Under the pieces are notes generated by a model. The model searched no databases and was not told where the DNA came from. It saw only the letters and a program-made list of their open reading frames with translations. From a virus: a DNA stretch of 64,000 nucleotides. A program made the position numbers and the translations under genes. This document shows, one piece after another, positions 1 through 64,000 of the stretch. The stretch lies in the IMG/VR virus record IMGVR_UViG_3300011114_000356, positions 1-64,000 of that record, one strand, 5' to 3'. Each line of letters begins with the position of its first letter. The stretch's first letter is position 1.

Positions 1-202
1 CATAAGCGATTGCTGTGCCTTCGTTTTTGACTGGTGCTGCTGAGAAGCCTGATAGTTTTGTTTCTTCTTCGAATGAACGCTCTGAAGTCTCTGTTTCGTA
101 GATTTCTTTGTGTTCTTCGCCATATCTTGCGTATTCTAAACCGAATAGCGCATTAAGACCTGGTAATAGCTCTTTTAGGAGCTGTGCACGTGAAATAGCC
201 AT
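1..202 (-). CDS. Major capsid protein, N-terminal part (cut by window edge)
   Basis: Only the first 67 codons are present, starting at the ATG at 200-202, preceded by GGAG. The opening residues (MAISRAQLLKELLPGLNALFG followed by an acidic EYARYGEEHKEIYE stretch and GFSAAPVKNEG) match the start of a family of phage major head subunits common in marine and freshwater phage genomes. The position after portal, co-chaperonin, scaffold-like and head proteins is where a capsid gene is expected. The rest of the gene lies beyond position 1. Confidence 0.8.
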   Translation of the reverse strand, partial: MAISRAQLLKELLPGLNALFGLEYARYGEEHKEIYETETSERSFEEETKLSGFSAAPVKNEGTAIAY

Positions 203-217
203 GTTTTTTTCTCCTTA

Positions 218-841
218 TTAAGCTGTGTAATTGGTGCCTGTTAGGGCAGTCAATTGTGGGTTGTTAACTTTTACAATTACTTCTGGGTAAAGTGTTACGC
301 CACCTGATACATATGCTGTATCTGGAACGACTGAAACAACTCTCCATGGTAATGTTGTAGCTGAACCAGTACCAGTTCCAGGAATAACAACTGAAGCTTG
401 TGAATTGCCTGTTGTTGTAGAACCTGTACCGTTTTGGATTTCAGCAACGTTAGCACCAACGATAGTTGCGTTAGCACCTACCACTACTGTTGGAGCACCT
501 GATGCTGTTAATGCTACTTTAAATTCAGCTGTAGGATCAACAACTACATAAGCAATAGCGTTAGTTACGCTAGTACCTGGATAGTATTGAGCTTGAACTG
601 TTTGACCTGATGAGTTTGTATATTGGAAACCAGTAGCAACACCGATAATAGTACCAGTAGTTGTTGCACCAGATAATTCAATAGTACCGCCCGCTACGAG
701 TTTAACAGATGCACCGTTGTAGATGGGTGTGTTGTAAGAACCACTAATTTTATACTGTAATGTTGCGCCAGCATAAGGAATACCATCAAAACGATTAACT
801 GCTTCAAATCCGTACGGAGCTGAAATGGTTGGATAAGCCAT
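218..841 (-). CDS. Probable head decoration or minor capsid protein
   Basis: A 207-residue protein rich in Thr, Ser, Gly and Val, with beta-type patterning, no membrane segment and no catalytic motif. It lies 15 bases upstream of the capsid gene. A small beta-rich protein in this position is often a capsid decoration or stabilising protein, but this role is inferred from context only. The N-terminus (PTISAPYGFEAVN) is typical of proteins that accompany this type of capsid gene. Confidence 0.55.
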   Translation of the reverse strand: MAYPTISAPYGFEAVNRFDGIPYAGATLQYKISGSYNTPIYNGASVKLVAGGTIELSGATTTGTIIGVATGFQYTNSSGQTVQAQYYPGTSVTNAIAYVVVDPTAEFKVALTASGAPTVVVGANATIVGANVAEIQNGTGSTTTGNSQASVVIPGTGTGSATTLPWRVVSVVPDTAYVSGGVTLYPEVIVKVNNPQLTALTGTNYTA

Positions 842-865
842 AAAAATCTCCTTGAATTAAAAAAA

Positions 866-1312
866 TTAACCTTTGCCAAAACTTGTCGAAGATTTTCTCT
901 CATTAAAGAGAGGCATTCTAGGATCGTTTTGACGCATAAGATTATTGTCTACAGCGTCTGTTTGAGATTGCGTTTGCTTCTCATAGTACTCTGTTCTTTG
1001 TTCGACTAATTCAATAGGTGTCTTACAAAGTAATAATCCGCCAATCTCGATGTTGTCTTTATAACGACTTTCGGGATCGACTAACAGTTGAAATTTAGGT
1101 TGCTCTTCTGCTCTTACAGGTTCCCAGCCTTCTCTAAGTTTAGTACTGAGATTGCGTGGGTCTGCTGAGTTCAGCATCGAAACTCTAATCCATCTGTACG
1201 CAAAGCCAGCTTGTTTATCTGGTTCTGGTAACAATTCAGGAGCTTGCCACTGTTTAGGGCGTTCTGCCTGTTGACGGTTATCAATTTCACGGGGAATTCT
1301 ATTTTCAGCCAT
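866..1312 (-). CDS. Conserved phage head-region protein of unknown function
   Basis: A 148-residue protein with a Pro/Gln/Glu-rich first 40 residues, a short folded core (around FAYRWIRVS) and a polar C-terminal half ending NERKSSTSFGKG. There is no enzyme motif. It overlaps the end of the scaffold-like gene by 8 bases, which implies translational coupling. It is probably a minor virion or assembly protein; function unknown. Confidence 0.5.
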   Translation of the reverse strand: MAENRIPREIDNRQQAERPKQWQAPELLPEPDKQAGFAYRWIRVSMLNSADPRNLSTKLREGWEPVRAEEQPKFQLLVDPESRYKDNIEIGGLLLCKTPIELVEQRTEYYEKQTQSQTDAVDNNLMRQNDPRMPLFNERKSSTSFGKG

Positions 1313-2273
1313 TTTGGGACTCCAATTTAGTTAATTCCATAGCATATTGCTCTGGAGAAAGTTTGAACTTTTTAGCCAAAGCTAATTGTGTTTGCGTTAG
1401 TCTAATCTTTTTTGGGGATGTAGATCTAGTCGCAGGGGCTACGACCGTTGAAGGTTTTTTAACAGAGTCTTTGGTCTCTGCGGTATTTTCGCCAGCGAAC
1501 TTCTCTGGGAATCTTTTACGCATTTCGGTATCAATAGCGTTCCAGTATTGATCAGAGCCAGTAGTGACTCCATCACGTTCTAGTCGTCTATGAATACCCA
1601 TTGCGAGGAAACTCATATCGTCATCAGTACCGTACCAGCTATTTTTATCTAGCCATGCTTGGGTTTTTGAATCCAAACGTTGCGGTTGTTGTGACTGTTC
1701 TGGTATTTTTACCTCATTTTCTTCGGTTTGTAAAGCATTTTCATCATATTGTGGTCTATAAGACTCAACTTGATGCATTTTGAACTTAGCTTCTGTAAGT
1801 TTTTCTTGAGCTTCTACAACTTTTTCAGCATCACCAGAATCATATGCTTCTTTATAAGCGATTCTAGCTAGCTCTAATTGTCGTTCTGCACCTTCTTTAG
1901 CATTAGAAACGTATACTTTTTCGCCTTCTGTTAGACGGCCTTTAAGTTTTTTGGTTTCTTCAACTAATGATTGTGCAACACGGATAGCTTCTTGTTGCTC
2001 ACGTAATGCTTGTTCTTTTGCTCTACGCTCATCATTGATGAGTTTTTTCATTTGTAAAAGACGTTGTTTAGCTTCTTGGTTATACTTCTCCAAGTCGTCT
2101 TCATCAATTTCTTTTACAATTGCTTCTGGTAGTGGTTGAGCATTCTTTTGATCTTCTTCAGGACGATCATCCACTATTTCAATTTCAATCTTATCTTCTG
2201 CAGATGCTTCTACTTCTGGAGCGGGTGCTTCATTTTCGATTTCATCTGGAAATTTAAAATCATCATCAGCCAT
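1305..2273 (-). CDS. Putative scaffolding protein
   Basis: A 322-residue protein with a very acidic N-terminus (about residues 1-60, many Asp/Glu), a long charged helical or coiled-coil region (about 60-180), a polar linker and a basic C-terminal segment (about 270-322). This composition and the place between portal and capsid fit an internal scaffolding protein that guides procapsid assembly. No protease domain is visible. Identification rests on composition and gene order, not on a recognised family motif. Confidence 0.55.
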   Translation of the reverse strand: MADDDFKFPDEIENEAPAPEVEASAEDKIEIEIVDDRPEEDQKNAQPLPEAIVKEIDEDDLEKYNQEAKQRLLQMKKLINDERRAKEQALREQQEAIRVAQSLVEETKKLKGRLTEGEKVYVSNAKEGAERQLELARIAYKEAYDSGDAEKVVEAQEKLTEAKFKMHQVESYRPQYDENALQTEENEVKIPEQSQQPQRLDSKTQAWLDKNSWYGTDDDMSFLAMGIHRRLERDGVTTGSDQYWNAIDTEMRKRFPEKFAGENTAETKDSVKKPSTVVAPATRSTSPKKIRLTQTQLALAKKFKLSPEQYAMELTKLESQNG

Positions 2274-2284
2274 TTATATTCTCC

Positions 2285-2695
2285 TTAAACACGACTAATG
2301 CCACGAGGATCTTGTACAATCCCTTCGACACTATCATCATTAATTATTCGGAATTCCCTGTTGTGAATTTTCAAGCGTGTGCCTGAATTAGGGCGGGCTA
2401 AGATGAAGTCTCCAACCTTGCACCAAGGACCTGACGGAAATCTTGTCTTGTCGTTGTAACAATCTGGACCCATTTTAACTACAAAGAATACTGTAGATAA
2501 AACTTCTTCATTTCTCATAGCTTCATTAGATTTAATAAGTCCGCTATCGTATTTTTCTTCAGCTTCTGGGATCGCACATAAGATACGATAACCTGAAACC
2601 TCTGGGAGTTGCTTTGCTTTTTCTTCTGCTGTTTGGGGCAGAGATGTTGTTGCGTTTACATCATCGGGGTTTGAGCCGATTAGTATTTCACTCAT
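2285..2695 (-). CDS. GroES-like co-chaperonin
   Basis: A 136-residue protein; the ATG at 2693-2695 is chosen because GGAGAA lies 8 bases before it, although the frame is open further upstream. After about 30 polar residues comes a Cpn10-like fold: GYRILCAIPEAEEKYDSGLI (GroES start and mobile loop), VVKMGPDCYND, a CKVGDFILARPNSGTRLKI strand pair, then REFRIINDDSVEGIV. Phage co-chaperonins such as T4 gp31 replace or modify host GroES so that GroEL can fold the capsid protein. Its place just before the scaffold and capsid genes suits that role. Confidence 0.75.
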   Translation of the reverse strand: MSEILIGSNPDDVNATTSLPQTAEEKAKQLPEVSGYRILCAIPEAEEKYDSGLIKSNEAMRNEEVLSTVFFVVKMGPDCYNDKTRFPSGPWCKVGDFILARPNSGTRLKIHNREFRIINDDSVEGIVQDPRGISRV

Positions 2696-2876
2696 CTGAG
2701 TTCTCCATATTTTTTTGAAGGTCTTGTATGTATCTTCGTGTAGAAAGTAGACCTGATATCTTTCCACATATATTTTGGTATTCAGCATAGTCTTTGGCCA
2801 TGCCAGTACCTAAATGTTCTTCTAAGTTTCTTACCTGTACATCTATTTCTCTTAATATAACTTCGTATTCATTCAT
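2688..2876 (-). CDS. Small coiled-coil protein
   Basis: A 62-residue, charged, mostly helical protein (EVILREIDVQVRNLEEHLG). Its ATG overlaps the portal stop codon (ATGA), and its end overlaps the co-chaperonin start by 8 bases, so it is translationally coupled to both. Function unknown. Confidence 0.55.
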   Translation of the reverse strand: MNEYEVILREIDVQVRNLEEHLGTGMAKDYAEYQNICGKISGLLSTRRYIQDLQKNMENSDE

Positions 2877-5365
2877 TTAGTTTCCTTGTTTGAAGGTTGT
2901 TGTTTTTGTTTTGATTGCGATGCCATTTGGGCTTTTGCTTTACCAATTTCAGAACCCATCTTAAAGCCTTCTATTTTTTCTTTGGAAGCAATTTGTGCTT
3001 TATCAGATTGTGCTTTTACTGTAGCTTGCATACCAGCAATTTCTTTTTGGGCTGCAATACGAGCTTCTTCAACACGGATTTGATCAGCTTTAGCTGCTGC
3101 TTCAATTTGCATTTTCTTCATCTTGATCTCAACTTCTTGAGCTTTTAATTGAAGTTCTTTCATTTGCATTTGAACGATTGGGTCTTGAGCTGCTTGTTGA
3201 GCATTACGTGCTGCAACTTCAGTCTGATTTTGATTGAGTAAGTTTTGTGCTGCTGGAACTGCCATACGAGCAATTTGCATTTCTTGTTCTGGTGATAATT
3301 TAGTTGATTCATCATCAGCATCAAGATCGTTGTATGGAATATTAATACCCATTTGTTGTTCCATTTGACGTTTATACTCCATACCAATGTGTTCTGTGAT
3401 ATGAGCTTGTAATGCTTGTGCAATCATAGGAGCTTGTGGGTTTTGACCAATCGTTTCTCTCACTTTTGGATCGTTTAATAGTGCTAAATGAATCGCAATA
3501 TGAGATTGATGGTCCTGATACATGAAAGCTTTTAAAGGTTTGTTCTTTAATGCATTCATATTCTCTGTCACAGGGTCTAATGGCTTCTCATCTTCAGGTA
3601 ACGGTACCAATTTTTCAGCATTTTTGATGCCTAATACCTCTAACATCTGACGATGTAAGTATGGTAGGTTGTAAAGTTGAGGAGCTGTTTGTGAAAGTTG
3701 TAAAACTGCTTGGTATTGCACCACTTTTTGTGACATTGTGGCTGCATTTGGGTCAGAAACAGGGATAATGTTGACCATTTCGTAGTCTTTTCTACGAGCT
3801 TTACGGTCACCTGTGACTGGTTGGTATGAATAATCAGCTGGAGCGTAGCTTGCAATGATCTTTTTGAGTAATTTGAACTCATTTTTCATTGAAAAGTGCA
3901 TACGAGCTTGAATTGCACTCATCACTTTGAGTGTTCTTTCTAAAATAGCCAGTGTTGTGCCTACTGGTGAGTTAGCAGACATATCTGCAACCTTCAAATC
4001 ACCAGCTGCAGCAAACCTTCTACCTTCATCAATGATCTGATTGAGTAGTTGAATGAGTGTTTGTGATGGTTCTTTGTAAGGTAATGGCATGATGTTGTCT
4101 TTCATCGTGCCAGAAGGTACGTCTACATCTCTAAATTCGCCTGGAGCAATCGGTGTATCATCACCTTTTACACGTAAACCACGAGTTTTGAATCCACCTG
4201 GAAGGTTAGCAAGGGAACCAGCATCTACTAATTGACGTAATATGGATGTACCAGATTTAGCAAACCCTCCGATTAAGTGGATTAAACCAAAAGCATAGAA
4301 TCCAAAACCTGGAATGTATGGATAATGAACAAAGTGTTGACGTTTTTGGAATGTTTCATCATCTGGTTCCCAGTTACGTCTTACTGCTAATACTTGCATA
4401 CTGCCGTATTCAATCGTTACAATGTAAGGAAGTTTAAGACCAGTCTTATTACCTTTTTCATCTTCATGTTCAAAACCAGGCAAGTCTAAATCAACTTGCA
4501 TTTCAATAAGTTTATATCTTGAATCAGTTGTTGCACGGAAGCCTAACTTCTCTGCAATCTTCTTCTCAACTTCATCTAATGTATTTTGTGGTGCACCTAA
4601 TTCAACATCACGATAGAAGCCATCAAGTTGTAATCTTAATAATTCATTTTCTGTTTTACGCATGACGTGAGATACACGCTCTGCAGTTTCTAAATTAGAA
4701 GCACCATAAGGTACAACTAAATCTTCTGAAGGTACATAAATAGATACTTGACGATCAAGACCTGGATCTACATAAACCTTTTTAAAACCGTTACCAGATA
4801 ATGCTGTGCCCCATAACATACGTTCATGTTCTGAACGATATTCAGTCATGCGTTCTGTTAATTCATAGTTCATGTCATCAACGACACGCTCCATTGCATC
4901 TTTTTTATCTTGTGTTTCTTTACCAATAATCTCGCCCTTCACAGGACCAGCTGCTGGGAAAGTATCCATGATTGTTTCTGATTGGAATTTAGTAACCGCT
5001 TCAGCTAGGATAGGGTGATAGACTCCACACGCACCATCCCATGGTTCTGAACGTTCTTCAATCTTTAAGCCTAGAAGTTCTAAACCATCGACATAAGTTT
5101 GAATCCAGTCTTTACGAGAAGCTACGTCTCCATCAAAATCACCAATTAAATCACCTGCTAAAAGATTTAAAGTGCCAGCATCTAACTCTTCTGCTAAGTT
5201 TTTATTAAACTCTTCATTGTCTTCCGCTTTTTCAAGATCAATTTCCATATCACCTATACCAATATGTACAGATTCTGGATCTTCAATTTCAATTTCTATT
5301 GGGGGAGCTTGCTCGATTGCTGCAAGACCTTGAGGTGCTTCGTATAGTGCTTTGTCGATTGCCAT
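2873..5365 (-). CDS. Portal protein
   Basis: An 830-residue protein immediately downstream of TerL. The N-terminal third has the portal pattern (WDGACGVYHPILAEAVTKFQ, then MDTFPAAGPVKG), a central wing/stem region, and a helical barrel-like C-terminus from about residue 670 very rich in Gln, Lys, Ala and Met. The size and long C-terminal helix recall P22-type portals. It forms the dodecameric ring through which DNA enters and leaves the capsid. Confidence 0.8.
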   Translation of the reverse strand: MAIDKALYEAPQGLAAIEQAPPIEIEIEDPESVHIGIGDMEIDLEKAEDNEEFNKNLAEELDAGTLNLLAGDLIGDFDGDVASRKDWIQTYVDGLELLGLKIEERSEPWDGACGVYHPILAEAVTKFQSETIMDTFPAAGPVKGEIIGKETQDKKDAMERVVDDMNYELTERMTEYRSEHERMLWGTALSGNGFKKVYVDPGLDRQVSIYVPSEDLVVPYGASNLETAERVSHVMRKTENELLRLQLDGFYRDVELGAPQNTLDEVEKKIAEKLGFRATTDSRYKLIEMQVDLDLPGFEHEDEKGNKTGLKLPYIVTIEYGSMQVLAVRRNWEPDDETFQKRQHFVHYPYIPGFGFYAFGLIHLIGGFAKSGTSILRQLVDAGSLANLPGGFKTRGLRVKGDDTPIAPGEFRDVDVPSGTMKDNIMPLPYKEPSQTLIQLLNQIIDEGRRFAAAGDLKVADMSANSPVGTTLAILERTLKVMSAIQARMHFSMKNEFKLLKKIIASYAPADYSYQPVTGDRKARRKDYEMVNIIPVSDPNAATMSQKVVQYQAVLQLSQTAPQLYNLPYLHRQMLEVLGIKNAEKLVPLPEDEKPLDPVTENMNALKNKPLKAFMYQDHQSHIAIHLALLNDPKVRETIGQNPQAPMIAQALQAHITEHIGMEYKRQMEQQMGINIPYNDLDADDESTKLSPEQEMQIARMAVPAAQNLLNQNQTEVAARNAQQAAQDPIVQMQMKELQLKAQEVEIKMKKMQIEAAAKADQIRVEEARIAAQKEIAGMQATVKAQSDKAQIASKEKIEGFKMGSEIGKAKAQMASQSKQKQQPSNKETK

Positions 5366-5374
5366 AATTTTTCC

Positions 5375-6886
5375 TTAGTAATATGCTACTTTGCGTCTAA
5401 ATTCTCTTGGTTCATCTGGTTCGTCTGTAGGAAGATTAACGAATCCTCCTTTTCTAAACCGAATAAGAGCTTGGGTTGAAGAGTCCACTAAGTCATCGTG
5501 GTCTGAATTGGGAAAGGCAGCCATCTCTTCTATGACTTCTTCGGCCCACCTTTTGCGTGGTGCCCATACCTTGCCAGAAGCGAATAAATCTGTTACAGAG
5601 TTTAATCTGCTTATTTTATCGTTTCCTCGTGTTGGTGTAAACTCCTGAACGGGTATTCCCATCCTTCTTAATTCAAAGACTAACGGGGCTCCAGAGGCTT
5701 TTGCTTCCACAATAAAGGCATCTGGTTGCCATTCTTGGTAGTATTCCATTGCTCTTGCCTTAAGTTCTGGAAATTCCATACGCTCTTTAAAAGCATCAAG
5801 AAGAATAATATTGGGATCCATTTCATTTTCATCTTTGTAAAATACTCCCCAAGTTGTACACGCTGAATAGTCGGCACGTTCTGACTTTGTAAAAGCAGTA
5901 TCCCATGATTGAATAATGAATTGACATGGTGGTGGATACTCTGCTTCCCACTCTTGCCACCATTCACGCTTAACTAAAGCACCTTCTTCAGATGTTGGAT
6001 TTTGTTGATACTGTGCTGACCATTTAGATAATGGAAGTTCAGTTCTTAATTTGCTTAATTCATCATAAGACCAAAACTCTGGCCATAAAGGTTTTTCACT
6101 TGGCAGGATTGCTGGAAGTTCAATAATCTCCCATTCATCGCCATCACGATCTGTCATGGATTGTAAGATCTTTCCAGTCAAGTCTCGTTTAGCCCAACGA
6201 GTCATCACGACTACAATAGAGCCTCCAGGTTGTAAACGTTGACGAGGACCAGATGTATACCACTCGTATACTTTATCGAATACGGATGGGTCTCCAGCAG
6301 CTAACGCTGCTTCTTGTTCTGAATGCGGGTCGTCAATGATGAGAAGGTCAGCTCCTTTACCAGTGACAGTACCACCCACACCAATAGCAAAGTACTCACC
6401 ATTAGCATTAGTACTCCAACGACCAGCAGCTTTAGAGTCAGAACGAAGGGCGACATTTGGGAAAACTTTAGCATATGCCTCTGAGTCTACCAGATTTCTG
6501 ACCTTTCGTCCAAACCCAACTGCAAGTTCAGCTGTATTAGAACACTGGATAATCTTCTTGCCTGGAAACTTACCTAAGAACCAAGCGGGTAACATAAATG
6601 AGGCAAACTCTGACTTTGTATGTCGAGGAGGCATATTGATGATTAATCGCTTAGTCTTGCCTTCTGCAATCTCTTCAAACTTCTTTGCCATTAAAGCATG
6701 GTGGCGGCCATCAATAAACCCTGGCCACATAGTATGGACAAAAGCTAGAAAGTCATCTTGACCTTTTTCTCTAGTTAAAGCATTGTCATACTCTGCAGCT
6801 GACTCCAATATACGAGACTGCTCATCTTCAGAGAGCATATTAATGAGCTGAAGAATCTTTTCGTCTTCTGTCATCTCTTTACTCAA
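5375..6886 (-). CDS. terL: Terminase large subunit
   Basis: A 503-residue packaging motor. The ATPase has a Walker A-like MPPRHTKS (85-92), Walker B LLIIDDPHSE (181-190) and a motif III-like VVVMTRW (225-231). The C-terminal RNase H-like nuclease shows the acidic triad around D329 (QSWDTAFTK), E394 (FIVEAKA) and D464/D465 (SDHDDLVDS). Both domains look complete. Its start overlaps the preceding small winged-helix gene by 8 bases. Confidence 0.93.
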   Translation of the reverse strand: MSKEMTEDEKILQLINMLSEDEQSRILESAAEYDNALTREKGQDDFLAFVHTMWPGFIDGRHHALMAKKFEEIAEGKTKRLIINMPPRHTKSEFASFMLPAWFLGKFPGKKIIQCSNTAELAVGFGRKVRNLVDSEAYAKVFPNVALRSDSKAAGRWSTNANGEYFAIGVGGTVTGKGADLLIIDDPHSEQEAALAAGDPSVFDKVYEWYTSGPRQRLQPGGSIVVVMTRWAKRDLTGKILQSMTDRDGDEWEIIELPAILPSEKPLWPEFWSYDELSKLRTELPLSKWSAQYQQNPTSEEGALVKREWWQEWEAEYPPPCQFIIQSWDTAFTKSERADYSACTTWGVFYKDENEMDPNIILLDAFKERMEFPELKARAMEYYQEWQPDAFIVEAKASGAPLVFELRRMGIPVQEFTPTRGNDKISRLNSVTDLFASGKVWAPRKRWAEEVIEEMAAFPNSDHDDLVDSSTQALIRFRKGGFVNLPTDEPDEPREFRRKVAYY

Positions 6887-7103
6887 GATTACGCACCCTT
6901 AATCCTGCAGGTCGGATAGATCTAGCTCTACCTTTGACTCCTTTGCATACCCCGATCTCGATAAGTATCTGCATCTTCCTTGCAACATTTCCTCTACCTT
7001 TTTCGCCAGTAAGACGCATGACATCATCAATAGTAGGACCAAAGCCGTAGAGTTTCCAAAACTCGTCTACGATTAAGAATATCTCTTTTTGTGCTGGGGT
7101 CAT
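6879..7103 (-). CDS. LexA-type winged-helix DNA-binding protein
   Basis: A 74-residue protein that is almost entirely a winged helix of the LexA N-terminal type: TPAQKEIFLIVDEFWKLYG, then PTIDDVMRLTGEKGRGNVAR (helix-turn-helix), then a basic wing GVKGRARSIRP. There is no LexA protease domain. It is coupled to terL. It could be a transcription regulator or take part in DNA recognition for packaging; the second is speculation from position. Confidence 0.6.
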   Translation of the reverse strand: MTPAQKEIFLIVDEFWKLYGFGPTIDDVMRLTGEKGRGNVARKMQILIEIGVCKGVKGRARSIRPAGLRVRNLE

Positions 7104-7327
7104 ACTTTAAAGTCATCCTCAGTCAATATAGGTTGATCCTTAGTCGCATCATTTAGCATCATCTCTAATACGGTTACAATCTCTTCTGGACTACTTGCCA
7201 TAATCTCTTCATGTTCTGAATAGGCCATTAATGTCCCATCCTTCTCATAAAATACTTCTGTTAAGACATAAAAGTCTTCCTCCATATGAGGATCATACTT
7301 TTTCATGATTCTGTAGTTCCAGCTCAT
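7100..7327 (-). CDS. Small protein of unknown function
   Basis: 75 residues, acidic (SWNYRIMKKYDPHMEEDFY at the start), no recognisable motif. It overlaps both neighbours by 4 bases in the terS-terL interval. Confidence 0.5.
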   Translation of the reverse strand: MSWNYRIMKKYDPHMEEDFYVLTEVFYEKDGTLMAYSEHEEIMASSPEEIVTVLEMMLNDATKDQPILTEDDFKV

Positions 7328-7551
7328 TTAGTATCTCCTTTAGCTGCCTTCCAAGCTTCCCACATCTTTTCATCGTCATATTTTAAGTGACACATATGGG
7401 GACTTTGGCAGAAGACTCGTTCATACCAAAACTTAAACTCTGGACTGTAGTCTAGTTTGTTTTGCTTAAATCCATTATTATGTAAAATCTCCACATACTT
7501 CTTTACCACTTCACCTGTGGATTTGTCTAATTCATATTCGTAGTCGTTCAT
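7324..7551 (-). CDS. Small protein of unknown function
   Basis: 75 residues, with a central aromatic segment (FKFWYERVFCQSPHMCHL) and a segment resembling common small phage proteins (DDEKMWEAWKAAKG). It overlaps its neighbours by 4 bases on each side. Role unknown. One copy of the 12-base repeat ATTATGTAAAAT lies inside it. Confidence 0.5.
   Translation of the reverse strand: MNDYEYELDKSTGEVVKKYVEILHNNGFKQNKLDYSPEFKFWYERVFCQSPHMCHLKYDDEKMWEAWKAAKGDTK
7477..7488 (+). repeat. 12-base repeat ATTATGTAAAAT, copy 1
   Basis: First of four exact copies in about 1.25 kb. It lies inside the 75-residue ORF at 7324-7551. See the copy in the terS promoter at 8713-8728. Confidence 0.7.
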
Positions 7552-7769
7552 GCAAACCTCTTAGTCGCTGCCCATAATCCATAGGCAAAAACAATCCATA
7601 GGGATATAAGTAAAGCCATTACAAAATCTTCCCGCCCCGCCACATTCTTGAGATCAGTCCATATTATGTAAAATCCATATATGGATGTAATAGCATAGAT
7701 AAAGAACCATAGAGACCAGGTAAGGTGAACATATAGCATAGACACGTCTATCCTCATACTTCTGTCCAT
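7548..7769 (-). CDS. Small membrane protein
   Basis: 73 residues with two clear hydrophobic segments (about 15-35, LTWSLWFFIYAITSIYGFYII, and about 50-66, ALLISLWIVFAYGLWA). Probably an inner-membrane protein with a short loop between the segments. It lies between terS and terL, where a membrane protein has no obvious packaging role. Confidence 0.55.
   Translation of the reverse strand: MDRSMRIDVSMLYVHLTWSLWFFIYAITSIYGFYIIWTDLKNVAGREDFVMALLISLWIVFAYGLWAATKRFA
7663..7674 (+). repeat. 12-base repeat ATTATGTAAAAT, copy 2
   Basis: Second exact copy. A 14-base palindrome, ATCCATATATGGAT (7673-7686), overlaps its right end. Confidence 0.7.
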
Positions 7770-8671
7770 TTTGCATCTGGTATAGGATCTAGGGCGGTAT
7801 GGGACCCAATTTCTATAGGGGGGGTGTCTCTAATAACATCCTTAGGTTCGGTATTATGTAAAATTGATACCCCCTCCCCCTCTTGATTCTCGTTTGATAA
7901 GGGGGGTGTTTCCATGTCGGAGAGCGAAAGCTTCTGGTTGAGAATACGTTTGTTGAAGTCCGTGGATTGATTGTGTGGAATACTATGCGTAGGTGCAGCC
8001 TCCAAAAAATCTGCATTTTGGGGGGTCGGAGTGGGTGGGGTCTCGGCTTGGTCGTTTTCGTTCATCTCGGAATCGGTCGGCAAAATGGTTGGCTCGTGGT
8101 CTATTGTCTCGCCTGTTATCTCTTTTAATAGGCTTTCAGCGTCCCTTTTCTTATCTGTGCTAATGCTTCGGCTTGTGGCTATGGCTTGGGCTAATGTCTT
8201 TAATAGTTTAGTCTTGGCTTCTGTCGTGTTGTCCGTCTTAATGATCTCTTTACGCTCTGTGAATAGGCTTACTTCTGTCATCTTGCCTATCAATTCTAAG
8301 GCTTTTACTTGAACACTAGGCGGAACTTTATCGTCTAGGGCTTTCTCGGTGAGTTTTTGTATGGCTAAGCTTCTTAAATGAGCGGGGAAAAGATATTTTT
8401 GGGCTTCTATTGATACCTTAACCGCCTCTATCATTGTGTTAATGTGAGGGTTTTTCATAAGCTTTTGGGCTTCGGTGGCTTGGGTTGTGGGTTTGGCTTC
8501 TGTGTCGTAGGCTTCTCGATACGCTTGGGCTTTTGGCTTCCCCATCGCTACAGCTTCGGCAAAGTCTTTTTGCTTCTTGGTCAATGTCTTGGGCTGTCCC
8601 ATAAGTAAGGTGTCTATTGGAAACTGCTCAAGCCCTTCTTTGATTTGCTTCCGTGTTAATTTAATTGTCAT
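7754..8671 (-). CDS. terS: Terminase small subunit
   Basis: A 305-residue protein. Residues about 25-150 look like a small-terminase (Terminase_2-type) domain: LTKKQKDFAEAVAMGKPKAQAYREAY, then helices TTQATEAQKLMKNPHINTMIE and VPPSVQVKALELIGKMTEVS. The last 130 residues are low-complexity, Pro/Thr/Asp-rich and probably disordered, so the protein is longer than usual for the family. It is the first gene of the leftward packaging operon, with a good promoter at 8702-8730. Confidence 0.75.
   Translation of the reverse strand: MTIKLTRKQIKEGLEQFPIDTLLMGQPKTLTKKQKDFAEAVAMGKPKAQAYREAYDTEAKPTTQATEAQKLMKNPHINTMIEAVKVSIEAQKYLFPAHLRSLAIQKLTEKALDDKVPPSVQVKALELIGKMTEVSLFTERKEIIKTDNTTEAKTKLLKTLAQAIATSRSISTDKKRDAESLLKEITGETIDHEPTILPTDSEMNENDQAETPPTPTPQNADFLEAAPTHSIPHNQSTDFNKRILNQKLSLSDMETPPLSNENQEGEGVSILHNTEPKDVIRDTPPIEIGSHTALDPIPDAKWTEV
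7851..7866 (+). repeat. 16-base repeat GTATTATGTAAAATTG, copy 3
   Basis: Contains the 12-base repeat and is identical over 16 bases, in inverted orientation, to the copy in the terS promoter. It lies in the low-complexity 3' part of terS, between two G-runs on the plus strand. Confidence 0.7.
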
Positions 8672-8701
8672 AGGTATTTAATAGGAATATCTAAAAAGGT
8701 C

Positions 8702-8730
8702 ATTATAAAGGACAATTTTACATAATACAA
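8702..8730 (-). promoter_or_regulatory. Promoter for the leftward terS operon
   Basis: Reading leftward: -35 TTGTAT (8730-8725), 17-base spacer, perfect -10 TATAAT (8707-8702). The spacer and -35 are occupied by the 16-base repeat, so a repeat-binding protein could control this promoter. Confidence 0.6.
8713..8728 (-). repeat. 16-base repeat GTATTATGTAAAATTG, copy 4 (inverted)
   Basis: Fourth copy, in the opposite orientation to copies 1-3 and lying across the terS promoter. It is a plausible operator site. Confidence 0.7.
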
Positions 8731-8931
8731 GAAAAAGGACGCACAGAATCGAACCATAACGAACGATCTCATATCGGTTAAGGGTAAGGTATAGGCATTA
8801 ATTGATCTCTTTACTATATCGCTTCTTATACTATCTATAAGGAAAAGGGCATATCTTGGGCTGTTTGGCTTCGCCTCTTGTGGCTATTCTTTAGGGGTGT
8901 TTTATCAGTCGTAAATAATTGCTTAAATAGT

Positions 8932-8960
8932 TTGCATTCTATTAAAAGCTTCGGCATAAT
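8932..8960 (+). promoter_or_regulatory. Candidate promoter for the rightward early operon
   Basis: TTGCAT (8932-8937), 17-base spacer, CATAAT (8955-8960). The -35 is poor and the -10 good. The hairpin CTCTTTTAAGAG begins directly after it. Confidence 0.35.
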
Positions 8961-9010
8961 CTCTTTTAAGAGGTTAATTGTTAATCTCTATTAATTGAAA
9001 GGGCTTAACC

Positions 9011-9181
9011 ATGAGTAAATATGAAAAGGCTTTAAAGGTAAAAAATAAGTTATGGCTTAATCTTAAAACTAAGGATAACAAGTCTAGTTATGAATCTATC
9101 CTAATTAATAGGCTTTATAGGTTAGATGTCTTATGTAATAAATTAGCATTTTCTAATTTAAAAGGGGTTAATCATGGATAA
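9011..9181 (+). CDS. Small basic protein, first early gene
   Basis: 56 residues, Lys/Leu/Asn-rich (SKYEKALKVKNKLWLNLKTK). ATG follows AAAGGG by about 9 bases. Its end overlaps the next gene start by 8 bases. No known motif. Confidence 0.5.
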   Translation: MSKYEKALKVKNKLWLNLKTKDNKSSYESILINRLYRLDVLCNKLAFSNLKGVNHG

Positions 9182-9329
9182 ACAGTCAATTTTAAAATAT
9201 GAATGGATTCTTAATACTTTGGACAAAATGCACAATAAAGAGGTGAAAGCGGAAACCATACAAGCGGTTTTTAATATCCCTCTTACTGATGCTAGGGACA
9301 TTTTAAGACAATATAAGGAGGGCAAATAA
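9174..9329 (+). CDS. Small protein, possible helix-turn-helix
   Basis: 51 residues. The segment EVKAETIQAVFNIPLTDARDILRQY has the spacing of a short helix-turn-helix, but this is weak. Preceded by AAAGGGG. Stop TAA and the next ATG share one base. Confidence 0.5.
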   Translation: MDKQSILKYEWILNTLDKMHNKEVKAETIQAVFNIPLTDARDILRQYKEGK

Positions 9330-9496
9330 TGAACTATAACGTTATAGCTAGGGGTATTCAATTCTGCCTTATGTCAATCATTGGACTAATTTGCATCGGC
9401 TTTCTTGGACAAGCTTTAATTGGCGGTCTTTGCTTCGCTGTGGCTTTTCTTTATCTTTGGTTAGCATTTGAGGAGGCGGAACAAAATGAAGTCTAG
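9329..9496 (+). CDS. Small membrane protein
   Basis: 55 residues with two hydrophobic segments (about 11-28 and 30-47) and an acidic tail (FEEAEQNEV). Strong AAGGAGG 7 bases upstream. Likely inserted in the inner membrane; role unknown. Confidence 0.55.
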   Translation: MNYNVIARGIQFCLMSIIGLICIGFLGQALIGGLCFAVAFLYLWLAFEEAEQNEV

Positions 9497-9584
9497 AAAA
9501 TACACTAAAGACGGCTTTCTTTTTATGGTCGTTATATATTTAGCGGTTATCTTTTTAACTTATTTATTATGCATAGGGGCTTAA
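9486..9584 (+). CDS. Single-pass membrane peptide
   Basis: 32 residues: basic start MKSRKYTKDG, then one hydrophobic segment (FLFMVVIYLAVIFLTYLL). GAGGAGG lies about 10 bases before the ATG. It overlaps the preceding membrane-protein gene by 11 bases, so the pair may act together. Confidence 0.45.
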   Translation: MKSRKYTKDGFLFMVVIYLAVIFLTYLLCIGA

Positions 9585-9586
9585 TC

Positions 9587-9916
9587 ATGAGAGAACTTGA
9601 AAAACATTTGAGAGAAAATTACACACACAACGAACTTGCGGACTGTGCTAGGTATGGCTGTCAAGGTGGTTTCGGTGATTTTATTTATTATTCAGACACG
9701 ATTCGATACTTTGAACAATTTAAAGAGGATTGTTTTGAAATCATTGATGAATATAACAGCGTTATGGGGGAAAGTGGCTTCCCTCGTTATATTAATGACA
9801 ATATGGAAACTTACACAAATTTTGCGAACTCTGTTATATGGTTTGCGGTTGAGTGGGTCGCATATCAGATCACACAAGGGGAATATATAAGAGAAGAGGA
9901 AGAAGAGACCGCTTAA
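9587..9916 (+). CDS. Conserved-looking early protein
   Basis: 109 residues from the ATG at 9587, chosen because AGGGG lies 7 bases upstream. Acidic, with many aromatic residues (FGDFIYYSDTIRYFEQF and VIWFAVEWVAYQI) and a run of Glu at the C-terminus. It resembles small helical proteins in phage early regions; function unknown. Confidence 0.55.
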   Translation: MRELEKHLRENYTHNELADCARYGCQGGFGDFIYYSDTIRYFEQFKEDCFEIIDEYNSVMGESGFPRYINDNMETYTNFANSVIWFAVEWVAYQITQGEYIREEEEETA

Positions 9917-9924
9917 AATTATCT

Positions 9925-9967
9925 TTTAAAGCCTTAGAAATAGGGCTTTAAAGGGCTAATTTTAGCC
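9925..9967 (+). promoter_or_regulatory. Tandem two-hairpin element, copy 1
   Basis: A 9-bp stem TTTAAAGCC/GGCTTTAAA (9925-9933 with 9944-9952), one spacer base, then GGCTAA-TT-TTAGCC (9954-9967). It lies between two early genes and is followed by GAAAGG-TTAATT-ATG. Probably an RNA processing, stability or partial-termination signal. Confidence 0.6.
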
Positions 9968-9987
9968 GATTAATAGAAAGGTTAATT

Positions 9988-10539
9988 ATGGAAAACATAG
10001 TAGAAAGTTTGTCTTATAAGGGCTTTAACATTCAAATTTATCAAGATCACGAACCTTTTAGCCCTCGTGAGTGGGATAACCGCTCTAAAATGGTCTGCTT
10101 TCATGGTCGCTATACTTTGGGCGATAAGCACGAATTCGAAAGCCCTCAATCGTTTGAGGAATTTTTGACTGCGAATAAGGCTAATTTATTCATTCTGCCT
10201 CTTTATTTATACGATCATGGAGGCATCACAATCAGCACGACACCTTTTCATTGTCCCTTTGATAGCGGACAAGTCGGTTTTATATACATCACAAAACAAA
10301 AAGCACGAGATGAGGGCATTCAAGACCCTTTCAAAGCTATGCGTCAAGAAGTCGAGACATATAACGATTATCTCGTTGGGAACTGCTACGGATATTCTAT
10401 ATATGATGAACAGGGCGAATTTTTGGACTCATGCGGAGGCTATCTTGGTCATTCTAATTTCTGCTTGGAGGAAGCAAAATCACAAGCGGACTATTTAGAC
10501 CGCACACTGCCTAAACAATACGCTTTAGCCTTTGCATAG
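9988..10539 (+). CDS. Conserved phage early protein of unknown function
   Basis: 183 residues; the largest gene in the early cluster and flanked on both sides by two-hairpin elements. Sequence features include LYLYDHGGITISTTPFHCPFDSGQVGFIYI, which resembles a family seen in many unrelated phages, and a C-terminal CGGYLGHSNFCLEEAK segment. No signal peptide or membrane segment. The family has no function I can name; a host-takeover role is only a guess. Confidence 0.6.
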   Translation: MENIVESLSYKGFNIQIYQDHEPFSPREWDNRSKMVCFHGRYTLGDKHEFESPQSFEEFLTANKANLFILPLYLYDHGGITISTTPFHCPFDSGQVGFIYITKQKARDEGIQDPFKAMRQEVETYNDYLVGNCYGYSIYDEQGEFLDSCGGYLGHSNFCLEEAKSQADYLDRTLPKQYALAFA

Positions 10540-10547
10540 TGTTATCT

Positions 10548-10586
10548 TTAAGCCCTTATTTGAGGGCTTAAGGGCTAACATTAGCC
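10548..10586 (+). promoter_or_regulatory. Tandem two-hairpin element, copy 2
   Basis: An 8-bp stem TTAAGCCC/GGGCTTAA (10548-10555 with 10564-10571), one spacer base, then GGCTAA-CA-TTAGCC (10573-10586). Same architecture and same second stem as copy 1. Confidence 0.6.
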
Positions 10587-10603
10587 ATTTTTGAGGGGAC
10601 ATT

Positions 10604-10804
10604 ATGAAATACTTTGTATTTGACAATGAGGGAGGCAATTTCTGCGAGTGGGGAAGAGATGAACCACGAACAAGGGCGGAAATTATCGACTATTTTAGGG
10701 AACTCAATCAAGATGAATCATGCGAACCTTATCCGTTAAAGCTTTATAGTCTCAAAATGATAATGGATATATGGAATGTTGATATTATTCCTATCAAGCC
10801 GTAG
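10604..10804 (+). CDS. Small early protein
   Basis: 66 residues, acidic (MKYFVFDNEGGNFCEWG). GAGGGG lies 6 bases before the ATG. No motif recognised. Confidence 0.5.
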   Translation: MKYFVFDNEGGNFCEWGRDEPRTRAEIIDYFRELNQDESCEPYPLKLYSLKMIMDIWNVDIIPIKP

Positions 10805-10859
10805 GGCGAGGAATGAATTTTATAGACTGCGAATGAGGCTTATTTTTTAAGGAGGCAAT

Positions 10860-11021
10860 ATGAAAGCAGATTATGACAAAATCAAGGCTAATAATTTCTT
10901 TAGATACAATTATTATCAATGGGCTACACCTAGAACAGAGTTAGAGGCTAAACGCTTCGCTTTGGTCAAGGCTTGGCGGAAAATTAATCGTGAAGTTAAA
11001 CAAAACAAGGAGGCTGTATGA
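10860..11021 (+). CDS. Small basic early protein
   Basis: 53 residues, Lys/Arg/aromatic-rich (NNFFRYNYYQWATPRTELEAKR). Strong AAGGAGG 5 bases before the ATG. Its stop overlaps the next start (GTATGA). Function unknown. Confidence 0.5.
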   Translation: MKADYDKIKANNFFRYNYYQWATPRTELEAKRFALVKAWRKINREVKQNKEAV

Positions 11022-11227
11022 ATTTATTTACAGAAATAGAAAGAATTACACGAGAGTTATACAAAGAAGAGAAAGACACGCTTTCGTTAGGCAATTATTC
11101 TGTATGGGTGGGTGGTTGTGAGGAACATAGTTATTTGAACTATCATCAAGCCATATCATTAAAGAAAGAATACTTGGAGGACGGATACGATGATGTTGAG
11201 ATTGATACTTATGAGGAGACAAAATGA
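11018..11227 (+). CDS. Small early protein
   Basis: 69 residues, acidic C-terminus (LEDGYDDVEIDTYEETK). AAGGAGG before the start; 4-base overlaps on both sides. No motif recognised. Confidence 0.5.
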   Translation: MNLFTEIERITRELYKEEKDTLSLGNYSVWVGGCEEHSYLNYHQAISLKKEYLEDGYDDVEIDTYEETK

Positions 11228-11403
11228 GCAATCACAAGGCAATTTTAGCTTTAGTAAAAAACTATTGTATTACCGCTTCAAAAGACGCTAGTGATACTTT
11301 AGATGAGGGAAACTTAACAGACGGAAGCGAGGGCATTTACGAGGGTAGATATGAACTAGCTGAAAGTTTATTAGAACAAATTAAAACATGGGAGGCACAA
11401 TGA
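11224..11403 (+). CDS. Small early protein
   Basis: 59 residues, helical and acidic (DASDTLDEGNLTDGSEGIYEG). GAGGAG before the ATG; overlaps both neighbours by 4 bases. Confidence 0.5.
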   Translation: MSNHKAILALVKNYCITASKDASDTLDEGNLTDGSEGIYEGRYELAESLLEQIKTWEAQ

Positions 11404-11711
11404 CATACTTAAAAGAGGAAGATGTAGATAAGTTTAAAGACTTTATAGCAAGTTATGTTGGTATAGAGTTATTTGGTGAAGATGACTTTACGCTTGATAA
11501 GGCAGAGGTAAGTGATTGGGGAACCCAAGCCTATGAAGAAGAAGACGGAAGAGATGACTTATATAGTTGGATAAACATTGATTTTGAATTTTCTAGTAGT
11601 TGTCATAATGAGGATAGTTGGTGGCGAATAACCAAAGGTTGCCCTAGAGGTTTTTATGGAGAAGATTTTGATAAATTTTATGAAAGGATAAATAATGGGA
11701 CAGTATCATAA
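11400..11711 (+). CDS. Acidic early protein
   Basis: 103 residues starting at the ATG at 11400, 5 bases after GGGAGG (an in-frame ATG 12 bases upstream has no better site). Strongly acidic with aromatic residues (YEEEDGRDDLYSWINIDFEF). It could mimic nucleic acid or be a binding protein; nothing in the sequence decides this. Confidence 0.5.
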   Translation: MTYLKEEDVDKFKDFIASYVGIELFGEDDFTLDKAEVSDWGTQAYEEEDGRDDLYSWINIDFEFSSSCHNEDSWWRITKGCPRGFYGEDFDKFYERINNGTVS

Positions 11712-12030
11712 AGTCTATAACATAGATAAACAGGAATACATTAATCCGCATGGAATCAATAATGGATTAAAGCTACTAGAGCAAGTAGGGCATGATCTTT
11801 CTACCTCTACTGCATTATTCTTATTGTTAGCCAATTCGAATGGTCGTGGGGGTGGCGATGTAAGAGAGCATGAGTTAGTAGGTTCGTGGGCTGGGAATCG
11901 TGTTGTAGTGCAAGGAGACTATGCAAACGACCTAGATAATGGCTTTGTATCCGATAGAGAGATTGAGGGATATAAGGATATTAGTAATGATGTTTTTAAT
12001 ATGTTGAGATCAACTATGGAGGGTATATGA
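11695..12030 (+). CDS. Conserved-looking early protein
   Basis: 111 residues: GQYHKVYNIDKQEYINPHGI, then ALFLLLANSNGRGGGDV and VGSWAGNRVVVQGDY. This pattern looks like a widespread but uncharacterised phage family, possibly beta-rich. It overlaps the preceding gene by 17 bases. Confidence 0.55.
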   Translation: MGQYHKVYNIDKQEYINPHGINNGLKLLEQVGHDLSTSTALFLLLANSNGRGGGDVREHELVGSWAGNRVVVQGDYANDLDNGFVSDREIEGYKDISNDVFNMLRSTMEGI

Positions 12031-12293
12031 ACGCACAAGAACGAAAAGCATATGAGTTAGATATTGCTAATAAGTGGAATAAAAAGGTTGGTGATTTTTT
12101 GATAGGTAAGACTATTAAATCGGTTAGATATATGACAGATAAGGAAATGAACGATTTTATGTGGCATAAAAAGCCTGTCGTTATAGACTTTACTGATGGC
12201 TCATGGATAATTCCTCAAAGTGATGACGAGGGTAATAATGGAGGTGCATTATATACTTCTGATGAAAAACTAGCGGTTATACCAACTATTTGA
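12027..12293 (+). CDS. Small early protein
   Basis: 88 residues with a segment typical of small beta-barrel-like phage proteins (PVVIDFTDGSWIIPQSDDEGNNGGALY). It overlaps the preceding gene by 4 bases. Function unknown. Confidence 0.5.
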   Translation: MNAQERKAYELDIANKWNKKVGDFLIGKTIKSVRYMTDKEMNDFMWHKKPVVIDFTDGSWIIPQSDDEGNNGGALYTSDEKLAVIPTI

Positions 12294-12302
12294 GTGAAAT
12301 CC

Positions 12303-12346
12303 GATAGCATTCTTTGGAGTGCTATCTGATTATCATTTCGATAATC
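12303..12346 (+). promoter_or_regulatory. Tandem two-hairpin element, copy 3
   Basis: GATAGCA/TGCTATC (12303-12309 with 12320-12326), one spacer base, then GATTATC/GATAATC (12328-12334 with 12340-12346). The architecture equals copies 1 and 2 but the stem sequences differ, so pairing rather than sequence appears conserved. Followed by GAAAGGG-TTAATT-ATG. Confidence 0.6.
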
Positions 12347-12366
12347 TTAACTAGAAAGGGTTAATT

Positions 12367-12639
12367 ATGCACACTTATGTAAAGATTTATCCAATTAAAA
12401 GGCTCAATACTGAACTTGAGGAAATATTCGAATCAAGGATTGCGGTCTATGATGAATGGCATGATGAATATGTAGATAGCTATTTAGATAACCAAGTTTA
12501 TTATTGGTATAGCAAAGATGAGTTTAGAGAACTTCGACTAGGGCAAAAAATGGACGAAGACATTATTTATTTAATAGATATAGATTTTGAGGGCTACCAT
12601 GTAGAACAAATACAATTGTTAGAGGAGGAATTAGTGTGA
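12367..12639 (+). CDS. Small acidic early protein
   Basis: 90 residues, rich in Tyr, Asp and Glu (YDEWHDEYVDSYLDNQVYYW). First gene after the third two-hairpin element. No motif recognised. Confidence 0.5.
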   Translation: MHTYVKIYPIKRLNTELEEIFESRIAVYDEWHDEYVDSYLDNQVYYWYSKDEFRELRLGQKMDEDIIYLIDIDFEGYHVEQIQLLEEELV

Positions 12640-12797
12640 AAACATTTAGAATAAGAGCAAGTGAACAAGTATTTTACAAGGAAGATATTGAGGCAGAAAC
12701 AAAAGAGGAAGCTATTGAGAAGTTTAATGACTTAAGGTTTGGTAATTTAGAGCCTTGCGATAGCGATAATTTTACAATAGATAGCGTGGAGGAATAA
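12636..12797 (+). CDS. Small early protein with GTG start
   Basis: 53 residues. The GTG at 12636 overlaps the preceding stop and follows GAGGAGG by 6 bases. The sequence (MKTFRIRASEQVFYKEDIEAETKEEA) resembles short phage proteins of a beta-alpha type with a DIEAETKEEA helix; function unknown. Confidence 0.5.
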   Translation: MKTFRIRASEQVFYKEDIEAETKEEAIEKFNDLRFGNLEPCDSDNFTIDSVEE

Positions 12798-12798
12798 C

Positions 12799-12996
12799 AT
12801 GAATAAAGAAGAGATAATAAAAGAGCTAATAGAGCTTAATTTTTCTATGTGTCAAAACAGCATGGAAGTAAATGATGGTGTTATTTATGACTTGCTTATG
12901 TATGGATTTAAAGGCTATAAAAACATGAGCATGGAAGAATTACAGAAAGAATTAGATGATATGAAAGATGATGACGAGGAGGACGAAGATGAGTGA
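12799..12996 (+). CDS. Small acidic protein
   Basis: 65 residues ending in a run of Asp and Glu (MKDDDEEDEDE). GGAGG is 7 bases upstream. Such acidic tails are common in nucleic-acid-mimicking or anti-host phage proteins, but that is not demonstrable here. Confidence 0.5.
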   Translation: MNKEEIIKELIELNFSMCQNSMEVNDGVIYDLLMYGFKGYKNMSMEELQKELDDMKDDDEEDEDE

Positions 12997-13144
12997 TTTT
13001 TCAATAGGAATTAATCTTGATGTATATCAAGAGGGTGTTTTAACGAGAACTTTGAATGGCGAATCCCTTTCTGATGAAACTATCAGAATGATAATGGAGG
13101 ATATTGCTTACCTTTTTAATGATGAGGAGGAAAATAATGAGTAA
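12989..13144 (+). CDS. Small early protein
   Basis: 51 residues (SDFSIGINLDVYQEGVLTRTLN). GAGGAGG precedes the ATG. Overlaps both neighbours by 8 bases. Confidence 0.45.
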   Translation: MSDFSIGINLDVYQEGVLTRTLNGESLSDETIRMIMEDIAYLFNDEEENNE

Positions 13145-13298
13145 ATTATCAGAGAAAGAGTTGGACTTTTTGTATTGGTGTTTAGTAGATTATTGTGAGA
13201 ACAATATACCGCAAGAACTCAAACAATGTGCCAATATCAATCGCATTTTTAAGAAAGTGGTTAAGTTAAACGATCTATTTAAGGGAGAACAATCATAA
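13137..13298 (+). CDS. Small early protein
   Basis: 53 residues from the internal ATG at 13137 (SKLSEKELDFLYWCLVDYC), chosen over the upstream in-frame ATG because GAGGAGG lies just before it. Its last base is the first base of the next start codon. Confidence 0.45.
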   Translation: MSKLSEKELDFLYWCLVDYCENNIPQELKQCANINRIFKKVVKLNDLFKGEQS

Positions 13299-13474
13299 TG
13301 AGTAAATTAGTAAATTATGCTTTGGAATACATAGGTAAGAAAGAACTAGAGTGGTATTGCATGGAAATAGAAACTAAAGAGATAGATTTAAAGGCTCTTA
13401 GACATCATTTAATTGGCAAAGTTGGATTAGATGAGAGAGAAGTGAATAGACTTTATGCGGAGGATAGATCATGA
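13298..13474 (+). CDS. Small early protein
   Basis: 58 residues, helical (VNYALEYIGKKELEWYCMEIE). It overlaps the next gene by 4 bases. No motif recognised. Confidence 0.45.
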   Translation: MSKLVNYALEYIGKKELEWYCMEIETKEIDLKALRHHLIGKVGLDEREVNRLYAEDRS

Positions 13475-13662
13475 ACTATGGTGCAAAAGTAATTTTCAAT
13501 CAAGTTTTAAGTGCTATGCAAGATGCAGAGGAAATAGGCGGAGTTGAGGACGAAGAATATCTTGATCTCATGGAAGCTATTCGCCATGAAGCAGTTAAAA
13601 GATTCAATAATTGCGTTGATCTTATGGCTTTGAATCAAGAAGCCAAGACCAATTTAAGATAG
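13471..13662 (+). CDS. Small early protein
   Basis: 63 residues, helical and acidic (VLSAMQDAEEIGGVEDEEYLDL). GGAGG before the ATG. Function unknown. Confidence 0.5.
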   Translation: MNYGAKVIFNQVLSAMQDAEEIGGVEDEEYLDLMEAIRHEAVKRFNNCVDLMALNQEAKTNLR

Positions 13663-13672
13663 GAGGATAAAA

Positions 13673-13891
13673 ATGCCTAGATTTATTTTAGATATAGCTA
13701 ATACAAAATTTGAGGGCGAATTAGATACTAAAGCTTTTATGGAAGATTTATGTAATCAATATGGCAATCATTTTGTTTCTATTGTTTGCGTTGATAAGAC
13801 TAACGACAATCAATTTTATGATGATCCGATCCATAACAAGCTATCTAAAACACAAATAGATAATTATAACAATTATTTGAAAGGAGTTTAA
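13673..13891 (+). CDS. Small early protein
   Basis: 72 residues (PRFILDIANTKFEGELDTKA). AGGAGG before the ATG. Looks like a small alpha/beta protein; function unknown. Confidence 0.5.
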   Translation: MPRFILDIANTKFEGELDTKAFMEDLCNQYGNHFVSIVCVDKTNDNQFYDDPIHNKLSKTQIDNYNNYLKGV

Positions 13892-13893
13892 TC

Positions 13894-14124
13894 ATGGCTT
13901 ACGAAGTGCAAGAGTTTTGTTTATGTGGTGGTTGGACTAATACATGGTCGGTTGAAGATGAGCCGACCATTTTTGACACAAAGGAAGAGGCGGAAATTGC
14001 TTTAATGGATTTCTTTGAGGATTGTGATTATGCGTTCAAAGAGGAATTCATGCCAGATGTCCCAGACCGAGAAGATTTTAGGATAGTGGAGATACAAGAT
14101 AAATTTGACCACGAACAAGGCTAA
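13894..14124 (+). CDS. Small early protein
   Basis: 76 residues. The N-terminal half (YEVQEFCLCGGWTNTWS) followed by a helix (TKEEAEIALMDFFEDCDYAF) resembles a common uncharacterised type of phage early protein. AAAGGAG before the ATG. Last gene of the dense cluster. Confidence 0.5.
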   Translation: MAYEVQEFCLCGGWTNTWSVEDEPTIFDTKEEAEIALMDFFEDCDYAFKEEFMPDVPDREDFRIVEIQDKFDHEQG

Positions 14125-14151
14125 AAGTTTCGTTCGCTATGCTCATTTTAA

Positions 14152-14221
14152 CACAGATATCAAGTGGTGTAATCTATGAAACCCTTGATAATACTGATAA
14201 CCTGTGCGTTATCTTTATAAC
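14152..14221 (+). promoter_or_regulatory. Structured leader of the cell-wall hydrolase gene
   Basis: Nested inverted repeats: CACAG (14152) with CTGTG (14202), enclosing TATCAAG (14158) with CTTGATA (14184). They are followed by a separate hairpin GTTAT-CTTT-ATAAC (14208-14221), 14 bases before the start codon. This suggests that expression of the lysin is controlled at RNA level. Confidence 0.45.
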
Positions 14222-14235
14222 AATAAGGAGATGTT

Positions 14236-14616
14236 ATGGTTGAATTAGACCTAGCAAGCACCTGTTTAGCCCTTGTATTATTTGGTGAAGCGGGTGATAA
14301 CTTTAATAATCAAATGGCAGTTTATAATGTTGTTATGAACAGAGCCAAAACGATTAGCAAAGTGTGTGATGTAGTGTATGAACCAAAGCAATTCGAGTAT
14401 ATTACTTTGATTCAGCAAGGTAAGGCAAAAGAACCTAACCAAGTTCAATTACTTACTTATAAACTACAAGCAGTCAAGTTCTTAACTAAAGCTAAAGGCT
14501 ATACATATAATCCTGTTGGGCATTCTCAATTCTTCCACGACTCAAGAATACACCCTAACAAAAATGTTTTCAAAAAGCCTTTAGTTGCTCAAGTAAATAA
14601 TCTATACTTCTATTAA
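14236..14616 (+). CDS. SleB-like cell-wall hydrolase
   Basis: 126 residues, close to the size of the SleB/CwlJ catalytic domain (Hydrolase_2). Visible features: ALVLFGEAGDN with the putative catalytic E18, MAVYNVVMNRAKTISKVCDVV, the PKQFEYI segment and a C-terminal GHSQFFHDSRIHPNKN. No signal peptide. These enzymes cleave peptidoglycan glycan strands. It is the last gene of the rightward operon, separate from the late lysis cassette at 41146-42350. Confidence 0.72.
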   Translation: MVELDLASTCLALVLFGEAGDNFNNQMAVYNVVMNRAKTISKVCDVVYEPKQFEYITLIQQGKAKEPNQVQLLTYKLQAVKFLTKAKGYTYNPVGHSQFFHDSRIHPNKNVFKKPLVAQVNNLYFY

Positions 14617-14622
14617 CGGGAC

Positions 14623-14640
14623 GGGTATCTTCGGATACCC
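14623..14640. terminator. Hairpin with TTCG loop between convergent operons
   Basis: GGGTATC-TTCG-GATACCC, a perfect 7-bp stem with a stable tetraloop, just after the hydrolase stop and touching the primase stop. There is no T-run on either side, so it may block exonucleases or act as a weak bidirectional terminator. Confidence 0.5.
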
Positions 14641-15473
14641 TATACCGCACCTATTTCAATTAGTTTTTCTTTTAAGGCGACTGAGGCAATTTTTGTGCCT
14701 ACTCTATTATGATAATCATTGAAGTCTTCCCTGATTGTGTCGCTGAGCCAATAAGGCTTGCCTGTTTTAAGGGCAGAGGATTCTCCAACCTTACTTGTGT
14801 CATTGTCAGCGATAATGAGACCCTCCCTAAACTTCCTACTTACGAACTCCATGTTAGTTGCACTGAAGCAAACATAAATACAATACTTGATATTGCTAGC
14901 TTTCAATACTTCCCTTATGGAGAGACCCGTAGCAAAACCTTCGCAGAATATGGGAAATCCCTTTGCGTTAAAGGTAAAGACTGCCCCTTTGGTCGTTTGA
15001 CCATTGAGGAACTTCTTATCCCCCTTGTTATTGATGAGCTGACAACCGACAATTCTTCTGTCGATACGCATGGGTATCACTAGTAAAGGTTCGCCTTTAT
15101 TATTCCATATAGCACCCTCTTCTAATGGGAATCCTTTATCACTAAGATATTTGTGCCAACCAAGTTTGGTTTGGTGCATAATCCAACCCGCTTTCTTAGA
15201 GGCTTTCTCTTGGGCGACTTGTTTATCTAATGCAGATAATGAATGGAACAATGAATTGATGTTGGGTATCTTAACTTTTTCTTGATTATCTGGAAACCAT
15301 ACCGCTGGCTCACTCATGGTAGCCCAATTCATAACAAAGCCTACATCACCTAGATATTTATAAGAACCATTCTTGCTTCTTGGTTTATCCTCAGTTGGTG
15401 TTCTCACTTGTTTATGTGGAATCACATGGTTAATAATAAGCCCATGCACTCTAGCAAAGTCTTCGAATCTCAT
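14640..15473 (-). CDS. DNA primase with Toprim domain
   Basis: 277 residues. The C-terminal half is a Toprim fold: IFCEGFATGLSI with E178, GLIIADND with D223 and D225, and a later acidic REDFNDYH. The upstream part resembles the primase-associated region of phage and plasmid primases. There is no zinc finger and no fused helicase. It overlaps the helicase gene by 4 bases, so the two are probably made together for replication. Confidence 0.75.
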   Translation of the reverse strand: MRFEDFARVHGLIINHVIPHKQVRTPTEDKPRSKNGSYKYLGDVGFVMNWATMSEPAVWFPDNQEKVKIPNINSLFHSLSALDKQVAQEKASKKAGWIMHQTKLGWHKYLSDKGFPLEEGAIWNNKGEPLLVIPMRIDRRIVGCQLINNKGDKKFLNGQTTKGAVFTFNAKGFPIFCEGFATGLSIREVLKASNIKYCIYVCFSATNMEFVSRKFREGLIIADNDTSKVGESSALKTGKPYWLSDTIREDFNDYHNRVGTKIASVALKEKLIEIGAV

Positions 15474-16948
15474 GCTACTTTTCTCCTTGTTGCACGGCTA
15501 TAAGCTATGTTTTTATGTTTAATCCAATTCAATGTCTTGATTGTTGGGTCAGCCAATACATGATCTAAATTACGAGGCCATATACCATACTTCTCCCTAT
15601 ACTTATGACTAGCCCAATTAGGATTGTATTTCTTACTCTTGGCTATATGTAATAGTTCTGAATAGAATGCTTGCTTCTCTGCTTTATCAATCCGTCCATT
15701 CATACCTAACTCATGGAGTTCACCCGCAGTGGTAGCAAATTGTTTTTGTTTTCTTACATAACCACATTGCTGACATTCAGTATTACCTACAATCCATAAT
15801 GCTGAACATGAAGGACATTTAGCTTCTTGTTTGATACGATCACTAGGTTCTTTGTGTGTATATTCAACCTTGCTATTGAGTTCTTTAACACCATCATGAT
15901 AGACTTCTTCCCATTCATTACGGAAACGAATATAGTTGCCACTATGGTCTAACCATAAGGCAAAGTCTTTACTATCATGGGGACGCATCACACGACCCAT
16001 CTGTTGTATATGGGAAGATAATGACTTGGCAAAAGGTCTAGCTGATACTCCAATCATTACATCTGGAACATCAAAGCCTCTGGTCAAGATATCTGTTGCA
16101 ATTAATCCGTGTATTTCTGTATCAGGTTTGCTAAAATCCTCAATGATCTGACGCTTCAATTCACTATTGTCTCGATAAGAAATAGATTTAAAGTTGTATC
16201 CTTTCTCGGCAAACTGATTAACTAAATCCTGTCCATGAGCGACCCCCGCACAAAAGACAATAGTCTTTCTTGGTTTGCCGAATATTTCATGCGTCTTCTT
16301 AATCCATTCTTGAACAATATCTCCTGTGAGTTGCATACCTCTTTTGGTAACTTCATCTGCTGACCATTCACCCGCTAACTTCTTAGCACCTTTCATATCA
16401 ATCTCTTTAGCGATATAAACTTTGAGTGGTGCTAACCATTTATTCACAACGAGATCTTCTGTGGTTGAACCGCAGACTATGTTAGTATAGATATCTCCTA
16501 AGCCTTTGGTAAAAGGAGTTGCAGTTAAGCCTACGACTTTAAGCTTTGGATTGTCTTTAATAATCCTTGTGATCTGTCGTCTAGCAATATGGCATTCATC
16601 AACGATAAGTAAATCAATATTAGGAAAGTCTTGTCTTCTTTCTAATGTTTGAGAAGAACATACTTGGATACGCTCTGAGGTATTGTATCTCCAATGTGTT
16701 CCTTGATAGACACCATGATTAATTGAATACTTATCCAAGCGAGTAGATGTTTGATCTACTAACACTATCCTATCCAATATCATAGCTGATCTGAATTCTT
16801 TATCTGCTGATGCTTTCATGAGGTAGATAGCTACCTCTGTCTTACCAAATCCTGTGGGTGCGTATAACAACTGAGCCCTATGGCCTTGTCTGAATCCGTC
16901 CCTCAATGCGTCAATCACGCCTTGCTGATGCTCACGCAAGCTTAACAT
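15470..16948 (-). CDS. Superfamily 2 DNA helicase
   Basis: 492 residues. Motif I APTGFGKTE (30-38), motif II DECH (117-120), motif III TATP (142-145), motif VI QQMGRVMRP (315-323). A four-Cys zinc ribbon follows (C378, C381, C392, C395). It resembles the DEAD/DEAH helicases of phage replication modules (type III restriction-like/UvsW-like). Likely unwinds DNA for the adjacent primase or remodels recombination intermediates. Confidence 0.85.
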   Translation of the reverse strand: MLSLREHQQGVIDALRDGFRQGHRAQLLYAPTGFGKTEVAIYLMKASADKEFRSAMILDRIVLVDQTSTRLDKYSINHGVYQGTHWRYNTSERIQVCSSQTLERRQDFPNIDLLIVDECHIARRQITRIIKDNPKLKVVGLTATPFTKGLGDIYTNIVCGSTTEDLVVNKWLAPLKVYIAKEIDMKGAKKLAGEWSADEVTKRGMQLTGDIVQEWIKKTHEIFGKPRKTIVFCAGVAHGQDLVNQFAEKGYNFKSISYRDNSELKRQIIEDFSKPDTEIHGLIATDILTRGFDVPDVMIGVSARPFAKSLSSHIQQMGRVMRPHDSKDFALWLDHSGNYIRFRNEWEEVYHDGVKELNSKVEYTHKEPSDRIKQEAKCPSCSALWIVGNTECQQCGYVRKQKQFATTAGELHELGMNGRIDKAEKQAFYSELLHIAKSKKYNPNWASHKYREKYGIWPRNLDHVLADPTIKTLNWIKHKNIAYSRATRRKVA

Positions 16949-16986
16949 TTAATCTCCTTTAACTTCCACAAACCCTGTGGAGTGGG

Positions 16987-17286
16987 CTACGCTTGTAGTT
17001 TTTTCTTTAATACACCGATAGTCTTTAGTAGTTCTGCGTTTCTATTTTGAAACATATCACGACTATCTCGTAATGCTTGATTATCTATTTCTAAAATTCT
17101 GATTGTGTTTCTGAGTTCTTTGACTAAATCCAAAATATAATCCTTCTCAAATGGTGTAGCGTCCCATTGCTGAGAGGCGATCACATCTCTGAGTTGATCG
17201 TTTTCATCTGCTAAGTCAGATATGGTATGCGTTAATTCTAATACCTTATCCTCTAGCAATTGTAGTTCTGGATTGTTATTCCTCAT
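16987..17286 (-). CDS. Coiled-coil protein
   Basis: 99 residues, almost entirely heptad-patterned helix (LEDKVLELTHTISDLADENDQL). No domain recognised. It may be an oligomerisation or adaptor protein in the replication operon. Confidence 0.5.
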   Translation of the reverse strand: MRNNNPELQLLEDKVLELTHTISDLADENDQLRDVIASQQWDATPFEKDYILDLVKELRNTIRILEIDNQALRDSRDMFQNRNAELLKTIGVLKKKLQA

Positions 17287-17299
17287 TTATAATTGTATG

Positions 17300-17722
17300 C
17301 TACAAATTTATCTCAGTGAATAGGTATAAAGGAACATCATAAAAATATTCCCCTTGACTTACGGCTTTGTTAGGTATCTCTTTCACTGATGAATTTTTAA
17401 TCACATCTACATCAATATACCAAGCCTTTGTCATACCCCTTGACACTACAAAATAAATTGTCCTCTTATCATTATTGAATAGTTTATCTTTACGCTTGGG
17501 AATATGAATTGTATTGAATGGGCATTTATCCCAATCTCTCATCTCTATCTCTGCGTATCCGATTAACTCCCTGTCTTTCTCGATAATTAAATCAACTGCA
17601 TATTGATTAGGATTATGCCATGCATTCATATCCCAAACTGACTTAATATATTTTGTTACGGCTTCTCTTGCTGGTGGATCACAAGCATCATGGACTTCTT
17701 GATTAAATGGCTTTGTCGCCAT
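17300..17722 (-). CDS. Possible PD-(D/E)XK-fold protein
   Basis: 140 residues. A candidate nuclease core: AVDLIIEKD (D44), then GYAEIEMRDW (E58, E60), then a basic HIPKRKDKL. The usual Lys after the second acidic position is replaced, so activity is uncertain. C-terminal half beta-rich. It overlaps the next gene upstream by 20 bases. Confidence 0.4.
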   Translation of the reverse strand: MATKPFNQEVHDACDPPAREAVTKYIKSVWDMNAWHNPNQYAVDLIIEKDRELIGYAEIEMRDWDKCPFNTIHIPKRKDKLFNNDKRTIYFVVSRGMTKAWYIDVDVIKNSSVKEIPNKAVSQGEYFYDVPLYLFTEINL

Positions 17723-17972
17723 ATCTATCTGTATACCATTTGAGAGTGTCTGGAATCTTTTTAGCTTTCTTTACATGGTTCTTCCACCTTAGTTTGTAGA
17801 ATGGCTCAGTTGGTGGTTGAAAAGATACTAGACCTTCTTCGATTAGCATCTTTAATCTGTATGATGTGGTATGAAACTTTTTTTCTACTTCTAATTTACT
17901 TGCATTAGGTTTAGATTCAAGATACTGATTTATCTTCAATGCTAATGCCTGATCTTCAAATAGTGTATACAT
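17703..17972 (-). CDS. Putative DNA-binding protein
   Basis: 89 residues. Residues about 10-50 form a winged-helix-like pattern (KINQYLESKPNASKLEVEKKF, then TTSYRLKMLIEEGLVSF), followed by a basic tail (KNHVKKAKK). It overlaps the neighbouring starts. Target unknown. Confidence 0.5.
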   Translation of the reverse strand: MYTLFEDQALALKINQYLESKPNASKLEVEKKFHTTSYRLKMLIEEGLVSFQPPTEPFYKLRWKNHVKKAKKIPDTLKWYTDRYGDKAI

Positions 17973-18130
17973 TAAAACTTATCCCCCAACTCTTGAAATA
18001 TTTTCTCATATGCTTTTGGTGTGAAGTCTTGTTTGTTAAATTCAAACAAAGTCTTTTTACCATTAGCGTGTTTAATATAACCCTTAACTAAAACATTTTC
18101 AACTATGATTGTTTTCTTTGCATCTACCAT
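17972..18130 (-). CDS. Small basic protein
   Basis: 52 residues (VDAKKTIIVENVLVKGYIKH). Its stop TAA shares one base with the next ATG. Function unknown. Confidence 0.45.
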   Translation of the reverse strand: MVDAKKTIIVENVLVKGYIKHANGKKTLFEFNKQDFTPKAYEKIFQELGDKF

Positions 18131-18288
18131 GTTGCTTTTCTACCTTCTATTTTATAAATTGCCATGGCTCTGTTTAATACTTTAGCGTCTCTAGCATATC
18201 TTGTATCTGATTGATCTTGATCTTGGCAACGCTTAGCGTGAAGTTTAATCCTCCACTGCTTTCTAATTGTATAAGCTTTTGTAGCCAT
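18124..18288 (-). CDS. Small basic protein
   Basis: 54 residues, very rich in Arg and Lys (TKAYTIRKQWRIKLHAKRCQ), perhaps nucleic-acid-binding. Its start shares one base with the stop of the helix-turn-helix gene upstream. Confidence 0.45.
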   Translation of the reverse strand: MATKAYTIRKQWRIKLHAKRCQDQDQSDTRYARDAKVLNRAMAIYKIEGRKATW

Positions 18289-18458
18289 CATTCACCTACC
18301 GTTCTGTATGAGATACCAAGATAGATATTTCTTACATTGTGTTTATTAAGATTGAATTCTTTAGCTACCTTTGGAATAGGCATAGTCTTCAATGCTTTCT
18401 TGATAGCAATGACTTGTTCTGTCGTTAAATACTTTTTGTGATACACAGATCCTCCCAT
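18288..18458 (-). CDS. Small helix-turn-helix protein
   Basis: 56 residues. LTTEQVIAIKKALKTMPIPK followed by VAKEFNLNKHNVRNIYLGIS is a classic homeodomain-like helix-turn-helix of the kind found in phage regulators and HNH-associated domains. It is probably a transcription regulator or DNA-binding accessory. Confidence 0.6.
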   Translation of the reverse strand: MGGSVYHKKYLTTEQVIAIKKALKTMPIPKVAKEFNLNKHNVRNIYLGISYRTVGE

Positions 18459-18472
18459 TTCATTTCCTTTCG

Positions 18473-18625
18473 TTAAGCGTTAATAATTTTTAATAACTCA
18501 TCACAATCTTCTCTTACTAGTTTTGCTAAATCCTGTGCCTCTTTATTTATGCCACGATCTTTATAAACATGAATACAACCTTCAATCATTTCATTTAATT
18601 TTTTAATAGCTTGTTCTTTATTCAT
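18473..18625 (-). CDS. Small helical protein
   Basis: 50 residues (NKEQAIKKLNEMIEGCIHVY), two predicted helices, no motif. AAAGGAAAT precedes the start. Confidence 0.45.
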   Translation of the reverse strand: MNKEQAIKKLNEMIEGCIHVYKDRGINKEAQDLAKLVREDCDELLKIINA

Positions 18626-18636
18626 TTGATTTCCTT

Positions 18637-18810
18637 TCAAAATGGTGCTTCTTCATAGTCGTTAAAATTAAACACTTCTTTTGGTGCTTTCGGTAACTCT
18701 ACCACATCTATATCAGGATGGGTATCTTTATACCATTTGGCTTCTCGTTTAGACCAACGATATTTTCTAATGATATCTCCGTCATCTACTACTGCGTGTG
18801 TAAAATCCAT
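18637..18810 (-). CDS. Small protein, first gene of the leftward replication operon
   Basis: 57 residues from the ATG at 18808-18810, chosen because AAGGAAGG lies directly before it; the frame is open further upstream into the non-coding region. Sequence DFTHAVVDDGDIIRKYRWSKREAKWY. Function unknown. Confidence 0.5.
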   Translation of the reverse strand: MDFTHAVVDDGDIIRKYRWSKREAKWYKDTHPDIDVVELPKAPKEVFNFNDYEEAPF

Positions 18811-19196
18811 ATCCTTCCTTTCTATAATTTTAGACAATAGGACACCTAGGGTGGTAGGAGCCACCATTGATCCATACAGAGTAAAGCTAACACACTCTAT
18901 ACCAATCCTACACAGAGTTAATGATCTTCAGCGTGCATAGTAGGTAGTACCACCCCAGTCCTATGCAGACACGGTAGTCGCCATTTAACGCTACCCAGTA
19001 GAGCCTGCGGGTGTAGACAGGATACTATGTTTTCTTCCAAGCCACCCATGTAGGTGCACTGATATCGTTTGGAGTACGAGTTGGAGATAGTAAAAGGAAA
19101 GGACAACCACAAGCGTAGTTATTCTAGTCCCCTTAATATCTCTCCCTATTTATAAATTTACACCTAATGAAAATAAAAAGCAAGTGGTAGAAAAGA

Positions 19197-19227
19197 AAAA
19201 CCCCTAGGTGATCAGCCTAAGGGTTTT
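19197..19227 (-). terminator. Rho-independent terminator
   Basis: AAAACCC-C-TAGG loop TGATCAG CCTA-A-GGGTTTT. Reading leftward the stem is followed by TTTTTCTTTTC, a good U-tract. Reading rightward there is TTTT and then AAAG, so it may work in both directions. Confidence 0.65.
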
Positions 19228-19232
19228 AAAGT

Positions 19233-19305
19233 GGTTCATGAGGGGTGAACCGAGACTTTACCGAGAGAGATAGTAAAGGGACGACTGTGAGGAAAGGGAC
19301 TCACA
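19233..19305 (-). ncRNA. Three consecutive stem-loops, possible small RNA or leader
   Basis: GGTTCA/TGAACC (19233-19251), CTTTAC/GTAAAG (19256-19278) and TGTGAG/CTCACA (19286-19305), evenly spaced by short linkers. A leftward promoter candidate at 19312-19340 would start transcription at the outermost stem and the terminator at 19197-19227 would end it, giving an RNA of roughly 115 nt. It could also be an attenuator for the replication operon. Confidence 0.4.
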
Positions 19306-19311
19306 TTCGAA

Positions 19312-19340
19312 ATATTATATGAATATTATATAAATGTCAA
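19312..19340 (-). promoter_or_regulatory. Leftward promoter candidate
   Basis: Perfect -35 TTGACA (19340-19335), then TAATAT at 17-base spacing or TATAAT at 15-base spacing. It faces the stem-loop cluster and the replication operon. Confidence 0.5.
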
Positions 19341-19353
19341 CATATAGTTAAAA

Positions 19354-19397
19354 GTTATATAGAAAACACTATATATTGTGGTTTTGTTATATAGAAA
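19354..19397 (+). repeat. Two direct repeats GTTATATAGAAA
   Basis: Exact 12-base copies at 19354-19365 and 19386-19397, 32 bases apart (about three helical turns), in an AT-rich block upstream of the leftward promoter. Possible regulator-binding or origin sites. Confidence 0.5.
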
Positions 19398-19490
19398 TTT
19401 GTCAATATATTACTTTTTTGCGTTTAATTACAAATAAAAAGACTAATTTGTAAGATTAAGTATATGATTTAATTAGAAAATGAGGCATTT

Positions 19491-19518
19491 TTGCCTTGAA
19501 CTAGATGTAAAGTATACT
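19491..19518 (+). promoter_or_regulatory. Promoter candidate for pqqA
   Basis: TTGCCT (19491-19496), 16-base spacer, TATACT (19513-19518). It would give a leader of about 140 nt ahead of the pqqA start codon, containing the repeats at 19551-19632. Confidence 0.4.
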
Positions 19519-19590
19519 TTGCAGGCAAAACTCATGATTATATGGATGATTTTGTATAGCAAAAAGAGCAGAATATGCAATACAAACTAC

Positions 19591-19638
19591 TTTGTGTAGC
19601 ATATATTACACACAAATATGTTTGTGTAGCATTTTTTA
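19591..19638 (+). promoter_or_regulatory. Switch-like leader of pqqA
   Basis: TTTGTGTAGCAT occurs at 19591-19602 and again exactly 30 bases later at 19621-19632, with a variant TTTGTATAGCA at 19551. ACACAAA at 19610-19616 lies between the two copies and can pair with either TTTGTGT. The downstream pairing (loop TATG) is followed four bases later by TTTTTT, like a terminator. The stems have only two G-C pairs, so the repeats may instead be protein-binding sites. Confidence 0.45.
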
Positions 19639-19666
19639 GAACAATTGATCTACAAAGGAGAACATT

Positions 19667-19738
19667 ATGTGGACAAAACCAGCAGCAACAGAAATGAGAT
19701 TTGGCTTCGAAGTGACTATGTACGTAATGAACAAGTAA
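19667..19738 (+). CDS. pqqA: PqqA, precursor peptide of the cofactor PQQ
   Basis: A 23-residue peptide that starts MWTKPAATEM and ends RFGFEVTMYVMNK. It has the defining PqqA features: W2, K4-P5, R11, G13 and the E15-x3-Y19 pair, which PqqE joins by a carbon-carbon bond and from which all carbons of PQQ derive. Length matches bacterial PqqA (about 22-29). A strong AAAGGAG lies 6 bases before the ATG. No pqqBCDE genes are in the window, so the host would have to supply the enzymes. PQQ is the cofactor of methanol dehydrogenase, which points to a methylotrophic host. The gene is intact and unlikely to be a chance match. Confidence 0.88.
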   Translation: MWTKPAATEMRFGFEVTMYVMNK

Positions 19739-19776
19739 TCGTAAGTTTGCACTTAGTGTAACTTTGTGATTAGTAG

Positions 19777-19804
19777 TATAATAGGGGACTTATGTCCCCT
19801 TTTA
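19777..19804 (+). promoter_or_regulatory. TATAAT box and hairpin over the oxygenase start codon
   Basis: A perfect TATAAT (19777-19782) lies 9 bases before the ATG, so a transcript from it would be almost leaderless. AGGGGAC-TTAT-GTCCCCT (19783-19800) followed by TTT places the ATG inside a 7-bp hairpin, which also looks like a terminator for pqqA. The -35 is poor. Confidence 0.5.
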
Positions 19805-20406
19805 TACGTTCTAAGCTTGATATAAACACTGATGAGATAGCTGATAAAGTCTTTAGACTTCAGAAGTATTGGATATCTAGATCAGATGACTTTGATTTCT
19901 ATACCTTAGGTAGATGTGCATACCTAGATGGTAAGACCCATGCTTACAAAGAAGAGATTAAGATTCTTAACCCTATCATGCGTGAAAGCTTTGGCGACAC
20001 ATATGATATCATTATTGATTACTTATCAGATCAATTCAAAGAGCCCATAAAGCTTAACTACACTTTAGCCCACCCTTCATTCCATATCTTTGTTTCAAGT
20101 CCAATACTACTTACCCATGCGGGTGTATGGCACCAAGACTATCCACATATTACTTTAGGGCTAGGGAGCAACAGTCCATTTACGTTTACTGTAGCGATTA
20201 AATTACCAACTGGAGGGGGAGGTATTGACTATATAGAAAATGGCCTACAAAGGTACTTACCGTACGAAATAGGGGGTATTATAGCTCACGATGGGGAAGT
20301 GCTGCACAGGATATCTAGCTTAAAAAATTATGTGCCTAATGAATATAGGATTAGCTTACAGGGACATTTAATACGGATTGATGGCGTATTGAATATGTTT
20401 TGGTAA
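19792..20406 (+). CDS. 2-oxoglutarate/Fe(II)-dependent oxygenase-like protein
   Basis: 204 residues. It has the facial-triad pattern of this superfamily: H114-x-D116 (VWHQDYP), distal H172 (EVLHRI) and R186 (YRISLQGH), the usual 2-oxoglutarate-binding position 14 residues later. A double-stranded beta-helix fits the strands between. No other Met occurs before residue 63, so the hairpin-embedded ATG is the likely start. Substrate unknown. Its place 53 bases after pqqA is suggestive, since PQQ maturation includes an iron-dependent hydroxylation (PqqB), but protein or nucleotide substrates are equally possible. Confidence 0.65.
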   Translation: MSPFIRSKLDINTDEIADKVFRLQKYWISRSDDFDFYTLGRCAYLDGKTHAYKEEIKILNPIMRESFGDTYDIIIDYLSDQFKEPIKLNYTLAHPSFHIFVSSPILLTHAGVWHQDYPHITLGLGSNSPFTFTVAIKLPTGGGGIDYIENGLQRYLPYEIGGIIAHDGEVLHRISSLKNYVPNEYRISLQGHLIRIDGVLNMFW

Positions 20407-20514
20407 CTATACGAAGAAGTCGTAAGCAATTAAACCCATACGAATAAAGCCATAAAAGAAATACATAATAGCTATAACGATAATTGCATGGACAATAGGT
20501 TCTACTTTTTTCAT
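20407..20514 (-). CDS. Single-pass membrane peptide
   Basis: 35 residues: MKKVEPIVH, then a hydrophobic helix (AIIVIAIMYFFYGFI). Its ATG overlaps the DUF1289 stop (ATGA). Its stop abuts the convergent oxygenase stop with no gap. Confidence 0.45.
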   Translation of the reverse strand: MKKVEPIVHAIIVIAIMYFFYGFIRMGLIAYDFFV

Positions 20515-20672
20515 CTTTTTTGTTTCTTTAATTTACGTACAATCTGGAACTTCTTTTCATTACTGTATTCATTCCAATGCGTAATGTCGTGCTTGGATCT
20601 ACCACAACCTACACAATGATTATTCTCTAGCTTGCATATCTTAATGCAAGGACTAGCCACCTCACTCTTCAT
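20511..20672 (-). CDS. DUF1289-family protein
   Basis: 53 residues from the ATG at 20672, which overlaps the preceding gene; the frame is open further upstream. SPCIKICKLENNHCVGCGRS followed by ITHWNEYSNEKKFQIVRKL is the DUF1289 pattern with four Cys that may bind metal. The family is found in many proteobacteria, function unknown. Probably acquired from the host. Confidence 0.7.
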   Translation of the reverse strand: MKSEVASPCIKICKLENNHCVGCGRSKHDITHWNEYSNEKKFQIVRKLKKQKR

Positions 20673-20856
20673 AGTGGTCTGATGGGATATTGATATCATA
20701 TTTTATATCGTTCATGATATCTGTATCTGTATCGTAAATTCCTGTATCTTTATATGACTTGTTTTTTTTCTTACCCCATATACGATCATATGCCTCATCA
20801 TAGGCTTCTTTATTGGTCGGTCTTTGTTTACTGCCTTTTCCTGCTTCACTTGCCAT
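20662..20856 (-). CDS. Small phage protein (GKGSKQRP type)
   Basis: 64 residues from the ATG at 20856, preceded by AAGGAAAT. It begins ASEAGKGSKQRPTNKEAYDE and contains DRIWGKKK, a short pattern seen in many phage small proteins. Function unknown. Confidence 0.5.
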   Translation of the reverse strand: MASEAGKGSKQRPTNKEAYDEAYDRIWGKKKNKSYKDTGIYDTDTDIMNDIKYDINIPSDHYEE

Positions 20857-20858
20857 AC

Positions 20859-21032
20859 TTATTTCCTTACACACAAAATGACTGGGGTCACCCCTGGCCG
20901 TTTACTAAAATTATCATACTTTTCTATTATAGCAGTCTTAGCATTTTCGCAAGAGAGGTGAGAATCAAAATCTACACTGTATGTTTCAACTGACATATTG
21001 CCAAACATGATGACTATCATTATGTAATGCAT
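20859..21032 (-). CDS. Small protein with hydrophobic N-terminus
   Basis: 57 residues: HYIMIVIMFGNM at the start, then a polar part with two Cys. GGAGATATT precedes the ATG. A membrane anchor or export signal is possible but short. Confidence 0.4.
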   Translation of the reverse strand: MHYIMIVIMFGNMSVETYSVDFDSHLSCENAKTAIIEKYDNFSKRPGVTPVILCVRK

Positions 21033-21040
21033 AATATCTC

Positions 21041-21751
21041 CTATACAAGTTTACCAGTCCATTGACCATTTTCATTTAATACCATCGGCATAAGCTTTGG
21101 TTGACCATTGATAATCATACCGCAACCTACAATGAATCTAGTTTTAAAGTTCTTGGCATATTGGAATGCCATTGACTTTTGATTGATGAGACAGCCTACC
21201 TGCATTCCCCAAACTAAAGCATCTGGATTAGAATAGTAACCAATACTAAACTTGGTATGATAGTGGCCTTGCACTGTGTTCATCCCGTATTGCATGGCTA
21301 CTTTAAGCACATCAGCAGATAATCCATGCGTAAAGAAACAACGTGAACCATCTGATAATGTAATTGTATGGTCATCAACCCACTGCCAACCATTGCCTAC
21401 GCCAAGATAATCATTGTAATGTTTGAGGTAACCTTTAGGCACACCATGTTTAAGTGCACGTCTAAACAACATAGATGAATGGTTTGAGTGAACGATAGTC
21501 ATCTTTGGGAATATCTTTTCAAGCTTTTGAATATAAGATATGGAGGCTGCAAGCTCATGGCCAGCAGAGTATAGGTCTGGGTCAGAGTCGTGCATAGACA
21601 TCGCATGCATATCTAGTTCATCGCCTATATTGACTACATGGTCTGGTTTGTATTTTGTTTTAAGGGCTTTAAGAAAAGCAAAGGCTTGTGGGTGGTGATA
21701 AGGTATATGCAGATCCGAGATTACTAATACTGATTTATATTTTGTTGCCAT
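21041..21751 (-). CDS. Calcineurin-like metallophosphoesterase
   Basis: 236 residues with the metallophosphoesterase motifs in order: SDLHIP (D13, H15), NIGDELD (D44), HSNHSS (N90, H91, replacing the usual GNHD), THGLS (H142) and GHYH (162-165). The metal-binding set looks complete, so it is likely active as a phosphodiesterase or phosphatase. Phage members act in DNA metabolism or nucleotide turnover; the substrate cannot be told here. Confidence 0.8.
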   Translation of the reverse strand: MATKYKSVLVISDLHIPYHHPQAFAFLKALKTKYKPDHVVNIGDELDMHAMSMHDSDPDLYSAGHELAASISYIQKLEKIFPKMTIVHSNHSSMLFRRALKHGVPKGYLKHYNDYLGVGNGWQWVDDHTITLSDGSRCFFTHGLSADVLKVAMQYGMNTVQGHYHTKFSIGYYSNPDALVWGMQVGCLINQKSMAFQYAKNFKTRFIVGCGMIINGQPKLMPMVLNENGQWTGKLV

Positions 21752-21769
21752 GATTTCCCTTTCGTTAGT

Positions 21770-22117
21770 TTATAATTCTTTTCTATCAAAGCCGTATAAA
21801 GCATTGAATTGATACATCAATTTCCTAAATGTCTTATCGTGCTTATCATAGTGTGTTTTACCATCTAAGTAAAGCTTTAGATGAACCATCTCATGTGCAA
21901 CAGTTCTCATCATGTTGACATAGGTTTCTTGATGGTGGGTGCTGATCCGCATCACCATGGGTTCTACATCAAACTCACCGCAGATGGTTGGATCGGTATT
22001 ACTTTCAAATATGATTTTGTGAGGGGCTGGAAGATTCCAGTCATTGAACGGAGGCATCTTTCTCAACATATCATACGTGACTCTAATTGTATAATCGTTG
22101 ATAAGACGAGTTGTCAT
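21770..22117 (-). CDS. SprT-like zinc metallopeptidase
   Basis: 115 residues. HEMVH (H75, E76, H79) with a further His at H93 (DKHDKTFRKL) matches SprT/Spartan-like proteases, which cleave DNA-protein crosslinks in eukaryotes. No zinc ribbon. Phage role unknown; adjacent genes are DNA-metabolism genes. Confidence 0.65.
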   Translation of the reverse strand: MTTRLINDYTIRVTYDMLRKMPPFNDWNLPAPHKIIFESNTDPTICGEFDVEPMVMRISTHHQETYVNMMRTVAHEMVHLKLYLDGKTHYDKHDKTFRKLMYQFNALYGFDRKEL

Positions 22118-22354
22118 TTATAATCCTTGATTGGATTCTACGAGTCGTAGTGTGGACTCTTTAAAACTTTTTATGCCGCTAAACTTTTCAGCTTGGCTAT
22201 GGTCTGCAAATAAAGGGGTGAGGACTATGTTATGTTTCTTGGTAGGCAGGTCTTTAAACCAAGACATATCAGTAGGACGTATAGGCATAATAGCTGACCA
22301 AACTATCGCACCATTATGGTCAAATTCTTGTAGTAACCACGCATCAGGCTTCAT
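22118..22354 (-). CDS. Small protein of unknown function
   Basis: 78 residues (PDAWLLQEFDHNGAIVWSAI), mixed alpha/beta; resembles small uncharacterised phage proteins. It overlaps the membrane-protein gene upstream by 11 bases. Confidence 0.5.
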   Translation of the reverse strand: MKPDAWLLQEFDHNGAIVWSAIMPIRPTDMSWFKDLPTKKHNIVLTPLFADHSQAEKFSGIKSFKESTLRLVESNQGL

Positions 22355-22481
22355 CTTTTAATCCTTCCACAGCTATCCTACTTACAAAACTACATGATGC
22401 TCTAAATGCAACAAATACTATTGCAAATGGAATCATACATATCCCTAAGATCCCTACGAATAAACCAAACTGTGTTTTCAT
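22344..22481 (-). CDS. Small membrane protein
   Basis: 45 residues: one long hydrophobic segment (LFVGILGICMIPFAIVFVAF), then a charged tail. GGAGATAAA precedes the ATG. Confidence 0.45.
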   Translation of the reverse strand: MKTQFGLFVGILGICMIPFAIVFVAFRASCSFVSRIAVEGLKDEA

Positions 22482-22771
22482 TTTATCTCCAAGTGTTCTT
22501 TTTCAAATAACCAGCCTATTGTTTTTCTATGGGCATCTTCCCACATTTCTATTCTTTCTTCCCTGGTCATTTTACTTCCTTGATCTAGGTTAGAATGACA
22601 TTTATAGCACATTGCTGCAATTCTGTAATCATGAGATTTAAGGGATATGGATTTACCATCCCTTGATTGATTGGAATGAGCAGCAACAACCGTGCCATCT
22701 TCAATCCCACACACTTGACATGGAGACTCTCTGACAATCTCCAAAAGCTTTTTGTTTCTATACAATGCCAT
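22478..22771 (-). CDS. HNH-type nuclease-like protein (DUF1364-like)
   Basis: 97 residues. CQVCG (start of a zinc knuckle), VVAAHSNQSRDGKS, SHDYRIAAMCYKCHSNLDQG and a C-terminal IEMWEDAHRKTIGWLF match the DUF1364 family of phage proteins with an HNH-like arrangement. These lie in recombination regions and are thought to be nucleases. Catalytic His is probably H32 or the one in CYKCH. Confidence 0.65.
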   Translation of the reverse strand: MALYRNKKLLEIVRESPCQVCGIEDGTVVAAHSNQSRDGKSISLKSHDYRIAAMCYKCHSNLDQGSKMTREERIEMWEDAHRKTIGWLFEKEHLEIK

Positions 22772-22949
22772 GAGCTTCTTCTATGGATCTAGCAAATTGA
22801 ATTAGATCATCTGGCTCATCTACATTCCAATCATTATTTTTAAGTATAGATATAATCTTTTCATCTGATAAAGGTTTTTGAACTTTAGGTAATTTATCCA
22901 TGTCTTCAGAAGTTAGCTTCTGTTCCATCCATTGTTTGTAGTTTTCCAT
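22758..22949 (-). CDS. Small protein of unknown function
   Basis: 63 residues from the ATG at 22949 (a TTG one codon earlier is also possible). Acidic and helical (LTSEDMDKLPKVQKPLSDEK). It overlaps the HNH gene by 14 bases. Confidence 0.45.
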   Translation of the reverse strand: MENYKQWMEQKLTSEDMDKLPKVQKPLSDEKIISILKNNDWNVDEPDDLIQFARSIEEAHGIV

Positions 22950-23152
22950 CAATGCATTCTCCTACGCATATTAGACTCTAAAGTCTTAAGCTTACCTTCT
23001 AGCTTTTTAATCTTATCATTCATAGCACGGGATTCTATGTTATGTTCAGTGACTTTCTTGCCTAATCCTTCTAAACATTTACCCATGCGGATACCTAATT
23101 CTTTGTCTAGTCTATAGACTTCTTCGGCTATTTTAATGAGTTCTTGGAACAT
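22949..23152 (-). CDS. Coiled-coil protein
   Basis: 67 residues, charged helix (IAEEVYRLDKELGIRMGKCL, then NDKIKKLEGKLKTLESNMRR). No domain recognised. Confidence 0.5.
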   Translation of the reverse strand: MFQELIKIAEEVYRLDKELGIRMGKCLEGLGKKVTEHNIESRAMNDKIKKLEGKLKTLESNMRRRMH

Positions 23153-23291
23153 AAGCTTCCTTTGGTTTAACCATTTTATCTAAACATTCCTTACATTTAA
23201 ACCTTTTAATCAATCTATTAGCAGTATACACCACTTTGCCTGTATCTTTATTCTTAAACTTTAAACAAGAAGAGCAGTATCTTTTATCCAC
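23133..23291 (-). CDS. Small zinc-ribbon-like protein, GTG start
   Basis: 52 residues from a GTG preceded by GAAGGAAGAAAA. Two Cys pairs (YCSSC and CKEC) about 28 residues apart form a likely zinc site on a basic background. The GTG start and overlaps at both ends make this less certain than its neighbours. Confidence 0.45.
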   Translation of the reverse strand: MDKRYCSSCLKFKNKDTGKVVYTANRLIKRFKCKECLDKMVKPKEAYVPRTH

Positions 23292-23463
23292 TTTTCTTCC
23301 TTCTTTTAATGGGAGGGAGTCCTACACTTACTTCTTCTTCCATCATACGTTTGGCCATAGCTTTAGATTCTTCTGGAATGTTATGTAATGGAGTTCCTCT
23401 TATAAGAAACCCCATCATAGCCATGCCAGCGTAGACCGCTTCAAGTTGTTCTTTATCGTTCAT
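23284..23463 (-). CDS. Small protein of unknown function
   Basis: 59 residues, Met-rich helices (YAGMAMMGFLIRG) and a basic C-terminus (IKRRKKSG). It overlaps the RHH gene upstream by 4 bases. Confidence 0.5.
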   Translation of the reverse strand: MNDKEQLEAVYAGMAMMGFLIRGTPLHNIPEESKAMAKRMMEEEVSVGLPPIKRRKKSG

Positions 23464-23744
23464 TTTGTTTTCTCCAATGCCTGTAACTCATTGACTATCG
23501 TAGTACCTATTTCTTTACTCATAACAGATATAGACATAGCATAATCATTAGATAATACAACTTGAATAGAATCTTTTACACCTTGATTGTATCCACTATC
23601 ATATTCTTTATGTCCATCAATAATCATTTGAATAGCATTACGTATAAGCTCGGATGCTTTACGATTCTTTGCTACAGCCTTAAGCTTAATAATTAAATCT
23701 GCAGGCAGGTATACGGAATAAGGTGTTAGCTTTTTGGTGTCCAT
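23460..23744 (-). CDS. Ribbon-helix-helix DNA-binding protein
   Basis: 94 residues. YSVYLPADLIIKLKAVAKNR followed by KASELIRNAIQMII is a CopG/Arc-like ribbon-helix-helix domain; a C-terminal helical part may mediate oligomerisation. Probably a transcription regulator of the leftward operon. Confidence 0.65.
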   Translation of the reverse strand: MDTKKLTPYSVYLPADLIIKLKAVAKNRKASELIRNAIQMIIDGHKEYDSGYNQGVKDSIQVVLSNDYAMSISVMSKEIGTTIVNELQALEKTK

Positions 23745-24160
23745 GCCTTATACTTTCTATATAATTGATCGAGTAGATTCTGTGCCTCTAAGTTAGTTTT
23801 AAGTTGAGATCTAGATTCTAAGTTTAAATAGAACCTTAACCATTGTGTAGCAGACTCATAGTCCTTGGTAGATATCTCACTACTTGAATATAAGTATTCC
23901 CAGAATTTTGGATCACGGCATAACAATCCTGCAATACGTAATGCACGATCACCTGCAAATTCCTCCTGTCTATCAATAGCAGATTCATTAGAATCCAGTC
24001 TCACCATTACCACTTGGTATCTAGCACCAACGAAATCCCTAAGTAAGTCCTCAGGAATGTCGTCAGGATGCATAGATAATGTAAGCACATATCCAGTTTT
24101 ATCTTGCTTGAGGGCTACTTTCACGCCCTCAAATTGGATAGTCCTAACAGTTTCGTTCAT
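23726..24160 (-). CDS. Conserved protein of phage recombination modules
   Basis: 144 residues. The N-terminal half (VLTLSMHPDDIPEDLLRDFVG, then ARYQVVMVRLD) resembles an uncharacterised family that sits in phage replication and recombination operons. C-terminal half helical. It overlaps its neighbours. Function unknown. Confidence 0.5.
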   Translation of the reverse strand: MNETVRTIQFEGVKVALKQDKTGYVLTLSMHPDDIPEDLLRDFVGARYQVVMVRLDSNESAIDRQEEFAGDRALRIAGLLCRDPKFWEYLYSSSEISTKDYESATQWLRFYLNLESRSQLKTNLEAQNLLDQLYRKYKAWTPKS

Positions 24161-24354
24161 TTCAATTTACTTTCTAAGTATGAGATTACAGCTTTATATC
24201 CTGTAACCTGATGTTTAAGGTTAAGTAAATCAACTTCAAGATCATCTCTAGAGTTCTTAACGTGTTCACAGAACTTAAAGAGTTCATCATAGTCATCTTG
24301 TAATGTCTTAATGATTTGATCTTTCTGTTGCATTTCAGTTAGCTTCTTAGCCAT
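24157..24354 (-). CDS. Coiled-coil protein
   Basis: 65 residues from the ATG at 24354, preceded by GGGAGTAATC. Heptad-patterned throughout (KLTEMQQKDQIIKTLQDDYD). Confidence 0.5.
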   Translation of the reverse strand: MAKKLTEMQQKDQIIKTLQDDYDELFKFCEHVKNSRDDLEVDLLNLKHQVTGYKAVISYLESKLK

Positions 24355-24356
24355 GA

Positions 24357-24638
24357 TTACTCCCAAGGATTCTTTCCAGCTGGTGTAGATGGTTTTTCAT
24401 ATGGCTCAGATACTGCAGCTGATAAGTATTGCTCACCAGATGATTTACCTACTTGCTTCCATAATGAAATGCTTAATCCAATAAGTGGCTTATCTTTATG
24501 TTTAGTAAGTAAGTCAATTAATAGATTGCGGTCTACATGAATGTTACCTCTCATGTCAGGCTGACTATCTGACTTCTTCTCTTTATTGATAAAGATTGCA
24601 CCACGGTTAGGTTTTTGTTCGTATACTTGTTGAGCCAT
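24357..24638 (-). CDS. Possible single-stranded-DNA-binding-type protein
   Basis: 93 residues: NRGAIFINKEKKSDSQPDMR, a beta-rich core and an SLWKQVGKSSGEQYLSAAV strand pair, ending KNPWE. The layout suggests an OB-like fold with a short acidic/aromatic tail, as in some phage SSB-like proteins next to ERF. No family motif settles it. Confidence 0.4.
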   Translation of the reverse strand: MAQQVYEQKPNRGAIFINKEKKSDSQPDMRGNIHVDRNLLIDLLTKHKDKPLIGLSISLWKQVGKSSGEQYLSAAVSEPYEKPSTPAGKNPWE

Positions 24639-24802
24639 TATTTATTCTCCTCTGTTTTAGTTTCTGTTTTTGGTAATTGTTGTTCTACTTGGTCTTTAAT
24701 TTTTTGAATCAAAGTCCAAGCTCCTGTCTTAGTTGGAAGTTCTGCCAATACTCCCATTAAGAATCCTGTTTCCTCTTGCGTTAACTCAAGCTTCATGTTC
24801 AT
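24638..24802 (-). CDS. Small protein of unknown function
   Basis: 54 residues from the ATG at 24802, placed 7 bases after AAAGGAA. LELTQEETGFLMGVLAELPT is a helical motif seen in other small phage proteins. It overlaps the end of the ERF gene by 17 bases. Confidence 0.5.
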   Translation of the reverse strand: MNMKLELTQEETGFLMGVLAELPTKTGAWTLIQKIKDQVEQQLPKTETKTEENK

Positions 24803-25478
24803 GTAACTTTTCCTTTTCAAGTTTAGTTTTTACTTCTGTAAATTTTGTCATCATATCAGTAAAGAAAGCTGGGTCTGTCAACTTGACAGTATCAAACAAA
24901 AGCTTATTCTTTTTAAAGATCATTAAGACATCTTCAGATTTGGTACACATATCTAAGAACATATATGTTGCATCTCTGATTAGTTCCAACCATCCCTTAA
25001 CGTCACCGCCAAGAGGATCAGCTGGAGCATCTATTTGCCACTCGCCTTTAAGACCTACAATGCGTGGACTTTCAACTGTAGGTTCAGCTTTTTTTGAGTG
25101 AGTTCCAGCTACAGCATCAAGAGAGTCGTGTTCAACAATCTCCATCGCTGCCACCCAAAGATAGCGTCTCAAATAGGTTTGCACCGCCCCCAAATTCTGA
25201 ATGGCGTGACAACCTTTTAACTCAGCCGTAGACATTGGAGACTTGAATTCAATCTTATCTTCAGGTTTTTCTACATCTACAATAGTCAGAATAGCAAGGT
25301 CTGTATAGAATGTAATCGTTCCACACAATCCTTTTTCTGTGAAAATATTTTGAACTGTAGGTAAGAAATCACCTAGCTCAAAGTATTCAAAGCCAGCAAA
25401 TTTATTCTTGCCAGACTTCTTTAATGCGGTCGCTTGGAGTTGAATCCTTGCTTCCTGTAGTTTTTTATATACACTCAT
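24786..25478 (-). CDS. erf: ERF-family single-strand annealing protein
   Basis: 230 residues. The ERF core is clear: SGKNKFAGFEYFELGDFLPT near residue 25, then the SPMSTAELKGCHAIQNLGAV and TYLRRYLWVAAMEIVEHDSL segments. A variable C-terminal domain follows. ERF proteins anneal complementary single strands in recombination and help circularise phage DNA. The partner exonuclease is two genes upstream. Confidence 0.85.
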   Translation of the reverse strand: MSVYKKLQEARIQLQATALKKSGKNKFAGFEYFELGDFLPTVQNIFTEKGLCGTITFYTDLAILTIVDVEKPEDKIEFKSPMSTAELKGCHAIQNLGAVQTYLRRYLWVAAMEIVEHDSLDAVAGTHSKKAEPTVESPRIVGLKGEWQIDAPADPLGGDVKGWLELIRDATYMFLDMCTKSEDVLMIFKKNKLLFDTVKLTDPAFFTDMMTKFTEVKTKLEKEKLHEHEA

Positions 25479-25762
25479 ATATTGCCTTTCTTTAGCTTGT
25501 TAATTCTTTCAAGTTCTGATTTAGCATAGAACAAAATCTTTTTTATACCTCTTTCTTCATCGCAATGTGCTGCTTGATTGTAACGATAGCACTCACGAAA
25601 AATTTCACCAATCTGTGCATTCATGTTCTTTGCACTAATTAAATCTTGTAGCTCAGTTGCACCTTCTGGCAATTCATAATAACTTGCAGTAGATCCATCT
25701 GATTGTATCTTATCGTCATGCTCTTCAAATTTTTTACTAAACCAATTAAATCTTTTAGCCAT
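25475..25762 (-). CDS. DUF3310-like protein
   Basis: 95 residues. GATELQDLISAKNMNAQIGE followed by IFRECYRYNQAAHCDEERGIKKILFYA has the pattern of the DUF3310 type, common in phages and often called nucleotide kinase-like without proof. It overlaps the exonuclease gene by 8 bases. Confidence 0.55.
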   Translation of the reverse strand: MAKRFNWFSKKFEEHDDKIQSDGSTASYYELPEGATELQDLISAKNMNAQIGEIFRECYRYNQAAHCDEERGIKKILFYAKSELERINKLKKGNI

Positions 25763-26633
25763 TGTTAGCCTCCAAATAATCTTTATATTGTTTACACCAT
25801 TTATTTACAGGACAATAGCTTTTACATCTTGTACGTTCTCCTGGTCTTACTTGTATTTCATATGCATCACCAAGTTCAGCTAATGCTGTTTTAGCAAACT
25901 CTTCAAACTCATATACTGCCTTGGCTCTTGTATTACCTTTTTTAATTACAGCCCATTGTGTAGGTTTCTCCCACATCTCTTGTGGAGTGCAGTCAGGTAA
26001 TGTTTCACCCGCTTCTAATGCAAACTCACACGCACTATGAAAGGCAATACGTTCTAATATAAATCTTTCTTGCTGTTCGTATGTCCATAAACGAATAGGT
26101 AACTCTTTAATAGGTGACTCAGGATAGTTTTCTTTAGTACCTACTTCACGTTCTTTCCAATCACGAAGGATCGCTACAATACCTAATGATTTAATCGTAA
26201 CCTTTTTATTAAATGCAACTAACCATGCATAGATGTTAAGCTGTTGCTCCCATTCAATCTTTTCATTCATGACAGACCATACAGATGTTGTCTTATAGTC
26301 TTTAATATGAATGCCATCAGAGTCAACCACTTGAAGATCAACTGCACCAGAGATTTTCCAACCATCTAGTTCAGCATGAAGTCTTTGCTCAACAATATGA
26401 TTCTCATCTTTACCATGCTCTAATACACCATGCATAGCTGAACCAAATAAAGACCATATCATTTGAGATACATCTTGCTCTATCTCATCACTATACTTAG
26501 TTGTTAAGGTTACAATCTTTGGACTATTAAGTAACTGAGTCGCAGATATATGTGACTTACCCTTGTTGTATGTAGGACGTTCAAGAACGTTTACAAACGT
26601 TTGGGGTATATTAAATTTATTGGTAAGTTTCAT
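25755..26633 (-). CDS. PD-(D/E)XK exonuclease (RecB/Cas4-like)
   Basis: 292 residues. GSAMHGVLEHG (H68), ISGAVDLQVVD (D99) and HIKDYKTTS (D112, K114) form the RecB-type nuclease core. The C-terminus carries C270-x3-C274-x5-C280, resembling the iron-sulfur Cys cluster of Cas4/AddB nucleases. It probably resects DNA ends for the ERF annealase. Confidence 0.8.
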   Translation of the reverse strand: MKLTNKFNIPQTFVNVLERPTYNKGKSHISATQLLNSPKIVTLTTKYSDEIEQDVSQMIWSLFGSAMHGVLEHGKDENHIVEQRLHAELDGWKISGAVDLQVVDSDGIHIKDYKTTSVWSVMNEKIEWEQQLNIYAWLVAFNKKVTIKSLGIVAILRDWKEREVGTKENYPESPIKELPIRLWTYEQQERFILERIAFHSACEFALEAGETLPDCTPQEMWEKPTQWAVIKKGNTRAKAVYEFEEFAKTALAELGDAYEIQVRPGERTRCKSYCPVNKWCKQYKDYLEANNG

Positions 26634-26918
26634 TTAAGCCTCACAGTTTCCACCCACACACATAGAATTATGTAATACGACCTCTCCTAATTCATCATAT
26701 GCTTTGTCTTTAGCTATGGCATCAGCTGATCTAGAAACATCATCAAGTAAATGATATTCAGTTTCCATGCAACGCATCTTAATTAATAAGCCACGATCAC
26801 GTCCATGATCTGCTAATACAGAGATAATAAAGTCTGTAGGTTCTACATTCCAAGACTGAACGTCAGCATACTTCTTATCATCCATTTCAACTTCAGCTAA
26901 TACTAAAAATCTTTTCAT
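26634..26918 (-). CDS. Small protein of unknown function
   Basis: 94 residues from the ATG at 26918, preceded by AAAGGAAAC. Beta-rich start (KRFLVLAEVEMDDKKYADVQ) and a Cys-containing end. No motif recognised. Confidence 0.5.
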   Translation of the reverse strand: MKRFLVLAEVEMDDKKYADVQSWNVEPTDFIISVLADHGRDRGLLIKMRCMETEYHLLDDVSRSADAIAKDKAYDELGEVVLHNSMCVGGNCEA

Positions 26919-26919
26919 G

Positions 26920-27132
26920 TTAGTTTCCTTTCTCAGCACGTTCTGATCTAACTTTCATAAATGCATCAGCAATCTCATAACATTGATCTGCTAATATGGT
27001 TGCATTCATACCTTGTGTGTATATCATAGGCATAACTCTTACAGCAATATAATCCTCTACGCTCATGTCTTGAACATATTCTGTTACATCGTAATACGGA
27101 TCATCTGGATATAATTCGACACCACTCGTCAT
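26920..27132 (-). CDS. Small protein, first gene of the leftward recombination operon
   Basis: 70 acidic residues (TSGVELYPDDPYYDVTEYVQ). Preceded by AAAGGGA and the leftward promoter at 27169-27197. Function unknown. Confidence 0.5.
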   Translation of the reverse strand: MTSGVELYPDDPYYDVTEYVQDMSVEDYIAVRVMPMIYTQGMNATILADQCYEIADAFMKVRSERAEKGN

Positions 27133-27168
27133 ATTGTTCCCTTTCTATGTTAATATGAATGAGGCACC

Positions 27169-27197
27169 ATATTGGCACAATGTAAAATATATGTCAA
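27169..27197 (-). promoter_or_regulatory. Leftward promoter of the recombination operon
   Basis: Perfect -35 TTGACA (27197-27192), 17-base spacer, weak -10 CAATAT (27174-27169). It stands back to back with the rusA promoter; the two -35 boxes are only 4 bases apart. Confidence 0.5.
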
Positions 27198-27201
27198 TAG
27201 G

Positions 27202-27231
27202 TTGTACCCATATTAATTCATCTGCTATAAT
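27202..27231 (+). promoter_or_regulatory. Promoter of the RusA gene
   Basis: TTGTAC (27202-27207), 18-base spacer, extended -10 TGC-TATAAT (27223-27231). The ATG begins 8 bases after the -10, so the mRNA would be essentially leaderless. Confidence 0.6.
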
Positions 27232-27238
27232 ACACGTT

Positions 27239-27604
27239 ATGAATATGATAATGTTAGAACTTCCATACCCTCCATCCGTCAATCATTATTGGGGACAAAA
27301 AGGTAATCAACGCTTTATTGGTAAAAAAGGTAAAGAATTTCGTGTAGCAGTGCAGCTAGAATGCCTCATAAAGGGCATTAAAAGCCTTCCTGGGCGACTT
27401 TCTGTTTCAATTGACCTCTACCCCCCAGACAATCGCAAACGTGACCTAGATAACGTCCTAAAAAGCCTTTTAGATGCTATGGAACACGCTGGTTGTTATG
27501 AGAATGATTCTCAAATAGATAAGCTATCTATTGTTAGAATGGAAGTAGTGAAGGATGGAAAATGCTTTGTTTCTATTATTCAGCAGACTTTTGGAGAGCT
27601 TTAA
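27239..27604 (+). CDS. rusA: RusA-type Holliday junction resolvase
   Basis: 121 residues from the ATG at 27239, chosen because homology begins there (LELPYPPSVNHYWGQ) and the promoter -10 lies just upstream. Catalytic residues match RusA: RDLDN (D69, D71), K75 and D90 in YENDSQ. It resolves four-way junctions made during recombination and replication, clearing DNA for packaging. The last 29 bases overlap the 3' end of the polyvalent gene on the opposite strand. Confidence 0.88.
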   Translation: MNMIMLELPYPPSVNHYWGQKGNQRFIGKKGKEFRVAVQLECLIKGIKSLPGRLSVSIDLYPPDNRKRDLDNVLKSLLDAMEHAGCYENDSQIDKLSIVRMEVVKDGKCFVSIIQQTFGEL

Positions 27605-30600
27605 CTTTATTGTTAAACTTTTCCATCATTCTAGCCTTTTGTTCTTCAATCTGTTGAAGTCTTTCTTTCGGAGCTTTTTTGTCTATAAGCTCACGTTTCT
27701 TTTTATTTAAAGCATTAATTTTATTTTCAACTGTATTAGCTTGTCTCCAAAGTCTAGCCTCTGGATGATCTTTAAAGAAGTCTGACATATCTTCTCTATT
27801 CTTTCTGCGACCTTTAGCTTCTTGTTCGTAGTTAGCCATCTCTGTAATGTTCTTATAAAATCTTTGTGAGATTGCTGCTTGTGATCCTACTTCTCCGTAG
27901 AAACGACCCGCTAATGGAACTCTGTATGATGGGAGCTCTTCACCTGTAGATACGGATTTAACAGCCTGGCCTACCTTCATAATTTCACGACCAAGACCGC
28001 CAGTAAGTTGACCACCATAGTAATCAATCTCATCTGCTGTAGGACTGTAATAGCCTTTTTGATATTTAGATCCACCTGACGCAAGGTTCAAGTAATAAGC
28101 AAGTTGTTTACTAATCTCGCTTGAAGATTCTCGTGAGCGAGTATAGCCTGGTGTAGGATTGGTTGATCTATCTGGACGGAAAATAGGACGGCCAAATGCA
28201 TCTTTGTTTTGACCCACAGCCATTAATGGATCAAGTGCAGTAGGCGTAATAGTTTGTAATGAGAATCCAGTACTGCCTAATGGGTTGAATGAATCAGCAA
28301 TTGCAGCTGAAAGGTTAGCCATACGCTCTCCTGGCTTGCCATATAACCATAACTCTACAGCTGTTCTGCCAAAGTTAGGAAATATATTGAAACCTAATGG
28401 ATAAGGTATAGTCATATACTTACCACCAGCTAATGGCACAATAAAGTTACGTTCACGCACAAACTCTGGCGGATCATCGTCACCATAGCCAGCCGCAGCC
28501 AACATGACACCTTGAACACCTCCAGCAATCATACCGCCATAAATAATCTTACGTCCAGCAGGACCTAATAATGTTCTAGCAATACGATCAGTACCTTGTA
28601 CGGATGCATTAAAGAATGCATAGAGTGAGTTGATATTAGATGTCAATTGACCTTTTTTATCAAAGTTAACTGTTAAGTCCTTAGCTAAGATAGCTGCGTC
28701 TTGTTTTGAAAGACCTTTATCTAAAGCTACTTTGTATGCAGATAAACGGATAGCGTTTTCCATCATATCGTTGAAGTCTGATAAAGAGTTCACAATATAA
28801 CCAAATGCTTTCTTAGCATTGTTATCTTTCATCTTATCTAATGTATGTTGGATAAATTTCTTTTCTTCAGCTGTTCTAACTAATGACTCTCTATATCCTG
28901 TTTGGAATCCATTAGCTCTAGCATCTTTAAATAGTTGTGCCCATGGTCCTTGTGTATCTGTAATACCTTTACGCTCATCCCTTAACACATTAAGCACGCC
29001 ACGCATAGCTGGAAGCACACCTGCTAATACAGCCTTTTGTTCTCCTTTGATTGGAGTAGTAGATAAGTTAAGTAATGCACCTTGAACGTCACGGTTTAAG
29101 TTAACGAAACCAAAGATAGGGTTGTATTGTGTATTAACGTTTTTGAACCATCGAGTAAACTGACCAAGTAATCCAACTACAGAGGATACTTGTTCTACAT
29201 CTAAATTTCTTAAAGCTTGAACCATACGTAATGCACGTGGGTCTTTAGCATTAAAGAATATGTATCTATCTTTACCATTGATGCGAACTGGGAATACATT
29301 GTCTTTGTATCTGTTTAAGATATTTATTTTAGAATCTACAACTTCTTTAGTTGAGTCTATAGGAAGACCTGTATCAGGATCGTATGTAACTTGTGTTTGT
29401 TTTTTTAGATATCTCTCTGTAGGTTCTTTCATTAAGTTATTAGCTAGATATTCTGGATCATCTAAACCTAAAGAATTTAACTCAGCAATCAATGCTTCTT
29501 TACTTTTCACTGCATCTGGATTAATAGCAAGCCAGAATTTAGGGTTTGCATTCTGAAGAACCAAACCAAATAAAGCACGACCCACTCTAATCTTTTCGGC
29601 ACGAATTAAAGCACGCTCACGTTGAGCAATGATATTGCCTAAGATATCATCTACAGCTTTTAAAGAACCCATAGCACGCTTACTGAATGTACCACGGCTG
29701 CCTAAGCCTTGACCTACACCAACTAATCCTGGAGCACGAGCAATCTCATCTTCTTTACGGAATAAAGGAACATAGTGTTTGTACATATCATTCCATAGGT
29801 CTACGGTAGATTGTGTCTCTGCACCAGAGTCTACCAAGACTTGTTGTGTGCCACGAATCATAGAGTCAAATTTACCAGCTAATTGTTCTAATACACGTTT
29901 CTTGTCTGCATTTAAATTACTTAAGAATGCTCTTGCATCAGCTGTAGACATTCCAGATGCTTTGTCTCTTAACTCAGCATTATCTGGATTAATTTTATTC
30001 ATTTGAATATTACGTTCTTCTGCGTGTCTAGCGTGTAAGAAAGTTTCCATTTCTTCTGGAGTAACTTTTAAGCTATGCATTTCATTAATGACAGGCAATA
30101 AATCTTTAAGTAAGAACTGTCTTAAACCATCAGCAGTACGTCCATGGTATAGTTTTTCTTTGCCATATACATCCCACTCATTACCAATATCACGTCCAGC
30201 TTTTTGAATAATCTCTTGTACACGTTTAGTGTCAATAAGTTTGTCTTGTAGGTGGTAAAGGATATTGTCTAATTTAGATTCTGTAGGGCCATGCCATACA
30301 CCTTCTACTTGTTGACCATAGATATTAGTTGCAGTATTTTGTGGAATCTCAGCTGGAATTTCTTGTGGTCTTCTAAATATTCTTTGAATACGCTCTCTAA
30401 TCCCAGATGGCTCTACTTCTTTTCCAGACGGCAATACATCTGAGTATCGACCACGAGCTTTCATTTCACCCATAAACCCAGGTAAATCTTTACCAGTAAA
30501 CAAATTACCAGATACATTCATTACATCATCAAATAAAGTAGCTTCATCTGGGGATACATTAAGCATCTTTTTAATAAGATTTTTAAATTCTTCCCATAGA

Positions 30601-33182
30601 GAAGTTTGGGCTACACCAGTGCTTTTTACACTTGCAAGGTGTTCTTGAAATTTTTTATCACTAAATGCTTCTGCTATAAACTCTCTAATATTTTTATGTC
30701 CATATAAAGTTGGTTTACCACGAGCAGCTTTCTTAGAGACTTCAAAAAGTTTTTCAACTTGTGCTTTAAATTCTGGATTGTAATCTATTGCATGAACTGT
30801 AGCAGCGTGAACTGCTTCATGAAGCAATACATCAAGATTAGCTTGAGGGAATATAAAGATATGATTATCAGTTCTTGTATAAAAGCCATGATAGATAAAT
30901 CTTCTTCTCATTACTATGTCATTAGAATTGTAGTAATGAACTTTTTTAACTGGATCTATTGTTAATAGGTGATCTATTAATTTAAGGAAAGCTTGTTTTT
31001 GTTCTTTAGTATAATTAAATGCATCTGGATTATTAACAAGTTCATTTCTGATGCTTTCTAAAGCTTCTCCTAAATTTTTAGAGTCTTTTGTAATAATTTG
31101 AATAAATGAAGATGGTAATTTACCTCGTGACCTCATGCCATGCGGAACTATTTTTCTTGGTCTGTTTATATGCTCTTCATATTTTTTCTCTAATAAAGAT
31201 TTTCTTTCTGCACGAGCTTGAATCTTTGGACCAAGTTGTTCAATAAAAGGCTTAATATTTTCTTGCGTCAAACCCATATCATTGTATCGAGTTTGATTGA
31301 TCTCATCTCTCATTTGGAATGGAAGATTTTTAAATGGCTCTAAACCAAAAGCATTCCATTCTTTTGCTGTATCTGCATTGTTAAAAGTTTGAACATATCT
31401 GTTTGCTTTAAAAATAAGTTGTGGTGGTATAGATACTGTACCATCCTCATTTTGAGTAGACTGTTGATATATCTCTTGTTGTAATTTTTGTGGAACTCTA
31501 TCAAATGATATATCTTCAGAAACATTAATATCCTTATGTCCTTGGCTCCAAGCTTCTTGCATTCTATACATAGGAGCAGATAGTGGCGGTTTTTCTTCTG
31601 GCGTAGTTTCTTCAGTTGGTTTTGTTTCTTCTGGCATAGTTAAAACTGGCTTCTCAGTTTCACCTTTAACTATTCTAACTAACTCTTCTTCAATTGCTTT
31701 TCGTTCTGTAGATCCAACATCTGTCATTGCTCTTTGTTCAAGAAGACTGACAATAGATTGTGCTTGTTCTTCATTTTGTGGAATAAAAGCTGTACCATTA
31801 GATTCATTATTAGTTAAAACTTGACCTGCTGGAACTAATTTACCGTCTTTATTTAAAACAAGATTAAGATCTCTTCCGCCATCTTTGCCTTTAAGAATAT
31901 AACCAAATGCACCTATATCTTGTTGTGGATGAAGAAAATTAGAACCTTGTTTATGTTGGAAGACTTGTACTCTCTGATCTCCAGAGCCCATAATAAAACC
32001 ATTATCATTTTTAATGACTTCTATAGGTTTTGTTTCTGCGACAGGAGGAACTTTTGGGGGAGCCTCTGGAGTTGGAGTTACAGGAGTAGATTCGGGAGCT
32101 GGAGCCTCAGGTGTTGCTTCTGGAGTAAAGTCAACAGGTTTGTTGTTAAGCTCATCCATCATCTTAGTGATGTCTTGAGCTGAACCAGGAGGAGTTGGAA
32201 TAGTAGGTGTTGGCGTATCAGGAGTTAAATTTTTTGTTTCTTCAGGAACTTTAATCTCTTCTTGTGTTTTTTCTAGCTCTTTTTCTTGAGCTTTTTTAGC
32301 ACGAGTAGATTCGTAAATATTGCCAGGAATAGATAATGCACCACCTAAGGCAGCACCACCCACAAAGTTTTCAAAATATTCTTTTCTTGCTTCTGGATCT
32401 GTTAAGTTAAGACCAGCTTGCATACGCTCTAGGACTTGTTGACCAACTTCAGTCAAGCCTTCAGCTGTCATTACCTTACCAGTTTTCAGTGAGTATTCAC
32501 CTGCAGCTCTGAGCATTGTTTTCTTAGCAATGTCTTCAGCTACATCTTCTGTGATCTTAACGCCAGCCTTAGTAAATAAATTACTAATACCTGGAATCAT
32601 ACGGAAACCGATAATGTCTAATGCAGCTTGCGGTACTGCAGCAGCACCCGCTTTAATAATATCTGCATCAGCTAATGTTTTACCTTCGTCAACTTGACGA
32701 CCTAAGTTACTACCTGTGTATTGACCAAACGATACACCAGCAGATGCTAGGCCAGCAGCTGTGACTGCCCCGATACCAGCACCTACGGCAGCTTCAGGAA
32801 GTAATGCTACACCCGCAGCAGCTGCCAAAGGAGCGGCCATATAAGCTGCAGATTGACCTGCGGTTTCTTTTAATTTTTCTAGGGGAGCTTCTGCCCAGCT
32901 TTTTTCTGTGGGCTTGAATATGCGTTGTGCTTCTTCTTCTTTTTCTTTTCTATACTCTTCAGCTTTCTTAGTATCCATGATACCAAGCTTACCTGCTGTA
33001 AGAGCTGTTTCGCCTTTAAGTCTTTCTACTGTAGATTTAAATCCGCCTAAAAAGCCCGTGTCAGGTCCACCCTCTGGCATCTTCTGATACGAGGTGTAAC
33101 GGGATAGTAAATCAGCTTGTGTAATGTCATCAGGCACACCCGTTATAACGGTGCCATCTGGCATCTGTACATCTATAGGCAT
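27576..33182 (-). CDS. Giant polyvalent virion-type protein with a metallopeptidase-like motif
   Basis: 1868 residues, the largest gene here. The N-terminus (PDGTVITGVPDDITQADLL) is a short motif shared by many large phage proteins. Then come a Gly/Ala-rich hydrophobic stretch (about 110-170), a Pro/Thr/Glu-rich linker (about 310-390), a zinc-protease signature HEAVH (788-792), and a C-terminal region (about 1450-1760; for example YMTIPYPLGFNIFPNFGR near 1580) resembling the large polyvalent protein-associated domain LPD38. Such proteins are packaged with DNA and delivered into the host. Last gene of the late operon. Confidence 0.65.
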   Translation of the reverse strand: MPIDVQMPDGTVITGVPDDITQADLLSRYTSYQKMPEGGPDTGFLGGFKSTVERLKGETALTAGKLGIMDTKKAEEYRKEKEEEAQRIFKPTEKSWAEAPLEKLKETAGQSAAYMAAPLAAAAGVALLPEAAVGAGIGAVTAAGLASAGVSFGQYTGSNLGRQVDEGKTLADADIIKAGAAAVPQAALDIIGFRMIPGISNLFTKAGVKITEDVAEDIAKKTMLRAAGEYSLKTGKVMTAEGLTEVGQQVLERMQAGLNLTDPEARKEYFENFVGGAALGGALSIPGNIYESTRAKKAQEKELEKTQEEIKVPEETKNLTPDTPTPTIPTPPGSAQDITKMMDELNNKPVDFTPEATPEAPAPESTPVTPTPEAPPKVPPVAETKPIEVIKNDNGFIMGSGDQRVQVFQHKQGSNFLHPQQDIGAFGYILKGKDGGRDLNLVLNKDGKLVPAGQVLTNNESNGTAFIPQNEEQAQSIVSLLEQRAMTDVGSTERKAIEEELVRIVKGETEKPVLTMPEETKPTEETTPEEKPPLSAPMYRMQEAWSQGHKDINVSEDISFDRVPQKLQQEIYQQSTQNEDGTVSIPPQLIFKANRYVQTFNNADTAKEWNAFGLEPFKNLPFQMRDEINQTRYNDMGLTQENIKPFIEQLGPKIQARAERKSLLEKKYEEHINRPRKIVPHGMRSRGKLPSSFIQIITKDSKNLGEALESIRNELVNNPDAFNYTKEQKQAFLKLIDHLLTIDPVKKVHYYNSNDIVMRRRFIYHGFYTRTDNHIFIFPQANLDVLLHEAVHAATVHAIDYNPEFKAQVEKLFEVSKKAARGKPTLYGHKNIREFIAEAFSDKKFQEHLASVKSTGVAQTSLWEEFKNLIKKMLNVSPDEATLFDDVMNVSGNLFTGKDLPGFMGEMKARGRYSDVLPSGKEVEPSGIRERIQRIFRRPQEIPAEIPQNTATNIYGQQVEGVWHGPTESKLDNILYHLQDKLIDTKRVQEIIQKAGRDIGNEWDVYGKEKLYHGRTADGLRQFLLKDLLPVINEMHSLKVTPEEMETFLHARHAEERNIQMNKINPDNAELRDKASGMSTADARAFLSNLNADKKRVLEQLAGKFDSMIRGTQQVLVDSGAETQSTVDLWNDMYKHYVPLFRKEDEIARAPGLVGVGQGLGSRGTFSKRAMGSLKAVDDILGNIIAQRERALIRAEKIRVGRALFGLVLQNANPKFWLAINPDAVKSKEALIAELNSLGLDDPEYLANNLMKEPTERYLKKQTQVTYDPDTGLPIDSTKEVVDSKINILNRYKDNVFPVRINGKDRYIFFNAKDPRALRMVQALRNLDVEQVSSVVGLLGQFTRWFKNVNTQYNPIFGFVNLNRDVQGALLNLSTTPIKGEQKAVLAGVLPAMRGVLNVLRDERKGITDTQGPWAQLFKDARANGFQTGYRESLVRTAEEKKFIQHTLDKMKDNNAKKAFGYIVNSLSDFNDMMENAIRLSAYKVALDKGLSKQDAAILAKDLTVNFDKKGQLTSNINSLYAFFNASVQGTDRIARTLLGPAGRKIIYGGMIAGGVQGVMLAAAGYGDDDPPEFVRERNFIVPLAGGKYMTIPYPLGFNIFPNFGRTAVELWLYGKPGERMANLSAAIADSFNPLGSTGFSLQTITPTALDPLMAVGQNKDAFGRPIFRPDRSTNPTPGYTRSRESSSEISKQLAYYLNLASGGSKYQKGYYSPTADEIDYYGGQLTGGLGREIMKVGQAVKSVSTGEELPSYRVPLAGRFYGEVGSQAAISQRFYKNITEMANYEQEAKGRRKNREDMSDFFKDHPEARLWRQANTVENKINALNKKKRELIDKKAPKERLQQIEEQKARMMEKFNNKVKALQKSAE

Positions 33183-33184
33183 AC

Positions 33185-35341
33185 TTATTTACCTTTTGGT
33201 AATTGGCCAAAGGATACTGTTTTTGTTGCTGTTGGTGCTGGTGTTGCTGGTGTTAAAGATAAATACTTTGCTGCATCAGGACTGCTTACTAATGCCTTAA
33301 GAGCCATTTTGTTTGAAAGGTCATCAATCTGTTCATCAGTAAGTTCTTGTGCACGGTTAGGATTAGCTCTATAAAGTTGTGTTGCATATTTCTCTTTAAG
33401 ATCACCATATAATTTAGTGTACGCAAGTTTGTTTGCATCTTCTTTAGTTTGAGCAAGATTAGCTGCTTGTATCTCAAGTCCTCTAAGGCCAATAAGTTTA
33501 TTCTCTTTAGCAGTTTGAGCTTGAATACCATAGCCAAGTAATTGTGCTTTACGTGCATCTTCTGCTTTTTCAGCTTCCACAGCTTGTTGTAAGAGAAGTT
33601 TCTTATCTGCTTGGTTAAGGCCAAGTTCTTTAGCATAGTAATCTAACGCATCAGCACCTGCTTCACCAATATTAGTTAATGCATATGGTGATGTGCCTGC
33701 CATCATTTTTAAGCCAAAACGAGTGAGAGCTTCTGGGCCAGACATTCTTGTTCTATCTGCAATAGATTTTTCAATAGCTTGTCTTTGTGCTTGAGTGTTT
33801 ACACTTTCAGTAGGTTGTTTCCACCAATTTTTAATTGCACCTACAAAGTCACCACCAGCAAATGGATCATTAGGATCTACTGGAGCTGCTGCTACAGGAG
33901 CTTTTTCTTTTGCTTTAGGTGCAGCCTTAGGTGCAGCTTTAGGTATATCACCACCACCTACGAATGCTAATAAACCACCACCCGCCATATTAACCATGTC
34001 GCCTGTACCAATCGTATCCAATCCTATACGATTTTGTGGTGCCATAGCCATTTGACTTGGATCTGGCATAGTTGTAGTAGGTAATGGTTGAGACATAATA
34101 TTACCAGCTAATGGATTAGCTTTAATATAACTACGATCTTGCATTAGTTCTTGTGCATATAGTTTATCCATAAGATCAGATCTTGGATTCATTGCAACTT
34201 GACCTAATTGTGGATCAGTAAAGCTCTTCATTGGAACTGCTGTACCACCACCTGCCATTTTCTTAATAGATGTTAATCCACCAGCTTTCTGACCACCGCC
34301 AAATTGATTAGCCATTGAAGCTAAACCAAGACCAGCTGTACCAAGACCTGCCAATTGAGATACTGCACTTGGAGGTGCTTGATACATTTGTGTAGAAGAT
34401 TGTTGCATTGGTAAACCACGGAGCATAGAGTTGAGAACACCCAATTGCATGAATGGGTATTGTTGTTCTGTAGCGTAGTTTTGAATAGCTTGGTTGATAA
34501 TGTTTTGTTGTTGTTGCTGTTGTTGTTGACCAAGTTGATTCTGAATATTAAAGATTCCTTGTTGTGCTTGTAGTTGTTGACCACCAAGACCAGCCAATTG
34601 ATTAGCAGCAGCAAGTTGTTGTGCCAATGCACCAGCTTGAGCTTGTTGACCTTGAAGTCCTAAGTTAGCACCAAATTGTTGAGCTTGTTGTGCTTGATTA
34701 AATGCTTGGTTGTAACCTTGACCAATAAGCTGATTCATTTGTTGATTCATGTTACGTCTATTTTCAGCAGCCATAAGAGCTTCACGAGTTCCACCAAATG
34801 CACCAGCACGAGCAGCCTGACCTTGTTGTTGTTGGCCAGTAATATCATATTGTCTACGAGCTTCAGCTAATTGTGGAGCTAAAGATGCAGATAGATATGG
34901 GTTCATGTAAGCTTGTGTGGCATATGGGTTTGTAGCCATGTTTGCATAGTTAGCACCAGCCATTCCCATTTGTGGGGCTAATGCACCAATTTGCATACCA
35001 GTGCCTAATGTTTGCCCTGTAGCTAAACCGTAGTTAGCTGGAAGATTTAAGTTTGCTGCACCAGATTGTGCATATTGTTGTAGCGGTGAAAAGCCAGCAA
35101 CATATTTTGTAGGATCAGCTGAATAAGGAACATATTTATTAAATGTCTTCATGCTAGGATCATAGATTTGAGCCTGCGTAGCATTAAGCATATTCTCTAC
35201 ATATGGACGTGCGTATTCTGGGATATTAGTTGTATAGCTAGTAGACTGTGTTGGTTGAGCTGAACCACCCCCGCCACCGCCTTTACCCTTGTTATATCCA
35301 GGATGTTGTAATACACCGATTCTAAATTTATTGTTAAACAT
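33185..35341 (-). CDS. Gln-rich internal virion protein
   Basis: 718 residues. A poly-Gly stretch near the N-terminus, a large region of Gln/Ala/Asn-rich helical repeats (about 160-310, including a run of eight Gln), Gly-rich AGGGTAVPM and MAGGGLLAFVGGG segments, an Ala/Pro/Lys linker and a charged helical C-terminus. This resembles pore-forming ejection proteins of short-tailed phages; no enzyme motif. Confidence 0.5.
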   Translation of the reverse strand: MFNNKFRIGVLQHPGYNKGKGGGGGGSAQPTQSTSYTTNIPEYARPYVENMLNATQAQIYDPSMKTFNKYVPYSADPTKYVAGFSPLQQYAQSGAANLNLPANYGLATGQTLGTGMQIGALAPQMGMAGANYANMATNPYATQAYMNPYLSASLAPQLAEARRQYDITGQQQQGQAARAGAFGGTREALMAAENRRNMNQQMNQLIGQGYNQAFNQAQQAQQFGANLGLQGQQAQAGALAQQLAAANQLAGLGGQQLQAQQGIFNIQNQLGQQQQQQQQNIINQAIQNYATEQQYPFMQLGVLNSMLRGLPMQQSSTQMYQAPPSAVSQLAGLGTAGLGLASMANQFGGGQKAGGLTSIKKMAGGGTAVPMKSFTDPQLGQVAMNPRSDLMDKLYAQELMQDRSYIKANPLAGNIMSQPLPTTTMPDPSQMAMAPQNRIGLDTIGTGDMVNMAGGGLLAFVGGGDIPKAAPKAAPKAKEKAPVAAAPVDPNDPFAGGDFVGAIKNWWKQPTESVNTQAQRQAIEKSIADRTRMSGPEALTRFGLKMMAGTSPYALTNIGEAGADALDYYAKELGLNQADKKLLLQQAVEAEKAEDARKAQLLGYGIQAQTAKENKLIGLRGLEIQAANLAQTKEDANKLAYTKLYGDLKEKYATQLYRANPNRAQELTDEQIDDLSNKMALKALVSSPDAAKYLSLTPATPAPTATKTVSFGQLPKGK

Positions 35342-35343
35342 AA

Positions 35344-35763
35344 TTAATTGTCCACTGGTAATTCATAAAAAACAAACCTTGCCTTATATCCTTCAGCTTC
35401 CCAGAACTTCTTCCAACCTGGTCTACCGTAGGACTCCATAACTTCTACTCCATGATCCTTGCAAAATCTTACAAGTATTGGAAAGCCTACAACTCTCCAA
35501 CTATGAAAATCTTTTCCGCCTACAAAGTGCAACATTAAAACTCTTTTACGAGGGTAATCATAAATCTCTGTAATCCAGAAACCTACAACACCTCTTTCGT
35601 CAAAAGCAATCCATAATTGCTGTGCTGGATTGTTAATAACCCCTTGACGCATATCATCTGCAGTATAACGACCATAAGTGTATTTAGCACACTTCTCTGC
35701 ATAAGCATTTATATCTGGCCATACACGATCAATATATTCTTTAGGTACTAAAGAGACATCCAT
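35344..35763 (-). CDS. GNAT-fold acetyltransferase-like protein
   Basis: 139 residues with the GNAT layout: QLWIAFDERGVVGFWITEIY (beta strands), VLMLHFVGGKDFHSWRVVGF, and VEVMESYGRPGWKKFWEAEGYK. The pyrophosphate-binding loop is degenerate, so catalysis is doubtful. T7-like phages have a comparable GNAT-like gene (gp13) near their internal virion genes, which fits the neighbourhood. Confidence 0.6.
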   Translation of the reverse strand: MDVSLVPKEYIDRVWPDINAYAEKCAKYTYGRYTADDMRQGVINNPAQQLWIAFDERGVVGFWITEIYDYPRKRVLMLHFVGGKDFHSWRVVGFPILVRFCKDHGVEVMESYGRPGWKKFWEAEGYKARFVFYELPVDN

Positions 35764-36404
35764 TAGATCTGTGTGTTGTTTCTATTCATCATAAAAGATA
35801 ACTGTTGTAATGCATCAGGTCCTGTAGCTCCTGGAGGAGGTGCAACATTATTATTAGTATTGCCACCACCAGCAGATGTATTGCTTGATGTATAGTAATT
35901 ACCATAAGGATTCCAGTTTTGTCCTTGATAACCACCATAAGGACGACCATTTAATCCTGGACGGCTAAACATAGATTCTTGTTGTTGACCATATGGAATA
36001 CCACCAAAAGAACCTACAGTGCCTTGCGGTGCATATGGGTTTGTATTTTGTTGATTAAATACACCAGAACTATATAACCCAGCTAATACAGATGCTAAAC
36101 CACTATCACTATTCACACCATTGTTAAATGCTTCACCAGTAGGCTGTTGGTATGATGAGTTATAAACCTGCGGTTCAGTTGTTGATGGTTGAAAGTTATT
36201 AGTGTTTAAAGAATTTCCTAAGTAGTTTCTATCTGTTTGTCCAACCATTCCACCCAATATAGATGTTAAAAGATTTCCTGATGAACCTGAGTTATTTGTT
36301 GTGTAATATTGTTTTCTTGATGAATCATAATACACTGGCTGACCATTGCTTGTTGCTTGGCCTCCACCTTTACCTGATCCACCTACTCCACTACCCATAC
36401 CCAT
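35763..36404 (-). CDS. Low-complexity Gly/Asn/Gln-rich virion-region protein
   Basis: 213 residues, mostly disordered: Gly-rich start, many Asn, Ser, Gln and Tyr, repeated YGG/YGQ/YGN-like pieces, and a short structured end (DALQQLSFMMNRNN). Probably a minor virion protein. Its stop region overlaps the GNAT gene start by one base. Confidence 0.45.
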   Translation of the reverse strand: MGMGSGVGGSGKGGGQATSNGQPVYYDSSRKQYYTTNNSGSSGNLLTSILGGMVGQTDRNYLGNSLNTNNFQPSTTEPQVYNSSYQQPTGEAFNNGVNSDSGLASVLAGLYSSGVFNQQNTNPYAPQGTVGSFGGIPYGQQQESMFSRPGLNGRPYGGYQGQNWNPYGNYYTSSNTSAGGGNTNNNVAPPPGATGPDALQQLSFMMNRNNTQI

Positions 36405-36413
36405 AATCTTGTC

Positions 36414-37988
36414 CTATGCTGGTAATAATTTATATGCTTTAGTATCTGCTGCTATATCTTTTGCTTTAGCACGTTTAGCTTTAACACGATCCATCATATC
36501 ATATAAACGTTTAGCACCAGCATCTGTTGAACCATTGCCTAATTCAGAAACAATTCTTGCTGGTATAACAAACTCACCTTCAGCTAATCTTGCTGGTTGC
36601 TTACCTGCAATAGAAGCTGGAATAGAATCAGACACGCCATCACCTGGGCCTTTAAGTAATCGACCACCATCTGAGTAATCACCTAAACCACTATGCATAA
36701 TACCACCTGACTTAGCTGATTTATAGTAATCATTTAATATTTGTTGTTGAGCTTGTTGAGCCATGACTTCATCACTTAATGCTGGTTCTGTATTAATAGC
36801 ACCTAATGTGCCAATAGATTCTAAATCTGGTAATCGTTTTGTTGACATACCAGTTGATTTTTTAATATCTTTTAAAACTGCTAATGATCTCTCATAAGGA
36901 TCTAATCCAGCGTATTTTCTTTCATCTTCATAGATGCCTACATCGCCTTGTTCTGGTATTTGTGCCATAGGTCTTTTAGTTGCCATTCCAATACCAGACA
37001 TTACATCTTGACTAGATCTAAGTATTTTAGATGCATCTACTGATCTGCCTTTTGCATATCTTTCAACATCAGCTAAACCACCATCGTTCATACCATATGG
37101 ACGTGCTCTGTAGTCTGGATATTGTGCTGTGTAATATGGATTAGGCTGTGTTGGGAAAGAACCTTTAAAGTCAGGACTTAATCGTTTTAATCCAAATGGG
37201 TTTTGATCTTGAGTTGTGTTAGGAATTTTTCCATAATTTGGTTTTAATGCTTCCAAAGCTAATGGTGATAATGCCATAGCTGTATTCCAACCAACACCAT
37301 CACGAGAGAAAAATTCACCAGGTTTATCTTTAATGCCTTGTAGTCCAGTAGTAAATTTATCCCATTCAGACATTGGAGGAGTGCTAAAACCAGAAGACGC
37401 TACTTGTCTTGCCATTTCAGGAGCTATGGTTTGTCCTGTTGCAGTTTTTGTTCCTACTGCACCAATATTAGCTAAACCACCCGTAGTATCTATGAGTTGT
37501 GGGGATCCTAACATAGACGGTGCACCCATGGTATTAATTGGTGTATAAACAGAAGTATCTAATGCGGCATTTTGAACAGCAGCAGTTTGTGCACCAACTA
37601 CATCACCGCCTTTTTGTACAAGATTTGCTGCATTTTTAATATCTCCAGCTAACTTACCGCCTGACCATGCACCAAGACCTGCCATGATGCCTTGACCAAT
37701 ATCTCCAGTCATTGCATAGCTTAAGAGTCCTACACCACCAGCAATCCATGGAAGCATAGATGCTGGAGCAAATGCTGCACCAGCCGCTCCTAAAACGGTA
37801 GGCACAATGGCATCTAAAAAGCCAGCTTCTGGAAGTCCTGTTTTAGGGTTCTTTGATAATGGTTGACCAAGATGGTCTAAAGATAACTTATTAAGAGCTT
37901 TAAGCTCGTTAGGAGTCATGTGGACTAGATGGGTATCTTTTCCACGTCCTTGGGATTCTAAATGTTTGGCGGCTAGGGCTAGACTCAT
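36414..37988 (-). CDS. Internal virion protein candidate
   Basis: 524 residues. Two hydrophobic Ala/Gly-rich segments (about 58-110: FLDAIVPTVLGAAGAAFAPA and TGDIGQGIMAGLGAWSGG), a long polar middle, and near the C-terminus a motif found in many phage internal proteins (GEFVIPARIVSELGNGSTDA, then GAKRLYDMMDRVKAKR). Likely ejected with the DNA. Confidence 0.55.
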   Translation of the reverse strand: MSLALAAKHLESQGRGKDTHLVHMTPNELKALNKLSLDHLGQPLSKNPKTGLPEAGFLDAIVPTVLGAAGAAFAPASMLPWIAGGVGLLSYAMTGDIGQGIMAGLGAWSGGKLAGDIKNAANLVQKGGDVVGAQTAAVQNAALDTSVYTPINTMGAPSMLGSPQLIDTTGGLANIGAVGTKTATGQTIAPEMARQVASSGFSTPPMSEWDKFTTGLQGIKDKPGEFFSRDGVGWNTAMALSPLALEALKPNYGKIPNTTQDQNPFGLKRLSPDFKGSFPTQPNPYYTAQYPDYRARPYGMNDGGLADVERYAKGRSVDASKILRSSQDVMSGIGMATKRPMAQIPEQGDVGIYEDERKYAGLDPYERSLAVLKDIKKSTGMSTKRLPDLESIGTLGAINTEPALSDEVMAQQAQQQILNDYYKSAKSGGIMHSGLGDYSDGGRLLKGPGDGVSDSIPASIAGKQPARLAEGEFVIPARIVSELGNGSTDAGAKRLYDMMDRVKAKRAKAKDIAADTKAYKLLPA

Positions 37989-38063
37989 AATTTCACCATA
38001 ATGTTAATATTGACATTTTAAACTATTTCTACTAAAAATCATTGCTTTTTCTTGCCTTTCTTA

Positions 38064-38924
38064 CTAGTACAAGGCTGATACAAACGTTGCTGTCAGTATG
38101 ACTGACGGGGATGCTGGATGCACAGGAGCTGTTCCAGGTGGATAAGTACCAGCTACCGTATTGCCTGAGTTTGAAGCCATCATCAACTGAATATTACCCC
38201 CTGCATTTACAGCTACCACTAAGTTCCAAGAGATAATTGCAGCACCTATACCACCAGCGTGTTTTGATGGTATTGATACAATCCCAGCTGTATTAGGTAT
38301 ATCAACCGTATTCTGTCTAAACCAAAGTGTTACGTTGTCTATTGAACTAGTAGCATTTATAAGTTGAATACTAAACTGGATGTTGTAATATCCAGACACA
38401 GCAAATACAACTTTTGTGTTGTCTAAAGGGTCTAAAGCTACTTGATTGCTAGCATCTGTTGTATCAAACGGAATAGCTAAAGCTGTAGTTGAAGATGGTA
38501 CTGCCTGAGCTTCTGAAACATAAACACCCGCAGCATGTGAAGAACCAGTAGATCCATATGCAGACCGAGTAATTCCTGTAAACGTAGTTGCAGTTTTGCC
38601 TGTGTATCTAATTAGTTCTTGTTCAATAAGAATAGTGCCAGCAGATGCAAACCCAGCAGTAGAACCAACCACTATAGTAGCGGTTGAAGAGCTGTTAGGG
38701 ATTGCATTAGTTAAGGTAGTATATCCATCTTGATGAAACGCACCATTAGGAAATCTAATTAAACCGCCACCAATGTTACTAGCTAAAGCTCTTGTATAGT
38801 TATCTAATTGGTTAAAATACAAACGTAAGATATTTGAATACTGATCTTCGTATTGTTTTTGATAATCTTCCGTAGCAACAGGTAAACTTGGTGCAATTGT
38901 ATTTCTTAATACATTATCAGCCAT
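38064..38924 (-). CDS. Tail-associated protein with C1q/jelly-roll-like C-terminus
   Basis: 286 residues: a helical N-terminus (EDYQKQYEDQYSNILRLYFN), a central GSTAGFASAGTILIEQELIR module typical of phage tail proteins, and a beta-rich C-terminal domain (VVFAVSGYYNIQFSIQLINA) of the C1q/TNF jelly-roll type. It may bind the hub or a receptor. The 75 bases before it hold no gene. Confidence 0.5.
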   Translation of the reverse strand: MADNVLRNTIAPSLPVATEDYQKQYEDQYSNILRLYFNQLDNYTRALASNIGGGLIRFPNGAFHQDGYTTLTNAIPNSSSTATIVVGSTAGFASAGTILIEQELIRYTGKTATTFTGITRSAYGSTGSSHAAGVYVSEAQAVPSSTTALAIPFDTTDASNQVALDPLDNTKVVFAVSGYYNIQFSIQLINATSSIDNVTLWFRQNTVDIPNTAGIVSIPSKHAGGIGAAIISWNLVVAVNAGGNIQLMMASNSGNTVAGTYPPGTAPVHPASPSVILTATFVSALY

Positions 38925-41143
38925 TATCGTTTACCATCTGGTTTAACATCAATACGAGGTATACCTAATTGCCAAGCTACACCAAGATCTGTAGATCTAA
39001 TTTCAAATGCCATTTGACGAGCTCTAAGTCTTGTATAAACTTGTCCTGTAAATTTAGGGATAATATATTGGGTTACTGTGGAATAGTTTTGTCCGCTAGT
39101 AACTGTATCAACATCTGAAGGTACTTGTGAGGATCCAGAGTTTTGACGACCAAATAAAGTCATTGTAACGGAAGGTGCATTAACACTTGAACCATTAAAA
39201 TTGACATCAGGCAACATACGCCATACAAAACCAAGATGCTCACCAGCTTCAATACCAAAGTCAGAGGACTGGATATACGCTTCAATCGGTTGTGGACTTG
39301 CAGTAGAAACATCATCATTACCTACCTCATGATATAAAAGTCTTCTGTTGTAATCAGCAGCTACGGGGTTAGGTTGAATACCATATTGTAACCAAGCTGT
39401 TCTTGCCATAGTACCATATGTCCATACTTTGTCTACGTAGTTATAAATGACATAACGATCTACTGTAGTACCGCCACTATTCTTACTTACATAGAACCAC
39501 CATACTTCATTGTAACCTTCGTTAGATCCAGCAAATATTTGGAAGGATTGGTCAACGTTAATATCTTCAAATATAAATTGACGTAATGAGCAAGGTAATG
39601 TTGAGACCACACCAGTGTATTGATAGAACTTGTCCTTACCCATCCAGTAGGTTACGTTATTAACTGTTACAGCTGCGTTAGGTGCAATAATAGAAATATT
39701 ATCCATCAATACTTGGAATGACCACACATAAGGATAGCCAATATACTGCATTGAATATAGACAAGAGTTAGTCCAAATAAGAATTTCTTGACGAGTGGTA
39801 AGGCCTGTTACAATGTATGATCCGTTAGCTAAAGTAAATTCACCAGATTGATTAGTAGATGATGGCACCCATTCATATGGATTTCCTTGATCAGACCATC
39901 TTACAATCATAGGATTAAATGCTGTGTTAGGTGTACCTACTTCATATGGGTTAGAACCTAAAGCCACTAAGAATTGTTCTGTAGCAGAAGTTAAAATTTG
40001 ATTAGTTGTTTTTGGTACATAAGCCCCATTAAATCCTGCTGCTGTAGACAATGTAGATAAATATGATCCACGAGCTGAAACGCCAGTTAAGTCTAGCCAA
40101 TAGAATATTGGTCCGCCACGAGGAGCAAAAGCTAGATTAGATCCATAGTTATCTTGTGACCAAAGCCTTAATTGAGATGTAATACCAGAAGTAAATCCTG
40201 TGCCCCATCCACGATTAGGTGTAACTGGGATTCTAACTACAACCGTACCACCAAGTCCAGCAGCCGTTGCATTTGCTGGATAACTAGAAGAACCAAATAC
40301 AGTAGATATCGTATATTTATTTGGGTTGACTACAGTCACTTGGAATGCTTGTTGTAATATAGTATTAAGAATACCAGATACATTGTTTTGAACTGAGCTG
40401 AAATAAATCCAATCACCCGTAGTTAATCCATGTCCTGTTTGATTAACAGCTACTGTGGTAGATAGGTTTGTAGTATCAAAAGGATTTGTAAGTGTATAAC
40501 CTGTAGTAGCTACAGCACCAGTCCATGGACCAGCACCCCAACCAGTACCAATAGTCGCAATATCATTACCAATAGGATAAGCAAATTGTAATGTAACTGT
40601 ACCACCACCTGTAGCAGTTGAAGATGCATTAGATGCAGCTTGAATAGTAAATGTGGTAGTAGAAGGAACTGTTTTAACTACATATTCACCACTAATTGTT
40701 AATCCGCCTACAGAAGATGTAGTAGTAATTGTAACGTAATCACCAATTGCTGGGTTATAGTTACCATCTGTAATGGTGACTACATTAGAACCTGAAGTAG
40801 TGGCTATAGGATTTGCTGTAAGTTGGTGAGGAGGGGCTAATGCTGTGCCATCTGTTTGAACAATAGGCGTAACATCATAGTAAATACCACCATAGAATAT
40901 GTAGTATTTTTTACTCGTTCCTAAAGATAAATAGTTAGATACACCATCGGTATCAGTCCATGTCCATAATGATCTTGCAATACCTTCAAATTGATCTGGG
41001 TCTAATTGAACCCAGCCACCAATCTTTTCAGCTTGTCCTGAACGGAAACGTACTTTATCACCGTCATAGAAACCACCTTCATTAGAATAGTCAGTTCCTT
41101 CACGGTTAATACCTGCACGATATGTTAGTTTTTGTAATGGCAT
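38924..41143 (-). CDS. Tail hub / packaged-DNA stabilisation-like protein
   Basis: 739 residues. LTYRAGINREGTDYSNEGGF followed by DKVRFRSGQAEKIGGWV is the start of a family often annotated as phage stabilisation protein or tail tubular protein (P22 gp10-like). The rest is a long repetitive beta structure, probably a propeller (for example YEVWWFYVSKN). It should form the distal part of the short tail below the adaptors. Confidence 0.65.
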   Translation of the reverse strand: MPLQKLTYRAGINREGTDYSNEGGFYDGDKVRFRSGQAEKIGGWVQLDPDQFEGIARSLWTWTDTDGVSNYLSLGTSKKYYIFYGGIYYDVTPIVQTDGTALAPPHQLTANPIATTSGSNVVTITDGNYNPAIGDYVTITTTSSVGGLTISGEYVVKTVPSTTTFTIQAASNASSTATGGGTVTLQFAYPIGNDIATIGTGWGAGPWTGAVATTGYTLTNPFDTTNLSTTVAVNQTGHGLTTGDWIYFSSVQNNVSGILNTILQQAFQVTVVNPNKYTISTVFGSSSYPANATAAGLGGTVVVRIPVTPNRGWGTGFTSGITSQLRLWSQDNYGSNLAFAPRGGPIFYWLDLTGVSARGSYLSTLSTAAGFNGAYVPKTTNQILTSATEQFLVALGSNPYEVGTPNTAFNPMIVRWSDQGNPYEWVPSSTNQSGEFTLANGSYIVTGLTTRQEILIWTNSCLYSMQYIGYPYVWSFQVLMDNISIIAPNAAVTVNNVTYWMGKDKFYQYTGVVSTLPCSLRQFIFEDINVDQSFQIFAGSNEGYNEVWWFYVSKNSGGTTVDRYVIYNYVDKVWTYGTMARTAWLQYGIQPNPVAADYNRRLLYHEVGNDDVSTASPQPIEAYIQSSDFGIEAGEHLGFVWRMLPDVNFNGSSVNAPSVTMTLFGRQNSGSSQVPSDVDTVTSGQNYSTVTQYIIPKFTGQVYTRLRARQMAFEIRSTDLGVAWQLGIPRIDVKPDGKR

Positions 41144-41145
41144 AA

Positions 41146-41592
41146 TTAACTTTCAAATAAAGCTTTTTCGTCTAGTCTGCGAATTTGTAGACCTTTCAGT
41201 ATTTTACCACCAGCACGGCAGTATTTTATTAACGATTCCATAGCCGCCTTTTTATCACCTCGTAATAATGCTTGACGTATGGTGCTACGTTGGAATGAGC
41301 CAAGCCCAAGGTTAAAAGCAAAACTAACAAGAGCATCAAACTCATGTTGTCTAAGAAGCACGTTAGGTAACATCTTAAGTATTCCATGTTCAAATCGTTT
41401 GAGATCTCGTTTAAGAATTCCATCTATTTCTTCCTTTGAAAAAGTTCTATTCCAAGATTCAGGCAGTGATTTACCATCACCAATAAGATGACCCACGCCC
41501 ACAGTCCAAAGCCCAGCAGCACAACGATAGGGCCGATTACGAATGCCTTCATGATGTTTAATAAGTCTAATGCCACGTTCTGAAACATTCAC
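41146..41592 (-). CDS. GH24 lysozyme (endolysin)
   Basis: 148 residues. HHEGIRNRPYRCAAGLWTVG gives the phage-lysozyme signature with catalytic E15, C24 at the usual Asp/Cys position and T30, followed by VGVGH. FNLGLGSFQRSTIRQALLRG is the conserved core helix. No signal peptide, so release depends on the adjacent holin. This is the likely main endolysin. Confidence 0.88.
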   Translation of the reverse strand: MNVSERGIRLIKHHEGIRNRPYRCAAGLWTVGVGHLIGDGKSLPESWNRTFSKEEIDGILKRDLKRFEHGILKMLPNVLLRQHEFDALVSFAFNLGLGSFQRSTIRQALLRGDKKAAMESLIKYCRAGGKILKGLQIRRLDEKALFES

Positions 41593-42078
41593 TTATTTCT
41601 TTTCCCAAGTGCGAGATCCAAAATAAAAACCAATAATACTTGCAGTAATAGCCATTTCTTCTGAACCAAATACTTCTCTTGATGCTATTACAAAGTCTAC
41701 GCCTGACCACATAGCCCAGGCTAATGAGATAAGGTTGATAAGGACTAACTCACCTACAAAGATAAATGCTACCACAGGTCTTACCATAGCATTCCAATTT
41801 TTAACTAAGGGACTTGCGCCATCTACAAGTTTTTTGTCGTGATCATATAAAGCTACACGCTCTTCTGCGTATGTTTGTGCTTCTATTTGATCTAACTTAA
41901 TTGCTTCAATTTTTTCTTGAGATACGAAACCAGCTTTTGCAAGTTCAAGTTCACGTTCTGTTTGAAGTTTAGCCATTTCTCTTTCATGCTTTTGATCTCC
42001 TTTTTGTTGAAAAAATGATAGTAGGCTAGGTAAGCCTGATGTAGCAAAACCTAATATGCCAGATAATATACTTAACAT
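41593..42078 (-). CDS. Holin, three-transmembrane family
   Basis: 161 residues: hydrophobic segment at about 2-24, a charged amphipathic middle (EREMAKLQTERELELAKAGF), then hydrophobic segments at about 98-125 (VRPVVAFIFVGELVLINLIS) and 142-156 (ITASIIGFYFG). This matches the GTA/phage 3TM holin family. It lies one base before the lysozyme gene. Confidence 0.75.
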   Translation of the reverse strand: MLSILSGILGFATSGLPSLLSFFQQKGDQKHEREMAKLQTERELELAKAGFVSQEKIEAIKLDQIEAQTYAEERVALYDHDKKLVDGASPLVKNWNAMVRPVVAFIFVGELVLINLISLAWAMWSGVDFVIASREVFGSEEMAITASIIGFYFGSRTWEKK

Positions 42079-42350
42079 TATTTGCCTTTCCTTTGCATAT
42101 CGTGTTCTTCTAAAATACGAATCCGTACATTGAGTTCTGAGATCTGTGCTCTTAATTCTTCTTTTAATTTACCTCTTTGCTCGGCTGATATGGGACTATC
42201 TGTAGGCACGCCTTGTTCTGTAATAAGAATAGGCATCTTAGCTTTAATATCAATCAAATCATTTTGCATACTTGTTACAGATGAAATCATCCAAGCAATC
42301 GCTGAGACAATTACTGGGAACAACATAGATGTAATTTTTTCCATATTCAT
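42078..42350 (-). CDS. Membrane-anchored coiled-coil protein, possible spanin
   Basis: 90 residues: one N-terminal transmembrane segment (ITSMLFPVIVSAIAWMISSV), then a charged helical domain (RGKLKEELRAQISELNVRIR). This layout resembles an inner-membrane spanin (Rz) or an accessory holin protein. No separate outer-membrane lipoprotein gene is visible nearby. Start overlaps the holin by one base; GGAG precedes it. Confidence 0.5.
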   Translation of the reverse strand: MNMEKITSMLFPVIVSAIAWMISSVTSMQNDLIDIKAKMPILITEQGVPTDSPISAEQRGKLKEELRAQISELNVRIRILEEHDMQRKGK

Positions 42351-42351
42351 A

Positions 42352-42420
42352 TTAAACTCCTAAATGATGCACATACCATAAAAGACAAAGTGTAATTAAA
42401 ACACCAATTAAAATCTTCAT
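42352..42420 (-). CDS. 22-residue membrane peptide
   Basis: MKILIGVLITLCLLWYVHHLGV: a very short hydrophobic peptide ending just before the spanin-like gene, whose ribosome-binding site lies inside its end. Its own ribosome-binding site is weak (TTGGTAAC). It might be a holin accessory, or a non-functional ORF. Confidence 0.3.
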   Translation of the reverse strand: MKILIGVLITLCLLWYVHHLGV

Positions 42421-42424
42421 ATTG

Positions 42425-44335
42425 TTACCAATTTAATGTTATAAAACCAGGTGAGCCTGAACCACCACTAGAGTTATTACCGCCACCACCGCCACCAGCA
42501 CCGTAACCAGACGCACTACCTCCATTACCTGAAGAAGTGCCTACGCCTCCAGTACCAAATGGTGAATTAGCTCCGTATCCATTACCGCCTCCGCATATAC
42601 CGTTACCACCTTTTGTACCATTAACGCCACCTGCACCAGTAGCTACACCAGCATCACCACCTTGACAAGCAGTAGGAGCAGATCTATCTGGGGCATTACC
42701 ACCAGCACCAGCAATTCTAGTACCAAATGTAGTATTAGTATTTGCTCCGCCTACTGAGTATGCAATAGATGATCCTGGAGTGACTGCAACAGTTACGTTA
42801 TTAAAATATGCAGCTGAACCACCGCCAGGTGAAGGCCAGCCTTGAGGTGTTGAATAGTTACCTACACCATTACCACCGCCACCAATCATTGTTAATGAAA
42901 CTGATGTTACACCTGCTGGAACAGTCCATGTGCCAGAAGAACCAGCGTTAAATGTTACTGTGTTACTAGCTACTGGTGTTATTACTATATATCCAGCGCC
43001 TCCGCTACCGCCTGGGTGACCACAGCAAGATCCATTTTGTGCACCTCCGCCTCCGCCTCCAGATCCATTAAATCCATTAGAACCAGCACCACTTCCACAG
43101 CCACCGCCTACTCCACCACTACCGCCAGCACTATAAGAAGAGGCTCCGCCATTACCTCCGCTTCCTAAACCTTGAGTACTATTACCATTCGAGCCTGAAT
43201 TGCCACCAGCGCCACCTGTGCCTCCAGTACCGCCAGGAGATGTACCACCACTACCGCCAGCTGCTGATACTAAAGTTGTTGCACCTCTATTTATAGATGA
43301 TGTACCTCCAGATCCGCCAGAAGCTCCGCTTGGTCCACAACCGCCACTACCACCAGAACCTGCAGCACCTACTGTAAGAGCTAATGATTCGCTTGGAGTA
43401 ACTGGTAAAGTCGTTGTAGAATAATATCCTGAACCCCCGCCTCCACCTGACCAACCATAATGTACATATCCTCCATCGTTACCTGCAGCGCCACCGCCTC
43501 CACCGCCTGTAACAGCTACATTTAATGATGTAACACCACTAGGAACAACATATGTGTATGAACCTGCACTGTTATAAACAGATACATTAGCACCAAGTGG
43601 AGTAATAGATACAAATCCTGAACCTCCGTTACCTGCATAAGATCCGTGATTAGATCCTTTTGTATAGTTTGTATTAGATCCAGTAGCTCCAGCACCCACA
43701 GTAACAGTAATTGTTTGACCAGGTGTGACTGCAAATACAGCAATACCTGTGCCGCCACCTGAACCACCATAGTTTTGAGGCCCGTCAAATTGAAATCCAG
43801 CTCCACCGCCTGCACCAGAAGGAGCGTCAGATGGCTTAGAAAAGTCTCCACCTTGTGAAGTGCCAGATCCATAATATGAACTGCCACCAGTACCGCCTGA
43901 TTTGCTTCCACCTGTTTGGTTTAATGTGGTTGAAGATGCACCTGATATAGTGACTGTACCACCAGTGCCTCCAGATGAGCCACCGCCACCACCATTTGCT
44001 GTGATTGAAAAACCACTTCCAGTCACTGTAGTATTACCACCAGCAGCGCCAGCAACTTGAGTCCAAGATCCTGCATTAAAATATGATGTTTGACCCGCTC
44101 CACCGCCACCTGTAGCAGCTATACTAATAGAGGTGATTGTAGCAGGCACTGTGTATGTATATGTGCCTGAAGAGCTATATGTAGTTGGTCCCACTGTATC
44201 TGGATAAAATTGTTTGCCTACACCGCTTTGTGTGACTAGACCTACAGTAACACTTTTCCATGAACCTGATTGTTTAACATATAGTTGCTGAACTTGTTTC
44301 CAAGTTCCAGATTGTTTTACATAAAGTTTTGGCAT
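42425..44335 (-). CDS. Gly-rich tail fibre/adhesin-like protein
   Basis: 636 residues. The N-terminus has a repeat LYVKQSGTWKQV / LYVKQSGSWKSV. The body holds four copies of a beta module (TYTVPATITSISIAATGGGG, TYVVPSGVTSLNVAVTGGGG, TWTVPAGVTSVSLTMIGGGG and similar), each followed by long poly-Gly/Ser segments. Such Gly-rich modules form polyglycine sandwiches at the tips of tail fibres. Likely a receptor-binding protein. Confidence 0.6.
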   Translation of the reverse strand: MPKLYVKQSGTWKQVQQLYVKQSGSWKSVTVGLVTQSGVGKQFYPDTVGPTTYSSSGTYTYTVPATITSISIAATGGGGAGQTSYFNAGSWTQVAGAAGGNTTVTGSGFSITANGGGGGSSGGTGGTVTISGASSTTLNQTGGSKSGGTGGSSYYGSGTSQGGDFSKPSDAPSGAGGGAGFQFDGPQNYGGSGGGTGIAVFAVTPGQTITVTVGAGATGSNTNYTKGSNHGSYAGNGGSGFVSITPLGANVSVYNSAGSYTYVVPSGVTSLNVAVTGGGGGGAAGNDGGYVHYGWSGGGGGSGYYSTTTLPVTPSESLALTVGAAGSGGSGGCGPSGASGGSGGTSSINRGATTLVSAAGGSGGTSPGGTGGTGGAGGNSGSNGNSTQGLGSGGNGGASSYSAGGSGGVGGGCGSGAGSNGFNGSGGGGGGAQNGSCCGHPGGSGGAGYIVITPVASNTVTFNAGSSGTWTVPAGVTSVSLTMIGGGGNGVGNYSTPQGWPSPGGGSAAYFNNVTVAVTPGSSIAYSVGGANTNTTFGTRIAGAGGNAPDRSAPTACQGGDAGVATGAGGVNGTKGGNGICGGGNGYGANSPFGTGGVGTSSGNGGSASGYGAGGGGGGNNSSGGSGSPGFITLNW

Positions 44336-44336
44336 A

Positions 44337-44570
44337 TTACCACTTATCTATAGGGCAGTTTGTGTGAGTTAGTTTTGTTTTTAATTTAATAATACAATTG
44401 CATACATTGCATTTTTCAACACCTAAAGTTTCAACTTTTTCTGGGCATTGATTACAAATAGAAATTCTGTGTTCTGCTATTTGATTTGAAACTGTAAATC
44501 CTTCTGGAGCTTCACCTAAGTATTTTGCTATTTCAAATTCTGTTGCATCTGATGAATTAATGTTTGACAT
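44337..44570 (-). CDS. Small zinc-ribbon-like protein
   Basis: 77 residues from the ATG at 44570 (the upstream frame overlaps the previous gene). ICNQCPEK, KCNVCNC and NCPIDKW contain six Cys that could make a zinc ribbon. Similar small proteins are found in phages near tail genes. Function unknown. Confidence 0.5.
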   Translation of the reverse strand: MSNINSSDATEFEIAKYLGEAPEGFTVSNQIAEHRISICNQCPEKVETLGVEKCNVCNCIIKLKTKLTHTNCPIDKW

Positions 44571-44572
44571 AA

Positions 44573-45613
44573 TTAGCTTACCTGATACCAAATATCTCCG
44601 TCTGAACCGCCAGTTGGAGTACTTGTTGAAATTGTTTTGGTGCCTGTACCATTAGTTCCTAAAGTAAGACCACCTACAGTACTTGATGTAATCGTTGCTC
44701 CTGAAATAGCCACACCTGCAATAGTGCCACCAGTAATTGCTACGGCACTAGCATTTTGATTTGCCATGGTACCTAATACGCCTACAGTGGATTGTACAAA
44801 GGCTGTCGTTGCAATATTTACTGAGTTATCACCAGTTGATGGTGTTGTAGCAACAGCACTTGCTGCACCTGTAATAGTTGTACCAGGAGTGACTAATTGT
44901 GACGCACTGACTGTGTATGTACCTGCACCACCAGAACCTGTTCCAAATCCTGAAACAAACGTTCCAGCTGTAACACCCGTACCAGAAATTCTTTGACCAA
45001 TAAATATTGTACCACTAGCAACTGATGTTACATTAAGGATAGTTCCTGCTGCACCAGAACCGTTACTAATTCCTCCAGTAAATGACGCTGCAATATAAGC
45101 ACCTAATACACCTGCAGCTAAAAAGTTACCTGAGCTTGTTTGATTACCAGTCACAGATAAATTACCATTTACTGTAAAGTTACCAGCAGATCCTGTTTGT
45201 GCAGAATAGAATCCAGTACCAGTACCAGATTGGTTAGTTGCATCACAATATACTTGAGCGGTTACTCCTGAAGGAATAGAAACAGAAACAGAACCACCAG
45301 AGGCTGACATGGTAATTGTTTGGCCAGTTGCATTTCTTATAATATAAAATTTATTTTGTAGTGGTGCAGTAATGGTTACTGTAGATGCTGGAGTGCCTAT
45401 AAATAACAATACAGCATTTCTAGATTCGTCTGTAGTACCATTAAAAGTAGTTAGCGTGTAAGTTGTAAGACCAGTAAGATCAATACCATCTACACCTGTA
45501 ATAGCTTGTTCTACTAAGTTTAAGTTATTGTTGGTAGTGGATCCCCAGGTACCAGCCTGTTCACCATCTCCAATGAGAGTAAATTTTAAAGAGCTTGAAT
45601 AGGTTGATGCCAT
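44573..45613 (-). CDS. Tail fibre-type protein
   Basis: 346 residues. The N-terminus ([20 protein letters not shown] then [18 protein letters not shown]) is a common phage fibre-attachment start; the rest is Thr/Ser/Gly/Val-rich beta structure with repeated TITGA/TSVASGT pieces. Probably a side fibre or fibre-base protein. Confidence 0.6.
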
Positions 45614-45622
45614 AATATGTCC

Positions 45623-46522
45623 TTATTGATTATTATCTATTACAACCCATGAGTTAGGTTGAGTATTATTTATTTCAGCCCAAGATACTGAATTATCGTT
45701 GTTTATAGCTGCCCAAGTAATAGCTTGGTCATCGTTTATTTTAAACCATCCACGAGGGAATTGGGAGTCTAGCATTGCAAATGTTTCTACTATAGAAGTC
45801 TGGAATTGAGCTGTTACAGCAGCTGAATCAGCCATATTCACATTTTCTGTCAATGACGCTAAAAAGTTAGTTATTACTGTATTTGCATCTGCAGTACTAA
45901 AGTTTTCTACAATACTAAATGTAAAGACAGAGATAATAGTCTCTATGTCTGCCATAGTTATATCTTCTGTATCACTGACTACAAAGTTAGCTAAAATGCT
46001 TGCCGCATCAGCCATAGCCATATTTTCTGTAACAGATGACTGGAATTGAGCTGTTATAGTAGATGTGTCTGCAAGATCACTGTTTTCATTCAAACTAACT
46101 AAAAACTGTGCAGCGATAGAAACAATATCGTTCATCGTAAATGGCTCAACACGATCTTCTAATGCTGCAAAGTACTGAGTTGAAGTATCTTCTATACTGC
46201 TATCTTCTGTTGTACTTACTGCAAACTGTGCTGATATATCTTCTGTATCGCCCATAAGCACATCTTCTGTAATGCTTGATGCAAACTGAGCTGTAACAGT
46301 ATTAGCATCATTCATTGCTACAAACTCATTAATAAGTCCAAAGAAATCACCTGTTGTTGCATCAATATTATCCATCACAACATTTTCTGTCATTGACTCA
46401 TTAAAGGCAAAGATCTGGCTACTTGTATCAGCCATGTTAATATTCTCTGTCAAAGACAAAGAAAATGCATTACCAGCTAAGGAAGCAAAAGTTGGTTGAG
46501 CAAAGGCAGCGTATCCAAACAT
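45623..46522 (-). CDS. Repeat protein of the tail-fibre cassette
   Basis: 299 residues. From about residue 17 to 255 it consists of about 11 copies of a roughly 20-residue repeat with consensus FxxSxTENxxMADTxTITAQ (for example FQSSVTENMAMADAASILAN and FLASLTENVNMADSAAVTAQ), one copy being expanded. The C-terminus has three short WxxINN repeats. It probably forms an elongated beta-stack; ligand unknown. Confidence 0.6.
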   Translation of the reverse strand: MFGYAAFAQPTFASLAGNAFSLSLTENINMADTSSQIFAFNESMTENVVMDNIDATTGDFFGLINEFVAMNDANTVTAQFASSITEDVLMGDTEDISAQFAVSTTEDSSIEDTSTQYFAALEDRVEPFTMNDIVSIAAQFLVSLNENSDLADTSTITAQFQSSVTENMAMADAASILANFVVSDTEDITMADIETIISVFTFSIVENFSTADANTVITNFLASLTENVNMADSAAVTAQFQTSIVETFAMLDSQFPRGWFKINDDQAITWAAINNDNSVSWAEINNTQPNSWVVIDNNQ

Positions 46523-46668
46523 TATTCGTCCGCAGGTAAGGGCTCGTTACCCTCTTCAAGCCATTTTAGGTAGGCTTGGTAGTCTGTGTTAGCTGGGTCA
46601 AATGGGATAAATAAACTCTCATCTTTAAGTACCATATTGGGATTTCTTGTTAATTTATATGTTGTCAT
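46522..46668 (-). CDS. Small fibre-associated protein (LPADE type)
   Basis: 48 residues: FIPFDPANTDYQAYLKWLEE ending GNEPLPADE. Short proteins with this ending accompany phage fibre genes and are often called tail fibre assembly-like. It overlaps the repeat-protein gene by one base. Confidence 0.5.
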   Translation of the reverse strand: MTTYKLTRNPNMVLKDESLFIPFDPANTDYQAYLKWLEEGNEPLPADE

Positions 46669-46669
46669 T

Positions 46670-47797
46670 TTATAACTCCGCACTTGCAGTTATTGCACAT
46701 TCAGCTCTAATAGTTACTCCAGCTGCATCACAAGAAATATACACTTGCTTATCACTAGCTGATAATACATATCCAGCTACGTTTGTTGATGCATTTACAT
46801 TTCTAATGCATGTCGATGCAGTTGATGAACCAGTAATATTATTATAAATAGTAACAGCAGCATTTGTTCTCATAGTCACTGGAAATGAAAATGGTCCCAT
46901 AATAGTATATCCAAAAGATGTTGCTCCGTAATTTACACCTTCAAGTGTACCAGCTCCAGATGCACCAATATTAGTTCCAGCTACAGTTCCATAAGGATAA
47001 GATTGTATATAGTAACGTTGGCAGTTAGTTAGCTCTTGGTTAAATAGTCTTCGTTCAAACGGTGTTGCTGATGTGCCTATTTCTAGTTGGACACCTGTGA
47101 GGTAGAAGGTAGCTCCGTTAGTGCCTACGACTGATACTGAGCCAGTAGGTTGAGTATAATTTGCACCAGCCCATGTATTAGCTGTTCCTGATTTTGTTGA
47201 ACCAGCACCTAAACTAAATAAAACCAATATACCTGCACTAGAATTTGTGAACCAAGTTCCAGATGTATCTCCAGGAATAGTTACTGATATGGTAGTCCAT
47301 GTATTAGCACTAGAAATTGTATAGCTAAATGGGTAACTTCTTGAAGAATTATAATTTGCTATTTGACCACCAAATGTTCCAGTCAATGAACTATAAACTA
47401 AAAAACTTAATGTAACAGTTTTAGCGTTAGCAGTCCCCCAACCTAAATCTGCAACATTAAATCCCTCAATATATTGAGCAATATTAAACTCATCATTTGA
47501 TAAAACAGTATAAGCAGATGATGATGTAGCTTTTATTGCATGGGTATATCCTGTAGGGACAACGCTTGTTTGTTGTTGAAGCGTAAATTTACTTGAAAAA
47601 TTTCCATAAATGTACCATCTATCTACAGTATACAAAACAGAATTAATATTTGTAACACTAGCACCAGCATTCCTTTGGTCTATCCTCATGTCACCATTTA
47701 TAATACGGTTCTTTAGCACATAAGGTGACGCTGCAGCTCCTTGTAGAGATGAGTCGTTAAAGGTAACTCCCGTTGTGCCGTCTACGATAAGGCTCAT
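46670..47797 (-). CDS. Tail fibre protein with carbohydrate-binding-like domain
   Basis: 375 residues. LKNRIINGDMRIDQRNAGAS, AQYIEGFNVADLGWG, TLSFLVYSSLTGTFGG and YLTGVQLEIGTSATPFERR define a beta-sandwich module found in phage fibres. It is a paralogue of the 398-residue gene at 47961-49157. Confidence 0.6.
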   Translation of the reverse strand: MSLIVDGTTGVTFNDSSLQGAAASPYVLKNRIINGDMRIDQRNAGASVTNINSVLYTVDRWYIYGNFSSKFTLQQQTSVVPTGYTHAIKATSSSAYTVLSNDEFNIAQYIEGFNVADLGWGTANAKTVTLSFLVYSSLTGTFGGQIANYNSSRSYPFSYTISSANTWTTISVTIPGDTSGTWFTNSSAGILVLFSLGAGSTKSGTANTWAGANYTQPTGSVSVVGTNGATFYLTGVQLEIGTSATPFERRLFNQELTNCQRYYIQSYPYGTVAGTNIGASGAGTLEGVNYGATSFGYTIMGPFSFPVTMRTNAAVTIYNNITGSSTASTCIRNVNASTNVAGYVLSASDKQVYISCDAAGVTIRAECAITASAEL

Positions 47798-47958
47798 GCT
47801 ATCTCCTCTGCTGGAAGTGGAGTATTACCTTCGGCTAACCATTTTTTGTAAGCGATGTAGTCGGTATTGTCATCTACAAAAGGTATGCAAGCATTGTCTG
47901 AAGTTCTTATAATTGCTTCGGTTACTAATTTACCCATTGACATATATTGTTTATACAT
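47794..47958 (-). CDS. Small fibre-associated protein (LPAEE type)
   Basis: 54 residues, containing DNTDYIAYKKWLAEGNTPLP and ending AEEIA. Same type as the 48-residue protein at 46522-46668 and likewise paired with a fibre gene; its stop overlaps the next start. Confidence 0.5.
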   Translation of the reverse strand: MYKQYMSMGKLVTEAIIRTSDNACIPFVDDNTDYIAYKKWLAEGNTPLPAEEIA

Positions 47959-47960
47959 AA

Positions 47961-49157
47961 TTAAAGCTCCGCTGATGCTGAAATAATTCCGTTTGAATAT
48001 GCAGTTGGAATTGTTATAAATACTTTGTTAGTAGTCATGCCAGATAAGTTTGTAAGACTAAAATTTACCCCAAGATTATTTACTCTATTTCCACTTACAA
48101 TACTTACAGCAGCAGATGATTGTGTATAATCCGCTGCATTTGTATCTGTAACTGTCATAGCAGCCGAAACACTTAATGTTGGAGAAGTCCTCATTGGGAC
48201 AAAAAATTGCATTGCTCCAGTAAATAAATTAGCAGCTGCTGCAACGCCAACAGCAGAACCTAATTGTTGATGATACCTCTGACACAAAGCTAATTCAGTA
48301 CCATAAGGTCTCCACTCAAATGATGTAGCAGAAGAACCTACTTCTAACTGAACGCCTGTGATGTAGAAGGTAGCTCCGTTAGTGCCTACGACTGATGTTG
48401 CACCTGTGGCGGAATAATATGTTGCAGTAGCCCAAGCCCCAGCAGTTCCAGATAAAGTAGAACCTGCCCCAAGAGAAAATATTACATTTAATCCTCTACC
48501 ATTAGTAGTAAGCCAAGTTCCTGTAGTATCGCCAGTAACAGTAATTGTTTTTTGCTCCCATGTGTTTGCAGCACTTATTGTATAAGTAAATGGGTATGAA
48601 CGAGTGCGCCCAGAATTTTGAAATGCGCCACCAAATGTGCCAGTTAATGAACTATATACCCAAAAACTTAAAGTAAATGTTTTTGCACCAGATGTTCCAA
48701 ACATCATATCTGCTACATTATAACCTTCAATATATTGAGTTAATGTAAAGGCTTCAGATGCGCCTACTGTATATGCAGATAAAGAAGTTGCTAGCAAACT
48801 ATAGTATTGTCCTGTAGTATTATATCCAGCTGTAGAATTTGTATTTTGAATAACTGAATACTTAGAAGCAGCCGATACCGTAGCTTCCCACCTATCTAAT
48901 GTATATGCACTTGAAGTAGGAGTAACACTAGCACCAGCATTTCTTTGGTCTACAGTCATACCACCATTAATGATCCTATTCTTCATAGTGTATGGTGAGG
49001 TATTAATACCGTTGCTTGAAATAGTTCCTGTAACTGCTACGCCTGTAGAACTTATGGTAGCAATCGTAGTGCCGTTAGCTTGAAGGGCAAGTTGACCCGT
49101 ATTATCTGCTGTAGCTACTATGCCTGAACTGGTCGTTGCGTTTATCGTTGATGCCAT
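47961..49157 (-). CDS. Tail fibre protein, paralogue of the 375-residue fibre
   Basis: 398 residues: an N-terminal module (INATTSSGIVATADNTGQLA) similar to that of the S74 fibre at 54290-55186, then the same beta-sandwich domain as 46670-47797 (MKNRIINGGMTVDQRNAGAS, TQYIEGYNVADMMFG, TSVVGTNGATFYITGVQLEV). Domain duplication and shuffling are evident. Confidence 0.6.
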   Translation of the reverse strand: MASTINATTSSGIVATADNTGQLALQANGTTIATISSTGVAVTGTISSNGINTSPYTMKNRIINGGMTVDQRNAGASVTPTSSAYTLDRWEATVSAASKYSVIQNTNSTAGYNTTGQYYSLLATSLSAYTVGASEAFTLTQYIEGYNVADMMFGTSGAKTFTLSFWVYSSLTGTFGGAFQNSGRTRSYPFTYTISAANTWEQKTITVTGDTTGTWLTTNGRGLNVIFSLGAGSTLSGTAGAWATATYYSATGATSVVGTNGATFYITGVQLEVGSSATSFEWRPYGTELALCQRYHQQLGSAVGVAAAANLFTGAMQFFVPMRTSPTLSVSAAMTVTDTNAADYTQSSAAVSIVSGNRVNNLGVNFSLTNLSGMTTNKVFITIPTAYSNGIISASAEL

Positions 49158-49160
49158 GGT

Positions 49161-49334
49161 TTATCCTTGTAGTTCTTCTTCTGTTGGTCTTGGTAATGTT
49201 GGGTGGTTCCATTCTTTTATGTAGTCACCTTTACCATCAGAATCATTTTGTAGAGTGATTGTTCCTGTAATAGGATGAAAGTAATCATCTGTTAGTTGTG
49301 GGTATATTGTTTTAATCTTTTCGTATAAAGTCAT
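49161..49334 (-). CDS. Small fibre-associated protein
   Basis: 57 residues: TLYEKIKTIYPQLTDDYFHP, ending HPTLPRPTEEELQG. It resembles XkdW-like phage proteins. It lies between two fibre genes like its counterparts. Confidence 0.5.
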   Translation of the reverse strand: MTLYEKIKTIYPQLTDDYFHPITGTITLQNDSDGKGDYIKEWNHPTLPRPTEEELQG

Positions 49335-49335
49335 A

Positions 49336-49878
49336 TTATGCTCCCCTTACCATTACGCCTGAAAAATTACTAGTTATATTAGTTCCAGTAACAAAATTTC
49401 CACCACTATTTTGATATAAATAAATCTCAACATAATCAGTAGATCCATTTAGATAAACTAAATTTGATATAGTAAAATATGTTCCGCCTACTGCTGTACT
49501 TCCAATTTTATTCCAAGCTCCATTTTTATAAATACCTATTACATTATTAGTTCCAGTTGTACCTGAAGTTGAATTAAATCCAGCAGATATTTGATAATAT
49601 CCAGCTACAGTTGGTGTAAAACGACTTGAAGCATAATTGTTGTTGGTGTCAAATTCTTCAGTATCAAATAATATTTTTGTAAATGTTGCTGTTGCAACAG
49701 TTGTTCCTGTTCCAGCATAAGCACTAAACGCTGGACCTGTTCCATTTGCAAATGTATTTGCTGAAGTTAAAACCGTGCCACTCGTTGTTGGCAAAGTAAG
49801 CGTAGTTGACCCTGCTACTGCGGGTGCAGCTATAATCACTGAACCAGAGGTGTCTCCAGCAATACTAATTGACGACAT
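49336..49878 (-). CDS. Fibre protein with C1q-like domain
   Basis: 180 residues. The N-terminal module (SISIAGDTSGSVIIAAPAVA then GSTTLTLPTTSGTVLTSA) is shared with 53677-54288. The C-terminal half (FTPTVAGYYQISAGFNSTSG, then NNVIGIYKNGAWNKIG) is a C1q/TNF-like jelly roll. Its start overlaps the GIY-YIG gene end by 14 bases. Confidence 0.6.
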   Translation of the reverse strand: MSSISIAGDTSGSVIIAAPAVAGSTTLTLPTTSGTVLTSANTFANGTGPAFSAYAGTGTTVATATFTKILFDTEEFDTNNNYASSRFTPTVAGYYQISAGFNSTSGTTGTNNVIGIYKNGAWNKIGSTAVGGTYFTISNLVYLNGSTDYVEIYLYQNSGGNFVTGTNITSNFSGVMVRGA

Positions 49879-50635
49879 TGTTTATTCCTTTATGCACATA
49901 AAATTCTTTTGGTACTGGTTTATTAGCTTTAGCATATGCTTCTAAACAAACCTTATTTACTTCTTCAGGTGATGAAAATCTACCCAATGTAATACGTTTA
50001 CCATTAATTGTTATTCTAGCACGATATGTTTTAGCACCAGAACACTTATCAAAATGCCATCTTTTCATTGTAGGTTTGCCTCCTACAGTATGACATACTG
50101 GGCATTCAACTAGCTCATGTTTGTATCCAGTTAAAGCTAATGATCTGTTTTGTTTTGCTGCTTCAGATTGTTTTGTCCCAAGTTTTCTTTGGCTCATAAT
50201 CTGCTTTGTATGTTCAGACATTTGCTTATTTTTATTCCATGGTATAACACCTTCAATAAACCTAGTATTCTTACCACCTTTAACTAATACATCATTTTGT
50301 TTTTTACGTATTTCTGGGTTAAGATTAGAAGCTCCATCTCCACCATCTGTGGAATTAACTAATATTCCAATTTTAATATCTCTTCTACCATACTTAGCTA
50401 TATATTCTTGTTCAATTAACTTAGCAAATTCATCAGTAATATTTTCAATTATCTTTTTAATAATAGGTTGTTTGCCAGCATCTAATAATTTTTTAATGAT
50501 TCTAATACGCCATAAATGTAGATTACGACCAGCCTTAGCCTCACATAAATGTACACGTGATCTTCTTCCAGTACCTTTTCCTACATAAAAAGGTGTTCCA
50601 TCTGGATAGCTATATGTGTAAACATAATAATTCAT
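49865..50635 (-). CDS. GIY-YIG homing endonuclease with NUMOD3 and AP2-like domains
   Basis: 256 residues. GIY-YIG core: YYVYTYSYPDGTPFYVGKG (3-21), Arg at 24-25, catalytic Glu at E75 or E77. Then NUMOD3-like repeats (about 136-165), a C178-x2-C181...H194-x3-C198 zinc finger, and an AP2-like DNA-binding segment (YRARITINGKRITLGRF, 204-220). It is free-standing in the fibre cassette, abutting the 70-residue gene, which suggests insertion between genes rather than in an intron. Confidence 0.8.
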   Translation of the reverse strand: MNYYVYTYSYPDGTPFYVGKGTGRRSRVHLCEAKAGRNLHLWRIRIIKKLLDAGKQPIIKKIIENITDEFAKLIEQEYIAKYGRRDIKIGILVNSTDGGDGASNLNPEIRKKQNDVLVKGGKNTRFIEGVIPWNKNKQMSEHTKQIMSQRKLGTKQSEAAKQNRSLALTGYKHELVECPVCHTVGGKPTMKRWHFDKCSGAKTYRARITINGKRITLGRFSSPEEVNKVCLEAYAKANKPVPKEFYVHKGINNVVN

Positions 50636-50848
50636 CTACAGGACAACCCATTTGCTTCCGCTGGGGATAGTTATTGCCACAGAAGAATTTATCGTAAGTG
50701 GGCCGACTGACATTGCCGAAGACCCTGCTGTTATCGTATAACTTGTTGTCACTGTTCTTGTGTTTTCATAAAGAGGTACAGTAGGTGCTAACACTGTCAC
50801 GTTAGAACTTGTACCGATCATTGTATTTTGGACTGTTGTTAATGGCAT
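50636..50848 (-). CDS. Short fibre-type protein (detached C-terminal module)
   Basis: 70 residues. The last 42 (VTTSYTITAGSSAMSVGPLT, ending PSGSKWVVL) align with the C-terminus of the 838-residue fibre (ITASYTIPVGSNAMSTGPVT, ending SAGSRYIVI). So it is a stand-alone copy of that terminal module, next to a homing endonuclease. Confidence 0.55.
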   Translation of the reverse strand: MPLTTVQNTMIGTSSNVTVLAPTVPLYENTRTVTTSYTITAGSSAMSVGPLTINSSVAITIPSGSKWVVL

Positions 50849-50857
50849 GATTTATCC

Positions 50858-52009
50858 TTATGCTGCTGTATATGTCCCTGATGAAGTAAATCTAATAATT
50901 GTATTAGAACCTGATGTTGTAATTGCAGGTGAACCTGTAGTTATACCTGTGTATGCTGTAGTTGGTATTGATAAAATAACTACGCCTGAACCTCCCGCTG
51001 CACCAATTCCATCAAATGTGCCTCCACCTCCACCACCGCCACCTGTATTAACAGTTCCAGCAACTGCCGCTGCACTACCAGTACCTCCAGTACCCCCACC
51101 TCCAGTACCACCAGTACCACCAGTTGAACCATTAGTACATCCACCTCCACCGCCAGCATATGTAACAGATGAACCTGTAATAGAAGAAGCCGTACCATTT
51201 CCGCCATTACCAGCAGTATTTTGAGGTGAACCAGATCCACCAGCTGCACTAGCTCCACCACCACCAGCACCATAACCATTACTGTTGGAAGAAATTGCTG
51301 ATGGATTACCACCTGCATTACCTTGTCCTGAAGTGCCTGCTCCACCACTTTGAGTTGATGTTGTACCAATAGAGTTTCTCCATGCACCGCCACCGCCTCC
51401 AGATCCTCCAGAAGCGCCAGATGATCCTATTGCAGATCCTCCTGATGATTGTGCATAACCACCACCACCACCACCAATTGCTGTTTGTGTTGAAAACCCT
51501 GAACCACTTAATACAGAATTTGATCCTGCATTACCAACTTGAGAGCCTGATGTTACACCTCCACCTGCTCCTACAGTAGCTGTATAAACAGTACTAGAAC
51601 CCCCTGATAATGAAACAGATCCAGTTAATAGTCCACCTGCACCGCCACCACCGCCAAGTGATGAACCTCCACCACCTCCACCAGCAACAACTAAATAAGT
51701 CATTGTATAAGTATTACCAGCCGTACCAGCATTAACCCAACCACCAACAGGATTATAAGCTTCTATCTGTCCAGTCGTTGTATTATATCCAATCGTTCCA
51801 GTAGGAGGAGAAGAAGGCCTTGTTGCAGTCGTCCAAGTACCATTAATAACTTCCCAAGCCGAGCCATTATAAACTTCTAATGTTGTAAATGTTGAGTTAT
51901 ATCCCATCTGCCCTGTAATAGGCGAAGTTGGACGAGTAGCGGTTGTCCATGTAGATATGGACGTTCCTCCGTTAGAACCTAGTGCAGATAGATTTACAGC
52001 GTATGTCAT
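50858..52009 (-). CDS. Gly-rich tail fibre protein
   Basis: 383 residues. Two N-terminal repeats of a TWTTATRPTSPITGQMGYN module, then TYLVVAGGGGGG and a long poly-Gly/Ser body, ending SGSNTIIRFTSSGTYTAA. Paralogue of 52382-53404. Likely an adhesin with a polyglycine tip. Confidence 0.6.
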   Translation of the reverse strand: MTYAVNLSALGSNGGTSISTWTTATRPTSPITGQMGYNSTFTTLEVYNGSAWEVINGTWTTATRPSSPPTGTIGYNTTTGQIEAYNPVGGWVNAGTAGNTYTMTYLVVAGGGGGGSSLGGGGGAGGLLTGSVSLSGGSSTVYTATVGAGGGVTSGSQVGNAGSNSVLSGSGFSTQTAIGGGGGGYAQSSGGSAIGSSGASGGSGGGGGAWRNSIGTTSTQSGGAGTSGQGNAGGNPSAISSNSNGYGAGGGGASAAGGSGSPQNTAGNGGNGTASSITGSSVTYAGGGGGCTNGSTGGTGGTGGGGTGGTGSAAAVAGTVNTGGGGGGGGTFDGIGAAGGSGVVILSIPTTAYTGITTGSPAITTSGSNTIIRFTSSGTYTAA

Positions 52010-52012
52010 GTA

Positions 52013-52363
52013 TTATCCTAAATTAACTTCTTTCCAATTAATTAACTCTTCATCCCATAAATATCTTTTACCATCATCTGGCATAGGCACTGGTGCTTCC
52101 CATAACCAAGTTGACTCATTGAGAACCCAAGAGTCATAAGGTTTAGGGGCATAGAATACATCGTTAGTTGCGTCATATGTATAACCAATTCCTGCGTAGT
52201 TACCTCTTAAAGGTCTACCTTCTGGATGTTGATTACCATGCGTATTATAGCTTGTTTGAATCCAAGTACCAGGACTTGAATCTACGAATGTATCAAAAAA
52301 TTCTGGTTCAGCCACGATGACCTGTGTAACTTTACCGTCTACTACTTTTGCAAAATGTGACAT
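52013..52363 (-). CDS. Conserved phage protein of fibre regions
   Basis: 116 residues: SHFAKVVDGKVTQVIVAEPE, then NYAGIGYTYDATNDVFYAPK and APVPMPDDGKRYLWDEE. This family is widespread in cyanophages and other aquatic phages, usually near tail genes; function not established. Confidence 0.65.
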   Translation of the reverse strand: MSHFAKVVDGKVTQVIVAEPEFFDTFVDSSPGTWIQTSYNTHGNQHPEGRPLRGNYAGIGYTYDATNDVFYAPKPYDSWVLNESTWLWEAPVPMPDDGKRYLWDEELINWKEVNLG

Positions 52364-52381
52364 TGTTGTCTCCTTTAAAAA

Positions 52382-53404
52382 TTAAGCTGTATATGTGCCT
52401 GAGGCAGTAAATCTAATTATAGTATTTGATCCAGATGTTGTAATTGTAGGGCTTCCTGTTGTAGTTCCAGTATAGTTTGCGGTTGGTACGGATAAAATTA
52501 CTACACCAGAACCACCAGCTCCACCTGTTTGAGTAGCTGCACTATTAGCAGATGCACCACCTCCACCTCCACCTGTGTTTGCGGTTCCAGCACTTCCGTT
52601 GCTATTTGGAGCATTTGAATTACCACCGCCTCCAGTACCACCAGAACCTGGAGTTCCTGGAATATAAATACCACCACCACCTCCGCCAGCATATGTGACT
52701 GATGATCCCGTAATAGAAGAAGCTGTACCATTTCCACCATTACCTCCAACAGAGCTTGTACCTGTGCCTCCAACCGCACTTGCTCCACCGCCACCTCCTC
52801 CACCGCCAGCAGATGCTCCACTTGTTCCTACTCCACCTGCATTCCCTTGACCAGATGTTCCTGAACCTCCTAAATAAATAGTTCCGCCAACACCGCCACC
52901 ACCTGACCCGCCAGATAAACCATTACCAATTACTGAGCCTTCTTTACCACCACCGCCTCCACCAATTGAGGTTATAGTAGTTAATCCTGACCCAGCAATA
53001 GAAGAATTTGACCCAGAAGTTCCTTGTCCTCCAGAAACTCCACTACCTCCAGCACCTACAGTTGCAGTATATGTTACCCCGACAGTAAAAGTAGCTGTAC
53101 CAGTTAATAATCCACCAGCTCCACCGCCACCCGCTCCAGTAGAGTTGCCAGACATACCACCGCCCGCACCTCCTCCTGCTACAGATAAATAAGTAACTGA
53201 ATATACATTTCCAGAAGTACCAGCATTAGCCCATATTGCAGATGTAGCGTTATAAACTTCAATTTGACCTGTCGTTGTATTATAACCAATCTGTCCAGTC
53301 ACAGGGCTTGACGGGCGTGTACCTGTAGTCCAAGTAGCAATAGCTAACCCTGTAGAACTATCTAGTGTACTTGCTCCTGCGGTTCCTGTAAGTATGAGTG
53401 CCAT
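52382..53404 (-). CDS. Gly-rich tail fibre protein
   Basis: 340 residues; same build as 50858-52009 with one TWTTGTRPSSPVTGQIGYN module, SVTYLSVAGGGAGGG, a poly-Gly/Ser body and the ending SGSNTIIRFTASGTYTA. Confidence 0.6.
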   Translation of the reverse strand: MALILTGTAGASTLDSSTGLAIATWTTGTRPSSPVTGQIGYNTTTGQIEVYNATSAIWANAGTSGNVYSVTYLSVAGGGAGGGMSGNSTGAGGGGAGGLLTGTATFTVGVTYTATVGAGGSGVSGGQGTSGSNSSIAGSGLTTITSIGGGGGGKEGSVIGNGLSGGSGGGGVGGTIYLGGSGTSGQGNAGGVGTSGASAGGGGGGGGASAVGGTGTSSVGGNGGNGTASSITGSSVTYAGGGGGGIYIPGTPGSGGTGGGGNSNAPNSNGSAGTANTGGGGGGASANSAATQTGGAGGSGVVILSVPTANYTGTTTGSPTITTSGSNTIIRFTASGTYTA

Positions 53405-53407
53405 TAA

Positions 53408-53677
53408 TTATCCTTTAGGGTACTTTTCTTTTACTGCTAAACAAGCATCTATGTAAGCTTGCACTTGTGCGTTATCGCCTTTTACAATACCGTCTATGTA
53501 GTCTGTAATAGGTGGATATTCTACTGCACGTTTTTCTTTGTATGCTTCAGATGCTACTAGAGCTTCTACAGCGTTATTATCGTATATGACTTCTTTTCCG
53601 TCTTTGTCGTATGCAACATCATCAACTGTTTTAGTTACATTTGGATAAAGTTTATATATAGCTGAATGTTTATTCAT
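53408..53677 (-). CDS. Small fibre-associated protein (XkdW-like)
   Basis: 89 residues: AIYKLYPNVTKTVDDVAYDK, then the VQAYIDACLAVKEKYPKG helix. It resembles small phage proteins next to fibre genes. It shares one base with its upstream neighbour. Confidence 0.5.
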   Translation of the reverse strand: MNKHSAIYKLYPNVTKTVDDVAYDKDGKEVIYDNNAVEALVASEAYKEKRAVEYPPITDYIDGIVKGDNAQVQAYIDACLAVKEKYPKG

Positions 53678-54288
53678 TATCCTTTAATCTCCATAAGTAT
53701 TAATGTGCTTCCTAAAGCAGGGCTTGCACCAAAATTATTAATAAAGACTTGAGCAACATTAGAAACTGAAGCTAACTGTATTTTATATGTAATCGCAGAT
53801 GTTGTAGATGGAGAGTCTAAATTAACTGCAGATATTGTGCCTACATCAACTTGAGCATTTGCACCATAGTCAGTACTACGACCAGTTTCAGTTGAAAATA
53901 CATTAATTGCTGTTGAATCTCTTAATAATCGTAATCCAATTTTTGTATTTCCTGTATTTTTTCCTGTGCCTTCTATAGTAGAGAATATTAAAATTCTATT
54001 AGCTGAAGATGAAGGAGTAATAGTTGCGCTTAATCCTATGTCTGAATAAGTTGATGATGATGTAGTTACAAACGAGTTAAGTGTTCCTTGCACTACTTGC
54101 AACACACTTCCTGTTGGCAAAGAAGATGAAGAAATAGAACCAGATAATTGGCTTGTAAGAATTGTACTTGCACTTGTCAATACAGTCCCACTTGTTGTAG
54201 GCAGGGTGAGCGTAGTTGTACCTGATACTGCTGGTGCAGATAAGGTTACAGTTCCTGATGTATCGCCTGCGACTACTATGCTTGCCAT
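53677..54288 (-). CDS. Fibre protein with shared N-terminal module
   Basis: 203 residues. The N-terminus (SIVVAGDTSGTVTLSAPAVS then GTTTLTLPTTSGTVLTSA) matches 49336-49878, with a different beta-rich C-terminal domain. The common start probably attaches these proteins to the same site. Confidence 0.55.
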   Translation of the reverse strand: MASIVVAGDTSGTVTLSAPAVSGTTTLTLPTTSGTVLTSASTILTSQLSGSISSSSLPTGSVLQVVQGTLNSFVTTSSSTYSDIGLSATITPSSSANRILIFSTIEGTGKNTGNTKIGLRLLRDSTAINVFSTETGRSTDYGANAQVDVGTISAVNLDSPSTTSAITYKIQLASVSNVAQVFINNFGASPALGSTLILMEIKG

Positions 54289-54289
54289 G

Positions 54290-55186
54290 TTATTTAGCCT
54301 CCAATGTTTCTATTCTTGCTTTTAGGTCGTTGATGATGGTTTGTTGTTCTTTAATAGCTGCTGTTAAAAGTGGAATAATATCTGTATATTGAACTCCTAG
54401 TGTTTTTTGTTCATCATTTTGAATATCTATAGCCTCTGGAAAAACTTTTTGAATATCTTGAGCAATTAAAAAAGAACGACTTTTATTTTCATCATCTGTT
54501 TTAAATCTACCTGTAACAGTTCTCAATGTAGATACTTTTTCTAAAGCATTTTCTATAGGTTTTAAATTAGTTTTTAATCTTTCATCTGAATTTGCTGTCC
54601 AAGATGTATTTCCACTTGTTAAATATACACCAACAGTACTTGCATTCCAAATTCTAAAATTTGACGCACTAAATACTATTCCTTCTGACCCAGAATTACC
54701 AGTTAAAGTAACAGAAGTTCCAACAGTTAATCCTTTGCTAAAAGTTGCATTATTTGTAGCAGAACCAACAGATGTGTTTGTCGTAGTTCCTACCAACACA
54801 TTACCACTAGAGTCTATACGCATACGTTCTGTGTTGTTAGTCCAAAACTGCATAGAAGAATTTAAAACATTGTTTAAAACAACTTCATTTGCATTTGCAT
54901 AATTTTGATAAAGTTGACCACCAAATGTTGTTCTGTCATAAAAACTTATTTGAGAATAATTTGATGCTGAAACAGTTTGTAATGATAATTGCCCTCTTGA
55001 AGCCGTATTATCTTTTACAATATTTAATGTATTTGCAGGACTACTAGTACCAATCCCTACATTCTGTGATGTATCTATAGTGACTGCTGTAGTTCCTGTT
55101 GTTTGAAGTTGCAATACGCCACTAGAGTCGCCTGTAGAGACTATGCCACCGAAACCAGAATTACTTGCGTTTATTTGAGATGCCAA
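54290..55186 (-). CDS. Tail fibre with S74 intramolecular chaperone domain
   Basis: 298 residues. A beta-helical stalk with an RMRIDSSGNVLVGTTTN repeat piece, then the peptidase S74 (endosialidase chaperone) domain from S200-D201 (ANSDERLKTNLKPI) to a C-terminal coiled coil (AAIKEQQTIINDLKARIETL). The chaperone trimerises the fibre and cleaves itself off at the Ser. Confidence 0.8.
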   Translation of the reverse strand: MASQINASNSGFGGIVSTGDSSGVLQLQTTGTTAVTIDTSQNVGIGTSSPANTLNIVKDNTASRGQLSLQTVSASNYSQISFYDRTTFGGQLYQNYANANEVVLNNVLNSSMQFWTNNTERMRIDSSGNVLVGTTTNTSVGSATNNATFSKGLTVGTSVTLTGNSGSEGIVFSASNFRIWNASTVGVYLTSGNTSWTANSDERLKTNLKPIENALEKVSTLRTVTGRFKTDDENKSRSFLIAQDIQKVFPEAIDIQNDEQKTLGVQYTDIIPLLTAAIKEQQTIINDLKARIETLEAK

Positions 55187-55195
55187 TTTTTATCC

Positions 55196-57712
55196 TTAAA
55201 TAACTATATATCTACTACCCGCTGAAACCGTTACTGTAACACCTGAAGCTGCAGTTACAGGACCCGTGCTCATAGCATTACTTCCTACAGGAATTGTATA
55301 TGAAGCTGTGATTGTTTTACTATTTACAATTATACCATTAGTTGCATTAATTACAGCCCCAGTTCCTGTCGTAGTGGTAGGTAGACCTAAGTAACGACAT
55401 GAGATATTATTAGTACCTAATGGTGGTGCTGTTGAGAATGTTAATGTTGTACCCGCTACTGTGTAATTACCTGGGTCTTGAACCACACCAGATATAGCTA
55501 CAACAACTGATTGTGAGTTAGCTGGAGTAACAGACATAATAAATGCTGTTTGTGAGCCTGTACCACTAAATGTATCATATGATATAGCAGCTGCAGTATT
55601 AGCTGCGCCAAAGGCTACCACTTCAATCACATCACCTGCATTAGCGCCAGTAGCTAAAACAATCGTAGTACCATTAGATGCTGTGTAATCAGCAATAGCT
55701 AATTTAACACCGTTTCTATAAACTTCTACTAAACCTACAGTATATGTGACTGTAAAGGTTGTTTGGCCAGCAGTCGCTGTAAAGTCTGTGACTACAAATG
55801 AAGCACCAGAAGATGTGCTTGCTGCCCAAGATGGAACGCCTGAAGCTAAAGTAAGTATTTGTCCGTTAGTTCCTGCAGGTAATTTAGATAATGTATTTGT
55901 AGCTGAGGCATAAAGAATATCACCAGTCGTATAGGTTGTAATGTTTGTACCGCCATTAGCAACTGGAAGTGTTCCTGATACATGAGTTGTTAAACCAATC
56001 TTACCCCATGAAGGATCTGCACCCACACCGCCTGAAATTAAAGCATTACCTGTAGCAACATCTGCTAATTTACCTAATGTGTTTGCAGCTGTAGCATAAA
56101 CAAGATCACCTTGAGTATAAGTAGTTAATCCTGTACCACCTGATGTAGGTCCTAATGTACCTGCTAATGTTACTGCACCACTTGTAGCAGTTGAAGGTGT
56201 TAATCCACTTAATGATGTTTGGAATGTTGATACACTAGATGACGGAGTAGACCATGCTGGAATACCACCTGATACTGTAAGAACTTGTCCTGTAGAACCA
56301 ATACCTAGTTTAGCTAATGTGTTTGTAGCACTTGCATATATTACATCACCTGTTGTATATGATGTTAATGCTGTACCGCCTTGAGTAGTAGGTACTGTAC
56401 CAGTTACAGATGAGAATGGAATAGTGGTAGATGCAGTAAATGCACCTGTACCATTACCATAAACATAACCTGTTAAAGTAGTAGTACCTGTACCGCCTGC
56501 TGCAACGGGTAGAGTACCTGCTGCTAGAGCTGAACTTGATGTAGAATAAATAGCATTATTTGCACCAGCAAATGTAGTTAATCCTGTACCACCGTATGCT
56601 GTACCAATGGTATTACCATTCCATGTAGCATTAGTGATTGTAGCTCCGCCAAAGTTAGCAGTAGCTGTACTAAAATCATAACTAGATGGTAAATAACTAT
56701 AAGCTCTCCATGTGCCTGCAGAAGTACTATTATCAGTTAATACTAAAACAGAAGAACCACCAGTAACAGTTGTATCAAGCGTTGTAGATGCATTATCTGT
56801 AATAGTAACTGCACCTGTTGAATTATTAGATATTGTAAATGCTAAACCTTTATAAAGCGTTGTAGCATTAGGAAGACGAATAGTTTGAGTTGTTGTGCCT
56901 ACAACTTGTTGCCACGCAGAAGAAGCGTTTGTTAGTACTGTAGTGCCTGCTGCCGCAGTAATTGTAGTAAAGCCCAAATAAACGTTGTTAGCATATAAAG
57001 TACCAATACCAGGATCAGCATATCCACCTAATGAAACACCACCTGAATTAAAGATGGTCATAGCATCAGTAGTACTACTATTAGTTACAAAGTGAACATT
57101 ATATGCACCATATGTACCAATAGTTAGATCTGTAGATGCTGACGCTAAATATGAAGCACCAGCAATATTAAATGAGCCAGTACCTGTAAAGGTAGATGAG
57201 TTAATACCTAATTCAGCATACCCCGTAGTTGATGTTGCAGCATCATTGGATACATTAAAGTTAGATGATGCATTAGTTGCAGTACTTTTATTTTGAACAA
57301 TAACTTGGTTGTAGCCTGCAACTGTAGATGCAAAAGAACCAACAATACCTGTATCTGAATAACCTAATGTAGAGCCAATAGTAGCTACACCATTAGCATC
57401 ATAATTAATAGATTGAGAAGCTGGGTATGTAACAAATACAGAAGCTGTATTGCCAGCCAATGTAATAGGGGATGTAGTGCCAGATGAGTTAGATAAAACT
57501 GTAGTACGAGCTAAAGTACCCGCACCTACGGTACCAACACCTGTTTCCCAAGCTTGAGCTACATTATCATAAATTGTATAAAATGTAGTGTTACCATTTC
57601 CTATAGAGCTTGAAAATGCTTGATAACCAGGAACAGCACCTAAAAGTGTTAAGGTTCCAGTTCCACTGGTAGTTGTCGTTTCTTGTACTCTATCTTTAAG
57701 AACTAATGCCAT
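55196..57712 (-). CDS. Large tail fibre protein
   Basis: 838 residues. N-terminus LVLKDRVQETTTTSGTGTLT typical of fibre-base proteins; several repeats of a TTYTTGDILYASATNTLSKL module (about 420-650); C-terminal part with AGQTTFTVTYTVGLVEVYRN and a terminal SYTIPVGSNAMSTGP module. Probably the main side fibre. Confidence 0.65.
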   Translation of the reverse strand: MALVLKDRVQETTTTSGTGTLTLLGAVPGYQAFSSSIGNGNTTFYTIYDNVAQAWETGVGTVGAGTLARTTVLSNSSGTTSPITLAGNTASVFVTYPASQSINYDANGVATIGSTLGYSDTGIVGSFASTVAGYNQVIVQNKSTATNASSNFNVSNDAATSTTGYAELGINSSTFTGTGSFNIAGASYLASASTDLTIGTYGAYNVHFVTNSSTTDAMTIFNSGGVSLGGYADPGIGTLYANNVYLGFTTITAAAGTTVLTNASSAWQQVVGTTTQTIRLPNATTLYKGLAFTISNNSTGAVTITDNASTTLDTTVTGGSSVLVLTDNSTSAGTWRAYSYLPSSYDFSTATANFGGATITNATWNGNTIGTAYGGTGLTTFAGANNAIYSTSSSALAAGTLPVAAGGTGTTTLTGYVYGNGTGAFTASTTIPFSSVTGTVPTTQGGTALTSYTTGDVIYASATNTLAKLGIGSTGQVLTVSGGIPAWSTPSSSVSTFQTSLSGLTPSTATSGAVTLAGTLGPTSGGTGLTTYTQGDLVYATAANTLGKLADVATGNALISGGVGADPSWGKIGLTTHVSGTLPVANGGTNITTYTTGDILYASATNTLSKLPAGTNGQILTLASGVPSWAASTSSGASFVVTDFTATAGQTTFTVTYTVGLVEVYRNGVKLAIADYTASNGTTIVLATGANAGDVIEVVAFGAANTAAAISYDTFSGTGSQTAFIMSVTPANSQSVVVAISGVVQDPGNYTVAGTTLTFSTAPPLGTNNISCRYLGLPTTTTGTGAVINATNGIIVNSKTITASYTIPVGSNAMSTGPVTAASGVTVTVSAGSRYIVI

Positions 57713-58290
57713 TAATTATTCTCCAAAAGCTCTTTACGCCAAGTATAACCCTTATGAGTTGAAGATAGTTGTTTGGCACATCTATAAACGTGGGTAGAAG
57801 TAAATTTTGCTTTTTTTATAGCTTCTTTACCAATAAGAATAATTATTTCACTAGTATCCACATTTGTTCCAATAAATTTATATTTAGCTTTAGCTAGTCT
57901 TTGTTTTTGTTTAGTTTCTTCAGAATGTTTTCTGCCAAGCCAATATTTATTATTTAAGTTAGCTATCCCTTGTTTACTTTTTATTTCTTCAGACCAAGGT
58001 TTTCCTTTGTTCCATGGGGTCATTCCAAGAGAACCTTCACCTCCCCAAGTCATATTACATAATTTTTCACCAGAATCTCTATAAAACTTTATAAGTTTAA
58101 TCTCGTGAATAAATGCTTCTGGTTCGGAAAGGCCTTTAGCTATAATTTTAATTACTGGTTTTCCATATTTATTAACAATATGTTTCCAATAACTATTTCT
58201 ACTTTTTAATGAATAGGCTCTTCTACCATGGCCTTTACCAATATAAAAAAGCCTACCTTCAGGCGTATAATGGGCGTATGTATAATACAT
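57712..58290 (-). CDS. GIY-YIG homing endonuclease with NUMOD motifs
   Basis: 192 residues. YTYAHYTPEGRLFYIGKGHG (3-22), Arg 23-24, catalytic Glu likely E63 (FIHEIKLIKFY). NUMOD3-like GRKHSEETKQKQRLAK (119-134) and a C-terminal NUMOD1-like region (ILIGKEAIKKAKFTSTHVYR). It differs from the other GIY-YIG gene in its C-terminal domains. Ends one base into the large fibre gene. Confidence 0.78.
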   Translation of the reverse strand: MYYTYAHYTPEGRLFYIGKGHGRRAYSLKSRNSYWKHIVNKYGKPVIKIIAKGLSEPEAFIHEIKLIKFYRDSGEKLCNMTWGGEGSLGMTPWNKGKPWSEEIKSKQGIANLNNKYWLGRKHSEETKQKQRLAKAKYKFIGTNVDTSEIIILIGKEAIKKAKFTSTHVYRCAKQLSSTHKGYTWRKELLENN

Positions 58291-58304
58291 AAAACCCTTA
58301 TAAA

Positions 58305-58916
58305 TTAAGAAGTAGCTGTTGTACTATAAGTTACTGAAACTGTATCGCCAGCTGTTGTAACTTTAGCAGTAGAGAAAGCACCTGCAGAATACAATGTACC
58401 ACCAGTATTATTTTGTGTGTTTACAGCACCAGAACCTAATACCAAGAAGCAACCACCTACTGTGCCACCACCACCTGTAATAGTGTATGTAATTGCTGCT
58501 GCTGCTGATGTAGTTACGTTTGATGGTGTTGATCCAGTTGATGTTGCTGAAGCAAACACTGCTGTACCACGTACTGCTGAACCACCTACTGTGTAGTTAG
58601 TAAATTCTGTCCATCCAGCGTGTGATAACATTGTGTCTGAACCAGTACCAAATGTTGGTGATGCACCTGAAATAAGACCTAAAAATGGGCCAGTTACAGA
58701 ATATGTAGATCCTTTTAATAAAGTATCTAACATAAGTTGTTTACCGACTGCATTTACTAAATTAGGGAATGATTCTTCCCATTTTAAATTACCATCTTGG
58801 TCACGGCATTCAACGTGATAGTGGCCTTCAATACCTAATGTTTCATTGGCTACGGCACCAGCATTTAGCGTGATGGTTGCTTGATCACCAAATCCACCTT
58901 GTTCTTTTTGAATCAT
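58305..58916 (-). CDS. Virion structural protein, fibre-base region
   Basis: 203 residues: GIEGHYHVECRDQDGNLKWE, then NLVNAVGKQLMLDTLLKG, followed by a Ser/Thr/Gly-rich beta region. A common family ahead of fibre genes in aquatic phages. No enzymatic motif. Confidence 0.5.
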   Translation of the reverse strand: MIQKEQGGFGDQATITLNAGAVANETLGIEGHYHVECRDQDGNLKWEESFPNLVNAVGKQLMLDTLLKGSTYSVTGPFLGLISGASPTFGTGSDTMLSHAGWTEFTNYTVGGSAVRGTAVFASATSTGSTPSNVTTSAAAAITYTITGGGGTVGGCFLVLGSGAVNTQNNTGGTLYSAGAFSTAKVTTAGDTVSVTYSTTATS

Positions 58917-58925
58917 AATAACTCC

Positions 58926-59351
58926 TTAACTTATTCTTAAAATGGCACTTGTTGAATTTGCCGTTGGAAATTGCACTGTGAAACTAGATGTTGCTGTTTT
59001 ATCAGAGCCAAAATTTAATACAAAAACTGCTGCATTTGTAGTGCTATTATAAACTAAAGCACCCCTGCAAGTAAAATTTGCTGGGCTCCAAGTGACATTG
59101 GAGAAAGATACATATGCTGTATTATTTTCTGTATCTGAAAGTATTGTGGTTGGGGTCAAAGTAATGCCTCCAGCCGTGTATCCTGAGCCCGTAACCTCAT
59201 TTGTTGTGGTGTAGGCTGTGGTAGTATCATCTAAGTCTGCTAATGCGTTATAGAGGGCTATTTTGTACGTATATGGCGTACCTGTATTAAAGTTTTCTAA
59301 CCCTTTAAGCATATTAGATTTAAAGACTGTACAAGCGGTTTGAACTATCAT
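58926..59351 (-). CDS. Virion structural protein
   Basis: 141 residues: FKSNMLKGLENFNTGTPYTY, then YKIALYNALADLDDTTTAY, a beta-rich fold. The family is common between adaptor and fibre genes. Its start overlaps the adaptor gene by 4 bases. Confidence 0.5.
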   Translation of the reverse strand: MIVQTACTVFKSNMLKGLENFNTGTPYTYKIALYNALADLDDTTTAYTTTNEVTGSGYTAGGITLTPTTILSDTENNTAYVSFSNVTWSPANFTCRGALVYNSTTNAAVFVLNFGSDKTATSSFTVQFPTANSTSAILRIS

Positions 59352-60268
59352 GAATTAACCCTAAGTTTAGTCTGGCCATCACGGTATGCATCACCTCTTT
59401 CAAGGCCGTCACCAAGACGTTTAAGCTGTTGCATAGCTTCTTGATACTTTTCTTCATAATTTTTAATAACATCTGGTTCTTGTTTTTGGAAGATCATAGC
59501 TTCACGCATAGAACCATAGAATAATACTGGATCGTAATTATCGCCCAACCAGCTAGTTCCTGTAGAGTTAGATACCGCATTTACAGTAGCAGTAAAACCA
59601 GAACCAGCACCACCTAGACTTGCTGTAGCGGCACTTAATATGTTGCCTACTACATAGAACTGACCGCCTTCATTTAAAGTCACTGAGCTTACTGCACCAG
59701 AAGAGTTTACTACGATAGTAGCGGTAGCTCCAGATCCAGAACCTCCAGTTAATGATACATTTTCATATATACCAGGAACATATAATGATCCTACTGTAGT
59801 TACAGATATAAGTGATATTTGACCTTGCACAATAGTAGGTGGATAGTAAAAATAATGCAATTCAGCATTATAACTAGCATTAGGTGTAGGGCCTAGTATA
59901 AGTGATAGCTCATTGGTTGCGCTATATTGAGATCCAAATAATGCATAATGTGTTGGCGCTCCTGTATCTGCAGGGCTTGGAAATGCTTGACGGATATAGT
60001 TGACATCTTTATTCAACAAATATTCATATGTGCCATCTGCATTAATAATAGCTAAAGAATATGTAGATAACCAGTCGTTTGGAAGTGATAAATATTTATT
60101 TCCAGATGTAAGAGTACCAGTCACGTTTTTACGTAACGCTGGTATCTGAACTGAATTATAAATACGCTCTTCAGCTTCTTGAACAAAACGAGGTATATTA
60201 GCTACGAACAGTTGTTCAGTAGTTTCAGCATAATCTTGTATTGATTGATACAGTTGAACGTAGTTCAT
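59348..60268 (-). CDS. Adaptor / tail-connector protein
   Basis: 306 residues. NYVQLYQSIQDYAETTEQLF then VQEAEERIYNSVQIPALRKN and LSLPNDWLSTYSLAIINADG are typical of the phage adaptor family (gp11/gp4-like) that bridges portal and tail. A Gly/Ser-rich insert lies at about 165-225. C-terminus helical. Confidence 0.65.
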   Translation of the reverse strand: MNYVQLYQSIQDYAETTEQLFVANIPRFVQEAEERIYNSVQIPALRKNVTGTLTSGNKYLSLPNDWLSTYSLAIINADGTYEYLLNKDVNYIRQAFPSPADTGAPTHYALFGSQYSATNELSLILGPTPNASYNAELHYFYYPPTIVQGQISLISVTTVGSLYVPGIYENVSLTGGSGSGATATIVVNSSGAVSSVTLNEGGQFYVVGNILSAATASLGGAGSGFTATVNAVSNSTGTSWLGDNYDPVLFYGSMREAMIFQKQEPDVIKNYEEKYQEAMQQLKRLGDGLERGDAYRDGQTKLRVNS

Positions 60269-60270
60269 TA

Positions 60271-60603
60271 TTAGCCTTGTTTGCCGCTAATCTTACGACC
60301 TTTAGTAGCTGCACCATAACCACGCATTTCTTTAACACCGTATGGGTTAACTTCTGCATAATTACCTTTGCTTACACCGCCAACAGACATATTCTTTTTG
60401 TCTATTCCGTTGCCAGGTAAAACAATAGATTCATGCATTGTGCCATTTGGGTTAGGCATAGGTTGTTTATAAACACCAATGTCATTACCACCACCAGATG
60501 GATATTTAAATCCAGTATATGCACTAGCGTCTTTATTCTCTTTAGCGTGACCTAAAGGATAAGCTTCTGCTGGTGACACTGGAACTTTGCGTTCTTTAGT
60601 CAT
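60271..60603 (-). CDS. Small basic virion-region protein
   Basis: 110 residues, Gly/Lys/Asn-rich, mostly disordered (EAYPLGHAKENKDASAYTGF), ending ATKGRKISGKQG. Function unknown. Confidence 0.5.
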   Translation of the reverse strand: MTKERKVPVSPAEAYPLGHAKENKDASAYTGFKYPSGGGNDIGVYKQPMPNPNGTMHESIVLPGNGIDKKNMSVGGVSKGNYAEVNPYGVKEMRGYGAATKGRKISGKQG

Positions 60604-60605
60604 GA

Positions 60606-60800
60606 TTATTTACCTTTTTTTTGATTCATTGCTCTTGCTAAATTGCGTCCAAGTTTCTTCATAGATAATGAAGTTACTGTAGAAGCGCCCTTAGAACCTT
60701 TACCAGATTGAATTGCAACAGTAGGTCCTGAATCACCTAGATTTTTGCCTTTAGTTTTACCTTTTTTGGTAATACCATCAGCTGCTGATTTGTATGCCAT
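60606..60800 (-). CDS. Small basic protein with ADG-KGKTKG motif
   Basis: 64 residues with 16 or more Lys/Arg. Near the N-terminus KSAADGITKKGKTKGKNL matches the motif found at the C-termini of three other small proteins (62500-63766). Possibly DNA-binding or capsid-packaged. Confidence 0.5.
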   Translation of the reverse strand: MAYKSAADGITKKGKTKGKNLGDSGPTVAIQSGKGSKGASTVTSLSMKKLGRNLARAMNQKKGK

Positions 60801-60814
60801 TTTGTTTCTCCTAA

Positions 60815-61243
60815 TTAAGTTGTGACAATTGTTACATCGCCTATTATAACATTACTTATAAGGTGGTTAGGCGTTAATAAAGTATCAAATGAACTTGCTC
60901 CACCTACTGGATTCCAACCCCATTCAATCTGACGACTACCATCTTGTGGGTAACCATTGTCTTGAATATTGTAAGAATTGTTTTGTCCAGTTTGTAAACC
61001 TGTATTACCAGATACTTGATAAGATACATCTGGTCTTGGTTCACGTACCGCTTGTGGATCATTCACAGGATACATACCTAATAATAACTGTGGTTGATCT
61101 GGTTCCCAGCACTCTGGGCAAACCTTAACACTAATTTGTTTGGTTTTAAGTATAAGCTTTCTTAATTCTTTGAGCTTATATCTTTGGCCACAACGGTCAC
61201 ATTCGGCAATTGAATTTTTACCACTTGAATACTTGGTAGCCAT
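60815..61243 (-). CDS. Zinc-ribbon structural-region protein
   Basis: 142 residues. CDRCGQRYKLKELRKLILKT ... VCPECWEPDQPQ makes a four-Cys zinc ribbon in the first 50 residues; the rest is polar with a beta-rich end. Often seen beside adaptor genes in aquatic phages; role unknown. Confidence 0.55.
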   Translation of the reverse strand: MATKYSSGKNSIAECDRCGQRYKLKELRKLILKTKQISVKVCPECWEPDQPQLLLGMYPVNDPQAVREPRPDVSYQVSGNTGLQTGQNNSYNIQDNGYPQDGSRQIEWGWNPVGGASSFDTLLTPNHLISNVIIGDVTIVTT

Positions 61244-61245
61244 GA

Positions 61246-62193
61246 TTACCTTATATAAGACATATTTCTAGGCACAAATCTAATTGGTGCCTTTTCTCTG
61301 TCCTCTTGAGATGCTAGATCCCATTGTTTTTCATAATCTGATTGTAAAAATGCTACTCTATTTGGATCTACTGCTGGTGACTTAACAGCTAAATAATAAG
61401 CTAATCCAGCTACCATACATGGTAAGAATCTAAATGGAATATCATTAATACTTGTACCAGTGCCAGCATCTTGGACTCTACGCATTCTCCAGTATACAAA
61501 TGTATATTGATCACCAGGAGAGTTAGGTGTAGGCCATACATTAATAGTTGGCAAGTTAAGCACTGTAATATAATTACGTGGGCTTGTAGTAGCTATATGA
61601 AATACTGCAGTTGTATTGTTTTGACCACGAGCACAATTTAATAATTGATTAGTAGTGCTATCTACATTCGGATAGTAGATAATTTCATTGTCAATCTGAA
61701 TAAATCCAGCAGATGCAATAGTTGATACATCACTTAGTGTAATTGTTGTGTCTGTTGCACTGATAGATGCAGCTAAATATACAGTAGTTAAGTTAGACAT
61801 ACCAGTTTGTCTATTAATCCATACTTGAATTGGACGACCAGTAGCTAACTTGTTAGGAATAGTTGAATATGTATCTTCTGAGATACGATTAATATTAATG
61901 TCTTGTTGGTTAGGACCGCCATTACCTGTTCTTGTTACCATGCTTAATAGATCAATGGTATCTACTGGAAGAGCATAAGTAATCTGTCCTGTAGACATAG
62001 GTATTTGACCTTCTTCAATCGTCCAAAGGTTAATACCACGATTAGCCCATTCAATCGTTAATAGATTGAGGCTTCGTCTAGCGGTTCTAAAATCATAACC
62101 AGTTCTTAACTCTAAACCACAACGCTCAAATGCCTCTTCAATGAGGTCATTCATGTTTAGGTTAAATAATGTGGTTCCTGTAGTTGATGCCAT
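61246..62193 (-). CDS. Second adaptor / head-completion protein
   Basis: 315 residues: FNLNMNDLIEEAFERCGLEL, then RTARRSLNLLTIEWANRGIN and GQITYALPVDTIDLLSMVTR. This is the P22 gp4-like/adaptor pattern and matches the helical-bundle connector under the portal. Two adaptor-like proteins of similar size fit a short multi-ring tail. Confidence 0.65.
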   Translation of the reverse strand: MASTTGTTLFNLNMNDLIEEAFERCGLELRTGYDFRTARRSLNLLTIEWANRGINLWTIEEGQIPMSTGQITYALPVDTIDLLSMVTRTGNGGPNQQDININRISEDTYSTIPNKLATGRPIQVWINRQTGMSNLTTVYLAASISATDTTITLSDVSTIASAGFIQIDNEIIYYPNVDSTTNQLLNCARGQNNTTAVFHIATTSPRNYITVLNLPTINVWPTPNSPGDQYTFVYWRMRRVQDAGTGTSINDIPFRFLPCMVAGLAYYLAVKSPAVDPNRVAFLQSDYEKQWDLASQEDREKAPIRFVPRNMSYIR

Positions 62194-62214
62194 AAGTTAC
62201 CTTTTTGCTTTTAA

Positions 62215-62238
62215 CGCAAATATTTAACTAAATTTGCG
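62215..62238 (-). other. Intercistronic hairpin
   Basis: CGCAAAT/ATTTGCG, 7 bp with a 10-base loop, in the 58-base gap between the second adaptor and the 82-residue gene. No T-run; likely a processing or stability signal. Confidence 0.4.
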
Positions 62239-62251
62239 CTATTTGCAATTG

Positions 62252-62500
62252 TTATTTTTTAGCTGTTTTAGCAGCTCGTTTAAATTGTGCTGCAGTAGGT
62301 GCGCCTTTGGCTCCAACCTTACGCATCTTCTCACCAGAACCAGCAGCAATACGTGCTCTCTTAGCGTGAATGTTAGCGTATAGACCTACTTTGCCACCTT
62401 TAGCGTATTGAGTAAAGTCCGTATCATCTCTACGAGCTTTCTTTTTACCCTTAGGCATTTTAGATGGAGCAATATCACCCATACCACGAGAAGCTCTCAT
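62252..62500 (-). CDS. Small basic virion-region protein
   Basis: 82 residues, about one third Lys/Arg (PSKMPKGKKKARRDDTDFTQ, ending FKRAAKTAKK). Probably binds DNA or coats the inner capsid. Shares one base with its upstream neighbour. Confidence 0.5.
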   Translation of the reverse strand: MRASRGMGDIAPSKMPKGKKKARRDDTDFTQYAKGGKVGLYANIHAKRARIAAGSGEKMRKVGAKGAPTAAQFKRAAKTAKK

Positions 62501-62784
62501 TAGATTATTCTTCCTTTAGTTTTACCACGTTGAGCACATCCATCAGCTCTTGATGAGGCTGATTTAATAGATCCACCTTTGGCTTTTTTAACTGTTTTTT
62601 TAGATGCTTCTTCTTTTGCTACCTGTTGGTTTGTTTTCCAATCAGGTAAAGAATTGTATCTATCTACCATTTTTTTAACGCTGCCTTTAATTGTATCAAC
62701 TAAAGGAGATATAGTAGGGCCTGTACCAAGACCTTCTTCTTTTCCAGTTAACGGCTCTACAGCTTTAACGTAGTTTTCAGCCAT
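62500..62784 (-). CDS. Small basic protein with C-terminal ADG-RGKTKG motif
   Basis: 94 residues. A polar N-terminal half, then KKAKGGSIKSASSRADGCAQ and RGKTKGRII at the very end, matching the motif in the two following upstream genes. Confidence 0.5.
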   Translation of the reverse strand: MAENYVKAVEPLTGKEEGLGTGPTISPLVDTIKGSVKKMVDRYNSLPDWKTNQQVAKEEASKKTVKKAKGGSIKSASSRADGCAQRGKTKGRII

Positions 62785-62786
62785 AA

Positions 62787-63332
62787 TTAAACCATTCTGC
62801 CTTTTGTTTTACCACGAATAGCACAACCGTCAGCACGTTTTGAAGCTGAAGATACTTTGCCACCAGATGCCATTTTACCACCACCACAAGCTTTTTTAAC
62901 TTTACCGCCTTTTTTGTATGATCCAAAACCCATAGAGCGTCTTGCTTTTTCTTGCATATCAATATCAGCAATATCTTTAGCAGCTTTGTTAATCTTACCC
63001 ATATCTGGTCCGATAACATCTGGATTATCACGATCTACTGAACCGTAATCACCTTCAACAGTAATTTCTTTTTTAGTAACTTTTTTAGGGCTATTAAATT
63101 TAGGACCAATTTTTTCATCACTAAAGTCAACACGTGAAGCTACTTTTGGTTGTAAATTATCAATACTTGATTGTGAAAGTGTATTCTTTGTAAATTTAGA
63201 AGGAAATGTTTCGCCTGTTGCACGTCTATTTTGTCTCATTTCCTCTAATGTTTTACCAAATATTCTTAATTTGCCATCATCACTATCATTATCTAGTGTA
63301 GGCTTATTATCAACATATCTTACTTTTGCCAT
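62787..63332 (-). CDS. Basic protein with C-terminal ADG-RGKTKG motif
   Basis: 181 residues: charged and probably disordered body with acidic pieces (PTLDNDSDDGKLRIFGKTLE), then KKGGKVKKACGGGKMASGGK and KRADGCAIRGKTKGRMV at the end. Likely a virion protein; function unknown. Confidence 0.5.
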   Translation of the reverse strand: MAKVRYVDNKPTLDNDSDDGKLRIFGKTLEEMRQNRRATGETFPSKFTKNTLSQSSIDNLQPKVASRVDFSDEKIGPKFNSPKKVTKKEITVEGDYGSVDRDNPDVIGPDMGKINKAAKDIADIDMQEKARRSMGFGSYKKGGKVKKACGGGKMASGGKVSSASKRADGCAIRGKTKGRMV

Positions 63333-63343
63333 TTTGTTACTCC

Positions 63344-63766
63344 TTAAATAATTTTACCTTTGGTTTTGCCTTTGATAGCAATACCATTAGCTTTTGATAA
63401 TTGAGATGTTTTACCACCAGCAGCGTAGCATTTACCACCACGTTTCATGCCATGTTCTTTCATTTCTTCTGCTTTAGTTTCTTTTTTTTCATGTCTCATC
63501 ATAGCGGCTTTAGATGCATATTTTTCACCTGTGCCTTTTTCTGTGATGCCACCTTTTTTCATACCATGCATAGATTTTTCGTGACCTTTAACTTCTTTTT
63601 TAGCAATCATCTTTGCATCTGATTTTGTTGCACAGCCACCTTTTTTCATTGTTGGCATACTTGCTGGCATAGTAGGTGCTACAGACTTCATTGGGTTAAC
63701 TGCTAATGCTGGGCGTTTTTTAGCACGTCCTAACATCATAGCCATTCTTGGGTTTGTTGATTTCAT
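63344..63766 (-). CDS. Basic protein with C-terminal ANG-KGKTKG motif
   Basis: 140 residues, very rich in Lys and Met (MKKGGCATKSDAKMIAKKEV), ending SKANGIAIKGKTKGKII. Several KKGG/KRGG pieces recur in it and in its neighbour. Confidence 0.5.
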   Translation of the reverse strand: MKSTNPRMAMMLGRAKKRPALAVNPMKSVAPTMPASMPTMKKGGCATKSDAKMIAKKEVKGHEKSMHGMKKGGITEKGTGEKYASKAAMMRHEKKETKAEEMKEHGMKRGGKCYAAGGKTSQLSKANGIAIKGKTKGKII

Positions 63767-63775
63767 ATTAGTTCC

Positions 63776-64000
63776 TTAGTTACATTTCCATCGTTTAAGA
63801 GAAGCTGCCTTACGAGTAGGACGACCTTTTTCATCTTTCATAGGACCAGGCATACCAGACATACGAGCACAAAAAGATCTTTTACGAGGTCCACCTTGTG
63901 GTTGTGGAGCTTTTAAATTTGATCCTGTAGCAGCGTTATATTTAGCACGACCTTTAGCTGTTAAGCCAGCACCTTTAGATACTGGTAACTTTTCACCACG
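63776..64000 (-). CDS. Small basic phage protein, C-terminal part (cut by window edge)
   Basis: The last 74 residues of a gene that begins beyond 64000. PVSKGAGLTAKGRAKYNAAT, GPRKRSFCARMSGMPGPMKD and GRPTRKAASLKRWKCN are typical of a small basic phage family (I believe DUF6321). Function unknown; likely virion-associated from context. Confidence 0.6.
   Translation of the reverse strand, partial: RGEKLPVSKGAGLTAKGRAKYNAATGSNLKAPQPQGGPRKRSFCARMSGMPGPMKDEKGRPTRKAASLKRWKCN

Follow-up and report, generated by a model that had tools for sequence, protein, structure and literature searches.

PQQ is made from a peptide: PqqE, together with PqqD, cross-links a glutamate and a tyrosine of PqqA, after which proteolysis, PqqB and PqqC lead to the finished cofactor. 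One PqqA is consumed for each PQQ formed, while the enzymes turn over. In the viral DNA analysed here, a stretch of 64,000 nucleotides referred to as the window (positions 1 to 64,000 of the IMG/VR record IMGVR_UViG_3300011114_000356), an initial annotation made from the letters alone had pointed to a 23-codon open reading frame (ORF) resembling pqqA amid the genes of a lytic phage. This locus raises the question why a phage should carry the gene for the consumed substrate of a pathway and none of its enzymes.

A pqqA gene in a closed phage genome

The ORF comprises 23 codons, ends with the stop codon TAA and is preceded by a Shine-Dalgarno (SD) sequence:

19667..19738, plus strand: pqqA, encoding the PqqA precursor peptide MWTKPAATEMRFGFEVTMYVMNK (ORF reading, Pfam and NCBIfam models)
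19655..19660, plus strand: SD sequence AAGGAG, 6 nt 5′ of the pqqA ATG (direct reading)

The reading of this ORF as PqqA was substantiated by the profile PF08042 (E 6.4e-11, 42.4 bits at a cut-off of 21.1, 19 of 19 profile positions covered) and likewise by the equivalog model TIGR02107 (E 1.8e-10, 40.4 bits, cut-off 20), the peptide scoring about twice the curated cut-off in both; a comparison with PHROGs yielded no family matching it. Glu15 and Tyr19 of PqqA are the residues fused into PQQ, and this Glu-x3-Tyr pair is present in the window peptide and in the isolate peptides that were read. The residue hallmarks listed initially are accurate for this peptide, except that 'KP' does not hold as a fixed hallmark, Lys4 being replaced by Thr or Ser in many phage and host copies. 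The ribosome-binding site, described at the outset as strong, is also kept in relatives (see below).

The virus record holding the window comprises 66,274 bases and contains one pqqA. Its two ends overlap within the major capsid gene (179 nt, 98.3% identity), which indicates an essentially complete circular genome of about 66 kb. The genes around pqqA are those of a phage, encoding TerL, the terminase small subunit, a helicase, a primase, an exonuclease, Erf, and capsid and tail proteins; neither pqqE nor a PQQ-dependent alcohol dehydrogenase, nor any other pqq gene, was found in the 66,274-base record. Contamination of virus collections does occur, as exemplified by two pqqA records of 'Acinetobacter phage MD-2021a' (CAKLQF020000010.1 and CAKLQH020000055.1), which look like bacterial contigs with a pqqABCDE operon and were rejected. 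However, the window genome closes on itself, its single pqqA lies between phage genes without host neighbours, and cultured phage genomes carry the gene too, so that an assembly artefact or a misassembled host fragment, which the initial annotation had named as a potential pitfall, is refuted for this record as far as the data allow.

Several further elements were observed in the vicinity:

19792..20406, plus strand: neighbouring ORF of 204 amino acids, 2OG-Fe(II)-oxygenase-like, outside the cassette (motif HxD...H...R, by eye)
19190-19310, minus strand: candidate small RNA, predicted 121-nt RNA with four hairpins and an intrinsic terminator at its end (z -5.05)
19340-19312, minus strand: promoter-like site TTGACA-17-TAATAT directly upstream of the candidate small RNA
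18840-19140, minus strand: segment of about 300 nt lacking a clear gene, folding better than shuffles (z -2.5)

The true start of the 204-residue ORF is probably located further downstream, since its first ATG falls inside the pqqA terminator. Among annotated proteins, its closest relatives are unnamed products of the cyanophages P-HM1, P-HM2 and MED4-213 (27%), and a relative with 47% identity is found in contig L013, which carries pqqA as well. For the candidate small RNA neither an Rfam family nor relatives were found, an Rfam search of the window gave no match, and relatives of the 18840-19140 segment were likewise not found.

Signals flanking the gene

The sequence surrounding pqqA contains the following predicted or putative elements:

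19532..19579, plus strand: upstream block TCATGATT...TTTTGTAT-GCAAAAAGAGCA-AATATGC, putative promoter, common to related phage pqqA cassettes
19569-19574, plus strand: weak -10-like CAGAAT inside the putative promoter block
19610..19627, plus strand: predicted 5′-UTR hairpin ACACAAA-TATG-TTTGTGT
19738..19770, plus strand: predicted first 3′ hairpin of the pqqA transcript (region z = -5.5 versus shuffles)
19784..19805, plus strand: terminator-like hairpin GGGGAC-TTAT-GTCCCC followed by TTTTATA (direct reading, folding)

The upstream block aligns with the viral loci L039 and L064 and is present in L050 too. Boxes resembling a -10 element occur at -68 to -28 in 50 of 95 relatives (53%), compared with 22% for the genomic background and 40% for composition-matched shuffles. 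A sigma-70 scan of the window pqqA region, however, returned no more sites than shuffles, and the promoter is therefore marked as putative; that the cassette has a promoter of its own is plausible. At the place of the 5′-UTR hairpin palindromes are found in many relatives, their sequence being variable.

Downstream of pqqA a terminator-like hairpin was found in 46 of 116 viral loci (40%), in contrast to 3.8% of other ORFs and 1.8% of random positions, although the window terminator itself has a short T-run, below the strict T-run threshold. The comparison suggests that the gene is equipped with its own terminator. In this respect the unit resembles the moron cassettes of tailed phages, which possess their own promoter and terminator and are inserted between phage genes.

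Environmental relatives and constraint on the peptide

IMG/VR was searched by degenerate DNA patterns, and the resulting counts are minima, not frequencies. The first pattern retrieved at least 120 contigs and the second, directed at variants with a changed Lys4, at least 120 more. The same ORF is thus present in at least 240 IMG/VR contigs, in addition to the nine matched isolates described below. Among the matches listed, the exact 22-codon body after the start is kept in 120 of 120 of the first set and 119 of 120 of the Lys4-variant set; the SD sequence is found in 119 of 120 listed first-set relatives and in 120 of 120 of the second set, the rate at the remaining ATGs of the first-set contigs being 10.7%. 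The retention of both features indicates that the window ORF does not reflect chance.

In the codons left free by the search pattern, pN amounts to 0.31 and pS to 0.67 (first set, listed matches), and this excess of synonymous over non-synonymous change argues that the peptide is conserved and not the RNA. Loss of the Glu/Tyr pair in relatives would have spoken against the initial annotation; dedicated scans of IMG/VR for loss of Glu15 (first and second base) and of Tyr19 (first base) returned none, a result that applies to otherwise intact peptides, as the scans fix the other motif positions. Since the same style of scan uncovered at least 120 contigs with changes at residue 4, these scans had power. 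The Lys4 replacement was also considered as a phage-specific change and rejected: 81 of 150 Methylophilaceae genomes carry the same variant type, and the phage alleles thus mirror host alleles. Taken together, the constant length, the ribosome-binding site, the pN/pS values and the absence of Glu/Tyr loss reveal that pqqA is kept by selection.

The gene travels alone. In 120 listed viral pqqA loci we sought pqqB, C, D and E and found none, in contrast to 28 of 115 host loci obtained by a similar pattern. Moreover, all 16 whole virus records inspected (25-356 kb) carry pqqA exactly once and are devoid of both pqqE and a PQQ alcohol dehydrogenase. One of the virus records is of jumbo-phage size (IMGVR_UViG_3300023174_000036, 356,312 bases) and likewise contains one stand-alone pqqA without pqqE.

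pqqA in cultured phages

A tblastn search against 50,697 phage records identified pqqA in P19250A, Venkman, MEP301, MEP401, MEP402, four Melnitz variants and, in addition, ctXG6705. Thus, every isolated Methylophilales phage that could be matched in the collection, nine in all and among them the T4-like Melnitz, carries the gene; the named isolates HIM624-A, MEP431-434 and Venkman EXVC038S, which may not be part of the collection, gave no match. The named hosts of the pqqA-carrying isolates are all Methylophilales. As the initial annotation had anticipated, phage pqqA, with its 72 bp, is readily missed by gene callers: in the isolate records inspected it either lacks an annotation or lies under an ORF assigned to the wrong strand.

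The carriers do not represent one lineage. A BLASTP comparison of the terminases of Venkman, P19250A, MEP301, MEP402, ctXG6705 and the window indicated that they are mostly unrelated, the only pairs that align being Venkman/ctXG6705 (74%) and MEP402/window (23%).

The papers on OM43 phage isolates were searched for a mention of pqqA and none was found, the sole reference to PQQ being to a supplement of the culture medium, that of H5P1 having 1 nM PQQ (PMC9004378). A phage pqqA as auxiliary metabolic gene (AMG) has nevertheless been reported before, namely for the Lake Baikal T4-like virus VP_266, which encodes PqqA, proposed as an AMG, and Baikal T4-like virus populations encode methanol dehydrogenase (PMC7678222). 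According to the same study, P19250A lacks any of the AMGs described there (PMC7678222); the P19250A sequence contradicts this statement, as pqqA is present. In a reservoir study of 2026, pqqA appears in a list of virus-encoded genes of the phosphorus cycle. What is new is the breadth, with at least 240 contigs, the absence from the annotations of model isolates in which the gene was overlooked, and the form of a mobile cassette with a lone substrate gene. The designation as AMG, put forward in the initial annotation, gains from the host-identical peptide in a closed phage genome, the nine isolates and the retention by selection.

Position and mobility

In seven head-module relatives (L118, L120, L103, L039, L058, L056 and L069) pqqA is located about 150 nt behind the capsid gene, and in the six of these in which the sequence was read there, it lies 3′ of the capsid gene's own terminator-like hairpin. 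In the window genome other genes follow the capsid gene, and pqqA is found 19.7 kb away. For about 70 capsid relatives the sequence extends far enough downstream, and in only 2 of these does pqqA follow the major capsid protein (MCP) gene; it occurs anywhere in 1 of 24 larger records of capsid relatives. The cyanophages and pelagiphages belonging to this capsid lineage were not among the matches of the tblastn pqqA search of the phage collection. On an MCP tree the presence of pqqA demands at least 5 changes, 2 of which are forced by supported branches, the tree as a whole being poorly supported.

These comparisons suggest that the unit, like a moron cassette, is present or absent among close relatives and moves between them, and its presence looks tied to the host and not to the phage lineage. 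The scarcity among capsid relatives and the lack of cyanophage and pelagiphage matches fit a host-linked accessory gene. On balance, we lean towards the view that methylotroph phages carry pqqA almost universally, as a mobile stand-alone cassette which unrelated lineages may have gained or moved repeatedly and which would bring only the consumed substrate, depending on the long-lived enzymes of the host.

The host and its own pqqA genes

Behind its initiator Met, the window peptide agrees in 22 of 22 residues with 34 chromosomal copies from the retrieved genome loci (Methylophilus, Methylotenera, Methylopumilus and others), as well as with 30 copies from phage loci. The window peptide thus equals the chromosomal PqqA of Methylophilaceae, 96 of 100 of whose genomes have pqqE. 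At the DNA level, the nearest host copy among the loci fetched agrees in 61 of 66 nt and the nearest phages in 64 of 66. Moreover, the metallophosphoesterase at 21044-21751 of the window is 75% identical to its counterpart in the OM43 phage MEP301. In line with the methylotroph host deduced initially, the identity with chromosomal copies and the match of other window genes to methylophages point to Methylophilaceae, an assignment that is well supported but indirect.

In 100 Methylophilaceae genomes we counted 1-12 copies of pqqA (median 4), whereas pqqE is single in 94 of them, present twice in 2 and absent from 4; this disparity between many pqqA copies and a single pqqE has already been published (PMC4109929). 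With about four pqqA genes per single pqqE in the host, the phage copy would reinforce a dosage strategy that is already in place. It seems that phage and host alike multiply the consumed substrate, the host without amplifying the enzymes. Two to three neighbouring pqqA genes were also observed in gammaproteobacterial methylotroph contigs of the Methylophagaceae type and others (L205, L208 and L133), providing more evidence for the multiplication of pqqA by methylotrophs.

Proposed role and alternative explanations

The gene is real and correctly identified, and a function in PQQ supply is plausible. With a probability of roughly 0.7 we consider it a genuine phage pqqA in a self-contained, moron-like cassette, which supplies only the consumable in order to sustain PQQ-dependent methanol oxidation until lysis. 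Upon infection host mRNA would be lost and the supply of the peptide cut, while the catalytic enzymes would remain. A short monocistronic mRNA, its start and end set by a promoter and a terminator of the cassette itself, would then allow PqqA to be made at a high rate, and host PqqD/PqqE, the protease, PqqB and PqqC would convert it to PQQ. The PQQ-dependent methanol dehydrogenase, and hence the supply of carbon and energy, could be kept running until lysis, to the presumable benefit of the burst. As the peptide is consumed 1:1 and the enzymes are already present, bringing pqqA alone would be an economical means of sustaining PQQ synthesis. When pqqAB was added in acetic acid bacteria, however, PQQ rose by 29%, whereas it increased eightfold with pqqABCDE (PMC7936290), which implies that the enzymes can limit as well; and since the hosts already hold several pqqA copies, the substrate may not limit PQQ.

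The same host copies, the lone gene without partners and the very short, structured transcript predicted for it would also suit a decoy or regulator, in which PqqA or its mRNA titrates PqqD/PqqE or acts as a signal and conversion to PQQ is not the point. We regard this as unlikely: for a decoy the joint presence of Tyr19 and Glu15 would be dispensable, yet both are strictly retained in a peptide identical to the host substrate, and synonymous change exceeds non-synonymous change. About equally improbable is a PQQ boost that serves another periplasmic PQQ dehydrogenase, redox protection or PQQ as a shared good. It would agree with the lack of a methanol dehydrogenase in the window phage and in the 16 records checked, but all named isolate hosts are Methylophilales, and methanol dehydrogenase is encoded by the T4-like viruses of Lake Baikal, with PqqA in VP_266 (PMC7678222). 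Less probable still is a passive passenger that recombined in from the abundant host copies and is not under selection. Many such copies are available, and the gene is tiny and changes place; nevertheless, purifying selection acts on peptide, length and ribosome-binding site in at least 240 contigs of mostly unrelated phage lineages, and exactly one copy is found per record. Thus, supply of the consumed precursor for methanol oxidation remains our preferred reading.

In lakes and coastal seas, the OM43 and LD28 methylotrophs are important for one-carbon cycling. If a gene for the PQQ precursor is routine in their phages, infection has a direct effect on the cofactor required for methanol oxidation, and pqqA would provide a simple sequence tag for methylotroph phages in metagenomes, marking those that infect PQQ-using methylotrophs. 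The published gene lists of model methylophages would then miss a likely metabolic gene. If true, this is a testable case of a phage that supplies the consumed substrate of a pathway instead of an enzyme, and cultured pairs of host and phage have been described: H5P1 with Venkman and Melnitz, HTCC2181 with MEP301, and IMCC19250 with P19250A.

Comparison with known systems

The window gene and chromosomal pqqA of Methylophilaceae specify an identical peptide with the same cross-linking residues, follow the same kind of ribosome-binding site, and occur as stand-alone copies in hosts too. In contrast to the chromosomal genes, the window copy resides in a phage genome, is single, lacks pqqBCDE and appears to have its own terminator; compared with the closest of the retrieved host copies, it shows at least 5 synonymous changes. 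The OM43/LD28 phages P19250A, Venkman, MEP301, MEP401/402 and Melnitz likewise bear a stand-alone pqqA, with peptides 77-96% identical, which in the records inspected went without annotation or under a wrong-strand ORF and is not mentioned in the papers on the OM43 phages. The Baikal virus VP_266 shares with the window phage a pqqA in a virus of Methylophilaceae; however, VP_266 is T4-like, whereas the window phage belongs to a different lineage and is devoid of methanol dehydrogenase. Finally, the pqqA unit is reminiscent of moron cassettes in that it stands alone, is followed by a probable terminator, varies in position and is present or absent among relatives, and it departs from them in that its promoter is putative and its cargo is a RiPP-like cofactor precursor.
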